Shown: positions 1 through 41,055 of the stretch, in pieces
How positions within the stretch are numbered: the stretch's first letter is position 1
Layout: each line of letters begins with the position of its first letter
Source: a virus
Length of the DNA stretch: 41,055 nt
Strand: one strand, 5' to 3'
IMG/VR virus record: IMGVR_UViG_3300020122_000054
Location: 1-41,055 of that record
Position numbers and translations under genes: made by a program
Notes under the pieces: model-generated
The model's database searches: none
What the model saw: only the letters and a program-made list of their open reading frames with translations
Told to the model about the DNA's origin: nothing

Positions 1-387
1 ATACTTGCTGCAACAAATAGTGTTCGTTGTATAATTCAAGTTCAAAATTCAGCAACTTTTCAAACTACAGGATATCTTGCCTCATCTGTTGGTAGCGGTA
101 CTGCTACAGCAGTAACTAATGGTATTCCTTGTTCAAATGGAGTTGGAAATCTTTTAAATAGTAATTCTTGTATTTCAGGTACAATAACTGTAGTTAATCC
201 TAGTAGTATATCGATTGCTACTCAATTTTATGGTCAACTTGTTGCTATGATTTCGGGGCCAAATGCTCAAGTTGTAAATATAGGTGGTGAATTTAATACT
301 GGTTCTGGTGCTGTAACAGGATTTAAAGTATTAATGAGTGGCGGTAATATTACAAGTGGTAATATTTATATTTATGGACGCAATTAA
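1..387 (+). CDS. Tail-type structural protein, C-terminal part (5' end outside window)
   Basis: Open from base 1 in frame 1 to TAA at 385-387; 128 residues are visible. The stretch is rich in Gly, Ser, Thr and Asn with beta-strand-like alternation, and it holds isolated cysteines (RC, PCSNG, SCISG). That composition matches the exported tail-type proteins at 26126-36506. No family is recognised. It sits just upstream of the lysis genes, where phage tail genes often end. The next ORF overlaps its last 14 bases. Confidence 0.6.
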   Translation: MLAATNSVRCIIQVQNSATFQTTGYLASSVGSGTATAVTNGIPCSNGVGNLLNSNSCISGTITVVNPSSISIATQFYGQLVAMISGPNAQVVNIGGEFNTGSGAVTGFKVLMSGGNITSGNIYIYGRN

Positions 388-472
388 AGCATTTAAATTA
401 GCATTAATTGGCAGTATAGCTGTAGTCGCTTTTGGCTATATTGTATTGCTATCAAGAGGAATACTACAATGA
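374..472 (+). CDS. 32-residue single-span membrane peptide
   Basis: ATG at 374 to TGA at 470-472, which overlaps the endolysin ATG at 469 (ATGA). It reads MDAIKAFKLALIG followed by a hydrophobic run (SIAVVAFGYIVLLS) and a short RGILQ tail, so one transmembrane helix is predicted. The length and the coupling to the endolysin suggest a lysis function such as a small holin or anti-holin, but nothing else supports that. The start lies inside the preceding tail gene and no clear Shine-Dalgarno is visible. Confidence 0.5.
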   Translation: MDAIKAFKLALIGSIAVVAFGYIVLLSRGILQ

Positions 473-1164
473 TTTTAGGAGTTGATCTATATCATGGTGA
501 TGTATTGCAGAGTGATGTTAATCATCATGTAACAGACGAAGACGCTTTTACAATGTTGCAGCGTGGAGGTTGTCAGTTTGTTATTCATAAAGCAACTCAA
601 GGTATCGGTGTTACCGATAAGTTATACGCATCGCGACGTAAAGCTGCTGAGAGTGTAGGTTTATTGTGGGGAGCATATCATTTTAATACAGGTGATAATA
701 TTCCTTCTCAGGTGCAACATTTTCTTGACGCCGCGCAACCTGATGCTAATACGTTTATGGCGCTCGATTTTGAGGATAATCGCGACGGCAATATGTCTCT
801 TTCTTCGGCAATTCAATTTCTTGAAATACTTGACAAAGAATTATCAATAATTGCGAATGGGCAACAGCGATTTGCTAAAATATATTCTGGTAATCGAATC
901 AAAGAAACTATTATTCATGCTGATGCTCCAACTAGAACTTTTTTAGCAAAACATGATTTATGGCTTTGTCAATATGGTCCTAGAGCACGTTTGATAGATT
1001 CGATGACAAAACCTTTACCTTGGTCAGAATATTTTCTTTGGCAATTTACAGGTGATAGTATTGGTCCTCAACCTAATAATATGCCCGGTGTTGTTACTAA
1101 AGGTATAGATATTAATCGTTTTGATGGTGATATAGAAACACTAAAATCAGAGTGGGCAAGATGA
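469..1164 (+). CDS. Endolysin, GH25 family muramidase
   Basis: 231 residues. Glycosyl hydrolase family 25 enzymes cut the beta-1,4 bond between N-acetylmuramic acid and N-acetylglucosamine. Visible features are the opening GVDLYHGDV (D6), the catalytic D-x-E pair in ALDFEDN (D100, E102), and late LWLCQYG and YFLWQFTGD strands typical of the barrel. One domain fills the protein; there is no signal peptide, so it needs a holin for export. The start overlaps the stop of the 32-residue membrane peptide, and the stop overlaps the next membrane-protein start, making a compact lysis cassette. Family call is firm; the lysis role is inferred from context. Confidence 0.88.
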   Translation: MILGVDLYHGDVLQSDVNHHVTDEDAFTMLQRGGCQFVIHKATQGIGVTDKLYASRRKAAESVGLLWGAYHFNTGDNIPSQVQHFLDAAQPDANTFMALDFEDNRDGNMSLSSAIQFLEILDKELSIIANGQQRFAKIYSGNRIKETIIHADAPTRTFLAKHDLWLCQYGPRARLIDSMTKPLPWSEYFLWQFTGDSIGPQPNNMPGVVTKGIDINRFDGDIETLKSEWAR

Positions 1165-1403
1165 TAACAAATTGGAAAACAAGTGCGGCCGGTATAGCTG
1201 CTATTCTTGGTGCAGTAGCAAGTTTAATTACAATGTTCTCTAAAGGTCAAGTTGATGGTAATGTACTAATGACTGATCTCGGTGTCATTGGAGCAGGCAT
1301 TAGTGGACTTTTTGCCAAAGATAAAAATGTCACTGGTGGAACCGTAGATAATACTACAGGTGCGACTGTTCATGATACTTCTCCAAGTGCTTCTGTTAAA
1401 TGA
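1161..1403 (+). CDS. Small membrane protein, holin candidate
   Basis: 80 residues from ATG 1161, which overlaps the endolysin stop (ATGA); an in-frame GTG at 1152 would add three residues. MITNWKTSAAGIAAILGAV resembles small phage membrane proteins that begin NWKT-x-AGI. Two hydrophobic stretches (residues about 9-27 and 40-53) are followed by a Thr/Ser/Asp-rich soluble tail. It lies directly after the GH25 endolysin, the usual place for a holin. Holin function is inference; a structural membrane role is the alternative. Confidence 0.6.
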   Translation: MITNWKTSAAGIAAILGAVASLITMFSKGQVDGNVLMTDLGVIGAGISGLFAKDKNVTGGTVDNTTGATVHDTSPSASVK

Positions 1404-1415
1404 AGGAATAAAATT

Positions 1416-1595
1416 ATGGCAACAACAGTAGAACGTAATGCAGTTTATGATGCAATTAAAAAAGACGTTGATGAACTTGTAAATGATTTAGTTCCGTTCT
1501 TCTATCGAAGTAAGGTTATGACTGAGATTACAACAGCACGAATTTTAAAAATTGTTGATGATGCAATCGCAGCAGATGCAAAGGCAAGATCATGA
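1416..1595 (+). CDS. Hypothetical protein, 59 residues
   Basis: ATG 1416 preceded by GAAGGA about nine bases upstream, ending at TGA 1593-1595, which overlaps the next start (ATGA). The product is charged and helical (ERNAVYDAIKKDVDELVNDL, then RILKIVDDAIAADAKARS) with no membrane segment. No family is recognised. The overlap and ribosome site argue that it is a real gene in the lysis operon. Confidence 0.65.
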   Translation: MATTVERNAVYDAIKKDVDELVNDLVPFFYRSKVMTEITTARILKIVDDAIAADAKARS

Positions 1596-2011
1596 ATATT
1601 TTAGCAATAATTCAATTGGTCGTATCATTAGCCGGTCCTGTAAAGACGGCTATTGATTTGGCAAAATCAAACGCAGATTTGATTACAAAAATTAAACAGC
1701 TTTCGGCACCTTTAGCTACTATTCTTGAAGGTATCGGAGCGCAATTATTTCCTAAAGCTGCTCCGGAACTTCATATTGTCGGCGGTGTTATTGCAGCATT
1801 TGATCCTAATATTACTAAATGGCTGCAAGGTTCTCTAAATACAATGTTGAACTTGAATCCTCCCATTGTTGTTGATGGTGTTTATGGAACAAAAACCCGC
1901 GATGCTGTGGAACAAATTCAAGCCAAACTTGGTTTGAAAGTTGATGGATTGGCAGGAGCACTTACACAAGCCGCCATTCAAGCCGCATTAGCCAAACTTC
2001 CTAATTTATAA
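1592..2011 (+). CDS. Peptidoglycan-binding domain protein
   Basis: 139 residues. The C-terminal third (about 91-132) has the PG_binding_1 pattern: VVDGVYGTKTRDAVEQIQ, then a second VDG repeat and LTQAAIQAAL. This three-helix domain binds cell-wall peptidoglycan. The N-terminal part is hydrophobic and amphipathic (ILAIIQLVVSLAGPV), possibly a membrane anchor or uncleaved signal. No catalytic domain is present, so it may tether a lysis or tail component to the wall. It overlaps the preceding gene by four bases. Confidence 0.72.
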   Translation: MNILAIIQLVVSLAGPVKTAIDLAKSNADLITKIKQLSAPLATILEGIGAQLFPKAAPELHIVGGVIAAFDPNITKWLQGSLNTMLNLNPPIVVDGVYGTKTRDAVEQIQAKLGLKVDGLAGALTQAAIQAALAKLPNL

Positions 2012-2026
2012 AACAGGAGAGTAAAA

Positions 2027-2269
2027 ATGAAAACATTATTGATGTTATCTGTATTTGCTGCTGTTATTGCTTCTATTAATATTGCAAAAGCAGAAGATTA
2101 TTGCGATCAAGTGAAAGAAGGGGTTTGGGTATGCCCCATTCCTCAAAAGCCTGTGCAGCCGACTTGTCATGTTTTTGGAAGTGATTTGTTTTGTAATACT
2201 CAAATCGATGAAAAGAAAAAGCCGTCTAATTGTGGTTGGAATAAAGTCGGCAAGTATGTCTGCTGGTAA
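2027..2269 (+). CDS. Secreted cysteine-rich small protein
   Basis: 80 residues. ATG 2027 follows a strong AGGAGAG site. A Sec signal peptide (MKTLLMLSVFAAVIASINIAKA, probable cut before EDYC) precedes a mature part of about 58 residues with six cysteines, consistent with three disulfides in the periplasm. There is no lipobox, so it does not look like an outer-membrane spanin lipoprotein. Its position in the lysis region is suggestive only. No family is recognised. Confidence 0.68.
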   Translation: MKTLLMLSVFAAVIASINIAKAEDYCDQVKEGVWVCPIPQKPVQPTCHVFGSDLFCNTQIDEKKKPSNCGWNKVGKYVCW

Positions 2270-2342
2270 AATACCGTGGTGGAAGAAGCCCTTCTACTTT
2301 GTCTGGGCCATCTACAAGCTTCTTACTATGGATAAGCAATGA
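2256..2342 (+). CDS. Trp-rich tiny protein A (28 residues)
   Basis: ATG 2256 lies inside the end of the Cys-rich gene; TGA is at 2340-2342. The product has a PWWKKPFYFVWAIYKLL core, basic and aromatic, probably membrane-interfacial. It aligns with the next ORF over 24 residues with 13 identities, so the two look like a tandem duplication. It overlaps the next start by four bases. Too short for homology, but the chain of overlaps and the paralogy support it. Confidence 0.55.
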   Translation: MSAGKIPWWKKPFYFVWAIYKLLTMDKQ

Positions 2343-2437
2343 TGACTGAGCAACCTAAGAAAGTGTCGTGGTACTTGAAACCGTGGCACTTTATCTATGG
2401 TATCTACAAGTTGCTCACGGAAAATAAGCAGTTATGA
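2339..2437 (+). CDS. Trp-rich tiny protein B (32 residues)
   Basis: ATG ATG at 2339 and 2342 to TGA 2435-2437. The core VSWYLKPWHFIYGIYKLLT is a paralogue of the preceding ORF. Both its ends overlap neighbours in the ATGA pattern, which implies translational coupling. It is probably a peptide lying on a membrane surface; function unknown. Confidence 0.55.
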   Translation: MMTEQPKKVSWYLKPWHFIYGIYKLLTENKQL

Positions 2438-2523
2438 AGTGGTGGCACAGATTACTATGTCGTCTGCGCCGTTTCGGCCATGATGGTCCTTGGCAAGAGC
2501 CAAAGTGGAAGTTAAATAAGTGA
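2434..2523 (+). CDS. Trp/Arg-rich tiny protein C (29 residues)
   Basis: ATG 2434 to TGA 2521-2523. It opens MKWWHRLLCRLRRFGHDG and is strongly basic, then PWQEPKWKLNK. It is not clearly related in sequence to the two preceding peptides but shares their Trp/aromatic bias. It overlaps the upstream gene (ATGA) and the GTG start of the downstream gene (GTGA), forming an unbroken coupled chain. Confidence 0.52.
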   Translation: MKWWHRLLCRLRRFGHDGPWQEPKWKLNK

Positions 2524-2762
2524 CCTGGGAAATAATGGTTCCTACAGGTATATTTATAATCGCTATTGCCGGACTATTTCTAAATAATGCAACACAAGCT
2601 AAAAGTCTTGCTGAGAAGTTTTTATCAATTAGAGAACATGAAACTTATAACGATTTCATTAAACGTGAACTTGATCGTATTGCACAAAGATTAACAATTC
2701 TTGAACAAACGCGACCAACGACGGGAGAGTTGGAAGCTAAATTAAAAGCTAAGAGTAAGTAG
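2520..2762 (+). CDS. Membrane-anchored coiled-coil protein
   Basis: 80 residues from a GTG start that overlaps the previous stop (GTGA). One N-terminal membrane span (PTGIFIIAIAGLFL, about residues 8-21) is followed by a charged helix (SLAEKFLSIREHE ... LDRIAQRLTILEQ) likely to form a coiled coil. The topology recalls inner-membrane spanins (i-spanins) and small holin-like proteins. Its place next to the endolysin cluster suggests a lysis role, but this is inference. Confidence 0.6.
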   Translation: MTWEIMVPTGIFIIAIAGLFLNNATQAKSLAEKFLSIREHETYNDFIKRELDRIAQRLTILEQTRPTTGELEAKLKAKSK

Positions 2763-2798
2763 TTATACCTAATTGACATAAAGTAGATATAAGCGTAA

Positions 2799-3110
2799 AT
2801 GCTTACTTGGGAATGGAACTTTAATTTAGGTACAATACTTCCGTTAATATTTGCAGCGGGAGTATTTTATGCCATAACTAAAAGCGATATGAAAATATTA
2901 AAGGAAAATGTTGTGGAAATTAAAGCCACATTAGCACGTCAAAGCGAAACAATTCAGCAAATAGCTGTGCAAAAATCACAATTAGAAAATCATGCTGCAC
3001 AATTAGCGGAAACACAAAAAGCACAAAGATTATTAGATCAACGCCTATACGATCTATCAAGAGGACGAGGATTTGTAAGGGAAGTAATTAATGGAGAGTA
3101 TAAGGAATGA
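2799..3110 (+). CDS. Membrane-anchored coiled-coil protein, i-spanin-like
   Basis: 103 residues. One N-terminal span (LGTILPLIFAAGVFYAIT, about 11-28), then a long heptad-like region (MKILKENVVEIKATLARQ ... QKAQRLLDQRLYDLSRG). The layout, span then coiled coil, is that of inner-membrane spanin subunits, though no partner lipoprotein is obvious here. No strong ribosome site precedes the ATG (only GTAGA/AAGC). Same organisation as the preceding gene without clear sequence identity. Confidence 0.6.
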   Translation: MLTWEWNFNLGTILPLIFAAGVFYAITKSDMKILKENVVEIKATLARQSETIQQIAVQKSQLENHAAQLAETQKAQRLLDQRLYDLSRGRGFVREVINGEYKE

Positions 3111-3168
3111 ACAGACTTGGACACGTCACATATTTCTGATACGATCAAGATGCGAAAGGATATAGATC

Positions 3169-3501
3169 ATGCTTTCTATTCTATATCGCATTTTAGCTAA
3201 ACTTGATATACTATTACACATAGGAGCTAATATCATGTCTGCACTTGACGAACTGAATACCGCTGTTGACGCACTTGCAACCTCTGTAAATACTTTGACC
3301 ACCAATCAGGTTGCTGCTGATACAGCCATTCAAGCTGAAATTCAGGCTTTAAAAGATGCTCTTGCAGCTGGTAACATGGAAGGCGCTCATACAGCCGCTA
3401 TGGCTATTTCTGATCTTTCTAGCAAAGTCGCAGCTTCCGCACAAGATATCGCCGATCACACAGCGGCTCTTACCGCCTCACTTCCTGCGCCCGGTCCTTA
3501 A
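3169..3501 (+). CDS. Ala/Thr-rich helical protein with two possible starts
   Basis: 110 residues from ATG 3169 (AAAGGA upstream), or 88 residues from the internal ATG 3235 (TAGGAG upstream). Both starts have good ribosome sites. The short form begins MSALDELNTAVDALATSVN, a recurrent opening of small phage helical proteins; the extra 22 residues (MLSILYRILAKLDILLHIG) form an amphipathic membrane-like helix. The stop overlaps the convergent polymerase stop on the other strand. Function unknown. Confidence 0.62.
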   Translation: MLSILYRILAKLDILLHIGANIMSALDELNTAVDALATSVNTLTTNQVAADTAIQAEIQALKDALAAGNMEGAHTAAMAISDLSSKVAASAQDIADHTAALTASLPAPGP

Positions 3502-5477
3502 AAGAAAGTCAACTGTTTTGCTTTTTGATAATACGCCATATCTTCGAGCATAGCAGTTGTCTTAGCAACATAGATATCATACGCGATATCATCGGGAAAT
3601 GTTAAGGGTAAATCCATAGCGGGTTTGCCCTTTTCGCTATCTGGAACCTTATTACCTGATTTTATGTAATTGATCGTTCCGTACGTGTTATTTGAATAAT
3701 ACCAACGAACAACCTTCCCAAGATAATCCCCATCTTTATGTGCCCCGCCTTTAACATTCCTAACGATAACAAACCTAGTAATATCCCGACATTCTCTAAT
3801 AGTCTTTTCAATAGGTACATTTTGCGTCACCATCTTGATTGCTGCTTCGGTGCAGATTTGAGCATTTGGATTCTTGAAGAACCGCCAGATTAAATCCTTT
3901 GGTTCTTTGCTATTCCAAGGATCATAATAGATATTTTTACCCTTGCTCTTGCCGTCTTTTTTAACCGCCAGATAAGCATTAACATCGCGAGAATACAAAG
4001 CTGCATATTCGGTTTCTTCGGTAATAAAACCAGTTTGTAATTCCCATGCTCTTATTTCTTCTTTCATATATAATGTTTTATCTTTATGACATTTAATCAT
4101 AATTCCATCGGTATTTGCACTTACTATTTCAATTCCTCGCAATATCAATTGTTCAATCAGCATCAATAATGCAAGCTGCCCCGTCACTGTAACTTGTATC
4201 ATCAAATCAGGAGCATAGAGTACAGAATATGGTGAGCCTAGCTTACCAAATGTTCCATTGATGGTAATCTTCAATGCTTCGGCAACGGCTGTATTCTTAG
4301 CTTTCTTAGCTGCTAATCGACGCTCAACAATTGAACGATAAACGACAAGAAAATTGGCCCCCAAATGTTGTGGGTACAGTCCACAATTTAGAATGACAGC
4401 AGGATAGTAACTTGCAACATCACGATCAAAAAGAAAATAGTTAGCGTCTGCTTTAACGGAATGACATTTTTCTGATGAATGTAATCCACCATTGCCAATA
4501 CGATACAAGTTATTACCAATTGAAATATTTGCATTTTCTATTTCCTTTGGAACAATAACGCGACCGTTTTCTAATACTTGATATTGTGCCTGTGATATCA
4601 TAACCAGAAGCTTTCGTAACTTCTCAGTTTGAAAAGATATGAATGCAGGCGGCTTATATGTGTGGATATTACCTATTTGCCGATCTGGTTTCTTAGGCCA
4701 TTTGCCAGTCAATCGCTTCAATTCCCCACATATCACTGCTTCGGCAATTTGCGCATCAGATTTGCTCATTAAGTCTTGCTTGTATTCTGTGCTTAATGAT
4801 TGCCGTAAGCTGAGTTGATCGCTGAGATTATTAAATAAAAGTTCGGTAACGCCAAGATCGTTAATGCAATAATCACGAACAATAGCGATTTGTTCACTGG
4901 TTAAATCCTGGTCATGAGGAAACGGTAATTCTTGAATACGTTGTGAATGTAGCCGAGCACCGTATAGCTTCAGGCTACCAGTTAGCGGGCAAAGTTCAAT
5001 AAGATCAATATGGGGGGTTTTGTGTATTTTGAAATTAAATTCAGTCGATAAAGCTTGTGGAAACATATTATTAAAAATAAGTTCGTTTGATGCTTGTTTC
5101 ATTACTGAAGGATAATGATTAGGAATACTATAATACAGCCATATTAATGGAATATCATACTTATTGCTATTAAATCCTACTGTGCGATAACTTTGCATGA
5201 TCCAGCAGAGCTTTTTCATTTCTTGATGAATATGAATACTTTCACCTTTATATGAATCACTTTCAAATACGATAACCTTACCAGTCTTTATATCCTTAAA
5301 AGCAATAAGAAAATAATTAGGATAGGCTTCGGTATCAACAACAAGTGTTCCACCGGCACCTGCAAATATTTCTTGATTAGTCATTAATTCATATTGTAGT
5401 GGTTCGCGTGGAATGTAAGGACGCAATTGCACTGCGTTATTACCAAGTTCGATACGGCCTAATTGATCGAAGTTCAT
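3498..5477 (-). CDS. Family B DNA polymerase with 3'-5' exonuclease
   Basis: 659 residues from ATG 5477 (AGAGAACAG upstream); an in-frame TTG at 5531 is less likely. Exonuclease motifs: Exo I D48-T-E50 (VDTEAY), Exo II N-x3-YD108 (GFNSNKYD), Exo III Y203-x3-D207. Polymerase motifs: A D353-VASYYP, B K403-x3-N407-x2-FG, C N455-T-D457-G. All are in the order and spacing of PolB enzymes, so it should be the replicative polymerase. Motif C has Asn where DTD is usual; the metal-binding second Asp is kept. Last gene of the leftward operon, next to the clamp-like protein. Confidence 0.92.
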   Translation of the reverse strand: MNFDQLGRIELGNNAVQLRPYIPREPLQYELMTNQEIFAGAGGTLVVDTEAYPNYFLIAFKDIKTGKVIVFESDSYKGESIHIHQEMKKLCWIMQSYRTVGFNSNKYDIPLIWLYYSIPNHYPSVMKQASNELIFNNMFPQALSTEFNFKIHKTPHIDLIELCPLTGSLKLYGARLHSQRIQELPFPHDQDLTSEQIAIVRDYCINDLGVTELLFNNLSDQLSLRQSLSTEYKQDLMSKSDAQIAEAVICGELKRLTGKWPKKPDRQIGNIHTYKPPAFISFQTEKLRKLLVMISQAQYQVLENGRVIVPKEIENANISIGNNLYRIGNGGLHSSEKCHSVKADANYFLFDRDVASYYPAVILNCGLYPQHLGANFLVVYRSIVERRLAAKKAKNTAVAEALKITINGTFGKLGSPYSVLYAPDLMIQVTVTGQLALLMLIEQLILRGIEIVSANTDGIMIKCHKDKTLYMKEEIRAWELQTGFITEETEYAALYSRDVNAYLAVKKDGKSKGKNIYYDPWNSKEPKDLIWRFFKNPNAQICTEAAIKMVTQNVPIEKTIRECRDITRFVIVRNVKGGAHKDGDYLGKVVRWYYSNNTYGTINYIKSGNKVPDSEKGKPAMDLPLTFPDDIAYDIYVAKTTAMLEDMAYYQKAKQLTFF

Positions 5478-5691
5478 TTGCTGTTCTCTGTTGAACGGGG
5501 AGCGAGAGCGGCGCGGAGGGGTAGGAAGCAAGTAGGTCCATTAATTCCCGGTGCATGTACCCCACGGTATAGGCGGCTATAAGCAAGGACAAGATGCATA
5601 CGAACAACCGCCAATCAGGATGTGGCGGCGGTTCCATGATGAAACTCGGCAAAAAGGAAAACGTCATAGCAATAATATATCTTGCTAACAT
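5440..5691 (-). CDS. Small membrane protein, 83 residues
   Basis: ATG 5691 follows a purine-rich GGGGAAAGAGCG site, and the start overlaps the end of the clamp-like gene by seven bases. It has two hydrophobic stretches (YIIAMTFSFLPSFI, about 5-18; LFVCILSLLIAAYTVGY, about 29-45) and then a polar tail. The 3' end overlaps the polymerase start by 38 bases. No family recognised. The overlap with polymerase is large, so it is somewhat less secure than its neighbours. Confidence 0.55.
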   Translation of the reverse strand: MLARYIIAMTFSFLPSFIMEPPPHPDWRLFVCILSLLIAAYTVGYMHRELMDLLASYPSAPLSLPVQQRTANELRSIRPYRTW

Positions 5692-6683
5692 TGCTCGCTC
5701 TTTCCCCTTCCTGCTATTGCCCCTCTAATTCTATCTCCAACAAACATCAAACAACCTCCCTCAGCTTGAAAATCAATCTTCTGTACATAAGGTTGAATGA
5801 GCTTTAACTGTTTGATGTTAAATATTGGTCCTTTTGGTATGCTTGTTACTTCATAGCTTGCACCTATATCAGGTTCCAAGTGCGAGCGCAATACATCCTT
5901 ATCAAAATAAATGCAACCGTCACTACTAAAGTTAGAAATGCTATCAACTCCTGTATAGAATCCATTGGGAACCTCAAATAAATTGCACTTGCGATCTAAA
6001 ATACCGCGAACATCCGGCCAAGGTTCAGCAAAGAATTGTGTTTTAAGCCAACTTTCGTCTTCAAAATAAAACGTACAACTTGATTGACCATATCCAAATT
6101 TAGTTAACTTCTTACCACATTTTGATAATGCGACGCAAAAAGCTTTCGGTAGAGCTATACCTGTTGGTAGGTCAATACCGTGCCATGCTTCCAGCATCAC
6201 GACACGATTTGTAGCTATAAGCGAAGCCCCTGCCATTAATGCAGACGCACAGATGACGGTCTGAGCATCCTCAGTAGCGAGCATAGATACCTTATTCAAT
6301 GCTTCGCTAAAGCGATTGTCAAGGCTCGCCATAGCCGGATCGGGGAAAGGTGTTTGCGCAAGATCAAGAGGCAAGCAAGGAATTAACGCCTTAAATTTAT
6401 CAGCTTTAACTGATAACTTTTGATCTAGCTGTGTAATTGAGAAATGTTGCCCACACTTAGTTAATGCAGTCTCTAATAATGCAGCGTTAGGATAGGCTGA
6501 TAAACTCTCATCAACCCGAACACTAGCAGATAGCACACCGTTAAAAGCACAAATGTTATTGTCGCGGAAAAGAATATGTGTGTCATTTGGTGCCCCTTCT
6601 TTTTTGCATAGCAGCGAACAAAACTTTACAGCTTCAAATAAATTTGAAGTTTCAGTTGTTCGTTGTTTTGGTCGCTTAGTCAT
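5685..6683 (-). CDS. Putative sliding clamp (DnaN/beta-clamp-like)
   Basis: 332 residues. No textbook motif, but the order of segments follows bacterial beta clamp: an ATNRVVMLEAWHGIDLP strand pair like ATDGHRLAV...LP, an IALPKAFCVAL helix start, a TQFFAEPWPDVRGIL segment like the clamp FPDYRRVL motif, and a C-terminal CLMFVGDRIRGAIAGR strand where clamps have their last strands. A clamp would tether the polymerase to DNA. It lies two genes upstream of PolB in the same operon. The call rests on by-eye comparison; structure prediction would settle it. Confidence 0.6.
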   Translation of the reverse strand: MTKRPKQRTTETSNLFEAVKFCSLLCKKEGAPNDTHILFRDNNICAFNGVLSASVRVDESLSAYPNAALLETALTKCGQHFSITQLDQKLSVKADKFKALIPCLPLDLAQTPFPDPAMASLDNRFSEALNKVSMLATEDAQTVICASALMAGASLIATNRVVMLEAWHGIDLPTGIALPKAFCVALSKCGKKLTKFGYGQSSCTFYFEDESWLKTQFFAEPWPDVRGILDRKCNLFEVPNGFYTGVDSISNFSSDGCIYFDKDVLRSHLEPDIGASYEVTSIPKGPIFNIKQLKLIQPYVQKIDFQAEGGCLMFVGDRIRGAIAGRGKSEQC

Positions 6684-6894
6684 TTATTTCTACTGTTACC
6701 TTATCATACCATGTACCATCGCGCCAATTGTCTGTTGCTACAATCTCGTGAACAAATTTTATATTATCATATTTCTTAATTAGTTTCATTAGCCTTTTAT
6801 ATTCTTTAGTTACTACAAGTTCAAATCCGTTAAATGCTGTTCTTTTACCTTGATATCTGTAACGTCTATAAGGTACAGTAATTTTAAAATTCAC
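6676..6894 (-). CDS. Hypothetical protein, 72 residues
   Basis: GTG start at 6894; the end overlaps the clamp-like gene start by eight bases. The product is basic (YRRYRYQGKRTAFNG, KRLMKLIKKYDN) with a mixed alpha/beta look and no membrane segment. Its start lies inside the end of the AP2-like remnant. No family recognised. The overlap pattern fits the operon. Confidence 0.62.
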   Translation of the reverse strand: MNFKITVPYRRYRYQGKRTAFNGFELVVTKEYKRLMKLIKKYDNIKFVHEIVATDNWRDGTWYDKVTVEIND

Positions 6895-7000
6895 GGCTTA
6901 ATACCTCTGTTCCACTTCCTCTATACGGATGATATTTTTCTTCGGCTTGCAGTCTAGCATTAATTGCATCTTCTTGTTTAGCAAACGCCCCTAATATACA
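6884..7000 (-). pseudogene. Remnant of an AP2-domain homing endonuclease (C-terminal end)
   Basis: An open frame with no usable start codon reads ILGAFAKQEDAINARLQAEE then KYHPYRGSGT, which is the C-terminal half of an AP2 DNA-binding domain as found at the ends of HNH-AP2 homing endonucleases. The frame then ends in EVLSREF and a TAA. The intact helicase just upstream also ends in EVLSREF, and the surrounding DNA is similar at both stops (TTTTAAAA flank). The fragment therefore looks like the tail of a deleted endonuclease gene that had inserted near the helicase 3' end and carries a second copy of that end. Confidence 0.62.
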
Positions 7001-7002
7001 TT

Positions 7003-8583
7003 TTAAAACTCACGACTGAGAACTTCTGGATATTTTTTATTACACCATACTCGTATTTTACGCGGTGGTCGCAGTTGTGAACTATATTGTAGAGCCTCTT
7101 TAGTTGTCTTTGGCGGTTCGGTTTTATGTACTTGTCGCCACCAATCTCTTGCTCGTTTAGCTGGCATTCCACCATGTTCAAACATAATAAATTCCTGAAA
7201 CATTTGCAAGCCTGTATAATAACATACTCGCATACAAGGTGGAGAACCTGTTTTTTGATGCGGTAAATATGTCACACGTTTAACATCAAACGATTCGATA
7301 ACTGGCAAATCGGATTTAATGATTTCTTCATGTCCGGGTTTGGCAACTATTTTAACTTTGAAAGTAAATTCCGCGTCGCACTGGCAACATCTTCTAACTG
7401 ATGCGTGATTGTATGCACCACAATTTTCGCATATTTTAATTGGAGGATCACCAGTCTTTTCGCCTTTTTTTCTTGGGATAATTGGATCATTAATTGGTCC
7501 AAGTCTTGGAACATTTCGCGAGAAATCGAGGACAAGACAGTTATCTTTTCCCGAAGCTGGTCTAGTTCCACGTCCGAGTTTTTGCACATGTAACGGTATG
7601 CTCATAGTTGGGCGAAAATCGCCAATAAGATCAATATCAGGATGATTAAAACCAGTTGTAAGCTTAGAGAAATTGACAATTGAACGGAGTTTGTTGGCTT
7701 TAAAAGCCCGTATAGCTGCATCATTATATTCGGGCTTCTGCTTAGAATGTACAGCAGCACAATCCACACCAAAGGAAGTAAGCATAGCTGCAATATGTTC
7801 AGCGTGTTCGATACCGGAGGAAAATATAAGCCAACTACGTCTATTTTGTCCTGCATGAACTAATTCCTTTAATCCTGCATATGTAATTTCTTGCTTATCA
7901 ACAGCGCCTTGCAATTGGCCTGGGATAAATTCATGATTACGAATACCCACATCACTAACGTCTAATTCAGTACGTGTGCGTAATGGAATGAGAGGACATA
8001 GAAATTTATCATGAATAAGATTGTTAAAACCATCCATACTACAAAGGTCATGAATAATATCTGTAAATATTCCCTCATCTGTTATCATCCCTTGCCCCAT
8101 TCGAAATGGGGTTGCTGTCATTCCTATAATCTTAACACATGGGTTAATCAGTTTCATTGTCGCAAGAAACGTCTGATACATAGACGATTCTTCCTGATTG
8201 ACTAAGTGCGCTTCATCGATGAAAATGATATCTCTATGCCCAAATTTAGGTGGGTTCTTTATTGCGGATTGAATACCAGCGTAAATAATAGGAAAAGCAA
8301 TGTCGCGAGATTTAAGACCAGCAGAATATATACCCAACGGCGCTGTTGGCCAGACCATTCTGAGAACTTCGGCATTTTGGGATATTAACTCCTTAACGTG
8401 AGTGATCAGCATGAACCGCTGTGTTGGATAAATCTTCATTATACGTTCAATGAAGACTGCCGGTAAAACGCTTTTACCTGTACCTGTAGGCCAGGATAAG
8501 ACGGGGTGTCCTTTACCACCTTGTACAAAGTAGTTCCAAATAGCATTCAACCCTTCCTCTTGATAAGGACGTAACGTAATCAT
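7003..8583 (-). CDS. SF2 DEAH helicase with zinc ribbon
   Basis: 526 residues. Helicase motifs in order: LRPYQEEG (Q-like), WPTGTGKSVLP (Walker A), FIDEAH (motif II), MTATPFR (III), SIVNFSKLTTGFNHP (V-like), QKLGRGTRP (VI). After about residue 370 a four-Cys zinc ribbon follows (CENCG ... CCQC), then a region with no recognised domain. It should unwind or remodel DNA during phage replication, repair or recombination. The ATG overlaps the HNH gene stop (ATGA). It is flanked by an HNH gene upstream and an AP2 remnant downstream, and a diverged 5' fragment of a second helicase lies at 9423-9295. Confidence 0.9.
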   Translation of the reverse strand: MITLRPYQEEGLNAIWNYFVQGGKGHPVLSWPTGTGKSVLPAVFIERIMKIYPTQRFMLITHVKELISQNAEVLRMVWPTAPLGIYSAGLKSRDIAFPIIYAGIQSAIKNPPKFGHRDIIFIDEAHLVNQEESSMYQTFLATMKLINPCVKIIGMTATPFRMGQGMITDEGIFTDIIHDLCSMDGFNNLIHDKFLCPLIPLRTRTELDVSDVGIRNHEFIPGQLQGAVDKQEITYAGLKELVHAGQNRRSWLIFSSGIEHAEHIAAMLTSFGVDCAAVHSKQKPEYNDAAIRAFKANKLRSIVNFSKLTTGFNHPDIDLIGDFRPTMSIPLHVQKLGRGTRPASGKDNCLVLDFSRNVPRLGPINDPIIPRKKGEKTGDPPIKICENCGAYNHASVRRCCQCDAEFTFKVKIVAKPGHEEIIKSDLPVIESFDVKRVTYLPHQKTGSPPCMRVCYYTGLQMFQEFIMFEHGGMPAKRARDWWRQVHKTEPPKTTKEALQYSSQLRPPRKIRVWCNKKYPEVLSREF

Positions 8584-9086
8584 TTGTTATTCGATTGTTC
8601 TTTAGGTGTAGACCATTTACAATTTGATAACATATAATTTTTATCGTTATCTATTCTATCTATTGTTTTATTTAACGGTCGTTCTCCCATATCTTTTAAA
8701 AAATTTTCAAACGTGTGCCATTCGTCACAAACTTTTATACCTCTGCCGCCATATCGATGATACCAATCAGCATTTGGATTATAACATCTATTCATCATGG
8801 CTTCCCAAGTTGAATAAGTACCGACTCGATTTTTCTTTTTACCATTTATTCTAGATGTTCGACCGTGTACTTTTCTAGCGTATCCGTTTGCTGTTCTACT
8901 TTCATTCCATAAGCAACCGCAAGATTGTGTTTTATTATGTATTAAATTACCTCTAACAACTTTAGTTGTATTTCCACAATCACATACACATTCCCAAATC
9001 ATTCCGGTACTACTTGAACCTAATGGGGCAACGCAAATTAATCGACCGAATCGTTGCCCCGTCATATCTACTGCTTGCCTACTCAT
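8580..9086 (-). CDS. HNH-type homing endonuclease
   Basis: 168 residues from ATG 9086, which overlaps the previous stop (TAATG) and has AGGCTGG upstream; ATG 9104 is an alternative. The N-terminal part has a zinc-binding look (CVCDCG ... SCGCL). The catalytic region carries YSTWEAMMNRCYNPN, YHRYGGRGIKVCDEW, F-x6-MGERP, IDRIDNDKNY and NCKWSTPKEQ, the signature of a widespread free-standing phage HNH endonuclease family. Such enzymes cut a target gene and spread by repair. Insertion directly upstream of the helicase and the nearby remnants suggest that the helicase locus is or was its target. Confidence 0.85.
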   Translation of the reverse strand: MSRQAVDMTGQRFGRLICVAPLGSSSTGMIWECVCDCGNTTKVVRGNLIHNKTQSCGCLWNESRTANGYARKVHGRTSRINGKKKNRVGTYSTWEAMMNRCYNPNADWYHRYGGRGIKVCDEWHTFENFLKDMGERPLNKTIDRIDNDKNYMLSNCKWSTPKEQSNNK

Positions 9087-9271
9087 TATTGCCAGCCTAA
9101 ACATCCCATTACATAAATTGTACGAGTTTCGCCAGCTTCGCGCTCTCCGATATCTTGTGCTAATTTTGGATCATTGAAACATGCGGATAAATGATAATCT
9201 GTAGTCCATGTGCGTTCATCATCCGCAAGCCATTTTTGACCATCATAGACGTGATAGGACAAGACATTCAT
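9086..9271 (-). CDS. Hypothetical protein, 61 residues
   Basis: ATG 9271 follows AAGGGAG; the stop overlaps the HNH start. It reads MNVLSYHVYDGQKWLADDER and ends ETRTIYVMGCLGWQ; soluble, no recognised family. It is the first gene after a sigma70-like promoter at 9326-9298, so it may have entered with the HNH-helicase cassette. Confidence 0.6.
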   Translation of the reverse strand: MNVLSYHVYDGQKWLADDERTWTTDYHLSACFNDPKLAQDIGEREAGETRTIYVMGCLGWQ

Positions 9272-9294
9272 ATTTGTACTCCCTTTGTTATCCG

Positions 9295-9423
9295 TTAGAT
9301 ATAACGGGTTGAGGGAACGTTGTCAAGCAAAAAAGCAATGCAAGGATTACCAGTATTGCCAGCTACGAAATAGTTCCATATCGCGGCTAAAGCGTCCTCC
9401 TGATATTGTCTAAGCTTTATCAT
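9295..9423 (-). pseudogene. 5' remnant of a second SF2 helicase gene
   Basis: ATG 9423 overlaps the stop of the upstream gene (ATGA), as an intact operon gene would. The first 31 codons read MIKLRQYQEDALAAIWNYFV then AGNTGNPCIAF, matching the start of the intact helicase (MITLRPYQEEGLNAIWNYFV) at 18 of 31 positions. The match ends just before the Walker A motif, and the frame stops at 9295. The divergence is too great for a recent duplication, so a resident helicase seems to have been replaced by a related one, leaving its 5' end. Confidence 0.72.
9298..9326 (-). promoter_or_regulatory. Sigma70-like promoter inside the helicase cassette
   Basis: On the minus strand TTGACA (9326-9321), a 17-base spacer and TATATC (9303-9298), 27 bases before the ATG at 9271. 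The -35 lies within the coding frame of the helicase 5' remnant, at the point where resemblance to helicase stops. It would drive the 61-residue gene, HNH and helicase. Confidence 0.6.
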
Positions 9424-9617
9424 TTTGGCGGTTCTGGTAAGGGCATCCAATGAGTTGGTTGTCCATCACTTGGCGAATGCCACCAACAATTAAGTGGCGC
9501 TCTGTTAACTTGCCAAAAGTCAATGTCTACTGTGGAATATTTATGCTTGCCTGGACGATAGACAAGAATGCGCCTTCCATCTTTAGGTGCTGTTTCAATT
9601 GGTTGCCATTCATTCAT
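9420..9617 (-). CDS. DUF551-like protein
   Basis: 65 residues. WQPIETAPKDGRRILVY at the start and PTHWMPLPEPP at the end are the hallmarks of DUF551 phage and prophage proteins; a central Trp-rich segment (NCWWHSPSDGQ) fits too. Function is unknown in the family. The start overlaps the upstream stop by four bases, and the stop overlaps the helicase remnant start. Confidence 0.78.
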   Translation of the reverse strand: MNEWQPIETAPKDGRRILVYRPGKHKYSTVDIDFWQVNRAPLNCWWHSPSDGQPTHWMPLPEPPK

Positions 9618-9775
9618 TTTCTTGCTTCCATTTTTATTACAACTTTGCGAGCATTATTTCGATCCATTTTCATTATTCGAGCTATCTGGCCCCATGTCAA
9701 ACCTTTTTTGCGCAGTCGAATTAGCTCTAATGTTCGCATATAATTGCGTAATTGAACACCTTTAGATTTAGTCAT
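9614..9775 (-). CDS. Small helix-turn-helix protein
   Basis: 53 residues from ATG 9775, overlapping the nuclease stop by eight bases. The frame is open further upstream, but that part is antisense to nothing useful and lies inside the nuclease gene. The segment LRKKGLTWGQIARIMKMDRN, then NARKVVIKME, has the spacing of a helix-turn-helix, so it probably binds DNA. No strong ribosome site is seen; coupling to the upstream gene is likely. Confidence 0.6.
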   Translation of the reverse strand: MTKSKGVQLRNYMRTLELIRLRKKGLTWGQIARIMKMDRNNARKVVIKMEARK

Positions 9776-10616
9776 TAATCGATACGTGCTTATCACATCC
9801 CTTTGGTATAAACTCGGAAGGTATATTAGAATTGTAGAAATTGCACATCCATTTACCATCGAAATCAGGTTCGGCATACTTACACGATCTACAATTTACC
9901 TCAACACATACCCCATGATGGCATACATCAACAAATGAACAGAACTTACAATCAAAGAAAGCATCGTTCAAAGATATCTTCGGCGGAGGCACCTGTGAAT
10001 TGATTATATCGCCGGCCTTCTTTTGCATTTCCTCGCCAAGCTTCCAATCCAACTCGACAATATCAACTGTTATATCAGAATCGTTTTTATTTTCAATCAA
10101 ATAAAGTGCATACTTCAATTTATAATGAAGTCCGTACTGACACATTTGTGCCCAATGTTTTGGCTTTGCTTTTTCAACACCTTTATCGGCTACATCAACA
10201 AACCCTTTGCCTGTGCCATTTGTTTTAAATTCTAATAGAAATTCACCGTATTCAGGATGTTTGGCGATACCGTCTAGCGAGCCACCATAATGCCCATTGT
10301 GGGCAGAAATGCGAAATTGTTGCATATCATCGGCTCTGTCAAGAACCGTAAAGCCAATGCCTTCTAAATACATTTTAAATCGTGGTTCAGCTTCATGCCC
10401 GACTTGAAACAGTCTTTGCACTCTACCTTCATGTATTTCTTCTCTAACCCATCTGAATTTGTACCATAGCTTGCGTGAACAAGCTTCGCCCATTTCAGAT
10501 GCACCAAGATGGTTTCTATGTCCTGAATAATATTTATCAGCACACCATCGATCGATATCGTCTTTGATATGCTGAGCATAAAGTTTGCGATTTTCAGAGA
10601 TATTTAAATTGATCAT
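9768..10616 (-). CDS. Cas4/RecB-like PD-(D/E)XK exonuclease with Cys cluster
   Basis: 282 residues. The nuclease core shows GHEAEPRF (E in the first helix), GGSLDGI (the motif II Asp), LLEFKT (E-x-K motif) and QMCQYGLHY (Q-x3-Y, the RecB-nuclease motif). An N-terminal CSRKLWYKFRW and a distal C-x2-C-x5-C (CKFCSFVDVC) match the iron-sulfur cysteines of Cas4 and AddB. Further cysteines (CRSCKY, C at GKWMC, GCDKH) may form a second metal site. It would process DNA ends for recombination with the Sak4-like ATPase. The ATG has AGGTGA upstream. Confidence 0.8.
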   Translation of the reverse strand: MINLNISENRKLYAQHIKDDIDRWCADKYYSGHRNHLGASEMGEACSRKLWYKFRWVREEIHEGRVQRLFQVGHEAEPRFKMYLEGIGFTVLDRADDMQQFRISAHNGHYGGSLDGIAKHPEYGEFLLEFKTNGTGKGFVDVADKGVEKAKPKHWAQMCQYGLHYKLKYALYLIENKNDSDITVDIVELDWKLGEEMQKKAGDIINSQVPPPKISLNDAFFDCKFCSFVDVCHHGVCVEVNCRSCKYAEPDFDGKWMCNFYNSNIPSEFIPKGCDKHVSIND

Positions 10617-10842
10617 CTATCACCTATAAAAAGGACGGCAATTTTTCAACTGCCGCTAAGTCTTCCCATTCCTCTAGTCGGGGATGCGAGAAATGGGGAA
10701 TTAGCGGGGATAGATTTCATATTTTGCTGAAAAGCTAATACTAATTTCTATCCCCTAACGATCAAGTCACAGGAAACACCGGGCGGATTAGTTTCCATTT
10801 TTGCCAGCTTATCCATCCCAGACAGTCGTGTATGATCGTATG
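10617..10842 (-). other. Intergenic leader with an inverted repeat (10706-10755)
   Basis: 226 bases without a convincing gene. Perfect 9-base arms GGGGATAGA (10706-10714) and TCTATCCCC (10747-10755) enclose 32 bases. A shorter GC stem, CGGCA/TGCCG, lies near 10636-10655 beside the nuclease start. It may control expression of the nuclease relative to the DUF669 gene. Two ORFs of 22 and 24 codons on the minus strand were judged too weak. Confidence 0.4.
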
Positions 10843-11493
10843 CTATTTATTCGCCCAAGGCGGTGCCGTTTGCGTCGGTCCCTGTTGCCAGCCATTAGGA
10901 GGCTGCTGAGGGGCTTGCGCCGCTTGAGGGTGCCATTCTACTGCCACGCCATTTCTATTAACAGGCGGGGCTGCTGCGGACGCTGGATTAGGTCCGGGCC
11001 ATGATGCAGGAGCGCCGACAGCTTGCGGCTGTGGTGCTACAGCAGGTGCCTTTCCCGGCTCATTACCGTTAGCATCATAGACTTTCTTCAGTTCGACATA
11101 TCCACCAGCAGGCTTTTCGGCTGAAGGTTCCTCACCTTTCTGATAGCCAATTTCCATTATACCTCTAGCGCCGCGCAATTCAGCACCAGCATTATCAAAA
11201 TTAAGCCTGAAAATGCCAGTTGCGTAACATAAAGCCGAAAGTTGACCATGCGCAATTTCAACAGTTTTAGTGCTTGGATTCCAAAGATTGTAGTGATTAG
11301 TATGTTCGCCAACAGGTGAAGTAAATGTTACAAAGAACATACCTTTAGTCCGTTGTTCAGGCGGCAACATTTCTTCATCTTTAGTTCCTTTCATTCCTGT
11401 ATTGGTAATTGTAAACGGAAACTTACCGACAGGATGCGCTTGACCACTTTGACGGGGTTGATGTTGTGTTGCATCGAAGGAACCGTAGCCCAT
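10843..11493 (-). CDS. DUF669-like single-strand-binding candidate
   Basis: 216 residues. The N-terminal 130 residues carry the DUF669 pattern (FTITNTGMKGTKD, a strand-rich core, NLWNPSTKTVEIAHGQLSAL). The rest is a disordered Pro/Ala/Gln/Gly tail ending PPWANK, resembling the flexible tail of SSB proteins. DUF669 genes commonly sit beside Sak4-type annealing ATPases, as here, and an ssDNA-binding role has been suggested from that context. Residues before 11493 overlap nothing; the Acb2-like gene lies three bases upstream. Confidence 0.68.
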   Translation of the reverse strand: MGYGSFDATQHQPRQSGQAHPVGKFPFTITNTGMKGTKDEEMLPPEQRTKGMFFVTFTSPVGEHTNHYNLWNPSTKTVEIAHGQLSALCYATGIFRLNFDNAGAELRGARGIMEIGYQKGEEPSAEKPAGGYVELKKVYDANGNEPGKAPAVAPQPQAVGAPASWPGPNPASAAAPPVNRNGVAVEWHPQAAQAPQQPPNGWQQGPTQTAPPWANK

Positions 11494-11496
11494 TGT

Positions 11497-11721
11497 CTAA
11501 CTCCTATTCTGTTTGGTAGCGGCTTTAACTGCCCACATTGCAGCATCTTCATAATGGGTCATTGCCAATGCTGCAAGACGTTTGACTTCTGGATTGTCGT
11601 TATTATCAGCGATTTCTTGACATTTATCAATAAGCATAGCTGTATAAGCTTTAACGTCTGATACAACCTGATTATTGCTAGGATTAAATGTAATTCCCAC
11701 TCGATATTCACCTAAAGTCAT
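11497..11721 (-). CDS. Acb2/Tad1 hairpin-like protein (candidate cyclic-nucleotide sponge)
   Basis: 74 residues, preceded by GGCGGAG. Two helices: VVSDVKAYTAMLIDKCQEIA (about 19-38) and NPEVKRLAALAMTHYEDAAM continuing WAVKAAT (about 43-69). The second helix (RxLALT-x-ED/E-x2-MWA-x-KA) matches the helical hairpin shared by Acb2 and Tad1 anti-defence proteins, and the FNPSNNQVV lead-in is also common there. Acb2 proteins sequester cyclic di- and trinucleotides made by CBASS immunity. Small conserved phage proteins of this shape also occur without tested function, so the family is likelier than the activity. Confidence 0.6.
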   Translation of the reverse strand: MTLGEYRVGITFNPSNNQVVSDVKAYTAMLIDKCQEIADNNDNPEVKRLAALAMTHYEDAAMWAVKAATKQNRS

Positions 11722-11725
11722 AGAT

Positions 11726-11887
11726 TTACTCCGCCGTTCGAACTTGTTCGATGGTTGATTTTACAGGTTCAGATGTAGTTAACAGTCGCTTTAGTTTTTC
11801 TTTTAGATTATCATCCATTGATGAAGGATGAAGTTCTAAAAGATTTAGAATGATATTTATTTCTCGCTTATTTACATTCAAGATCAT
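11726..11887 (-). CDS. Hypothetical protein, 53 residues
   Basis: ATG 11887 to TAA at 11726, four bases before the next gene start. Reads MILNVNKREINIILNLLELH and then a basic helix (NLKEKLKRLLTT). Entirely helical by composition, no recognised family. The tight spacing, and the ribosome site of the next gene overlapping its end, support it. Confidence 0.6.
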   Translation of the reverse strand: MILNVNKREINIILNLLELHPSSMDDNLKEKLKRLLTTSEPVKSTIEQVRTAE

Positions 11888-11890
11888 GAC

Positions 11891-12154
11891 TTATTTCCTT
11901 TTTGTATTGATCTTTTCAAAGGTTAGAGAATTGGGTTTATCTACTTCAGATACCCAATTATAAAAAGCTTTAGCTAGTTCTAATACAGGTTCTCCTGATT
12001 GTGCTTTAGCAACAAATTCTGCTGCTATTCGTAAACATTCCAATTTATCATCGCTATTCATGACATTTCCTTTCATTTTAGGATATTGCTCACGCATCAT
12101 CTTGTATGTTTCACCTATTACATAATCCTTTCGAGCAAATAAGTGTTCCCACAT
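11891..12154 (-). CDS. Hypothetical protein, 87 residues
   Basis: ATG 12154 overlaps the Sak4 stop (TAATG); an upstream GTG at 12166 is possible. The product is helical and charged (MWEHLFARKDYVIGETYKMM, LECLRIAAEFVAKAQ, ELAKAFYNWVSEVD). No recognised family or membrane segment. Likely translationally coupled to the ATPase. Confidence 0.66.
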   Translation of the reverse strand: MWEHLFARKDYVIGETYKMMREQYPKMKGNVMNSDDKLECLRIAAEFVAKAQSGEPVLELAKAFYNWVSEVDKPNSLTFEKINTKRK

Positions 12155-12837
12155 TATGCCATACACTTTTTCACAAGTGCTTCAAATGCTGGCGGTTCAA
12201 ACTCAGCTAATTGTCCGGTACGATCTCTTGCCCACACATCTAAGGTCGCTTGGCATTGAAATGATTTATGCTGACCTGCCGCAGGTATATTATGTATTCC
12301 AAGATGTAATATTTCGTCATACATGTGAGGTAATTCAATAGGTAGCTGTTTTCCTGGCATATAAGGTTTGCGAAACGTAGTTGTATCTTCAACAACAATT
12401 TCTTTAGCAATTAGATATGTGTGCTTATTGCGAGTATAATACAAACTCCGCAAATGCTCCATTGTTTTAGTACCCATTTCCCCGTAAGCGGCTTTACCAT
12501 GCCTATTATTTTTCAAAGCTTGTTGAAGATATATATCTGCCATTTGTGATACGCTGTCAACAGCTATTGTATCAAAATTTTTAGTTTCTTCACTGTTAAA
12601 AAACCACTTGAAGAATTCATCTATAGCTGCGGCCGTGAAGCCTTGATATGTGGGCACAGTAGAATTACGCATACTGAGCAATCCAGGTTCACAGGCAAGC
12701 AGTAGTGGTCGTGGCGCAGTGTTAAGCAAAGGTGTTTTTCCTGATCCCGGTGGACCATATACGACTGCTTTAACACCGAATTGATTAGCGAAGTCTTTAG
12801 CTGGTCTAAGGTCAGACATTTTCATTTTTATACTCAT
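12154..12837 (-). CDS. Sak4-like RecA-fold ATPase (recombination)
   Basis: 227 residues, AAA_24 type. Walker A is VVYGPPGSGKTPLL (about 26-39); Walker B is FDTIAVDSVSQMAD; the ATP-sensor region follows after YGEMGTKTMEHLRSL. Sak4 proteins are single-domain RecA-like enzymes that act in phage single-strand annealing and recombination with an SSB partner. The DUF669 gene downstream and the Cas4-like nuclease fit that partnership. The family is clear; the annealing activity is inferred. Starts 26 bases inside the preceding 59-residue gene. Confidence 0.8.
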   Translation of the reverse strand: MSIKMKMSDLRPAKDFANQFGVKAVVYGPPGSGKTPLLNTAPRPLLLACEPGLLSMRNSTVPTYQGFTAAAIDEFFKWFFNSEETKNFDTIAVDSVSQMADIYLQQALKNNRHGKAAYGEMGTKTMEHLRSLYYTRNKHTYLIAKEIVVEDTTTFRKPYMPGKQLPIELPHMYDEILHLGIHNIPAAGQHKSFQCQATLDVWARDRTGQLAEFEPPAFEALVKKCMA

Positions 12838-12991
12838 TTATTGTATTTGTTAAAAATTCAGCCAATTTACCTAGATTGAAATCACCATCAATTACACAAG
12901 TTTCATCAATATCATTATAATCAAAATATTCTTCTGTGGTATTAAACCACTTAATGAGTGCGGAAAGTATTATGTATTTAGTTATTTGCAT
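12812..12991 (-). CDS. Hypothetical acidic protein, 59 residues
   Basis: ATG 12991 follows GGTGGA; TGA at 12812-12814 lies 26 bases inside the Sak4 gene. The product is MQITKYIILSALIKWFN, then an acidic middle (EEYFDYNDIDE) and LGKLAEFLTNTINEY. No recognised family. The overlaps at both ends fit the operon style. Confidence 0.58.
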   Translation of the reverse strand: MQITKYIILSALIKWFNTTEEYFDYNDIDETCVIDGDFNLGKLAEFLTNTINEYKNENV

Positions 12992-13092
12992 TTACGTTTC
13001 CACCATCGCCATAAGAATATATGATAACCGTACATTTCTAATGATATGATGCGAGTGCGCAACACATTCATTTTAATTTCTTTCGGTGTCAT
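12982..13092 (-). CDS. Small basic/aromatic protein, 36 residues
   Basis: ATG 13092 overlaps the preceding stop (ATGA), and the TAA at 12982 overlaps the next start by ten bases. It reads MTPKEIKMNVLRTRIISLEM and ends FLWRWWKRKCK, so a helix leads into a Trp/Arg/Lys cluster. An internal ATG at 13071 is a possible shorter start. Unknown function; the exact overlap makes it credible. Confidence 0.58.
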   Translation of the reverse strand: MTPKEIKMNVLRTRIISLEMYGYHIFLWRWWKRKCK

Positions 13093-13277
13093 TTCTTTTT
13101 CAATCCTATCAATTCACCATTTTCAGATTGTCCATCAAGATAATGATTGCCATAATCACATATAATACAAAGTCCTCTTAAACCATTTTTAACTGTGTAC
13201 TCGCCTTCTGACAGACAATCAAATCCATCATCTGCAATAAGTATATCACCTTCTTTGACTTCTGATAATTTTGTCAT
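13089..13277 (-). CDS. Hypothetical small beta-rich protein, 62 residues
   Basis: Start and stop both overlap neighbours by four bases. LSEVKEGDILIADDGFDCL and GEYTVKNGLRGLCIICDYGN look like a small beta-barrel (SH3-like or KOW-like), and it ends in LIGLKKK. No firm family. Confidence 0.64.
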   Translation of the reverse strand: MTKLSEVKEGDILIADDGFDCLSEGEYTVKNGLRGLCIICDYGNHYLDGQSENGELIGLKKK

Positions 13278-13786
13278 TTCTTTTTCACCTTCGGTTCCTT
13301 GATATTAAGACTAGGTGCTGCTTCAGTAATTGTCAATACTTTATGTATCTCACTAATAATAGTTTTCGAGGTAGCGTTACCTTCTTCAGCTTCTTTAAGC
13401 AATTCGCGATATTCGGATAGCAAAAATGATGGTGTCCAACTTACAAGACGTTCAGCAATGAATGATCCTTGATTGCCGATTGTGGCAATTTTGTCTAAAG
13501 CTTCTTCGACTTTTTTATTGTCAGGATCAAGATTATAATTGTATTTCACAACGGCTTTGAGCGCATATCCATTGCCAAGTTCTTGTGTATTGGTGCCTTC
13601 ATGCTTATCGGGAAATGCACGACTGACAATGTATTTGCGCATTTCCATTTCGGCTGATCTAGCACCTTCAACAGCATCTTTAAGATGTTGCCATTGTACA
13701 AGCAATTGATCTTGCGATAATGCATCCCAAGGATTTAATGATTTAATTCCTTGTTGTATTTCTAATCTTGTAGGATGTTCATTCAT
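13274..13786 (-). CDS. Conserved phage protein, DUF7173-like
   Basis: 170 residues. A helical N-terminus is followed by AEMEMRKYIVSRAFPDKHEG and TNTQELGNGYALKAVVK, a segment shared by many phage proteins near Sak4/Cas4 genes (recalled as DUF7173; the name is from memory). The Lys-rich end (KEPKVKKK) is probably disordered. Given its neighbours, a role in replication or recombination is plausible but unproven. The stop overlaps the next start. Confidence 0.66.
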   Translation of the reverse strand: MNEHPTRLEIQQGIKSLNPWDALSQDQLLVQWQHLKDAVEGARSAEMEMRKYIVSRAFPDKHEGTNTQELGNGYALKAVVKYNYNLDPDNKKVEEALDKIATIGNQGSFIAERLVSWTPSFLLSEYRELLKEAEEGNATSKTIISEIHKVLTITEAAPSLNIKEPKVKKK

Positions 13787-13873
13787 TTACATTCTCCATT
13801 TATTGTTGGTTGCCAATCGCGTTTAAGCATAAGCTTCATACCATTGGCACTGCGTAGTATTTATGCAGGTAGT

Positions 13874-14104
13874 TTAATTCATATCCTTCTTTTCAACAGG
13901 TTCTTTTTCTAGTCCGAGTACAACTTGTGTATCGAGTCCAACCAATGGCTTTCCATCTGCTTGAATATGTGGTGAACCGTCATCATTCATAACTTGAAAT
14001 GCACCTTTAACAATAGTACGATAAGTTATAATAGCACCATTAGCTAATACAACCTTACACCAAGGCTCGTCAACTTTAGTAATTGGAATTGAAACTTGTT
14101 TCAT
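13874..14104 (-). CDS. First gene of the leftward operon, hypothetical
   Basis: 76 residues; ATG 14104 with GAGGAA about eleven bases upstream. Beta-rich: WCKVVLANGAIITYRTIVK, GAFQVMNDDGSP, VGLDTQVVLGLEK. Possibly a small barrel; no family recognised. It is the promoter-proximal gene, preceded by a palindrome-rich leader, and is followed by an 87-base gap without a convincing gene. Confidence 0.64.
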   Translation of the reverse strand: MKQVSIPITKVDEPWCKVVLANGAIITYRTIVKGAFQVMNDDGSPHIQADGKPLVGLDTQVVLGLEKEPVEKKDMN

Positions 14105-14131
14105 TAAATAATTTCCTCATTAAGAATAAGT

Positions 14132-14173
14132 AGTGTGCCCATTACAGGGGGACAGGGTTTAATGGGACACACT
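14132..14173 (-). promoter_or_regulatory. Large inverted repeat in the leftward leader
   Basis: Arms AGTGTGCCCATTA (14132-14144) and TAATGGGACACACT (14160-14173) are complementary except for one bulged base, with a 15-base G-rich spacer. It lies between the leftward promoter and the first gene. It could be an operator for the adjacent Cro-like regulator or an RNA hairpin affecting elongation. The arms are long enough to be unlikely by chance. Confidence 0.55.
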
Positions 14174-14175
14174 AA

Positions 14176-14200
14176 AGGACGCAACAACGCGGAACGTCCT
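14176..14200 (-). promoter_or_regulatory. Second hairpin in the leftward leader
   Basis: AGGACG (14176-14181) and CGTCCT (14195-14200) form a 6-base stem around a 13-base loop. In the minus-strand transcript it is followed by TTTAG, a weak terminator-like context. With the larger repeat just downstream it could form an attenuator. Confidence 0.35.
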
Positions 14201-14209
14201 GATCGCTGG

Positions 14210-14236
14210 TCTATACGCCTCGAATGGTAGTGTCAA
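14210..14236 (-). promoter_or_regulatory. Leftward promoter of the replication operon
   Basis: On the minus strand TTGACA (14236-14231) and TATAGA (14215-14210) with a 15-base spacer; a 16-17 base spacing gives weaker -10 matches. It is the best sigma70-like site upstream of the leftward gene block. The short spacer lowers confidence. Confidence 0.45.
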
Positions 14237-14314
14237 GCAAATTATTCGCTTGCAATAGCACTTGAACCGTGGCAGCGTGCGGCCCCGAATGCTCTAATAG
14301 GAATATTTCCCCAA

Positions 14315-14506
14315 ATGACTCCTGATCCATACATTAGAACAATTTTAAATAAGCTATTGAAGCGACCGCGAACCTTGACCTTGCGCAAGATCGAACAAGA
14401 CACTGGACTTAATCGTGCTTGGCTTTCTTTATTCGCGCAAGGGCGAATCAAAGACCCAAGCTATACAAAAATAGTCACACTCGATACTTATCTATCTAAT
14501 CAATAA
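14315..14506 (+). CDS. Cro-like helix-turn-helix regulator
   Basis: 63 residues; ATG 14315 with AGGAA upstream. LRKIEQDTGLNRAWLSLFAQ followed by GRIKDPSYTKIVTLDTYL is the helix-turn-helix of small XRE/Cro-type phage regulators (AxxTGLxxxWLSxFAxGxIxDPS pattern). It stands at the divergence point between the leftward and rightward operons, next to the large palindrome, so it probably controls the switch between early transcripts. No second domain, and no integrase nearby, so it is not evidence of lysogeny. Confidence 0.78.
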   Translation: MTPDPYIRTILNKLLKRPRTLTLRKIEQDTGLNRAWLSLFAQGRIKDPSYTKIVTLDTYLSNQ

Positions 14507-14556
14507 TCTGAAAGCTTTATCATGAGCTATAGCCGTCTCTTAACGGAGCGTTAAAT

Positions 14557-15027
14557 ATGGCGCGTTCAAATAAACCTTATGAATGGTTAATAAATAACAT
14601 TCATAACTGCACTAATGAATGCTTAATTTGGCCATTCACTAAAGATCGTCATGGTAGAGGAAGAATAACAATAAATAATAAAAGGCAACAAACTCATAGA
14701 TTTGTTTGTCGAATGTTTCATGGCGAACCGCCAACAGAAGAATATGAAGCTGCACATAATTGTGGGCAAGGTCATAATGCTTGTATAAATCCGAATCATT
14801 TAAGATGGGCTACTAAATTAGAAAATCAAGCAGATAAGTTAATTCACGGTACACACCATAAAGGTTTAAATAATCAAGCAGCTAAGGTTACAAAAGAATT
14901 AGCAAATGAAATATTTAAAAAGCGGCAAGAAACAAGTTGGTCAATAGATAAATTAGGAAAATTATTTAATCTTAGTCCTATGACAATATATCTTATAATA
15001 TCTAAGAAGCATTGGACTATGAAATGA
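14557..15027 (+). CDS. HNH homing endonuclease
   Basis: 156 residues. The HNH core is THRFVCRMFHGEPPTEEYEA followed by AHNCGQGHNACINPNHLRWA, with the metal/zinc His and Cys in AHNC...NPNHLRW. A C-terminal helix-turn-helix (WSIDKLGKLFNLSPMTIYLI) resembles the DNA-binding modules of mobile phage endonucleases. It lies between the regulator and the primase-helicase, and its stop overlaps the primase start (ATGA). Not related to the HNH at 8580. Confidence 0.85.
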   Translation: MARSNKPYEWLINNIHNCTNECLIWPFTKDRHGRGRITINNKRQQTHRFVCRMFHGEPPTEEYEAAHNCGQGHNACINPNHLRWATKLENQADKLIHGTHHKGLNNQAAKVTKELANEIFKKRQETSWSIDKLGKLFNLSPMTIYLIISKKHWTMK

Positions 15028-16352
15028 GCTATGATAAAATCCCGGCCGAATTGCGTTCGCTTAAACAATGGGTACTATGGGATAAAGATAAGATACCATA
15101 TCAAATTAATGGAAGGAAAGCAGATGTTACTGATCCTAGCACTTGGTCTACTTTCGATGACGTTGTTAAATCTTGCGATGGATTTAATGGAATTGGATTG
15201 GTTTTTACAATTAATGATGAATATTCTGGCATCGATCTTGATTACAATCCTGATCCTAGTATCGTTGCAAGTCAATTAAAAATCTTTAATGAGTTTGATA
15301 GCTACAGCGAAATTAGTCCTTCTGGCAAGGGATTACATATCATTGTCAAAGGAACTGTACCAGCAGGACGACGCAAAAATTCAGTAGAGGTTTATAGTTT
15401 CAATCGCTTCTTTACAATGACTGGTAATGTTTACCATGATAAGCCAATAGAGGAACGTCAAGCACTCTTAACCCAATTGTGGGAACAGATGGGTCCGGCT
15501 CAATTGACTATACCCACACAAATAATCGAGGATCAAAATGAAAAATACACCGATAAAGAAATTATTGAACAAGCTAAGAATGCATCTAACGGAGATAAAT
15601 TCAGATCATTATTATCTGGACAATGGCAGAATTTATATCAGTCTCAATCTGAAGCAGATTATGCTTTTATTGATATATTGGCTTATTATACCAAGAACCG
15701 GACTCAGCTTGCAAGATTATTTAGATCATCTGCGCTTGGTCAACGATCGAAAGCCAAACGTCAAGATTACGTTAAAGGAATGATTAATAAATCATTCGAT
15801 CAAACGTTACCACCATTAGATTTTTCAGGCTTCAAAGAAGCATTAGAAACAAAATTGAATAATGTTGAAACAGTTAATGGACACAATTTTAATGCTACTG
15901 CGACAACCTCAACTATACAAATTCCACCTGGACTCATCGGACAAATAGCTCGCTTTATTTATGCTGCCGCTCCGCGTCCGGTCCCTGAGATAGCACTAGC
16001 TGCCGCTATTGGGCTGATGGCTGGCATCTGTGGACGTGCTTATAATGTCTCAGGTACAGGGCTTAATCAATATGTGCTGCTGTTAGCTCCTACCGGTACA
16101 GGTAAGGAAGCCATGAACAGCGGTATAGACCGTCTCATGGCCGAAGTGCAAAAGTCGGTTATTGCGGCATCTGAGTTCATCGGACCATCTGAAATTGCCA
16201 GTGGTCAAGCACTGGTTCGATACATCAATGAGCACTCTAAATGCTTTGTGAGCATCTTTGATGAATTTGGGCACAGATTGGAGGTAATGTCAAATCCTGG
16301 TGCCAATTCGGCCGAAAAAATGTTCAAGCGAATGTTGCTTCAACTCTTTTAA
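15024..16352 (+). CDS. AEP primase-polymerase with DUF3987 helicase, N-terminal part up to an in-frame stop
   Basis: 442 residues from ATG 15024 (overlaps the HNH stop). The archaeo-eukaryotic primase motifs are GIDLDY (D71, D73), SPSGKGLHIIV (100-108) and FNRFFTMTGN. A helix-bundle segment (RSSALGQRSKAKRQDYVKGM) resembles that of phage NrS-1-type polymerases. The DUF3987-type ATPase has LAPTGTGKEAMN (Walker A, about 353-364) and VSIFDEFGH (Walker B). The frame ends at TAA 16350-16352 in the middle of the ATPase. The same frame continues after it, so one gene is split by a single nonsense codon. Confidence 0.85.
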   Translation: MSYDKIPAELRSLKQWVLWDKDKIPYQINGRKADVTDPSTWSTFDDVVKSCDGFNGIGLVFTINDEYSGIDLDYNPDPSIVASQLKIFNEFDSYSEISPSGKGLHIIVKGTVPAGRRKNSVEVYSFNRFFTMTGNVYHDKPIEERQALLTQLWEQMGPAQLTIPTQIIEDQNEKYTDKEIIEQAKNASNGDKFRSLLSGQWQNLYQSQSEADYAFIDILAYYTKNRTQLARLFRSSALGQRSKAKRQDYVKGMINKSFDQTLPPLDFSGFKEALETKLNNVETVNGHNFNATATTSTIQIPPGLIGQIARFIYAAAPRPVPEIALAAAIGLMAGICGRAYNVSGTGLNQYVLLLAPTGTGKEAMNSGIDRLMAEVQKSVIAASEFIGPSEIASGQALVRYINEHSKCFVSIFDEFGHRLEVMSNPGANSAEKMFKRMLLQLF

Positions 16353-16370
16353 TCATCTGGTCGTTCGCAA

Positions 16371-17267
16371 ATGTTTAAGCCTTCCGTATTTGCAGATAAG
16401 GATAAGAATACTAAAATTGCTGCATGTCCTAGCTTCTCATTGCTTGGTTATTCTGCACCTGAGAAATTTTATAGCGCGTTAAATGAAGATATGATTGCTG
16501 ATGGACTTTTACCTCGATTTACTTTGATTGAATATGATGGTAAACGGCCCGAAAATAACGAAGGTCATGAATTAATTAGACCTTCACCTGAATTAGTTAA
16601 TCAATTAGCCGATCTCTGTGCATATTGCTTAAAAATGATGCATGGGCTACAACAACAATGGATTGACATAAAATTTGATAATGAAGCATTGAAAATTGCA
16701 AAAGAATTTGATCGATACGCCGATCAGCAAATCAATGCGACCAACAAAGAAGTAGTTCGACAACTATGGAATAGAGCACATTTGAAGGCAATTAAGCTTG
16801 CTGGATTGATTGCAATCGGCTGTAATTATATGGTGCCCACAATAGCTGTTGATCATATCAATTATGCAATTGACCTTGTTAATCGTGATATCTTTAATTT
16901 GTCTAAGAAATTTGAAAAGGGGGATGTTGGAAAGAATAATGAAAATAGGCAAGTCAATGAAGTTATCAGAGTTATCAAAGATTACATCAATCGTGATCTT
17001 ATATCATTGATGATGTATATGCAGAATGCACCTGAAAAATTACATGCGGCTCGCATTATTCCCTATTGTTATTTGAATAAACGTTTATCTTCAATTGCTT
17101 GTTTTAATGATGGAAAAAACAAAGCAAGCGCAAATCTTAGGAATGCAATTCAAGTTTTGATTGATACTGACAGAATTAGAGAAATGTCAAAGGAACAGCT
17201 TAGAGCTAACTTTGCAACAGAACAGCGAGCTTATATGGTTAAGGATTTTACTATGTTTAATGATTAA
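16371..17267 (+). CDS. DUF3987 helicase, C-terminal part of the same gene
   Basis: 298 residues from ATG 16371, in the same frame as the 15024 ORF and only six codons after its stop. It carries the expected continuation of DUF3987: KPSVFADKDKNT, FSLLGYSAPEKFYSALNEDM, DGLLPRFTLIEYDGKRPENN, then the helical C-terminal half. No good ribosome site precedes this ATG. Either the two parts act as separate chains, the stop is read through, or the gene is damaged or misread. Confidence 0.82.
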   Translation: MFKPSVFADKDKNTKIAACPSFSLLGYSAPEKFYSALNEDMIADGLLPRFTLIEYDGKRPENNEGHELIRPSPELVNQLADLCAYCLKMMHGLQQQWIDIKFDNEALKIAKEFDRYADQQINATNKEVVRQLWNRAHLKAIKLAGLIAIGCNYMVPTIAVDHINYAIDLVNRDIFNLSKKFEKGDVGKNNENRQVNEVIRVIKDYINRDLISLMMYMQNAPEKLHAARIIPYCYLNKRLSSIACFNDGKNKASANLRNAIQVLIDTDRIREMSKEQLRANFATEQRAYMVKDFTMFND

Positions 17268-17287
17268 TTTGCCTTATTGCAGCCACA

Positions 17288-17470
17288 ATCTAACGTGTCT
17301 AAGCCTTAGATAGAGGCCATTAGACCTTGCTAAATTGTTGATATTGTTATTAGATTTTTATCTAATCTAACGATCTAAGTCTAATGGGGTGTTGGGGGGG
17401 GGGGTAAACGTAATAATATTGCGCGAGTTACCGGTAAGTAACATATATATATCCCTTTAGATATATTAGA
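17288..17470 (+). other. Candidate replication origin: TCTAA/TTAGA repeats, G run, AT-rich tract
   Basis: The gap 17268-17646 holds no gene. TCTAA or its complement TTAGA occurs eleven times (17289, 17298, 17306, 17320, 17350, 17361, 17366, 17374, 17380, 17457, 17466). A 9-base inverted pair CCATTAGAC/GTCTAATGG spans 17317-17387. A run of 11 G at 17394-17404, a perfect TTACCGGTAA palindrome (17428-17437) and a TA-rich tract (about 17440-17480) follow. Its position just after the primase-helicase fits an iteron-like origin. No experiment or family match supports this. Confidence 0.45.
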
Positions 17471-17592
17471 TATATAAGATAGAAAGAAGATCAAAGACTT
17501 AGCCTTTAGTATTTTTTCTAGAGGACGACAGATGTGACATTTTTGCAACAGTTGACCAGTTATCGTTGTAACATTTCGTGATCAAAAACTAA

Positions 17593-17620
17593 TTGACTTA
17601 TCTAATTTTCCTGTTATGTT
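17593..17620 (+). promoter_or_regulatory. Early promoter P1
   Basis: TTGACT (17593-17598), 16-base spacer, TATGTT (17615-17620). The leader continues with ATCAGAACGGAGCAA and the ATG at 17647. The same leader words recur before the genes at 20288 and 22646, so these promoters form a repeated module. Confidence 0.6.
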
Positions 17621-17646
17621 AGCAACATCAGAACGGAGCAAATCAA

Positions 17647-17865
17647 ATGATCACTCGCAAGCAAGCTTACGCAATCGCTAATCGCTACGGCATTACCCAG
17701 GAATGCATTATTGTTCCTGAAATGGAGCAAGCCAATCGATACGATGGTGTTCATGGCAAGTCTGCTGCAAAATATTTTGAAGGCTACATGCAGGAGACAG
17801 CGCGAGTTGCTTATTGTGATGAAATGGCGTTTAGAAGTTTTTATCATGATGCTTATGGTGATTGA
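17647..17865 (+). CDS. Hypothetical early protein, 72 residues
   Basis: ATG 17647 after CGGAGCAAATCAA. The product MITRKQAYAIANRYGITQEC is helical, and it ends FRSFYHDAYGD. It is soluble and close to neutral, with no recognised family. It is the first gene after the origin-like region and has its own promoter. Confidence 0.62.
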   Translation: MITRKQAYAIANRYGITQECIIVPEMEQANRYDGVHGKSAAKYFEGYMQETARVAYCDEMAFRSFYHDAYGD

Positions 17866-17915
17866 ATTTCAAATAGCTGCGCAAATGCGGCTAACTAATT
17901 TGTGGGAATAATTAA

Positions 17916-18119
17916 ATGAATATGATTGAGAAGGTTGTTAGAGCAATTGAAAAATCCAGAATCGATTGCTATGGTTCCGATATAGATATGGCTAAAGCAG
18001 CTATCGAAGCTATGCGTGAACCAAGTGAAGAAATGTTGGATGCCGGTAGCTACGATCTCGGCATGACGTTAGAAATGCAATATCGTAAAATGATTGATGC
18101 AGCATTGAATGGAAAGTAA
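17916..18119 (+). CDS. Conserved small phage protein, 67 residues
   Basis: MIEKVVRAIEKSRIDCYGSD, then DMAKAAIEAMREPSEEM and a terminal YRKMIDAALNGK. This helical pattern (AI-x-ARxxID..AAIEAMREPSEEM..MIDAAL) is widespread among phages and prophages of Proteobacteria without known function. TGGGAA lies before the ATG. Confidence 0.68.
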   Translation: MNMIEKVVRAIEKSRIDCYGSDIDMAKAAIEAMREPSEEMLDAGSYDLGMTLEMQYRKMIDAALNGK

Positions 18120-18120
18120 A

Positions 18121-18312
18121 ATGGATTGGCAAAAAGCAAATGAAGTTGAGATTGATGAAGATGCTTACTATGTAGTTCAAACTAATGGTGCTGAGTGGCG
18201 CGATTTTGATTTGATGGTAATGAGAGGAACATTAGTTAAGTTGCGCATAGAACCTCATTACATTCGCGGTCGTCCGATGTGGATTTGTAAGGTTATTAGA
18301 CCGGAGGAATAA
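18121..18312 (+). CDS. Hypothetical protein, 63 residues
   Basis: Starts at ATG 18121, with GGAAAG just upstream; an in-frame ATG at 18109 has no ribosome site. Beta-rich and acidic: MDWQKANEVEIDEDAYYVVQ, MVMRGTLVKLRIEPH, PMWICKVIRPEE. No family recognised. Confidence 0.6.
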   Translation: MDWQKANEVEIDEDAYYVVQTNGAEWRDFDLMVMRGTLVKLRIEPHYIRGRPMWICKVIRPEE

Positions 18313-18315
18313 TTT

Positions 18316-18420
18316 ATGTTGACAACTTGGATGATTGTGGGCATAGCATGTGCAGTCGGATTTATTTTTGTTGCAATGATTTGGATAGTGTGTATCATGC
18401 TTGGGAAAGTTGGTTATTAA
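18316..18420 (+). CDS. Single-span membrane peptide, 34 residues
   Basis: ATG 18316 follows a strong GGAGGAATAATTT. Almost the whole product is hydrophobic (WMIVGIACAVGFIFVAMIWI, VCIMLG), with a KVGY tail, so it is one or two short membrane helices. Unknown function; early membrane peptides often target host processes. Confidence 0.62.
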   Translation: MLTTWMIVGIACAVGFIFVAMIWIVCIMLGKVGY

Positions 18421-18452
18421 CGGTTAGGGCTAATCCCTCCTTTATCCGGTGA

Positions 18453-18557
18453 GCGTTAGCGTCAGATACATAAAATAGATTGCATTATTGCGAAAAGCAT
18501 ACTGGTAGATTAGCTCTATAGGGTCATTTCTGTAACAGGAATGCAATCGACTAACGC
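18453..18557 (+). ncRNA. Candidate structured RNA or 5' leader with nested stems
   Basis: The gap 18421-18572 has no gene. The outer arms GCGTTAG (18453-18459) and CTAACGC (18551-18557) enclose perfect 9-base inner arms GATTGCATT (18478-18486) and AATGCAATC (18540-18548). The inner loop is 53 bases; the outer internal loop is 18 bases on the left and 2 on the right. The structure ends 15 bases before the next ATG. It is not a tRNA: no acceptor stem or CCA fits. It could be a regulatory leader or a small RNA. Confidence 0.42.
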
Positions 18558-18572
18558 ATTAAGGAAATAAAA

Positions 18573-18749
18573 ATGTATCTTATTTATTACAAGAATGAAA
18601 ATTATGGAATTGGTGTTGCAAAATGTCATGAATTGCCGACTGATGGTCATGGAAAGAAAATAAAAATTGAGAAAGAATATCCGTTAAATGCGTCGGAATT
18701 TAAATTATCACTTAATGAATTGATTATGTGGTTTCCTTATGACGCCTGA
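18573..18749 (+). CDS. Hypothetical protein, 58 residues
   Basis: ATG 18573 with AAGGAAATAAAA upstream; TGA 18747-18749 overlaps the nuclease start by 11 bases. MYLIYYKNENYGIGVAKCHE opens a small alpha/beta protein with a basic middle (HGKKIKIEKE). No family recognised. Confidence 0.6.
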   Translation: MYLIYYKNENYGIGVAKCHELPTDGHGKKIKIEKEYPLNASEFKLSLNELIMWFPYDA

Positions 18750-19119
18750 TCAAATCGCTAAATATGGTTTGGAGCACAGCGAACAAGTTGCACTCTTTTG
18801 CTGGGCTGCTTTGAATGTTAAAAAATATCCCATGTTGCGCTGGATGTTTGCGGTGCCCAATGGCGGCTTTCGATTTAAAGCGGAGGCTGCGCGGCTTAAA
18901 GCCAGTGGCGTAAAGGCTGGGGTGCCTGACGTGGTACTGCCTCACCCAAATTTTAAATGGGCGGGGCTGTTTATTGAAATGAAAAGAAAAGTTGTGGGGA
19001 GGCTTCAGGACAATCAAGGCGAGTGGATTGATTATTTACGTTCGGTTGGTTATCGTGTTGAGATTTGCTATGGCTGGCAAGAAGCTGTGAAAGTAATAGA
19101 GGATTATTTAAATGGATGA
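18739..19119 (+). CDS. VRR-NUC domain nuclease
   Basis: 126 residues. The VRR-NUC fold (a PD-(D/E)XK variant) shows an N-terminal Glu (LEHSEQVALFCW), VPNGGFRFKAEAARLKASG, KAGVPDVVLP (catalytic Asp), GLFIEMKRK (E-x-K) and a late LQDNQGEWIDYLRSVGYRV with the conserved Q and W. Single-domain phage versions are thought to cut branched or Holliday-like DNA. Early position, overlapping both neighbours. Confidence 0.88.
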   Translation: MTPDQIAKYGLEHSEQVALFCWAALNVKKYPMLRWMFAVPNGGFRFKAEAARLKASGVKAGVPDVVLPHPNFKWAGLFIEMKRKVVGRLQDNQGEWIDYLRSVGYRVEICYGWQEAVKVIEDYLNG

Positions 19120-19255
19120 AATTGTAGCGATGATATCGCATAAAGATACAGTTTTGATAATTTCGAAGCAAGGTCGAATATGGGAATTGGAAATAGGAAT
19201 TACTTTTGGTGGAGTTGTTTTGAGAGAAATAACGAAAGTGCAAGTTAATGGCTAA
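19112..19255 (+). CDS. Hypothetical small protein, 47 residues
   Basis: ATG 19112 with GAGG upstream, overlapping the nuclease end by eight bases; TAA 19253-19255 overlaps the next start. It has a beta-strand pattern (KDTVLIISKQGRIWELEIG ... VVLREITKVQV). No family recognised. Confidence 0.6.
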   Translation: MDEIVAMISHKDTVLIISKQGRIWELEIGITFGGVVLREITKVQVNG

Positions 19256-19547
19256 CTGTACTAAGCAATATTTGAAATACGATCCATGTGAATTGATATG
19301 TCCGTCGCATAATGTTAAGTTTGTGCAATTTGATTGCGGTTATCGCGTTGGTTTAAAAGGATTGCGTTATAAGTTAAATAGTCATGGCTGTCCGGTATGT
19401 GTTGGGTTAATTCGAGCTAAAGTGCAATTAGAAATATCACGGGGAACTAAGATTGGTTCTCATGGCAAGCGTGTTCGAACATCAGGGATAGGAAAATATG
19501 CAAGAGGGAAAAAGGTTAAAGCTGCTGAGAGAGTTGCTGCAATTTGA
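19248..19547 (+). CDS. Cys-containing basic protein, 99 residues
   Basis: ATG 19248 overlaps the previous gene by eight bases. Cysteines lie at C4, C14, C18, C30 and a CPVC pair near residue 48, suggesting a zinc site, followed by a strongly basic tail (SHGKRVRTSGIGKYARGKKV). A nucleic-acid-binding role is possible; no family is recognised. Confidence 0.62.
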   Translation: MANCTKQYLKYDPCELICPSHNVKFVQFDCGYRVGLKGLRYKLNSHGCPVCVGLIRAKVQLEISRGTKIGSHGKRVRTSGIGKYARGKKVKAAERVAAI

Positions 19548-19656
19548 ATTGCAATTGATGGAGCCTTGTTTGGCTTATATTGAGGATTTAGAGTTGAGTA
19601 TTAAGCTAGAGGAAACGAATCTTAAGTTAAGTGCATATCAAATGGTGGAGAATTGA
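19498..19656 (+). CDS. Hypothetical helical protein, 52 residues
   Basis: ATG 19498 with AGGA five bases upstream, overlapping the previous gene out of frame by 50 bases. MQEGKRLKLLRELLQFELQL and LAYIEDLELSIKLEETNLK are leucine-rich and likely a coiled coil. The large overlap lowers confidence, but the ribosome site and the clean TGA just before the next start support it. Confidence 0.5.
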   Translation: MQEGKRLKLLRELLQFELQLMEPCLAYIEDLELSIKLEETNLKLSAYQMVEN

Positions 19657-19657
19657 A

Positions 19658-19879
19658 ATGACTCGAAATGAAGCAATTCGAAAATTAAAAATGTGCGGTT
19701 CGCTGGAAGCTAATAAAGCATTAGATGTGTTGGAAGCACTAGGATTGATTAAATTTGATCAAGAAGTGACTGCCTTTATGGTTATTAAAAGAAATCTTGA
19801 GTTTTACGAAGGTGCTGAAAGGCAAGCAAATAGAATTTATAACGATCTTATTGAAACAGGATTTTTAAAATGCCGTTAA
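19658..19879 (+). CDS. Hypothetical helical protein, 73 residues
   Basis: Starts at ATG 19658 (GGAG upstream), directly after the preceding TGA. It reads MTRNEAIRKLKMCGSLEANK and LDVLEALGLIKFDQEV, with the look of a small winged-helix-like unit, then FYEGAERQANRIYNDLI. No firm family. Confidence 0.6.
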   Translation: MTRNEAIRKLKMCGSLEANKALDVLEALGLIKFDQEVTAFMVIKRNLEFYEGAERQANRIYNDLIETGFLKCR

Positions 19880-20010
19880 AAAAGAGTACAAGCAAGGCTG
19901 CATTCAAATCTAATATTCGTGCCGAAGTAAATGCAGGTAAGCCGGTCAAGCAGGCCGTTGCGATAGCTTACTCGGAAAAGAGGCAAGCCGCAAAGAAGAA
20001 AAAGAAGTGA
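19870..20010 (+). CDS. Conserved basic phage protein (DUF6496-like), 46 residues
   Basis: MPLKKSTSKAAFKSNIRAEV followed by NAGKPVKQAVAIAYSEKRQA and a poly-Lys end. This is a very common small phage protein in which the GKPxKQAVAIAYS core is nearly invariant (family name from memory). Function unknown. It overlaps the upstream end by ten bases and the downstream GTG start by four. Confidence 0.8.
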   Translation: MPLKKSTSKAAFKSNIRAEVNAGKPVKQAVAIAYSEKRQAAKKKKK

Positions 20011-20237
20011 AAATAAGTAAAGAATCTGAAAAATTTATGTCATGGCCTAAGAAAATAACTAAAGAAGCTGCACATTACGTTGACAGTGCTAAAAAACAGC
20101 ACTGTCAAGATTGCAGCATGTATGTTGATCATGGCTTGCATGGCTGTACGCTGGTCATGGGATGGATCGCAGCTAAGGGTCATTGCCGATATTGGGAAGC
20201 GAAAAATAAGTTGCCGGTGGAGAAGAAAAAGAGTTGA
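20007..20237 (+). CDS. HiPIP-like four-cysteine protein
   Basis: 76 residues from GTG 20007 (GTGA overlap); ATG 20037 is a shorter option without a good ribosome site. The pattern AHYVDSAKKQHCQDCSMY, GCTLVMGWIAAKGHCRYWEA gives C-x2-C-x10-C-x12-C. This order and the G-x-C-x-x-W-like end resemble high-potential iron-sulfur proteins. Phage proteins with this Cys layout do occur. It may hold a 4Fe-4S cluster or simply zinc. There is no Tat signal, unlike most periplasmic HiPIPs. Confidence 0.55.
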   Translation: MKISKESEKFMSWPKKITKEAAHYVDSAKKQHCQDCSMYVDHGLHGCTLVMGWIAAKGHCRYWEAKNKLPVEKKKS

Positions 20238-20262
20238 CAAGCCTAATTGAACCGTTCATGGT
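20234..20262 (+). promoter_or_regulatory. Early promoter P4
   Basis: TTGACA (20234-20239), 17-base spacer containing CTAATTGAACCGTT, weak -10 CATGGT (20257-20262), then ATCAGAACGGAGCAAGC. The -35 overlaps the stop of the HiPIP-like gene. Closely similar in layout and leader to P1 and P2. Confidence 0.52.
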
Positions 20263-20287
20263 AGTAGCATCAGAACGGAGCAAGCAA

Positions 20288-20482
20288 ATGTTTCAGATTG
20301 AAATCATTCGCGGTTCTTCTCGTAAAATCTGCAAGAATGCAATCAATAGCAAGCCTCATACTTTTGATACGCGAGAAGATGCCGAGGCTTTTGCTCAATC
20401 GATTAAGAGAGATTTCATGATTGATCGTGCTTATCGTCAAAGCCCCAAGGCTCTTGCGGTGTATAAAGTTGTGGAATGTTAA
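20288..20482 (+). CDS. Hypothetical early protein, 64 residues
   Basis: ATG 20288 after CGGAGCAAGCAA; an upstream in-frame TTG lies inside the promoter and is rejected. MFQIEIIRGSSRKICKNAIN and FDTREDAEAFAQSIKRDFM give a small alpha/beta protein with KALAVYKVVEC at the end. No family recognised. It ends just before a strong terminator. Confidence 0.62.
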   Translation: MFQIEIIRGSSRKICKNAINSKPHTFDTREDAEAFAQSIKRDFMIDRAYRQSPKALAVYKVVEC

Positions 20483-20493
20483 TGCCAGCTATG

Positions 20494-20520
20494 AATTAGG
20501 GGGCTTTTAGCCCCCTAATT
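20494..20520. terminator. Bidirectional terminator hairpin
   Basis: Perfect 12-base arms AATTAGGGGGCT (20494-20505) and AGCCCCCTAATT (20509-20520) around TTT. It sits between the convergent genes ending at 20482 (+) and 20553 (-). The A/T ends of the arms would supply U tracts on either strand. Confidence 0.75.
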
Positions 20521-20552
20521 ACGCTTGTACGCTACGCTTACGCCAACAATAG

Positions 20553-20744
20553 CTAATAAGCTACTTGCTTTTGCACATAAACGACGTTACGTGGCTGTTT
20601 CCAGCTCGGCGCTTCGACTTCATAACATCGGGGATTGGTGCATTTGAACACTGCTTGATTAATCCCGGCTCGGGATGCAGTCTGTTCTAGGATCATGCGC
20701 GATTTGCAGCACTGGCAAATGACGCGACCGAAGAAATCGAACAT
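20553..20744 (-). CDS. Zinc-ribbon protein, 63 residues
   Basis: The only minus-strand gene in this rightward block. ATG 20744 with GGAG upstream; longer in-frame starts up to 20879 lack a ribosome site. MFDFFGRVICQCCKSRMILE has a C-x2-C pair, and CTNPRC supplies the second, about 22 residues on: a zinc ribbon like those of transcription or DNA-processing factors (Ogr/Delta-like in length, but not clearly that family). Its terminator is shared with the facing gene. Confidence 0.62.
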   Translation of the reverse strand: MFDFFGRVICQCCKSRMILEQTASRAGINQAVFKCTNPRCYEVEAPSWKQPRNVVYVQKQVAY

Positions 20745-20928
20745 TTTTATTCTCCATTTGTACTCATTAATGCACTTATGCCCAATGATTGAGCATAACG
20801 GTTGTACCGTAACAATCATATAAATACCGCAATTGGGGAAAAGTTGCGGCAGTCTGTCCAAAATTGCACACTGCGTCAATCGGTCGCACCGGGAATTGTA
20901 CCTAGTTAAATAATTTTGAAAAAGAGTG
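20745..20928. other. Non-coding gap with a small hairpin
   Basis: About 180 bases between the zinc-ribbon gene start and promoter P2. CCGCAA and TTGCGG form a 6-base stem around 11 bases near 20827-20849. A TTGACG on the minus strand near 20880 has no fitting -10. Nothing else is seen. Confidence 0.35.
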
Positions 20929-20957
20929 TTGACTTATCTAATCGAAGCGTTTAAGTT
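20929..20957 (+). promoter_or_regulatory. Early promoter P2
   Basis: TTGACT (20929-20934), 17-base spacer (TATCTAATCGAAGCGTT), TAAGTT (20952-20957). The first spacer bases TATCTAAT match P1, and CGAAGCGTT resembles P4. The ATG at 20986 follows an AGGGAG site. Confidence 0.62.
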
Positions 20958-20985
20958 AGTGAAATCGAAGCAAGGGAGCTAGCAA

Positions 20986-21168
20986 ATGACCAGCAATAAG
21001 CATCGAAATGGGGAAGTTTCCTTGAATTTGTCAAAAGAGGAAGCAGAAAGGTTGTTTCGTTTAGTTCGTGAAGGCCGCAAAGCTATTTATAACAATGATA
21101 AGAATTATGATAGCGGATTTGCTTTGGATGTCATGACTATTTTAGATGGTGGGAGGATTGCACAATGA
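20986..21168 (+). CDS. Hypothetical early protein, 60 residues
   Basis: ATG 20986 with AAGGGAGC upstream; stop overlaps the next start (ATGA). MTSNKHRNGEVSLNLSKEEA, ERLFRLVREGRKAIYNNDK: a helical protein, possibly with an LSKEEAERLFRL unit like small regulators. No family recognised. Confidence 0.62.
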   Translation: MTSNKHRNGEVSLNLSKEEAERLFRLVREGRKAIYNNDKNYDSGFALDVMTILDGGRIAQ

Positions 21169-21476
21169 CCAACGAATGCGCGCTTGAAGAATTTAAATTT
21201 GCAGTCAATCAATGGTTTCGTCATATGGACGAAGATACTCGACAGAAGGCTGTTCAATTTGCTACTGATGGGCTGAAGTTGCCAATTGGTGAAGTGTATC
21301 ATCAGGAAATCGCTAGAAAGCCTGTAGCGGCTTCTGTAAAGGGTCGTGGTGAATGCTTTGCTGGCAAAGTGTGGATGCTCAATCGAGCTACGGGAGAACG
21401 TGCTAGGGTTGCTTCTGGTGAGGTTGCTGATTATGTGGCGAAAGGTTATGAACGTGGTGGTCCCAGATCGAAGTAA
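21165..21476 (+). CDS. Hypothetical early protein, 103 residues
   Basis: Coupled to the preceding gene by ATGA. An N-terminal helical part (LEEFKFAVNQWFRHMDEDTR) and a C-terminal segment GRGECFAGKVWMLNRATGER, then EVADYVAKGYERGGPRSK, which resembles a small beta unit seen at the ends of phage proteins. No family recognised. Confidence 0.62.
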   Translation: MTNECALEEFKFAVNQWFRHMDEDTRQKAVQFATDGLKLPIGEVYHQEIARKPVAASVKGRGECFAGKVWMLNRATGERARVASGEVADYVAKGYERGGPRSK

Positions 21477-21494
21477 AATAATTTAATTTTTCAG

Positions 21495-21523
21495 TTGACA
21501 ATCCCAATTAAATCGTTTAAGTT
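21495..21523 (+). promoter_or_regulatory. Early promoter P3 with operator-like palindrome
   Basis: TTGACA (21495-21500), 17-base spacer, TAAGTT (21518-21523). ATCCCAA (21501-21507) and TTGGGAT (21522-21528) are perfect inverted 7-base arms placed over the spacer and the -10, where a repressor would act. It drives the 55-residue gene and the ParB-like gene. Confidence 0.62.
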
Positions 21524-21543
21524 GGGATTGTTGAACAGGAGAA

Positions 21544-21711
21544 ATGAAAATGACACAGATGCATCAAGATGCGTTGCGATGTTTGATTGCAATGCAGGTG
21601 GCTGTTCTTGAACATTGCGACGAACAGTTACAAGAAACTAAAGCTATTGCTGCATTGGAAAAATGCAATAAAGAATGGCAAAAGATTGTGAAAGAATTGG
21701 GGAGAATGTGA
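21544..21711 (+). CDS. Hypothetical helical protein, 55 residues
   Basis: ATG 21544 with CAGGAG upstream; TGA 21709-21711. MKMTQMHQDALRCLIAMQVA, VLEHCDEQLQETKAIAALEK: one long helical hairpin. No family recognised. Immediately upstream of and probably cotranscribed with the ParB-like gene. Confidence 0.62.
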   Translation: MKMTQMHQDALRCLIAMQVAVLEHCDEQLQETKAIAALEKCNKEWQKIVKELGRM

Positions 21712-21713
21712 TC

Positions 21714-22541
21714 ATGGCTGAAAAGAAATCAGGTCTCGCTTCCATATCTGAAGGTCGAAGCGACGTTCATCGTGTTGATCCTCGATTGCTACACGTCAAA
21801 CCAAGCTGGAATGGTCGTGATTTTAACGATCCCGACAATATTCAGCATGTCGAAGAACTAGCATTATCCATCGTTGAGATTGGTGTTAAAGACCCATTAA
21901 CCGTTGTTTGGGAAGATGGCAAGGCTTGGCTTGTCGATGGTGAGTGCCGTTTGCGTGCTTCGCTATTGGCAATCGAACGTGGTGCTCCGCTAAAGACGGT
22001 GCCTGTACGATCCGAGGAACGGGGCAGCAATGATGCTGATTTGTTATTCTCACAAATCATTCGCAATAAAAAGAAGCCGTTTGCACAAATGGAGTTGGCG
22101 AGAATTTGCAAGCGGCTGTGTGATATGGGTTGGCAACAGAATGATATTGCTCTAAAGTCAGGTGTGACGCCTGCGAGAATATCTCAGTTGCTCGATTTGT
22201 TGACCATGCCTGAACCGATCAAACAAATGGTGACGAATGGTCAAGTTAGTGCGAGCATGGCGCAAAAGGTGGTAGCAGAGCATAATCCTGTTAAAGCTGT
22301 CCAGGTGCTTCAAGATGCTGTTGCCGTAGCTGAGAGCGAAGGCAAGCAGCGAGCTATGCCGAAGCATGTTGAAACGCCTGTAGAGCCTGCAAAGCGACAG
22401 CGATCGGTAACAGTTGAGCAAGCAGTTAAAGCTGCGTTCGATGCGAGCACAGTTGATTGGAGTGAGGATGAAAAGGATTTGGTGATGATTGCAATGCCTG
22501 AACAGCATTGGTTGATTGTACGAGAATTATTGCAACTGTGA
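21714..22541 (+). CDS. ParB-like DNA-binding protein
   Basis: 275 residues from ATG 21714 (GGGGAG upstream); an earlier ATG at 21675 has no site. The ParB/Srx domain shows LSIVEIGVKDPLTVV and WLVDGECRLRASLLAIERGA (box II-like, GE-x-RLRA). The helix-turn-helix is MGWQQNDIALKSGVTPARIS. A middle helical region and a distinct C-terminal domain follow. No ParA partner is near, so a regulatory or nuclease-like role is more likely than plasmid partition. A palindrome overlaps its promoter and another its stop. Confidence 0.82.
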   Translation: MAEKKSGLASISEGRSDVHRVDPRLLHVKPSWNGRDFNDPDNIQHVEELALSIVEIGVKDPLTVVWEDGKAWLVDGECRLRASLLAIERGAPLKTVPVRSEERGSNDADLLFSQIIRNKKKPFAQMELARICKRLCDMGWQQNDIALKSGVTPARISQLLDLLTMPEPIKQMVTNGQVSASMAQKVVAEHNPVKAVQVLQDAVAVAESEGKQRAMPKHVETPVEPAKRQRSVTVEQAVKAAFDASTVDWSEDEKDLVMIAMPEQHWLIVRELLQL

Positions 22542-22557
22542 TATTTATATCACAGTT
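22534..22557 (+). terminator. Perfect inverted repeat at the end of the ParB-like gene
   Basis: AACTGTGATAT (22534-22544) and ATATCACAGTT (22547-22557) with a 2-base gap; it includes the TGA stop. Followed by ATTTAAT. AT-rich for a terminator, so a protein-binding palindrome is an alternative. Confidence 0.5.
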
Positions 22558-22588
22558 ATTTAATCACGAAATAATTTTCATTTAGCGC

Positions 22589-22616
22589 TTTACTTCTCGT
22601 TGTGAACGTCTATATT
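22589..22616 (+). promoter_or_regulatory. Early promoter P5
   Basis: TTTACT (22589-22594), 16-base spacer, TATATT (22611-22616), then GTCAGAACGAAGGAGCAAGC before the ATG at 22646. The leader is nearly the same as those of P1 and P4. Confidence 0.58.
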
Positions 22617-22645
22617 CGTAATTGTCAGAACGAAGGAGCAAGCAA

Positions 22646-22870
22646 ATGGCCGATGCAAAGCAAGAAAAGGTTTCTGCATTATTTGAATTTCTGCAAGCAT
22701 TGGTTGAAGTTGTTAAAGCAGGCGACTCTTTAGGTGTTCCGGCCGGTCATATGTATGCTATGTTAATGTCTAAAATGTCATTGGATCAATTTAATATACT
22801 AATGAGTAGCTTGGTTAGAAGTGGTAAGATTAAATTAAGTAATCATTGCTATTATTATGTCGAAAAGTAA
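22646..22870 (+). CDS. Hypothetical helical protein, 74 residues
   Basis: ATG 22646 after GAAGGAGCAAGCAA; an upstream in-frame TTG is inside the leader. VSALFEFLQALVEVVKAGDS, LGVPAGHMYAMLMSKMSLDQ, then LVRSGKIKLSNHCYYYVEK. The layout resembles a small winged-helix (three helices then a hairpin), suggesting nucleic-acid binding. No family recognised. Confidence 0.62.
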   Translation: MADAKQEKVSALFEFLQALVEVVKAGDSLGVPAGHMYAMLMSKMSLDQFNILMSSLVRSGKIKLSNHCYYYVEK

Positions 22871-22878
22871 TTTTAGCC

Positions 22879-22980
22879 ATGTCATTTTATCACCTAATTA
22901 TTTATTGGCTCATTTTCAATGAGTTGGTGCTAATTTTCTTTATCGAAAAGGCAATCAGGGAGAAAAGAAATGATCGATGA
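22879..22980 (+). CDS. Possible membrane peptide, 33 residues
   Basis: ATG 22879 to TGA 22978-22980. MSFYHLIIYWLIFNELVLIF is hydrophobic and FIEKAIREKRNDR is charged. No ribosome site is evident and it overlaps the next gene by 11 bases, so it is uncertain. Confidence 0.4.
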   Translation: MSFYHLIIYWLIFNELVLIFFIEKAIREKRNDR

Positions 22981-23173
22981 CACTTGCTATTGGCTAGGCC
23001 AGCCAATCAATACTATGACATGTGAACAGTTGCAAGATGCTCTGATTGAGTGTAAGCTTGCTTTGATGCTTAAAAATAATGAAACGATTAAATTACGTCA
23101 TCAATTGGAGATTAAAAATGAGATTGATTATCCTCGGTACAATATTTATATTGACTGGCCTTCTCCCCATTAA
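22970..23173 (+). CDS. Hypothetical protein, 67 residues
   Basis: ATG 22970 follows CAGGGAGAAAAG. MIDDTCYWLGQPINTMTCEQ, LQDALIECKLALMLKNNET: helical, with three cysteines. No family recognised. The end overlaps the start of the secreted protein by 56 bases. Confidence 0.58.
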   Translation: MIDDTCYWLGQPINTMTCEQLQDALIECKLALMLKNNETIKLRHQLEIKNEIDYPRYNIYIDWPSPH

Positions 23174-23504
23174 TGCTAAATGGATTAATGTCGCAGGTGA
23201 ATGGGATGCTTATCGGCTCAATGATAGTCAACGAGCATGGTTTAAAGACGTTCGCGCTCAGTCGGGTGTGCCTTGCTGTGATATTGCGGATGGGCATCCT
23301 ACGGCAATGGAGCATCGTGAGGATGGTTATTACATTCCTGATCCACGCGATTCTGCACAACCTTGGCTTAAAGTACCGAATGAAGCCTTGACAAGGCAGA
23401 AAATTAATCCCATAGGTGTAGCAACGGTGTGGTACGTGATTTATCCACCTGGAACACAGCCGGAAGTTTTTATTCGTTGCTTTGTACCTGAAAGTGAAGG
23501 TTAG
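23118..23504 (+). CDS. Secreted conserved protein (alphaproteobacterial type)
   Basis: 128 residues from ATG 23118 (GGAG upstream). A Sec signal peptide (MRLIILGTIFILTGLLPINA) is followed by DAYRLNDSQRAWFKDVR, VPCCDIADGHPTAMEHREDG, WLKVPNEALTRQKINPIGVA and a C-terminal IRCFVPE. This CCD-x-ADGH family is common in genomes and phages of Hyphomicrobiales; its function is unknown. The Cys pattern suits the periplasm. It hints at the host group. Confidence 0.72.
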   Translation: MRLIILGTIFILTGLLPINAKWINVAGEWDAYRLNDSQRAWFKDVRAQSGVPCCDIADGHPTAMEHREDGYYIPDPRDSAQPWLKVPNEALTRQKINPIGVATVWYVIYPPGTQPEVFIRCFVPESEG

Positions 23505-23507
23505 ATA

Positions 23508-23612
23508 ATGTCTCTAAATGAAGAAATTAGATTAAAAAGAAATGCATATGCAAGAGCATATCGAAAGCGTCCAGAAAATGTAGAAAAAGACTTAGCTAGA
23601 ATGGAAACTTAA
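23508..23612 (+). CDS. Basic short protein, 34 residues
   Basis: ATG 23508 with GAAGG upstream. MSLNEEIRLKRNAYARAYRK then RPENVEKDLARMET; a single basic helix. It could be a DNA- or RNA-binding peptide or the start of a lost HNH-type protein. No family recognised. Confidence 0.52.
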   Translation: MSLNEEIRLKRNAYARAYRKRPENVEKDLARMET

Positions 23613-23626
23613 TGGAGATTAAATAA

Positions 23627-23845
23627 ATGAAGCGTTATCTTATTATTGCAATGCTGCTATCTACTTCTGCAATGGCAGAAGATTTCACAATTAAGCTGAC
23701 TGGTCCTGAGTTGGATATCATCGGCAAAGGGCTGGGAACGCAACCTTTCAATGATTCTGCACCACTATTGCAGAAATTGAGGGAACAGGTTGCAGCGCAG
23801 CAACCTAAGCCGCAAGAGCCTGCGAAGGTTGAGGAAAAGAAGTAA
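23627..23845 (+). CDS. Exported small protein, 72 residues
   Basis: ATG 23627 with GGAG upstream. Signal peptide MKRYLIIAMLLSTSAMA, then a short domain (DFTIKLTGPELDIIGKGLGT) and a Pro/Gln/Lys-rich tail. Predicted periplasmic. The stop overlaps the next ATG (TAATG). Confidence 0.64.
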   Translation: MKRYLIIAMLLSTSAMAEDFTIKLTGPELDIIGKGLGTQPFNDSAPLLQKLREQVAAQQPKPQEPAKVEEKK

Positions 23846-23988
23846 TGATTTATCCTATGTATTATCAAGGACCATATGTACCTAGCGGTGTAATTTATTA
23901 CAGCGGCGGTATATTATGCTGTTGGTTAGTGCCTGGATTTGATCCAGATGCTTTCGAAATTGATGTTTATAATGGTAAGCGAAAATGA
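23845..23988 (+). CDS. Hypothetical Tyr/Gly-rich protein, 47 residues
   Basis: ATG 23845 in a TAATG overlap; the TGA overlaps the next start (ATGA). MIYPMYYQGPYVPSGVIYYS, GGILCCWLVPGFDPDAF. Aromatic-rich, no recognised family; coupling at both ends supports it. Confidence 0.58.
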   Translation: MIYPMYYQGPYVPSGVIYYSGGILCCWLVPGFDPDAFEIDVYNGKRK

Positions 23989-24170
23989 ATCATAATCTTA
24001 ATGCCTACAAAGATGACCACATCTGGATCACATATTGCAAGCTATGCGGTCTTGAAGCTGATCAATTGTTAGGGACGCAATGCGAAGGAAAAGTTACGCC
24101 AATTGTTAAAGAAGGTGTTGACAAAGATATTACTGACGCTTATGTTAATCGAATGATTGCCGCTTCATAA
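23985..24170 (+). CDS. Hypothetical Cys protein, 61 residues
   Basis: MNHNLNAYKDDHIWITYCKL, CGLEADQLLGTQCEGKV: His and three cysteines arranged as in a small zinc finger. No family recognised. Coupled to the previous gene. Confidence 0.6.
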   Translation: MNHNLNAYKDDHIWITYCKLCGLEADQLLGTQCEGKVTPIVKEGVDKDITDAYVNRMIAAS

Positions 24171-24210
24171 TGAGGGGCAAAATAGAATGGATGGATGAAA
24201 GGTTACAAAA

Positions 24211-24900
24211 ATGGCTAAGTCTGCGACCGTTCGAAAGATTGAACCTGCTGATGATACTACTGTAAATTTGCAGTTGCTTTCTGAAATTGCCTTGGGTAAA
24301 GTTCGCTACGTTGCTAAAACTCAAGATGCGGAAGTTCTGCTTTTGCATAATCCTCCGCTAATTGAGATTAATATTCATGAGCCCGATCCGTCTGATAAGT
24401 CGAAGGTTGCCTGCCGCGTCACAACGGCCGGCGCTGCACTCTTGACGGCCAATCAAAATCCTGTTACTGAGAATGAGGTTAAACATACAATGTCTAATTT
24501 TGAAATTATTGATGATGCTGAATTGCCGCCTATTAAGCGTGGTGGCGGTGGTGGTGGAGCACCAACTAAGTATCCGTTTGATAAATTGGATGTCGGTAAG
24601 TCTTTTTTTGTTTCAGCTACGGCAAAGTTGCCTAATCCGCTAAAGACACTTGGTTCAACAATTTCTAGTGCTAACCATCGTTATGCAAATGTTACAGGTG
24701 AAAAGGTTGTGGAGCGTTCAAAGCGTGGTGCTCGCAATAAGTTAGTTTTTGATGCGAATGGCAACAAGATCATGGAAACGAAGACTGTACCTACATATGA
24801 ATTTACACGCAAGTTTACTATTCGTGGTGTGAAATCTGGTGTTAAATATGGTAATTGGATTGCTCCTGCTGACGGAGCGTTGATTAAGCGAGTGCGTTAG
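24211..24900 (+). CDS. Conserved phage protein with C-terminal YPFDxLxVGxSFFV domain
   Basis: 229 residues. The C-terminal half begins APTKYPFDKLDVGKSFFVSA and ends KYGNWIAPADGALIKRV; this unit recurs in phage proteins of unknown role. A Gly-rich linker (RGGGGGGAP) joins it to an N-terminal alpha/beta part (VACRVTTAGAALLTANQNPV). It is the largest protein in this small-gene block and is followed by a terminator. DNA-binding (single-strand) is conceivable but not supported. Confidence 0.62.
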   Translation: MAKSATVRKIEPADDTTVNLQLLSEIALGKVRYVAKTQDAEVLLLHNPPLIEINIHEPDPSDKSKVACRVTTAGAALLTANQNPVTENEVKHTMSNFEIIDDAELPPIKRGGGGGGAPTKYPFDKLDVGKSFFVSATAKLPNPLKTLGSTISSANHRYANVTGEKVVERSKRGARNKLVFDANGNKIMETKTVPTYEFTRKFTIRGVKSGVKYGNWIAPADGALIKRVR

Positions 24901-24929
24901 ATATTTTCATACCAATTGATTTGATATGG

Positions 24930-24963
24930 AAGGGGTTGCAACAGAGGTCCTGAGCAACCCCTT
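24930..24963 (+). terminator. Rho-independent terminator
   Basis: Arms AAGGGGTTGC (24930-24939) and GCAACCCCTT (24954-24963) around 14 bases, followed by CTTTCTAATTTT. It closes the early block before the next small gene. Confidence 0.7.
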
Positions 24964-25003
24964 CTTTCTAATTTTAACAAATAAAAACAATGGAATACCA
25001 TCA

Positions 25004-25219
25004 ATGAGTGCTCCTAATTTAAACGGTCCTGAATCGGTGCCATTACGGGATTACGTTAAAAAATTTCCCTTGACAGTTACAGTATATGATGCTAATGATA
25101 ATGTAGTCAGAGAGGAAACGATTGATTACGGTAACTTTGAACATAGAAAGTGGTTAGGACGTGTGACGTTCTGGGGTTGCAGTAATGGGCATGTAGTTGA
25201 GACGAAAGCCGCTAAGTAA
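25004..25219 (+). CDS. Hypothetical protein, 71 residues
   Basis: ATG 25004, after the terminator; an in-frame ATG at 24926 lies in the hairpin and is rejected. LRDYVKKFPLTVTVYDANDN, VVREETIDYGNFEHRKWLGR: beta-rich, ending in KAAK. No family recognised. Immediately before the tRNA cluster. Confidence 0.6.
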   Translation: MSAPNLNGPESVPLRDYVKKFPLTVTVYDANDNVVREETIDYGNFEHRKWLGRVTFWGCSNGHVVETKAAK

Positions 25220-25224
25220 TTAAT

Positions 25225-25310
25225 GCGCTCTTGGCGGAATAGGTAGACGCAACAGACTTAAAATCTGTTTTCGAATAGAAGTACCAGTTCGATTCTGGTA
25301 GAGCGCACCA
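25225..25310 (+). tRNA. tRNA-Leu (anticodon UAA)
   Basis: 86 bases with encoded CCA. Acceptor arms GCGCTCT and AGAGCGC pair; the anticodon stem CAGACT ... AATCTG carries TAA; a long variable arm fits the class II leucine type; the T arm is CCAGTTCGATTCTGG. It reads UUA codons, common in this AT-rich genome. Confidence 0.92.
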
Positions 25311-25335
25311 AATATAAATGACGGAGAATATTGAA

Positions 25336-25554
25336 ATGTATCATCACAAATTGAAATCAAGTAGTTCAATTGAGCATATTGACTATCATCCTGGTAAGGA
25401 TGTATTGGAAATTAAATTTACATCAGGTTTGACTTATCATTATCCTGGTTGTCCGATTGAGCATTATCATGCTTTGAAAGATTGTGATAGTGCTGGCAAG
25501 TATTTTGCTCAGAATATTCGTAATAGTTATAAGGGATATAAGCTATTTAAGTAG
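25336..25554 (+). CDS. KTSC domain protein
   Basis: 72 residues from ATG 25336, nine bases after GGAG; ATG 25318 has no site. SSSSIEHIDYHPGKDVLEIK, FTSGLTYHYPGCPIEHYHAL, SAGKYFAQNIRNSYKGYKL match the KTSC domain, first named for the C-terminus of some lysyl-tRNA synthetases and found alone in phages. Molecular function unknown. Set between two tRNA genes; the TAG stop shares its last base with the tRNA-Thr start. Confidence 0.85.
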   Translation: MYHHKLKSSSSIEHIDYHPGKDVLEIKFTSGLTYHYPGCPIEHYHALKDCDSAGKYFAQNIRNSYKGYKLFK

Positions 25555-25629
25555 CTGGTCTAGCTCATTAGGTAGAGCAACTGATTTGTAATCAGTAGGT
25601 GGCAAGTTCGAGTCTTGCGACCAGCACCA
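25554..25629 (+). tRNA. tRNA-Thr (anticodon UGU)
   Basis: 76 bases with encoded CCA. Acceptor arms GCTGGTC and GACCAGC; anticodon stem CTGATT/AATCAG with TGT; D arm AGCTCATTAGGTAGAGC; T arm TTCGAGTC. It reads ACA. Confidence 0.92.
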
Positions 25630-25649
25630 ATTCATGTTATTTGTGGGCA

Positions 25650-26111
25650 ATGTGGAAGCCTTCTGATCGATTTTTTGAAGTTGAAGCACCACGTTCAAAT
25701 AACGATTGGAGCACAAGCTTTGACGTTGTGACGTATCGTAAACCTGATACTTGCATTGCTCTTGATCCTCCTGCACAGCAGCCTAGTGCATCCGCTCAAC
25801 CACTTCTTGACAAAGAGGCGTTTGCAGCTAGGCTGCTGGCGATTGCAGACGAAGCAATCGAGCGCAACGGGCAACGTCATTTCGTTCATGAAGCCAAGGA
25901 CAGGCACAATTTCCTAAAACTTTATGCCGAAACAATGGGCTATATCGGCCAAAAAGCTTTAATTGATGCATCAACTAACTTCACGAACAATGAAATGAAG
26001 ATAGTCTTAGTTAAGCCTGATAAAAAAGGTGAAACTGAGACTATCAAGCCTGTTGTGGAACACGAAGAAGAAATTACAAACATAACTCCTTTAAGAATTA
26101 AAGCAGTTTAA
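25650..26111 (+). CDS. Possible small terminase subunit, weak call
   Basis: 153 residues from ATG 25650 (a start at 25599 would be inside the tRNA). DKEAFAARLLAIADEAIERN, DRHNFLKLYAETMGYIGQKA, then EMKIVLVKPDKK. The KLYAExMGxIG segment followed by a short C-terminal strand is seen in phage proteins near packaging or tail genes, sometimes called small terminase. No helix-turn-helix is visible and the large terminase is 10 kb away, so the role is uncertain. Confidence 0.4.
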   Translation: MWKPSDRFFEVEAPRSNNDWSTSFDVVTYRKPDTCIALDPPAQQPSASAQPLLDKEAFAARLLAIADEAIERNGQRHFVHEAKDRHNFLKLYAETMGYIGQKALIDASTNFTNNEMKIVLVKPDKKGETETIKPVVEHEEEITNITPLRIKAV

Positions 26112-26125
26112 GATTGGAGAAAATT

Positions 26126-27583
26126 ATGGGTTCTTTTAGTCGTTATAAGGTTCGAAATCTATTTATTGGCTGTGCTGCACTTGTGAGTACAGTTGGTATT
26201 GCTGTTTCGGCTGGACTGTTTTGGGGTTATCCGATTGTCGGGCAGGGTACTTATTGCATCAGTTACCAGAATCCGACAGTTGTTAATGGTGTTGTGACTT
26301 CGCAGGGTACTTGTACATCTACTGCACCTGCTGGTCCGACTACATTGACTGGTAACGAATTGGTGGTTGCTGATACGCAGCTTCCTGGTGGTCAGAATCC
26401 ACAGACTGTGTTAATTCCAACTGCTGTAATGTTTTCTCATGGGCAGGGATCGGAGCGTAATGCTTTGATTGGTGGTGATTTTCAAACCAATCTTTGGCAA
26501 CGTGGTACTTCCTTCGCTTCGGCAACTCCGACTACAGCAGCTTATACAGCGGATCGTTGGGCTAGCTATTCCAGCGGTAATACAGTTACCATCAATCGAC
26601 AGACTGGTTCTACTGATATTTCGCCGACACTTGGCGTAAATGCGGTAATGCGCGTTGTTCGGCCTTCTGGTACTAATACAACGTCTATTTGTGTTGGGCA
26701 GATTCTTCCGACTGCTGAATCGGCTAGATTTGTGGGCAATGAGGCCATTTTTAGCTGGTATGGATTTGCAAACACTGGTTATTTGCAAACAAATCAGACA
26801 ATTATTGCTCGCATTTATGCCTTTACTTCGGCTGATAGTGCTACTCCAAACACTAATACCGATGCAATGTTTAAGGAAACATTGACTAATCAGACTATTG
26901 TTAATGGTCAGGTTGGAACAGCGGTAACTACTGCCAGTTTAACTGCGCCTGCTGTCATTCCTCTTACGAATGCAATGGCGCGTTATTCGGTGGCTGGTCA
27001 GGTGCCGCTCACAATTGGTGGAACGGCTGTAACTGGTGTTGGCGTTACGCTTTGCACTGGTGCTTATCCGGCTTCGACGGGTGTTGCTGGTGATTGGTTC
27101 GAATTTGGCAATGCTCAACTTGAATCGTCTGCGCCTCCTGTTGTACAGAATGGCGTTACAATTTCTGCTGGTAATACGTCTCCTGGTAGCTTTGCGCGAC
27201 GCACACCTTGGTTGGAAGGCGTGCTTGAACAGACATATTCTTATGTCATTACTGAAGGTGCTGCATCGGTGGGAACACCGCTGATGGGTACTTACGATAC
27301 TACTACAACTTGCGAATTGACTGCACCTGTTCCGCATATGCGTATTGCTCCGACTCTTGCATTCGGTGGTACTACGCTTAGTGCAAGCACTTGGGCAATC
27401 ATCGCTAACAGTGCTACGCCAATTGCTCTTGCTACCACTTACTTAGTGCAAAGCACATTGGGAGCTAATACTGTTAATAGCATTAATATCACTTCGACAA
27501 CTGCGGCAAAGACTGCTGGATTTGCTTGTAAGTTAGTCGGTGCTGGTGGTGGTGCTACCATCGTTGCATCTTCGGAACCATAA
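26126..27583 (+). CDS. Exported tail/adhesin-like protein with shared N-terminal module
   Basis: 485 residues from ATG 26126 (GGAG upstream). A hydrophobic N-terminus (NLFIGCAALVSTVGIAVSA) looks like a signal peptide. A module follows (PAGPTTLTGNELVVADTQLP, GGQNPQTVLI) that recurs in the 1279-residue protein at 32667. Then a carbohydrate-binding-like region opens with ALIGGDFQTNLWQRGTSFAS and TADRWASY, typical of phage fibre proteins. Cysteines suggest an oxidising compartment. Ends before a terminator. Receptor binding is inferred. Confidence 0.68.
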   Translation: MGSFSRYKVRNLFIGCAALVSTVGIAVSAGLFWGYPIVGQGTYCISYQNPTVVNGVVTSQGTCTSTAPAGPTTLTGNELVVADTQLPGGQNPQTVLIPTAVMFSHGQGSERNALIGGDFQTNLWQRGTSFASATPTTAAYTADRWASYSSGNTVTINRQTGSTDISPTLGVNAVMRVVRPSGTNTTSICVGQILPTAESARFVGNEAIFSWYGFANTGYLQTNQTIIARIYAFTSADSATPNTNTDAMFKETLTNQTIVNGQVGTAVTTASLTAPAVIPLTNAMARYSVAGQVPLTIGGTAVTGVGVTLCTGAYPASTGVAGDWFEFGNAQLESSAPPVVQNGVTISAGNTSPGSFARRTPWLEGVLEQTYSYVITEGAASVGTPLMGTYDTTTTCELTAPVPHMRIAPTLAFGGTTLSASTWAIIANSATPIALATTYLVQSTLGANTVNSINITSTTAAKTAGFACKLVGAGGGATIVASSEP

Positions 27584-27595
27584 TAATCCTTAATT

Positions 27596-27615
27596 AGGGG
27601 GCGAAAGCCCCCTTT
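27596..27615 (+). terminator. Rho-independent terminator
   Basis: AGGGGGC (27596-27602), GAAA tetraloop, GCCCCCT (27607-27613), then TTATT. A strong stem directly after the 26126 gene. Confidence 0.78.
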
Positions 27616-27643
27616 ATTAAGAAACAAAGAAAGGATTATTATC

Positions 27644-28069
27644 ATGGCATTGGTTCTTCCCATTCCCTTTCCAATCAGGTGGTTTAGCCAGATTAATGGG
27701 AATACACTTAATCAATTATTTGGTGCTCCGCAGTTTTCTGCTGAGAATGGTATTACAGCAACAGCTGGTGGTACAAAGGCTGCTGCTCGATTGCTTAAAG
27801 CAACGGTAAATCAAATCTCTGTTTGCGCGAGTGCGTCTGATAGCGTTAAATTACCAGCAAATCCACAACCTGGAAATATGGTGTTTATTGCTAATGATGG
27901 TGCTCAATCGACTCAGATTTTTGGTTCTAACTCTGATACGATCGATGCGGTCGCTACGGCAACAGGTGTTCCCTTAGCTGCTGCAAGTAGATCGTTTTTT
28001 CTTTGTCATAGCGTGTCATCTGCTGGTGTGGCGGCTTGGGTTTCACAAGCTGGCGCTAAGTCGAGTTAA
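27644..28069 (+). CDS. Structural-type protein, 141 residues
   Basis: AAAGGA upstream. No signal peptide, unlike its neighbours. LLKATVNQISVCASASDSVK, LPANPQPGNMVFIANDGAQS, TQIFGSNSDTIDAVATATG: a beta-rich protein resembling small phage virion proteins with a repeated ‘LPxxPxPG..V.N.G’ unit (decoration or tail proteins). Specific role unknown. Confidence 0.62.
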   Translation: MALVLPIPFPIRWFSQINGNTLNQLFGAPQFSAENGITATAGGTKAAARLLKATVNQISVCASASDSVKLPANPQPGNMVFIANDGAQSTQIFGSNSDTIDAVATATGVPLAAASRSFFLCHSVSSAGVAAWVSQAGAKSS

Positions 28070-28073
28070 CGTT

Positions 28074-28454
28074 ATGAAAAAGCTTTTAGCTTTATTAGCT
28101 TTACTAGGCGCGATTTTCGCGCCTAGTTTTGCATCTGCACAAAATCCTGTAATTACAAAACCATATGCTGTTACTACTTCTAATGCTAGTTCTACAATTG
28201 CATCGACAAATGTATTTCAATCAATTTGGTCAGCGGATACTACGGTAACTGGACGAACATCATGCACTGTTCAAAATAACGGAACACATACAATGTATGT
28301 GTTTTTTGGTCCAATTGCAAGTGCTACTACTGCTAAGTCTGTTCAATTATCTGCTGGTCAATCTGTTTATTGCAGCGTTAATGGAATGGTTCTTAAAGAT
28401 CAAGTTTCTATCACTGGAACAATCGGTGACGCATTTTATGCAGGTCTGCAATGA
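28074..28454 (+). CDS. Exported small protein, 126 residues
   Basis: ATG 28074; upstream in-frame starts lie in the preceding gene. Signal peptide MKKLLALLALLGAIFAPSF, ASA-Q cut. The mature part is beta-rich (SIWSADTTVTGRTSCTVQNN, TMYVFFGPIASATTAKSVQL, GQSVYCSVNG) with a likely disulfide, resembling small phage fibre/decoration folds. The stop overlaps the next ATG (ATGA). Confidence 0.66.
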   Translation: MKKLLALLALLGAIFAPSFASAQNPVITKPYAVTTSNASSTIASTNVFQSIWSADTTVTGRTSCTVQNNGTHTMYVFFGPIASATTAKSVQLSAGQSVYCSVNGMVLKDQVSITGTIGDAFYAGLQ

Positions 28455-30832
28455 AAAAATTATTTTTTATTTTCTTTTTATTATTTAATCAATCCATTTT
28501 AGCTCAGACAATTTCAAATACAGGTAGTGGTGGCGGTGGTGTTCCTGCAAGTGCGGCTCAAATTAATCTTGCAAATTATTTAACATTAGCACAGCTTGCA
28601 GCAGCGCAAGCTGGAGTGAATACACAAGATTTGACGACACCGATTACGGCTTGGATTGCAGCATGTCCTTCAACTGGTTGTCAGTATGTTGTTCCTCCCG
28701 GATATTTTTATACGTCAACTTGTAATTTTACCATTCCTAATGCATTTTCGATGTTAGGTTCGGGAACGCGAGCTTTGGATGGGACTCAGCAGGTATCTGT
28801 CATTGCGTGCGGATCGACTTCAGTACCGCTATTCACGACCACTGCAAAAGTCGGGTTGATGAAAGACTTTTCGATGATTCAGGTTGGCGGCACGGCCGCT
28901 GCTGGATCATCTGCTGTTGTTATTGATTTAGGTTATGCCGCGAACCTTATCAACTTTAATAATTTGATGGTGGACGGCTTCTACGACACATTTGATATTA
29001 AACAGGGGGAGGCATGGCACCTTATTGAGAGTCAAATTCAAAATTGCGTGCATTACTGCATTAGAGTTCGAAATACAGCCAACGCTGACACCGGCGATTG
29101 GTCCATCACAGATAACACATTCTTTCCTGCAAATTCAGCACAAACGGTAATTCGTTGGGAGTCAAGCGGCGGGGGGCACATTACTCATAATAAGGCAACC
29201 TCCAATGGAGGAGTTGCTATGCTATCCTGTATAGAGATAGAAACAACACCAGGGGCGTCGGTACAGATTATCATCGAGGGAAATAAGTGCGAGTTTTTTG
29301 ATGGTCCAGCGGTAGCTATTTATAGCGGATGGCGCCTTGTTAATATTGTCGGAAACACTTTGAATTCTCATGATGGAAATGGTATTGCGACCTTTACAGC
29401 AGCAATTTCAGGAAGCACACTGACGGCCAGCGGGTCGGTTACTGGTACGATCAGGCGAGGGATGGTTGTTACTGGCACTGGCATTCCTAAAGGAACATAT
29501 ATTACGAGTGCTGGTGCCGGTGGTGGAGTAGGAGCTTATCCATTAAACATTTCCCTGCAAAACAGTCCTAGTGGCATTTCTGCTACTGGATCGTCTCCTG
29601 TGATCGTTTGTGGTAACTGTGTTTCCTTGGCTGCTGTTGGTAATACCATATCTGGTCCAAGTGCTACCGTTCCTGCAATTCTTCTTGATACTACGACTAG
29701 CAGTCAGATAGGAGTTAATTCGTTATCAAATATCAGCGATCCTTTGGTTTTGACTGGAAATACCAGTGTAAAATATAACGGAATTGATGCGTTTTCTTTA
29801 GCTCATCAACCTGATGCGACGAAGCTTGCGGCAGGATCGACCAGCTATGTTACTGATGCGGTGACTCCGGTGATGGGGCAGCCGTTCACCGGAGGCGGCA
29901 AGCTCGGGGTTCAGATTTACAGTGACGGTGCCCGATGGCTTGCAGGAGCTACCATTTTAGCGTCGAACTATATCGGCCCTGGTGATGTCAAGGCAGGCGC
30001 TTGGGGTTGGTGGGGTTTGCGAGCCTATAGCGCTGCTAAGGCCGGAACCAAGGCAGCAAATATCTGTAATACGGTTGCCGGGGATGGCAGTTGTGTTGAT
30101 ATCAACACTCTGGCAAATGGGCAACTCGATATGGTTGCCGTCGCTGCGATTCCCTGTACTGGGAATGCCGATTGCAACATCAAAACTTTGTATGATCAAA
30201 CTGCGGCTTTAAATTGTACCGGATCGTGCGATTTAACTCAGGCTACGATTGCCCAGCGCCCAAAGCTGATTTTCAATATCAACACGGGTTTAGGAAGCAA
30301 TACATGCAACAATGTTGTTACGTCTATTGGACCGTTACCTTGTGCATATAGTCTTCAGGCTAATAATAACGTTCTAGCTTCAGCAGGCAATGTGGGAGCA
30401 TTGGCGCAGCCATTCAGTGTGTATGGAGTTGGGGCTGCGCAATTTAATTTTGCCACGTACCACACGATAATAACTGGTGGGAATGGCGGGGTATGGCTTG
30501 GTAATACAGCGAACAATGCCGATTGTGTAGTGACGGCGGATCATTTGGTTCCTGCTGTAAGCGCTCAGTTTCACAATGTGATTTGCGTATATAATGGCAC
30601 CAGTCCTAATTCATTTGGGGTTGTGGATGGGGCGACTACAGCTTTTACGTCGGCGGGCAACTTTAACACCGCAACTAAGCTATTGGCATTTTCTGATGCG
30701 ACTGCTGGCAACACTGACATTTTCAAGGGACCTGTGCTAGAGTTTGGTGTATGGGGATCGGCATTAAGTGCTAGCGATGCGACCAACCTAAACAATAACG
30801 TTCAAGCCTACTACGGGAATTTCGGAAGGTGA
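28451..30832 (+). CDS. Exported beta-helix plus LamG-like tailspike-type protein
   Basis: 793 residues. Signal peptide MKKLFFIFFLLFNQSILA-Q. Residues about 60-440 look like a right-handed parallel beta-helix (pectate-lyase type; repeated short strands, SMLGSGTR, NNLMVDGFYD, ITDNTFFPAN, IEGNKCEF). From about 480 a concanavalin/arabinofuranosidase-like unit follows: WWGLRAYSAAKAGTKAANIC, then KTLYDQTAALN and the end VLEFGVWGSALSASDAT. Such spikes bind or cut surface polysaccharide. Cysteine pairs suit a periplasmic fold. The 3' half is GC-richer than the flanks. Confidence 0.75.
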   Translation: MKKLFFIFFLLFNQSILAQTISNTGSGGGGVPASAAQINLANYLTLAQLAAAQAGVNTQDLTTPITAWIAACPSTGCQYVVPPGYFYTSTCNFTIPNAFSMLGSGTRALDGTQQVSVIACGSTSVPLFTTTAKVGLMKDFSMIQVGGTAAAGSSAVVIDLGYAANLINFNNLMVDGFYDTFDIKQGEAWHLIESQIQNCVHYCIRVRNTANADTGDWSITDNTFFPANSAQTVIRWESSGGGHITHNKATSNGGVAMLSCIEIETTPGASVQIIIEGNKCEFFDGPAVAIYSGWRLVNIVGNTLNSHDGNGIATFTAAISGSTLTASGSVTGTIRRGMVVTGTGIPKGTYITSAGAGGGVGAYPLNISLQNSPSGISATGSSPVIVCGNCVSLAAVGNTISGPSATVPAILLDTTTSSQIGVNSLSNISDPLVLTGNTSVKYNGIDAFSLAHQPDATKLAAGSTSYVTDAVTPVMGQPFTGGGKLGVQIYSDGARWLAGATILASNYIGPGDVKAGAWGWWGLRAYSAAKAGTKAANICNTVAGDGSCVDINTLANGQLDMVAVAAIPCTGNADCNIKTLYDQTAALNCTGSCDLTQATIAQRPKLIFNINTGLGSNTCNNVVTSIGPLPCAYSLQANNNVLASAGNVGALAQPFSVYGVGAAQFNFATYHTIITGGNGGVWLGNTANNADCVVTADHLVPAVSAQFHNVICVYNGTSPNSFGVVDGATTAFTSAGNFNTATKLLAFSDATAGNTDIFKGPVLEFGVWGSALSASDATNLNNNVQAYYGNFGR

Positions 30833-30839
30833 TTGACCA

Positions 30840-31574
30840 ATGAGACGCTTACTCGCGCTTCTGTTGTTTATCCCTTCGCTTGCTTATGCGCAGGGTAGCC
30901 TTGTCACCCCTAGCATTCGCAGCATCACTGTTCAGAAGTACGTCACCAGCGCAAATTCGACCTACGTCCCAAACGCTAATCTTCTATATGCTATTGTCGA
31001 GTGCGTAGGACAAGGCGGGGGCGGTGGTGGGGTTGGCGGTACCACTGCCGATATTCAGTCCGGTGGTGGCGGGGGGTCGGGCTCTTACTCGCGGGTGTAT
31101 CTCACGGCGACAGCGATCGGTGCGTCACAGACTGTAACAAATACCGTGAATGCAAACGGCGGAACAGCCGGTAATAATGCAGGAACAGGTGGTGCTGATA
31201 GCTCATTTGGCTCGCTTTGTGTGGGTAAAGGCGGTTCGGGCGGTGGCGGTGCCGGTAATGGGGCGAGCGGGACTGCGGGCGCTGGTGGCGTTGCCGGTAC
31301 CGGGGACATTGCAGTAGCGGGTGCTCCTGGTACTCGTGGACAGGGATCGACCATCACGACTGTTGTGCTACCCTCTGGGGCGGGCGGGAATGGCCCGTGG
31401 GGCGGTGGTGCAGCAGGCGTCGAAGCCGCAGGCAGTGCTGTACAGGCCGGTGCGGCAGGTGTCGCGTGCGGTGGCGGTGGTTCTGGAGGACAGAGTAACA
31501 ATACAGCTTCGACTACTACGGGAGGTCAAGGTGGTCCTGGCTGTGTGATCGTAACGGAGTTCAATAGCAAATGA
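30840..31574 (+). CDS. Exported glycine-rich adhesin-type protein
   Basis: 244 residues. Signal peptide MRRLLALLLFIPSLAYA-Q. SITVQKYVTSANSTYVPNAN, LLYAIVECVGQGG starts a glycine-rich tail-tip domain with long Gly/Ala runs (about 60-235), a type linked to polyglycine helix stacks in phage adhesins. It ends VIVTEFNSK, and the same ending is found in the next gene. High GC. Probably a receptor-binding tip or a secreted surface protein. Confidence 0.72.
   Translation: MRRLLALLLFIPSLAYAQGSLVTPSIRSITVQKYVTSANSTYVPNANLLYAIVECVGQGGGGGGVGGTTADIQSGGGGGSGSYSRVYLTATAIGASQTVTNTVNANGGTAGNNAGTGGADSSFGSLCVGKGGSGGGGAGNGASGTAGAGGVAGTGDIAVAGAPGTRGQGSTITTVVLPSGAGGNGPWGGGAAGVEAAGSAVQAGAAGVACGGGGSGGQSNNTASTTTGGQGGPGCVIVTEFNSK
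31551..31574 (+). repeat. Direct repeat, copy 1 (gene end TEFNSK-stop)
   Basis: 24 bases encoding the end of the glycine-rich protein and its ATGA junction. Matches 31724-31747 at 22 of 24 bases, in the same reading context. The two copies flank the 58-residue membrane gene. Confidence 0.7.
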
Positions 31575-31747
31575 ACACTCTCATGGATTGGTTTATGAGC
31601 GAAACAACCGGGGCCATTGCGTTAGCGACGTTTATGATCTGCTTATGGGTAGGTGTTTTCCTGACACCGATCATGCTTGTTGTCGGAACATACCAACTTG
31701 CGAGGCAGACCTATAGAGCGGTCGTGACGGAGTTTAATAGCAAATGA
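31571..31747 (+). CDS. Membrane protein, 58 residues
   Basis: ATG 31571 overlaps the glycine-rich gene stop; TGA 31745-31747 overlaps the next start. MNTLMDWFMSETTGAIALAT, FMICLWVGVFLTPIMLVVG gives one or two membrane spans. It ends VVTEFNSK, like the preceding protein, so the 3' ends were duplicated or exchanged. Function unknown; it may be an inserted module. Confidence 0.62.
   Translation: MNTLMDWFMSETTGAIALATFMICLWVGVFLTPIMLVVGTYQLARQTYRAVVTEFNSK
31724..31747 (+). repeat. Direct repeat, copy 2
   Basis: Second copy of the 24-base gene-end sequence at 31551-31574 (differences at two bases). Both copies form a TEFNSK-stop ending followed by an ATGA start. Confidence 0.7.
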
Positions 31748-32658
31748 TGCGATTCCTACCCATCATCGGCTTATTGATCGCTGGTAGCGCAAATGCCCAG
31801 CCACCTACGCAAGCCGCTTTGGCTGGCTATGATCGGCTTGTTTTTAACGATGTCGGTAATATTGATCTCGCCAATACGCAGCAGCCTGGGTTTTCCTGGT
31901 ATCTCGCCAACTGGTTCGGCGCGCCTCCGGGCGATGCTGTGAGCGTTCACGTCGGCCCCGGCGTATTGACCCTCGGCGGAAGTGGCACCAAGGCGACATT
32001 ACAGAGCGCCTTCGCCAGCGGGGCGGGTTACGTCGGCAGCGTGTTTGGTGGCGGCGGTTACTTTGAGATCGACATGGCGATTGGCGCGCCCATTGGCGCT
32101 AACACGCGATACCCGGCTTTTTTCCTTGATGCGATTGAGGCTATTACGAACACAGATCAGTGGCCGGGGCAAGCGGCAGGTTATGTCCATTTTGTCGAAA
32201 TCGACGTGATGGAGTTCTACCGGACTGACGTTAGCAGTAATACGACGAATTATCTTGCTGGGCTTCATGATTGGAGCGGTGGGGCCTCAACCAATGGATT
32301 TCCCGTTAGTCCGCTCTACAACATCCAGAATTCCGGCAATTATTTCGCTATTCCGTCGCAGCCCGTCAATTGGCAGGCGCGTCATCGATATGGAATGAAT
32401 TGGAAGCTTCAGCTTGGCAACATTCCTGGTTCGTTTTCGATGTACTTTGACGACGTTCTGATGTCCACAACTTATTACTTAGGTCCGGTTAGCAATCCGC
32501 CGCTATCTGGACAAGACACCGGGATTTTCACGCCAAGCACCCCTGCGCAAGCTACGCAGACATATGCCATTGCTGATGGCCATCATTACGCGATGCGCAT
32601 CCAGACTGACCAAGTGTGGCCGATTGCGGTTTACGGTGTTAAAGTTTGGCAACATTGA
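31744..32658 (+). CDS. Secreted GH16-like glycanase
   Basis: 304 residues. Signal peptide MMRFLPIIGLLIAGSANA-Q. The catalytic motif E152-I-D154-V-M-E157 (FVEIDVMEFY) is the family 16 E-x-D-x-x-E signature. Other family features are YFEIDMAIGA (entry strand), TRYPAFFLDAIE (WPAFWL-like) and the late PGSFSMYFDDVLMSTT. GH16 enzymes cut beta-1,3/1,4 glucans, galactans and, in rhizobia, succinoglycan. Here it probably degrades host exopolysaccharide, either secreted or on the virion. GC-rich: 43 of 60 bases at 31921-31980 are G or C. Confidence 0.78.
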   Translation: MMRFLPIIGLLIAGSANAQPPTQAALAGYDRLVFNDVGNIDLANTQQPGFSWYLANWFGAPPGDAVSVHVGPGVLTLGGSGTKATLQSAFASGAGYVGSVFGGGGYFEIDMAIGAPIGANTRYPAFFLDAIEAITNTDQWPGQAAGYVHFVEIDVMEFYRTDVSSNTTNYLAGLHDWSGGASTNGFPVSPLYNIQNSGNYFAIPSQPVNWQARHRYGMNWKLQLGNIPGSFSMYFDDVLMSTTYYLGPVSNPPLSGQDTGIFTPSTPAQATQTYAIADGHHYAMRIQTDQVWPIAVYGVKVWQH

Positions 32659-32666
32659 GGATTTCA

Positions 32667-35600
32667 ATGATTTTTCGTATGTTATTATTTATATTATTTA
32701 TCTTACCAGCTTCAGCACAAGTATATCCGAATTTTCCAATTGTTGGAAGCGGTCCCTATAGTTGTGGGCAGAATAATAGTGTTTCGGATTGCACTGTTCC
32801 TGCCGGTCCTCCTAGTTTAACTGGTAATGAAACAATTCTTGTAGATACTAATTTGCCTAATGGTGATCAACCTCAAACTGCATTAACAACAATTGATACA
32901 TTAGCAACATTTCTTAGTTTCGGTGCTCCTATTACAAATGGAGTAACAGCTACATCCAGTTTTGTCAATAATCAATGTTTAGGTTCTTTTGCTAATAGAG
33001 TTATTGGAATCAATTGTAATTCTCTAACGATTGGTACTACTACTGTTGCCGGTGGTATTAGTTTTAATTGCTTAATTGTTATTAGTGGTGTTTTAAGTCA
33101 AAATCCTTGTGCTGCTGGTGGTACAGTTAGTGAAGTTGATACAGGTACGGGGTTAACTGGTGGTCCTATTACAATGAATGGGACTATTGCTTTAGCTAAT
33201 ACTTCTGTTACACCCGGCAGTTATACTAATAGTAATATAACGGTTGATGCGCAAGGTCGAATTACAGCAGCAAGTAATAGCAACACTTGTCCGGTAACTG
33301 CTACTAGTAGTGTATTTGGTTGTGTCAAGCCTGATAATTCGACTATCACTATTTCAGGTGGTGTTATTACAGCAGTTGGAGGCGGCGGGGGAAGTAATTC
33401 TGATAATTTAACAGTTGCTAATTCTGCTGCATTAGCAGCAGCTACTATTGCAAGTTCTGTTGGATATGTTTATGCGGAAAATGTTGCTAATGCATGTCCG
33501 TTAACTTATAGCAAAGGTACATCCTCACCAACAGGTGTATTTGGCGAAGTTCTAAATGTGGCTGCTGGTATTTATTGGGAACCTGTTTATTCGCTATCGC
33601 CCGTTCATATTTGCCAATTTGGAGCATTAACGGGTGCTAGCGCTACGACTAATAGAACAGCAATACAGGCGGCGATTGATTATGCCGCAACATATGGTTC
33701 TGGTACACGTTCAATATATTGCGATGCTGGTGGTTATAGCATTGATGTTCCACTTTTCCTTGATCCTCCTTCTAATTTGCGAGGAATTGGGACATATTCT
33801 GCTTATAATCCTGCTACGACTTACGCGATTAACAACATTGTATTGTTTGACGGCATTCCCTGGATTAGCCTTCAAAATGCCAATACGGGAAATACTCCTG
33901 CACTTGGAAGTCAGTTTGTCGCTACCAGTGCATTTTGGAAACCTACGACTGCAACACCGACAACAGGTGCTTTTGCATATTCATTTTATGGGGACGAAGG
34001 GCTTGGTTCTCAAGAAGGTAGTCAAGGTTGCGTGATTACTGCTGCATTTGTTGGCCAAACTTGTTCGTTTTGGAGCGGCACTGGAAACGGGATGGAAGTT
34101 CAGTCCATTCAGTTAATCGGGTCATATGGTGGTGATGGTCGTTTAGTCGGAATGGGTGTTACAAATTATCCTGCCTATTTATATCGCGGTGGTCTGTATC
34201 CAGGTTATTATGGATTCTGTATCGCTGGTGGAGGACCGGGGGCAAACAGAACGCTATTCAATAAGGTTGAAGCGGATAGTTTTTATGTAGGTATTTCGAT
34301 TGGACCTAATTTCAACGCTCTTGGCGCTGAGAACAAGATTGTTGATTTTAATAGTGTATTCAACTATATTGGTATTCAAGCTGCTGAAAGTCAAGTTGAC
34401 ATTAATACAATTTCGCGTCCATCTATTTATTACAGCACTAAGGCGGTTGTGTTTGCTACTGGACCGGGAGTATCGATTCCAGATGGCGGCAATATGTCCG
34501 TACATAGCAGTGGCTATGGAATTTTTCCGATTTCAAGTACATCGGCTCTAACTGCTACGGCTTATGGAGGAAATTGGTTTCAATATAGCTTTTCTACTAC
34601 GTTAAATTTAGCAAGTGCTATTCCGACTAATCAACGTATTTTTATTGATACCTGTGGAACGAATATAGCCGATTGTATTTTTAATTCATGGATTGTAAAG
34701 ACAAAACATTTTGGTTTGGTTCCATTAGAAGTCACAGCATATAATTCTAGTACAGGTGTTATTACACTGCGAACAACTTCGCAGTGGAGCACTCATTATT
34801 GGCAGATTTTAACCAATGCTTCAACATCAAGTGATTTGCAAGCAGAAATTCAAGCTGCGACTGAAGTATATGCAGTTGAGCGAGTAACGACAGTCGATGC
34901 TAATGGTAGTTATGTTGCTTCTATTCATGAGGAAAATGATCTTGCTTGTACAACAGAAGCGAATTTACATAATGGATTTGTCGGCGGCTTAGGTCATACG
35001 TGGGTTGATATTAGACAGAATTACGATCCTTCGATGTCTCAATATGCTCCAATTCCGTTTGGAATTGGGTCTGAGACTGATGCTACCATAGCGCTGTTTT
35101 ATTGTCAGCAATCTTTTCCTTTTATTTCCCTAGCTGGGTCTAACTTATCGTGGGCACAGGGTGAGTTTGCATCTGCTAGATCGGATTCCATTATTGTTGA
35201 TTTTTCTGGGGCTACCAGCAGAGCTATTTTTACAAATAATCATGCATTGCCCCCAAATCCGACCACAAGAATTGATCCAGCCTTTGGTTATTTTAATCAG
35301 AATGGGTATATCAGTGGGGGTGGAATTTCGCAATATACAGCTGGATTTGGTGCGGGCGAATGGTATCCTAGTCCTTGGGCACCAACATCGTTTCAGCCAA
35401 GCCTTACCCTTGGCGGTGGGATGAACTCAATATTTCAAAGTGGTATTGCTGAAGTTCCATACATAGGTTATCGACCTGCCCCGCAATCTACCCCGCGCAT
35501 TCCAACATCAATGTTGAATAATTTAACGCCACAAGGGCCAGTGACGGTTACATATACGAATGCTTCACCGGGTGTTGTGACGTGGGGCGGCGGTTCTCCA

Positions 35601-36506
35601 ACAGCGCATAATTTATCTGTTGGTGCTCCCGTTGCAATGACATGCACAGGAGGCGGATGTTCTGTTAATGCAGCATTTGTTGGTTGTACCGCGGCTAGTC
35701 CTTGCTATGTGCAGAGTGTGCCAACAAGTTCGACATTTACTTTAAGTCTGACTCTTGGCGGTGCAGCAATTAATACAAGTGGTACAGGTGTGGGTACGCA
35801 ACAAGGGTCCGCGGCCACAAGGCGACAACTTGGAGCGGATTCGGCTGCTAATGGAATGACTAATTATAGCATTCTTGATTGGAATGCACAGATTGGAAAA
35901 TTCTCACAAAGCGCGCACTACTTCGATAGCTGGGGACAACCGCTAAATACCAATGTTATCCCCACAATGCATTGGACTACAAAGGGGCAAAGCTTTGCTG
36001 TGCTCGCTGATGCCGGAACGCTTGGATGGGTTTATCCAGGTCTCGGTATTACACTTAACACCGATACGACGGTGCAGTACGAAGTAACTGGTGTATTCCC
36101 ACATGTTCCGCTTGATCCTCAATCTGCAACAATTACATTTAGCGCTGGTACTACTGTTAATTGGACTGGTGCAGTTGCAGCAGGTATCGCCAATGGTATG
36201 ACGGTGTTTTTTACATCGTCAGCTACTTTACCGACAGGAATTAGTGCAAATACATCTTATTATGTGGCTGGTGTTGCTACTAATAGTTTTACTTTGACTG
36301 ATATCAATGGAACAGCAGTAACATTTACCGGGGCAGGAACTGGAACAATTACTGGTACTGCGGAGCATCCAGGGTATTTCACTGTTATCAATGCGGCGCA
36401 AGATGGTTGCCCATGCCAGATATCTGGGACTAAAACTACAGTTTACAATGGCACGTCAATTGGACAGGGAGCGTTTAGTTGGAAAACATTGACGTATGGC
36501 CCTTAA
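32667..36506 (+). CDS. Exported giant tailspike-type protein (beta-helix)
   Basis: 1279 residues from ATG 32667 (GAGG upstream). Signal peptide MIFRMLLFILFILPASA-Q. Residues about 20-85 repeat the module of the 26126 protein (PAGPPSLTGNETILVDTNLP, NGDQPQT). A coiled, low-complexity stretch leads to ICQFGALTGASATTNRTAIQ, AAIDYAATYGSGTRSIYCDA, the start of a pectate-lyase-like beta-helix typical of tailspikes. The last third has two similar phage beta modules (near VTYTNASPGVVTWGGG and ITFSAGTTVNWTGAVAAG, each ending in a TFTL strand). Likely polysaccharide-binding or cutting spike; the signal peptide is unusual. Confidence 0.75.
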   Translation: MIFRMLLFILFILPASAQVYPNFPIVGSGPYSCGQNNSVSDCTVPAGPPSLTGNETILVDTNLPNGDQPQTALTTIDTLATFLSFGAPITNGVTATSSFVNNQCLGSFANRVIGINCNSLTIGTTTVAGGISFNCLIVISGVLSQNPCAAGGTVSEVDTGTGLTGGPITMNGTIALANTSVTPGSYTNSNITVDAQGRITAASNSNTCPVTATSSVFGCVKPDNSTITISGGVITAVGGGGGSNSDNLTVANSAALAAATIASSVGYVYAENVANACPLTYSKGTSSPTGVFGEVLNVAAGIYWEPVYSLSPVHICQFGALTGASATTNRTAIQAAIDYAATYGSGTRSIYCDAGGYSIDVPLFLDPPSNLRGIGTYSAYNPATTYAINNIVLFDGIPWISLQNANTGNTPALGSQFVATSAFWKPTTATPTTGAFAYSFYGDEGLGSQEGSQGCVITAAFVGQTCSFWSGTGNGMEVQSIQLIGSYGGDGRLVGMGVTNYPAYLYRGGLYPGYYGFCIAGGGPGANRTLFNKVEADSFYVGISIGPNFNALGAENKIVDFNSVFNYIGIQAAESQVDINTISRPSIYYSTKAVVFATGPGVSIPDGGNMSVHSSGYGIFPISSTSALTATAYGGNWFQYSFSTTLNLASAIPTNQRIFIDTCGTNIADCIFNSWIVKTKHFGLVPLEVTAYNSSTGVITLRTTSQWSTHYWQILTNASTSSDLQAEIQAATEVYAVERVTTVDANGSYVASIHEENDLACTTEANLHNGFVGGLGHTWVDIRQNYDPSMSQYAPIPFGIGSETDATIALFYCQQSFPFISLAGSNLSWAQGEFASARSDSIIVDFSGATSRAIFTNNHALPPNPTTRIDPAFGYFNQNGYISGGGISQYTAGFGAGEWYPSPWAPTSFQPSLTLGGGMNSIFQSGIAEVPYIGYRPAPQSTPRIPTSMLNNLTPQGPVTVTYTNASPGVVTWGGGSPTAHNLSVGAPVAMTCTGGGCSVNAAFVGCTAASPCYVQSVPTSSTFTLSLTLGGAAINTSGTGVGTQQGSAATRRQLGADSAANGMTNYSILDWNAQIGKFSQSAHYFDSWGQPLNTNVIPTMHWTTKGQSFAVLADAGTLGWVYPGLGITLNTDTTVQYEVTGVFPHVPLDPQSATITFSAGTTVNWTGAVAAGIANGMTVFFTSSATLPTGISANTSYYVAGVATNSFTLTDINGTAVTFTGAGTGTITGTAEHPGYFTVINAAQDGCPCQISGTKTTVYNGTSIGQGAFSWKTLTYGP

Positions 36507-37862
36507 ATGTTAGAAATAGAATTTCCCGAAAAGTTACTATTCTTACTCAATACTCCGGCTCGCTACAAAGTATTATACGGAGGACGCGGAGCGGGTAAAA
36601 CTGAGAACATAGCTAGAGCACTCATTATTCTTGCTTCACAAAAGCGATTGCGTATTGCTTGCTTTCGTGAATTACAAACTTCGATTGCTGAAAGCGTACA
36701 TGAAACAATTAAGAATCAAATTAATGATATGGGAATGTTTGAAGAATTTAATATTCTGGATAAGACGATTACAAGCAAGCGTACAGGTTCAGAATTTATT
36801 TTTAAGGGTATTCGATACAATATTAATTCAATTAAATCATTAGCGAGAATTGATATTGCATGGATTGAAGAGGCAGTTAATGTTAGTAAAGGATCATGGG
36901 AGAAACTCGGTCCAACTATTCGTGGACGGCATGAAAATGACCCAAATGGAATGGGCGGACCTTTTAGAAAAGGCCCGGAAATATGGATATCCTTCAATCC
37001 TGAATTGGATACAGATGAAACATATAAACGATTCGTTTTGCAGCGAGATAAGTACGCCCCTGACTATAGAGAAGGTGAACGATACGCCATCGTCGAAAAG
37101 TTAAATTGGACAGATAATAAATGGTTTCCACCTGATCTTAAATTAGAAATGGAATTGGCTAAAGAGAAAACACCGGACGAATGGTTGAATGTGTGGGAAG
37201 GTCATACAAAGCAAACCATTAATGGTGCTATTTATGCTGAGGAAATTAAAAAAGTTTTACTTGACGGACGCAGAGGCAAAGTATCTTACGATAGTGGTCG
37301 CCCTGTACATACTTTTTGGGATTTAGGCCATCACGATAATACTGCAATATGGTTTATTCAAAGGGTAGGGGTTGAATATAATATCATCAATTATTTTCAG
37401 GATAATTTAAAAAAGATACCTTATTATTTAGAGCATTTGCAAAGTTTGGGATATGTGTACGGAACGCATCATTTACCGCATGATGGCGAAAACGAGACGC
37501 TTGCTGGTAGGTCTGTTGCCAAACAGCTTCGCGATGTATATCCTAAACAGGTAAAAATTGTGCCGCGTGTATCTAAAAAAGTCATGGGTATTCGAGCAGG
37601 AAGACTTGTTTTTGATCTTTGTAATTTTGACGAAGAAAATACAGCAGATGGTTGGCAATGTTTGTGCAGATATCAATACGAAGTTGATGAAGATGGCAAG
37701 TGGAGTCGTGAGCCTGCCCACAATGATTATTCGCATGGTGCAGATGCCTTTCAAACCTTTGCATTATCATTGAAGTCTGAGACTGAACAAAAGAAGCCTA
37801 AAGTTGTATATTCGAGTACGCATTTTAAACCAAGTTCTAATACAGGTTGGATGAATAGTTAA
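36507..37862 (+). CDS. Large terminase subunit (PBSX/P22-like)
   Basis: 451 residues. ATPase: Walker A YGGRGAGKTEN (24-34) and Walker B IDIAWIEEAV with the catalytic Glu. Middle motif IWISFNPELDTDETYKRF is the coupling motif of PBSX-type terminases. The RNase H-like nuclease has HTFWDLGHHDNTAIWF (first Asp) and late PAHNDYSHGADAFQTFALS. It packages DNA into the prohead. It starts just after the spike gene stop. Confidence 0.93.
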   Translation: MLEIEFPEKLLFLLNTPARYKVLYGGRGAGKTENIARALIILASQKRLRIACFRELQTSIAESVHETIKNQINDMGMFEEFNILDKTITSKRTGSEFIFKGIRYNINSIKSLARIDIAWIEEAVNVSKGSWEKLGPTIRGRHENDPNGMGGPFRKGPEIWISFNPELDTDETYKRFVLQRDKYAPDYREGERYAIVEKLNWTDNKWFPPDLKLEMELAKEKTPDEWLNVWEGHTKQTINGAIYAEEIKKVLLDGRRGKVSYDSGRPVHTFWDLGHHDNTAIWFIQRVGVEYNIINYFQDNLKKIPYYLEHLQSLGYVYGTHHLPHDGENETLAGRSVAKQLRDVYPKQVKIVPRVSKKVMGIRAGRLVFDLCNFDEENTADGWQCLCRYQYEVDEDGKWSREPAHNDYSHGADAFQTFALSLKSETEQKKPKVVYSSTHFKPSSNTGWMNS

Positions 37863-38015
37863 ATGAATGAGCAATTAGAGAATAATCAAATTTTCATAGA
37901 TTTGATTGAAGAATTTTTAAATGACGATGAAATAAAAGATATTGATGATATTGATGCAAAGTGCATTATGAAATTTATTTGGAATAGAGGTTATAAGTTA
38001 GTTAAGCGAGATTAA
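37863..38015 (+). CDS. Small acidic protein, 50 residues
   Basis: ATG 37863 one base after the terminase stop; TAA 38013-38015, six bases before the portal start. MNEQLENNQIFIDLIEEFLN, DDEIKDIDDIDAKCIMKFIW, then NRGYKLVKRD. Acidic helix; no family recognised. Confidence 0.58.
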   Translation: MNEQLENNQIFIDLIEEFLNDDEIKDIDDIDAKCIMKFIWNRGYKLVKRD

Positions 38016-38021
38016 ACATTT

Positions 38022-40409
38022 ATGGAAAATGATACTGACGATCCTGATGAAAAACTAATTCGGGAAGCTAAAGAACGATTTATGCGATGCGAGGAATGGG
38101 AATCAATTGCTCGCATTCGTTTTGATTATGATTACAAGTTTGCTAATGGTGATGTTCATAATAAATATCAATGGGATTCTGATCTTGTCTATAATCGTGA
38201 ATTGCAAGATAGACCATGTTTGACAATCAATAAAACACGACAGCATAATCTTTTGATTGTTAATGATGCAAAGCAAAATAAGCCGGGTGTTCGCATTCGT
38301 CCGGTTGGCGATGATGCTACCTTTGAAGGTGCGCAAATATTTCAGGAAATTATCTATCATATCGAATATATTTCCAATGCTGAACAAGTTTATGATTATG
38401 CAACTCAGTTTCAAGTAGAAGCGGGCTGGGGATATTGGCGAGTTGCTGTTGATTATATTGATAGCAAGACATTTGATCAAGAAATATACATTCGCCGCAT
38501 TAAAGACCCTAAATCAGTTTATCTTGATTGCGATATTAATGAGATTGATGGCTCAGACGCTCGATATGGATTTATTTTTGAAGATGTTCCAAAAGAAATT
38601 TTTAAAAAGAAATATCCTAAATATGCTGATCAAATTGGACATGCAGCATTAGGTAATACCACACCAGATATGTGGATTACGCAGAATCATGTTCGCGTAG
38701 CCGAATATTATTACAAAGAGGAAAAAGAGGATAAGTTAGTTTCATTTGTTATTCCAGAAGATCATACACCAGTGCAAGGATTATTAAGCGAATTACTTGA
38801 TGAACAAAAAGAAGTCTTTAAAGAAATTAGAAAGCGCGAAGCAAATTTGCCTGCAAATTTACGCACCTATCAAGAGCGAAAGGTTCTAACTGATAATATT
38901 GATTGGTGTAAGATCGCTGGCGATAAAATTGTAGACCGTGGTTCTTGGTTAGGTAAATATATTCCGATTGTTCGTTTGATCGGTAGTGAAACAATTATTG
39001 ATGGTATATTAGATCGCAAGGGCCACACGCGATGGTTAATCAATGCACAGCAAATTTACAATTGGAATACTTCAGCTAATCAAGAATTTGGAGCATTGCA
39101 AACCAAATCGCCTTGGATTGCTTCGGTGGAAGCAATTGAAGGATTTGAGGAATATTATAAAACAGCCAATACAAAAAATCACAGCTTCATGCCGCATCGT
39201 GCATTTGATGATGATGGCAATGAATTACCTGCACCTTCGCGTCCGCAGCCGCCGCAGCCTTCACCTGCTTATGTCAAGCAGATGGAAATTAGTCAAAATG
39301 AAATGATGATGGTGTCTGGTCAATATCAGGCACAAACGGGAGAGAATGAAAATGCTAAAAGTGGAGTTGCAATTAATGCAAGGCAGCGCCAAGGTGATAG
39401 AAGCACTTACCACTTTATCGATAATCAGGCAATCGCAATTAGGTTCACTGGAAAAATTATCCTTGACCTCATCCCGAAAATCTATGATACGCAAAGAGTT
39501 AAACGCATTGAGGCGCGCGATGGACGAATACTTAATGTAACAATCGATCCTGACGCGGAGGAAGGTGTAAAAAATCAAAGTGATCCTAACAATATTCAAA
39601 TGGATAAGAACAGACAAGTTGAAGAAATCTTATTTAATCCGAATGTTGGATATTATGATGTTCAGGCTGATACTGGACCTAGTTTTGCGACAAGGCGTCA
39701 AGAGGCATTTAATGCATTAACTCAGATTGCGGCACAGAATCCTGAATTTATGCATATTGCTGGTGATATCCTTTGGAAGGTTGCGGACTTCCCTGAAGCA
39801 CAGGTTCTTGCTGATCGTTGGCGTAAGATCATTCCGCCGAATGTGACGGGCGATGCACCTGATCCAGCAACTGAACAAGCCATGCACGCTGCTGCTGATC
39901 AAATTCAGCAACAGCTTACTGTAATTGCAAAACAGGCAAAAGAACTTGCTGACAAAGACAAGGAATTGACAATTAAAGCGCAAGACTTGAATCTGCGACT
40001 TAAAGAAGCAATGGCGCGCGAAGCACGCGAAGATTATAAAGCTGAAACTGATCGATTAACTGCATTGGGCAATTATGGTAAGGGTGACAATCCTGATAAA
40101 CGAATGAAGCCGGTGGTCGATCAATTGGTACAGGGGATGCTTGCTGCTGGCGAGCCTGACGAGAGTGAGGAAAAAGCGGAGGCACCTTTAGAGGGTGATA
40201 GCATTCCTGGCGTTCCAGGGTCACGTAAAGCGCCTGATGGGGCACATTACGTCAAACGCGGGAATCAATACTATCGCGTTGAGGCAAATGAGGATATGGG
40301 GTTCCATCCTGCCCACATTGGAGCTAGGCTCGCGCCTGATGGCCATCATTATATTAAAGATGCGCGCCCTGGACGTGAGGGTAAATTTATGCGTGTAATT
40401 CATGGCTAA
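38022..40409 (+). CDS. Portal protein, P22 type
   Basis: 795 residues, close to the length of P22-family portals. Recognisable segments are DRPCLTINKTRQHNLLIVND, QNKPGVRIRPVGDD, WGYWRVAVDYIDSKTFDQEI, KDPKSVYLDCDINEIDGSDA, and the long helical barrel from about 630. The C-terminus adds two similar repeats, RKAPDGAHYVKRGNQYYRV and RLAPDGHHYIKDARPGRE, likely a late extension. It forms the dodecameric head vertex. This points to a podovirus-like virion. Confidence 0.92.
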   Translation: MENDTDDPDEKLIREAKERFMRCEEWESIARIRFDYDYKFANGDVHNKYQWDSDLVYNRELQDRPCLTINKTRQHNLLIVNDAKQNKPGVRIRPVGDDATFEGAQIFQEIIYHIEYISNAEQVYDYATQFQVEAGWGYWRVAVDYIDSKTFDQEIYIRRIKDPKSVYLDCDINEIDGSDARYGFIFEDVPKEIFKKKYPKYADQIGHAALGNTTPDMWITQNHVRVAEYYYKEEKEDKLVSFVIPEDHTPVQGLLSELLDEQKEVFKEIRKREANLPANLRTYQERKVLTDNIDWCKIAGDKIVDRGSWLGKYIPIVRLIGSETIIDGILDRKGHTRWLINAQQIYNWNTSANQEFGALQTKSPWIASVEAIEGFEEYYKTANTKNHSFMPHRAFDDDGNELPAPSRPQPPQPSPAYVKQMEISQNEMMMVSGQYQAQTGENENAKSGVAINARQRQGDRSTYHFIDNQAIAIRFTGKIILDLIPKIYDTQRVKRIEARDGRILNVTIDPDAEEGVKNQSDPNNIQMDKNRQVEEILFNPNVGYYDVQADTGPSFATRRQEAFNALTQIAAQNPEFMHIAGDILWKVADFPEAQVLADRWRKIIPPNVTGDAPDPATEQAMHAAADQIQQQLTVIAKQAKELADKDKELTIKAQDLNLRLKEAMAREAREDYKAETDRLTALGNYGKGDNPDKRMKPVVDQLVQGMLAAGEPDESEEKAEAPLEGDSIPGVPGSRKAPDGAHYVKRGNQYYRVEANEDMGFHPAHIGARLAPDGHHYIKDARPGREGKFMRVIHG

Positions 40410-40767
40410 TCTTCCCGCATGGGTTGCACCTATGAAACCTGTACAGAATGCTGCACAGGGATTGCAAAGTCTCGCACAAACATATACACAACCGCATAAT
40501 GCAATGCAGGGTAAACAGAATTGGGATGGTCAGGGAATTAATCCTAATCAACCAATGCAGCATCAGCAACCTATGCAACAGGGTTTACAAGGACTCGAAA
40601 GCCGTTTACCACCTGAATTGATGCAATTCTTGCAACCGTTCTTAGGAATGATGCAAGGTCAAGGTGATACAATGGGTAATATGAAGGGGCTATTAGGATT
40701 TCAGCCTGTAGATCACGATCCTTTCAAACCTAATCAGCCGGGAGGCGGTGGCCTCTATGGCGGTTAG
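40402..40767 (+). CDS. Gln/Met/Pro-rich protein, 121 residues
   Basis: ATG 40402 overlaps the portal stop by eight bases. Low-complexity: LQSLAQTYTQPHNAMQGKQN, PMQHQQPMQQGLQGL, FLQPFLGMMQGQGDTMGN, ending PGGGGLYGG. A disordered protein between portal and head genes; a scaffold-like role is possible but not supported. No family. Confidence 0.58.
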   Translation: MANLPAWVAPMKPVQNAAQGLQSLAQTYTQPHNAMQGKQNWDGQGINPNQPMQHQQPMQQGLQGLESRLPPELMQFLQPFLGMMQGQGDTMGNMKGLLGFQPVDHDPFKPNQPGGGGLYGG

Positions 40768-41050
40768 TAGACGTTCATTATTTGCTGTATTTGCTGCTTT
40801 AGTGGCTTCGCCAACTATTGTTAAAGCTGTATCATTTTTACCAGTACCAATTCAAAAGAAATTTGATTATTTAATTTTAAATGATTTTAATAAAATAGCA
40901 AGATCGTCAATTCTCTTATTCGAAAATTCAAATGCATTTATAAAAATTATCAATGGTCAATATCATAATCAATTTGCAGAATCAAATGTAAAAATAGGGG
41001 AGCGGTTACGAATTAGGCTACCAAAGGATTATAATATAAATGGCGGATAA
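40757..41050 (+). CDS. Small exported protein with Tat-like signal, 97 residues
   Basis: ATG 40757 (GGAGG about a dozen bases upstream; an earlier GTG at 40748 is too close to the site). MAVSRRSLFAVFAALVASPT, then IVKA: twin Arg followed by a hydrophobic stretch and an AxA-like end. The mature part is FDYLILNDFNKIARSSILLF, with NGQYHNQF and a KIGERLRIRLPKDYN strand. No family recognised. Overlaps the preceding gene by 11 bases. Confidence 0.6.
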   Translation: MAVSRRSLFAVFAALVASPTIVKAVSFLPVPIQKKFDYLILNDFNKIARSSILLFENSNAFIKIINGQYHNQFAESNVKIGERLRIRLPKDYNINGG

Positions 41051-41055
41051 AATAA
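41040..41055 (+). CDS. Start of a further gene, cut by the window end
   Basis: ATG 41040 opens MADKI in a new frame, overlapping the end of the previous gene by 11 bases, with AAGGA upstream. Only five codons are visible, so it could be chance. Confidence 0.3.

Follow-up and report, generated by a model that had tools for sequence, protein, structure and literature searches.

As far as we know, tailed phages are thought to assemble wholly in the cytoplasm. Sec signal peptides (SPs) are present on the coat proteins pIII and pVIII of filamentous phages, whose assembly into virions takes place at the inner membrane as the phage is extruded. Exported lysis proteins of phages, such as SAR endolysins, SP endolysins and spanins, also use the host Sec system and act on the cell wall. 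In the open-access papers searched, phage SPs were found to be described for lysis proteins only, with no precedent for exported receptor-binding proteins.

P22 tailspikes can be added last, onto finished particles. Heads and tail parts of P22 were joined in vitro to give complete particles (Israel et al. 1967, cited in PMC3741392). Tailspikes and tail fibres of P22-like phages, including those of Pseudomonas phage PAE2 and Rhodoferax phage P26218 and the tail spike of Xanthomonas phage PBR31, begin with methionine at the head-binding domain and carry no SP. The locus considered here belongs to a group of tailed dsDNA phages with P22-like heads, in which proteins of the receptor-binding type, encoded in the late structural region, begin with SPs; this applies to nearly all tail-fibre and tailspike-like proteins of the group.

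The window and its relatives

The window, i.e., the whole analysed DNA stretch of 41,055 bases, is an IMG/VR record and represents a partial P22-like podovirus. This assignment follows from its portal and Terminase_3-type TerL (Table 1) and from the coat and gp4/gp10-like genes of relatives; these genes and the ejection genes were seen in relatives only, and the window contig stops after the portal. The record has no tail module, so its own tailspike is not on the contig. The closest cultured or GenBank phages are genomes labelled as Manatee Spring podovirus or myovirus (TerL identity 42–45%). Long relatives from IMG/VR (G001, 54 kb; G002, 58 kb; G003, 58 kb; G004, 27 kb) share 61–71% TerL identity and have the gene order early genes, TerS, SP block, TerL, portal, scaffold, coat, gp4/gp10-like genes, ejection genes and tailspike.

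All genomes of the group are metagenomic and belong to uncultivated P22-like soil phages; their genes were called as mechanical ORFs. A genome scan with TerL found neither prophage nor host, and a scan with the domain of the first block gene gave one match, a locus in an Alphaproteobacteria MAG, too weak for a host call.

The small terminase-like gene keeps the same place in relatives, and its homologue G001:11056 matches phrog_5334 (terminase small subunit). As the GTG at 25599 falls within tRNA-Thr, translation of the window gene probably begins at the ATG near 25648. Two tRNA genes, Leu-TAA (25225-25310) and Thr-TGT (25554-25629), are located directly ahead of this gene. ORFs looking like homing endonucleases of GIY-YIG-like or HNH-like types were noticed by eye and by BLAST among relatives; they are dispersed among structural genes (G001:10320, 17423, 28890; G002:18705, 45374; window 8580).

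Table 1. Genes of the SP block and its surroundings in the window (named in the text by their start positions)
Gene	Location	Strand	Features	Basis	Signal peptide	Cys in mature protein
Small terminase-like	25599..26111	+	Bounds block; no SP	Relative's match to phrog_5334		
First block gene	26126..27583	+	SP (29 aa, AVSA before G), N-domain, long C-terminal part	Sequence	MGSFSRYKVRNLFIGCAALVSTVGIAVSA, cut before GLFW	6
SP-free gene	27644..28069	+	141 aa	SP-free homologues at same place in relatives		
Small SP gene	28074..28454	+	SP (ASA before Q), 104-aa jelly-roll domain	Model pLDDT 81, weak jelly-roll matches	MKKLLALLALLGAIFAPSFASA, cut before QNPV	2
SP gene	28451..30832	+	SP (ILA before Q), beta-helix-like part, C-terminal lectin-like region	Beta_helix E 0.004, below cut-off	MKKLFFIFFLLFNQSILA, cut before QTIS	20
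SP gene	30840..31574	+	SP (AYA before Q), glycine-rich tail-fibre domain	PF21722 E 6e-6	MRRLLALLLFIPSLAYA, cut before QGSL	4
SP gene	31744..32658	+	SP (ANA before Q), 286-aa protein	No relatives found	MMRFLPIIGLLIAGSANA, cut before QPPT	0
SP gene	32667..36506	+	SP (ASA before Q), N-domain as in 26126, phage structural motif; 1279 aa		MIFRMLLFILFILPASA, cut before QVYP	24
TerL	36507..37862	+	Bounds block; no SP	PF04466 E 1e-34		
P22-like portal	38022..40409	+	Places the phage	PF16510 E 3e-144		

Signal peptides between the terminase genes

A first-pass annotation had described Sec-type SPs in six genes of a "tail region" (26126-36506), with Gln after the cut in five of them and the SP-free 27644 in between. 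All six N-termini agree with that description, Gln follows the cut in 28074, 28451, 30840, 31744 and 32667, and 27644 lacks an SP, as do its homologues. The name of the region needs correction: the window ends after the portal, so what was called the "tail region" in fact lies between the small terminase gene (25599) and TerL (36507). The N-termini have the positive n-region, uncharged core and small –3/–1 residues of Sec substrates cut by SPase I. The SP of 26126 is the weakest and least typical of the six, having a long n-region and AVSA before G, but the SPs of its homologues are ordinary. Among the six genes, a TM-like stretch after the cut was found in 32667 only. A search for internal translation starts that would yield SP-free isoforms gave none: in-frame starts with a Shine-Dalgarno site are absent from the SP genes directly behind the cut.

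For statistics, an SP rule scoring n-region charge, uncharged hydrophobic core and –3/–1 residues was applied with a cut-off score of at least 4.2. In a check with 49 kb of E. coli K-12 sequence, none of the cytoplasmic proteins was flagged, while about 9 of 12 exported proteins and three inner-membrane proteins were, one of the latter at 4.2 or more. At this cut-off, the corresponding blocks of relatives gave 50 positives among 76 genes versus 0 of 548 in distant P22-like phages, a set made up of the relatives with 45% identity and of reference P22-like phages, all having no SP block (Fisher p 6e-55; 0/548 means <0.55% at 95% confidence). The 26 block genes under the cut-off include several with obvious SPs that scored low, for example, MKKVLFLILGLLAFFPQSASA followed by Q in L041, and the conserved SP-free gene of the 27644 type.

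The SP block occupies the same place in every relative whose TerL is about 54% identical or more and whose contig covers the block, and is absent from the group with 45% TerL identity. SP genes lie between TerS and TerL in contigs L003, L006, L009, L012, L036-L038, L041, L047, L052, L108, L111 and L112; some contigs begin inside the block, and there the SP genes are those upstream of TerL. Each phage has 5–8 SP proteins, and the order is partly kept: the first SP gene, an SP-free gene for 130–140 aa, a small SP gene and variable larger SP genes. The block proteins are highly variable yet share pieces (e.g., G001:15263, G002:6202, G003:44541), a mosaicism habitual in receptor-binding proteins.

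On a block gene of a few relatives, the Sec signal is replaced by a Tat-like one (L005:406, L010:1739), and Tat-like motifs SRRSLF and SRRFFLG were seen by eye in 40748 and related genes. This replacement suggests that export itself is under selection. The uniform ASA-Q style had been ascribed earlier to a shared origin or to selection. Gln at +1 is common across the group (28 of 78 SP proteins versus 4.3% expected) and the proteins are otherwise unrelated, so the style needs no shared gene origin; together with the Tat-like signals, this points to the second possibility, namely, repeated selection for export. The Q-rule of Bacteroidetes, i.e., Gln directly after the SPase I cut (PMC5837995), was considered as the source of the style and dropped: Gln at +1 is enriched but not found in most SP proteins of the group, only about one in three having it, and the sole bacterial genome match is the Alphaproteobacteria MAG.

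The gene 40748 was left out as a seventh SP gene, as its second half matches the N-terminus of P22-type coat and it runs to the contig edge. At 40748-41050, a Tat-like signal (SRRSLFAVFAALVASPTIVKA) is fused to this coat-like fragment, and the stop codon lies 5 bases short of the contig end. Related starts of the Tat-like kind were found at G001:24606, at G002:20290 (between portal and scaffold) and at L109:7268 and 7543.

Several further observations concern the block and its neighbourhood. In several relatives, a multi-TM membrane protein is encoded right after the first SP gene (L106:3204-4310, L052:2984-4075, L036:1651-2721, L108:8525-9598, L110:8590-9621, L111:4214-5329, L112:8518-9648). 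The L106 copy resembles the O-antigen ligase Wzy_C (E 4e-7, just below the cut-off), and a change of receptor by the phage is possible. A first gene with an SP and the N-domain also occurs in freshwater phages from another lineage, with contigs of up to 56 kb (L118:7866-8351, L120:7866-8366, L115:110-595, L119, L122); some of these phages have at least one further SP gene behind it. Outside the block, a small conserved protein that contains a PCC..AD motif and whose N-terminus is SP-like or hydrophobic (window 23079-23504; G001:1594-2007; G002:37128-37553) is possibly lysis-linked or a moron.

Domains and cysteines of the exported candidates

The N-domain of 26126 has the pattern YPIVGxGxY..C..APAGPxxLTGNExxxADTxLPxGxxPQT, and a gene of this type is the first of the block in every relative with a complete block. 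In a model of this family (pLDDT 79), the C-terminal domain resembles T4 gp10, CBA120 TSP4, T4 gp9 and the capsid spike of Pa223 (Z 6.6–9.2). The likeness to the T4 gp10/TSP4 adaptor domain (Z 8–9 over ~90 residues, sequence identity only 12–22%) was modelled on the shorter C-terminal domain of relatives, the C-terminal part of 26126 being longer and different. Unlike gp10 and TSP4, the family carries an SP and a Cys-paired N-domain ahead of this fold. The top viral match of the model is a Klebsiella EPS depolymerase; the matches are mostly virion proteins, with secreted proteases of the StcE/CpaA kind among them too.

The other SP proteins of the window show tail-fibre-like domains at most in 28451, 30840, 31744 and 32667, where the N-domain shared by 32667 is the sole candidate of the attachment type. 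The C-terminal region of 28451 looks LamG/arabinofuranosidase-B-like by eye. The protein 30840 matches phrog_863 and other tail-fibre families, and a stretch of G003 is 67% identical to it. The motif GTGLTGGPIT..SYTNSNITVDAQGRITAASN of 32667 also occurs in annotated phage structural proteins. In 31744, an EIDVME motif is GH16-like by eye, and a PDB sequence search gave no match; judging from the motif, this protein is possibly a new glycanase. Searches of cultured phages by tblastn gave no match for 30840, 31744 and 28451 and short motif matches only for 32667, and for 31744 and 28451, IMG/VR yielded no relatives in scans with narrow patterns. Since the jelly roll is a widespread fold, a match of the 28074 model to the Ena pilus (Z 9.5) was not read as a sign of homology. 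The same block also encodes SP-free proteins whose domains are of a similar kind (27644; G001:13872), so not every fibre-like part is predicted to be exported.

In the relatives, a tailspike encoded past the ejection genes, the same place as in other P22-like phages (G001:37131, G002:31097, G003:8897), consists of an SP, a head-binding domain and a collar domain (PF07484). The SP directly precedes the head-binding domain, whereas most homologues begin with Met there; this includes the cultured phages examined, two of whose proteins are annotated as tailspikes. An attachment domain followed by a receptor-binding domain is thus found in this downstream tailspike and, by fold, in relatives of 26126. 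Viral loci with this head-binding domain have an SP in 22 of 76 cases and none in 54. The 22 comprise one group of 20 and the separate lineages L207, whose C-terminal end is K1-lyase-C-like just below Pfam's cut-off, and L208, in which the SP gene sits among core tail genes. The tree of the domain requires four changes of the SP label with poor branch support, and a single SP origin may account for the main group of 20. SP-free beta-helix or collar proteins were not seen in G001-G003; a conserved SP-free 147-aa protein bears the PHROG label 'short tail fiber'.

Cysteine content also distinguishes the SP proteins: Cys makes up 1.75% of the mature forms, versus 0.86% for proteins without an SP from the same phages and 0.61% for the late genes of SP-free relatives. 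Even Cys numbers prevail over odd ones by 32:7 in SP clusters (p 7e-5) versus 22:23 in SP-free clusters (difference p 0.003) and 31:33 in late genes of SP-free relatives, although shared ancestry weakens these statistics. The cleanest control is the tailspike family, with 14:2 for SP members and 17:20 for SP-free homologues (p 0.006). In the first-gene family, Cys columns 24/39, 25/41, 135/172 and 177/184 are each filled in pairs in exactly the same sequences, and both partners are shifted together in L003 and L111, which is not easily explained by shared ancestry alone. Such even numbers and co-varying pairs are of the disulfide type. The first-pass annotation considered export of virion-type proteins to be unexpected; SPs that are conserved in the group and precede known virion domains, together with Cys patterns of the disulfide type, indicate that, as far as can be judged from sequences, this export looks real.

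Proposed assembly at lysis and other explanations

In our opinion, receptor-binding and tail-accessory proteins of this P22-like podovirus are probably made as Sec precursors, exported, oxidised and joined to virions at lysis. The host would remove the SPs and pass the proteins through the inner membrane, on the far side of which they would fold and form intramolecular disulfide bonds. DNA would be packaged in the cytoplasm into heads closed by a gp4/gp10/needle-like stub, and the spikes and fibres would wait as disulfide-bonded trimers in the periplasm or beyond. After holin and lysis opened the inner membrane, the compartments would mix and the fibres and spikes would dock on the stub from outside. 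From the SPs, their conservation, the virion-type domains, the SP-free homologues and the Cys pairing we infer the cleavage in the host, the location reached and the attachment to virions. Loading at lysis appears to be the best fit, because the exported tailspike retains its head-attachment domain and no unexported candidate was seen in the long relatives.

The same proteins might instead act outside the virion as free periplasmic or secreted depolymerases and lectins. By stripping or masking receptors of the dying cell and of cells nearby, they would prevent the trapping of progeny or block superinfection. The SPs and disulfide-type Cys would suit such enzymes, as would the beta-helix, Gly-rich and possibly GH16-like content, and the membrane gene of O-antigen-ligase-like type that several relatives have within the block suggests surface modification. 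We regard this as unlikely, given the head-binding domain kept behind the SP of the syntenic tailspike, the gp10/TSP4-type domain of the first gene and the lack of other receptor-binding candidates in the long relatives. The number and diversity of SP proteins in each phage would agree with a double role, in which one exported pool serves twice, on the host surface until lysis and as a coat of virions afterwards; this we consider rather improbable.

If the hydrophobic N-termini served virion assembly or membrane contact and were kept on the mature proteins, neither the canonical order of charge, hydrophobic core and AxA with Gln at +1, nor the Tat-like signals in related genes, nor Cys pairing confined to SP forms would be expected, and homologues work without the segment, so that this explanation is very doubtful. 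An artefact of host genes or wrong start codons, suggested by the metagenomic origin of the contig and by longest ORFs beginning upstream at TTG or GTG, is hardly credible in view of the repeated occurrence between TerS and TerL in many independent contigs, the Shine-Dalgarno-like sites ahead of several ATGs and the absence of an alternative start with such a site after the cut.

Returning to loading at lysis, the wider proposal, for and against which we see the case as evenly balanced, is that of a lineage of tailed dsDNA phages finishing their virions outside the inner membrane. All its receptor-binding proteins would be exported by Sec, some perhaps by Tat, acquire disulfides in the periplasm and dock only at lysis, and this habit would have arisen more than once in podoviruses. 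SPs on phage structural genes are seldom looked for, which leaves a blind spot. If the proposal is true, it means two-compartment assembly, a route not known for tailed phages. Disulfide-stabilised fibres would then be possible for harsh environments such as soil, sticky or enzymatic spikes could be kept from the cytoplasm, and one exported pool could serve both to change the host surface and to equip the progeny.
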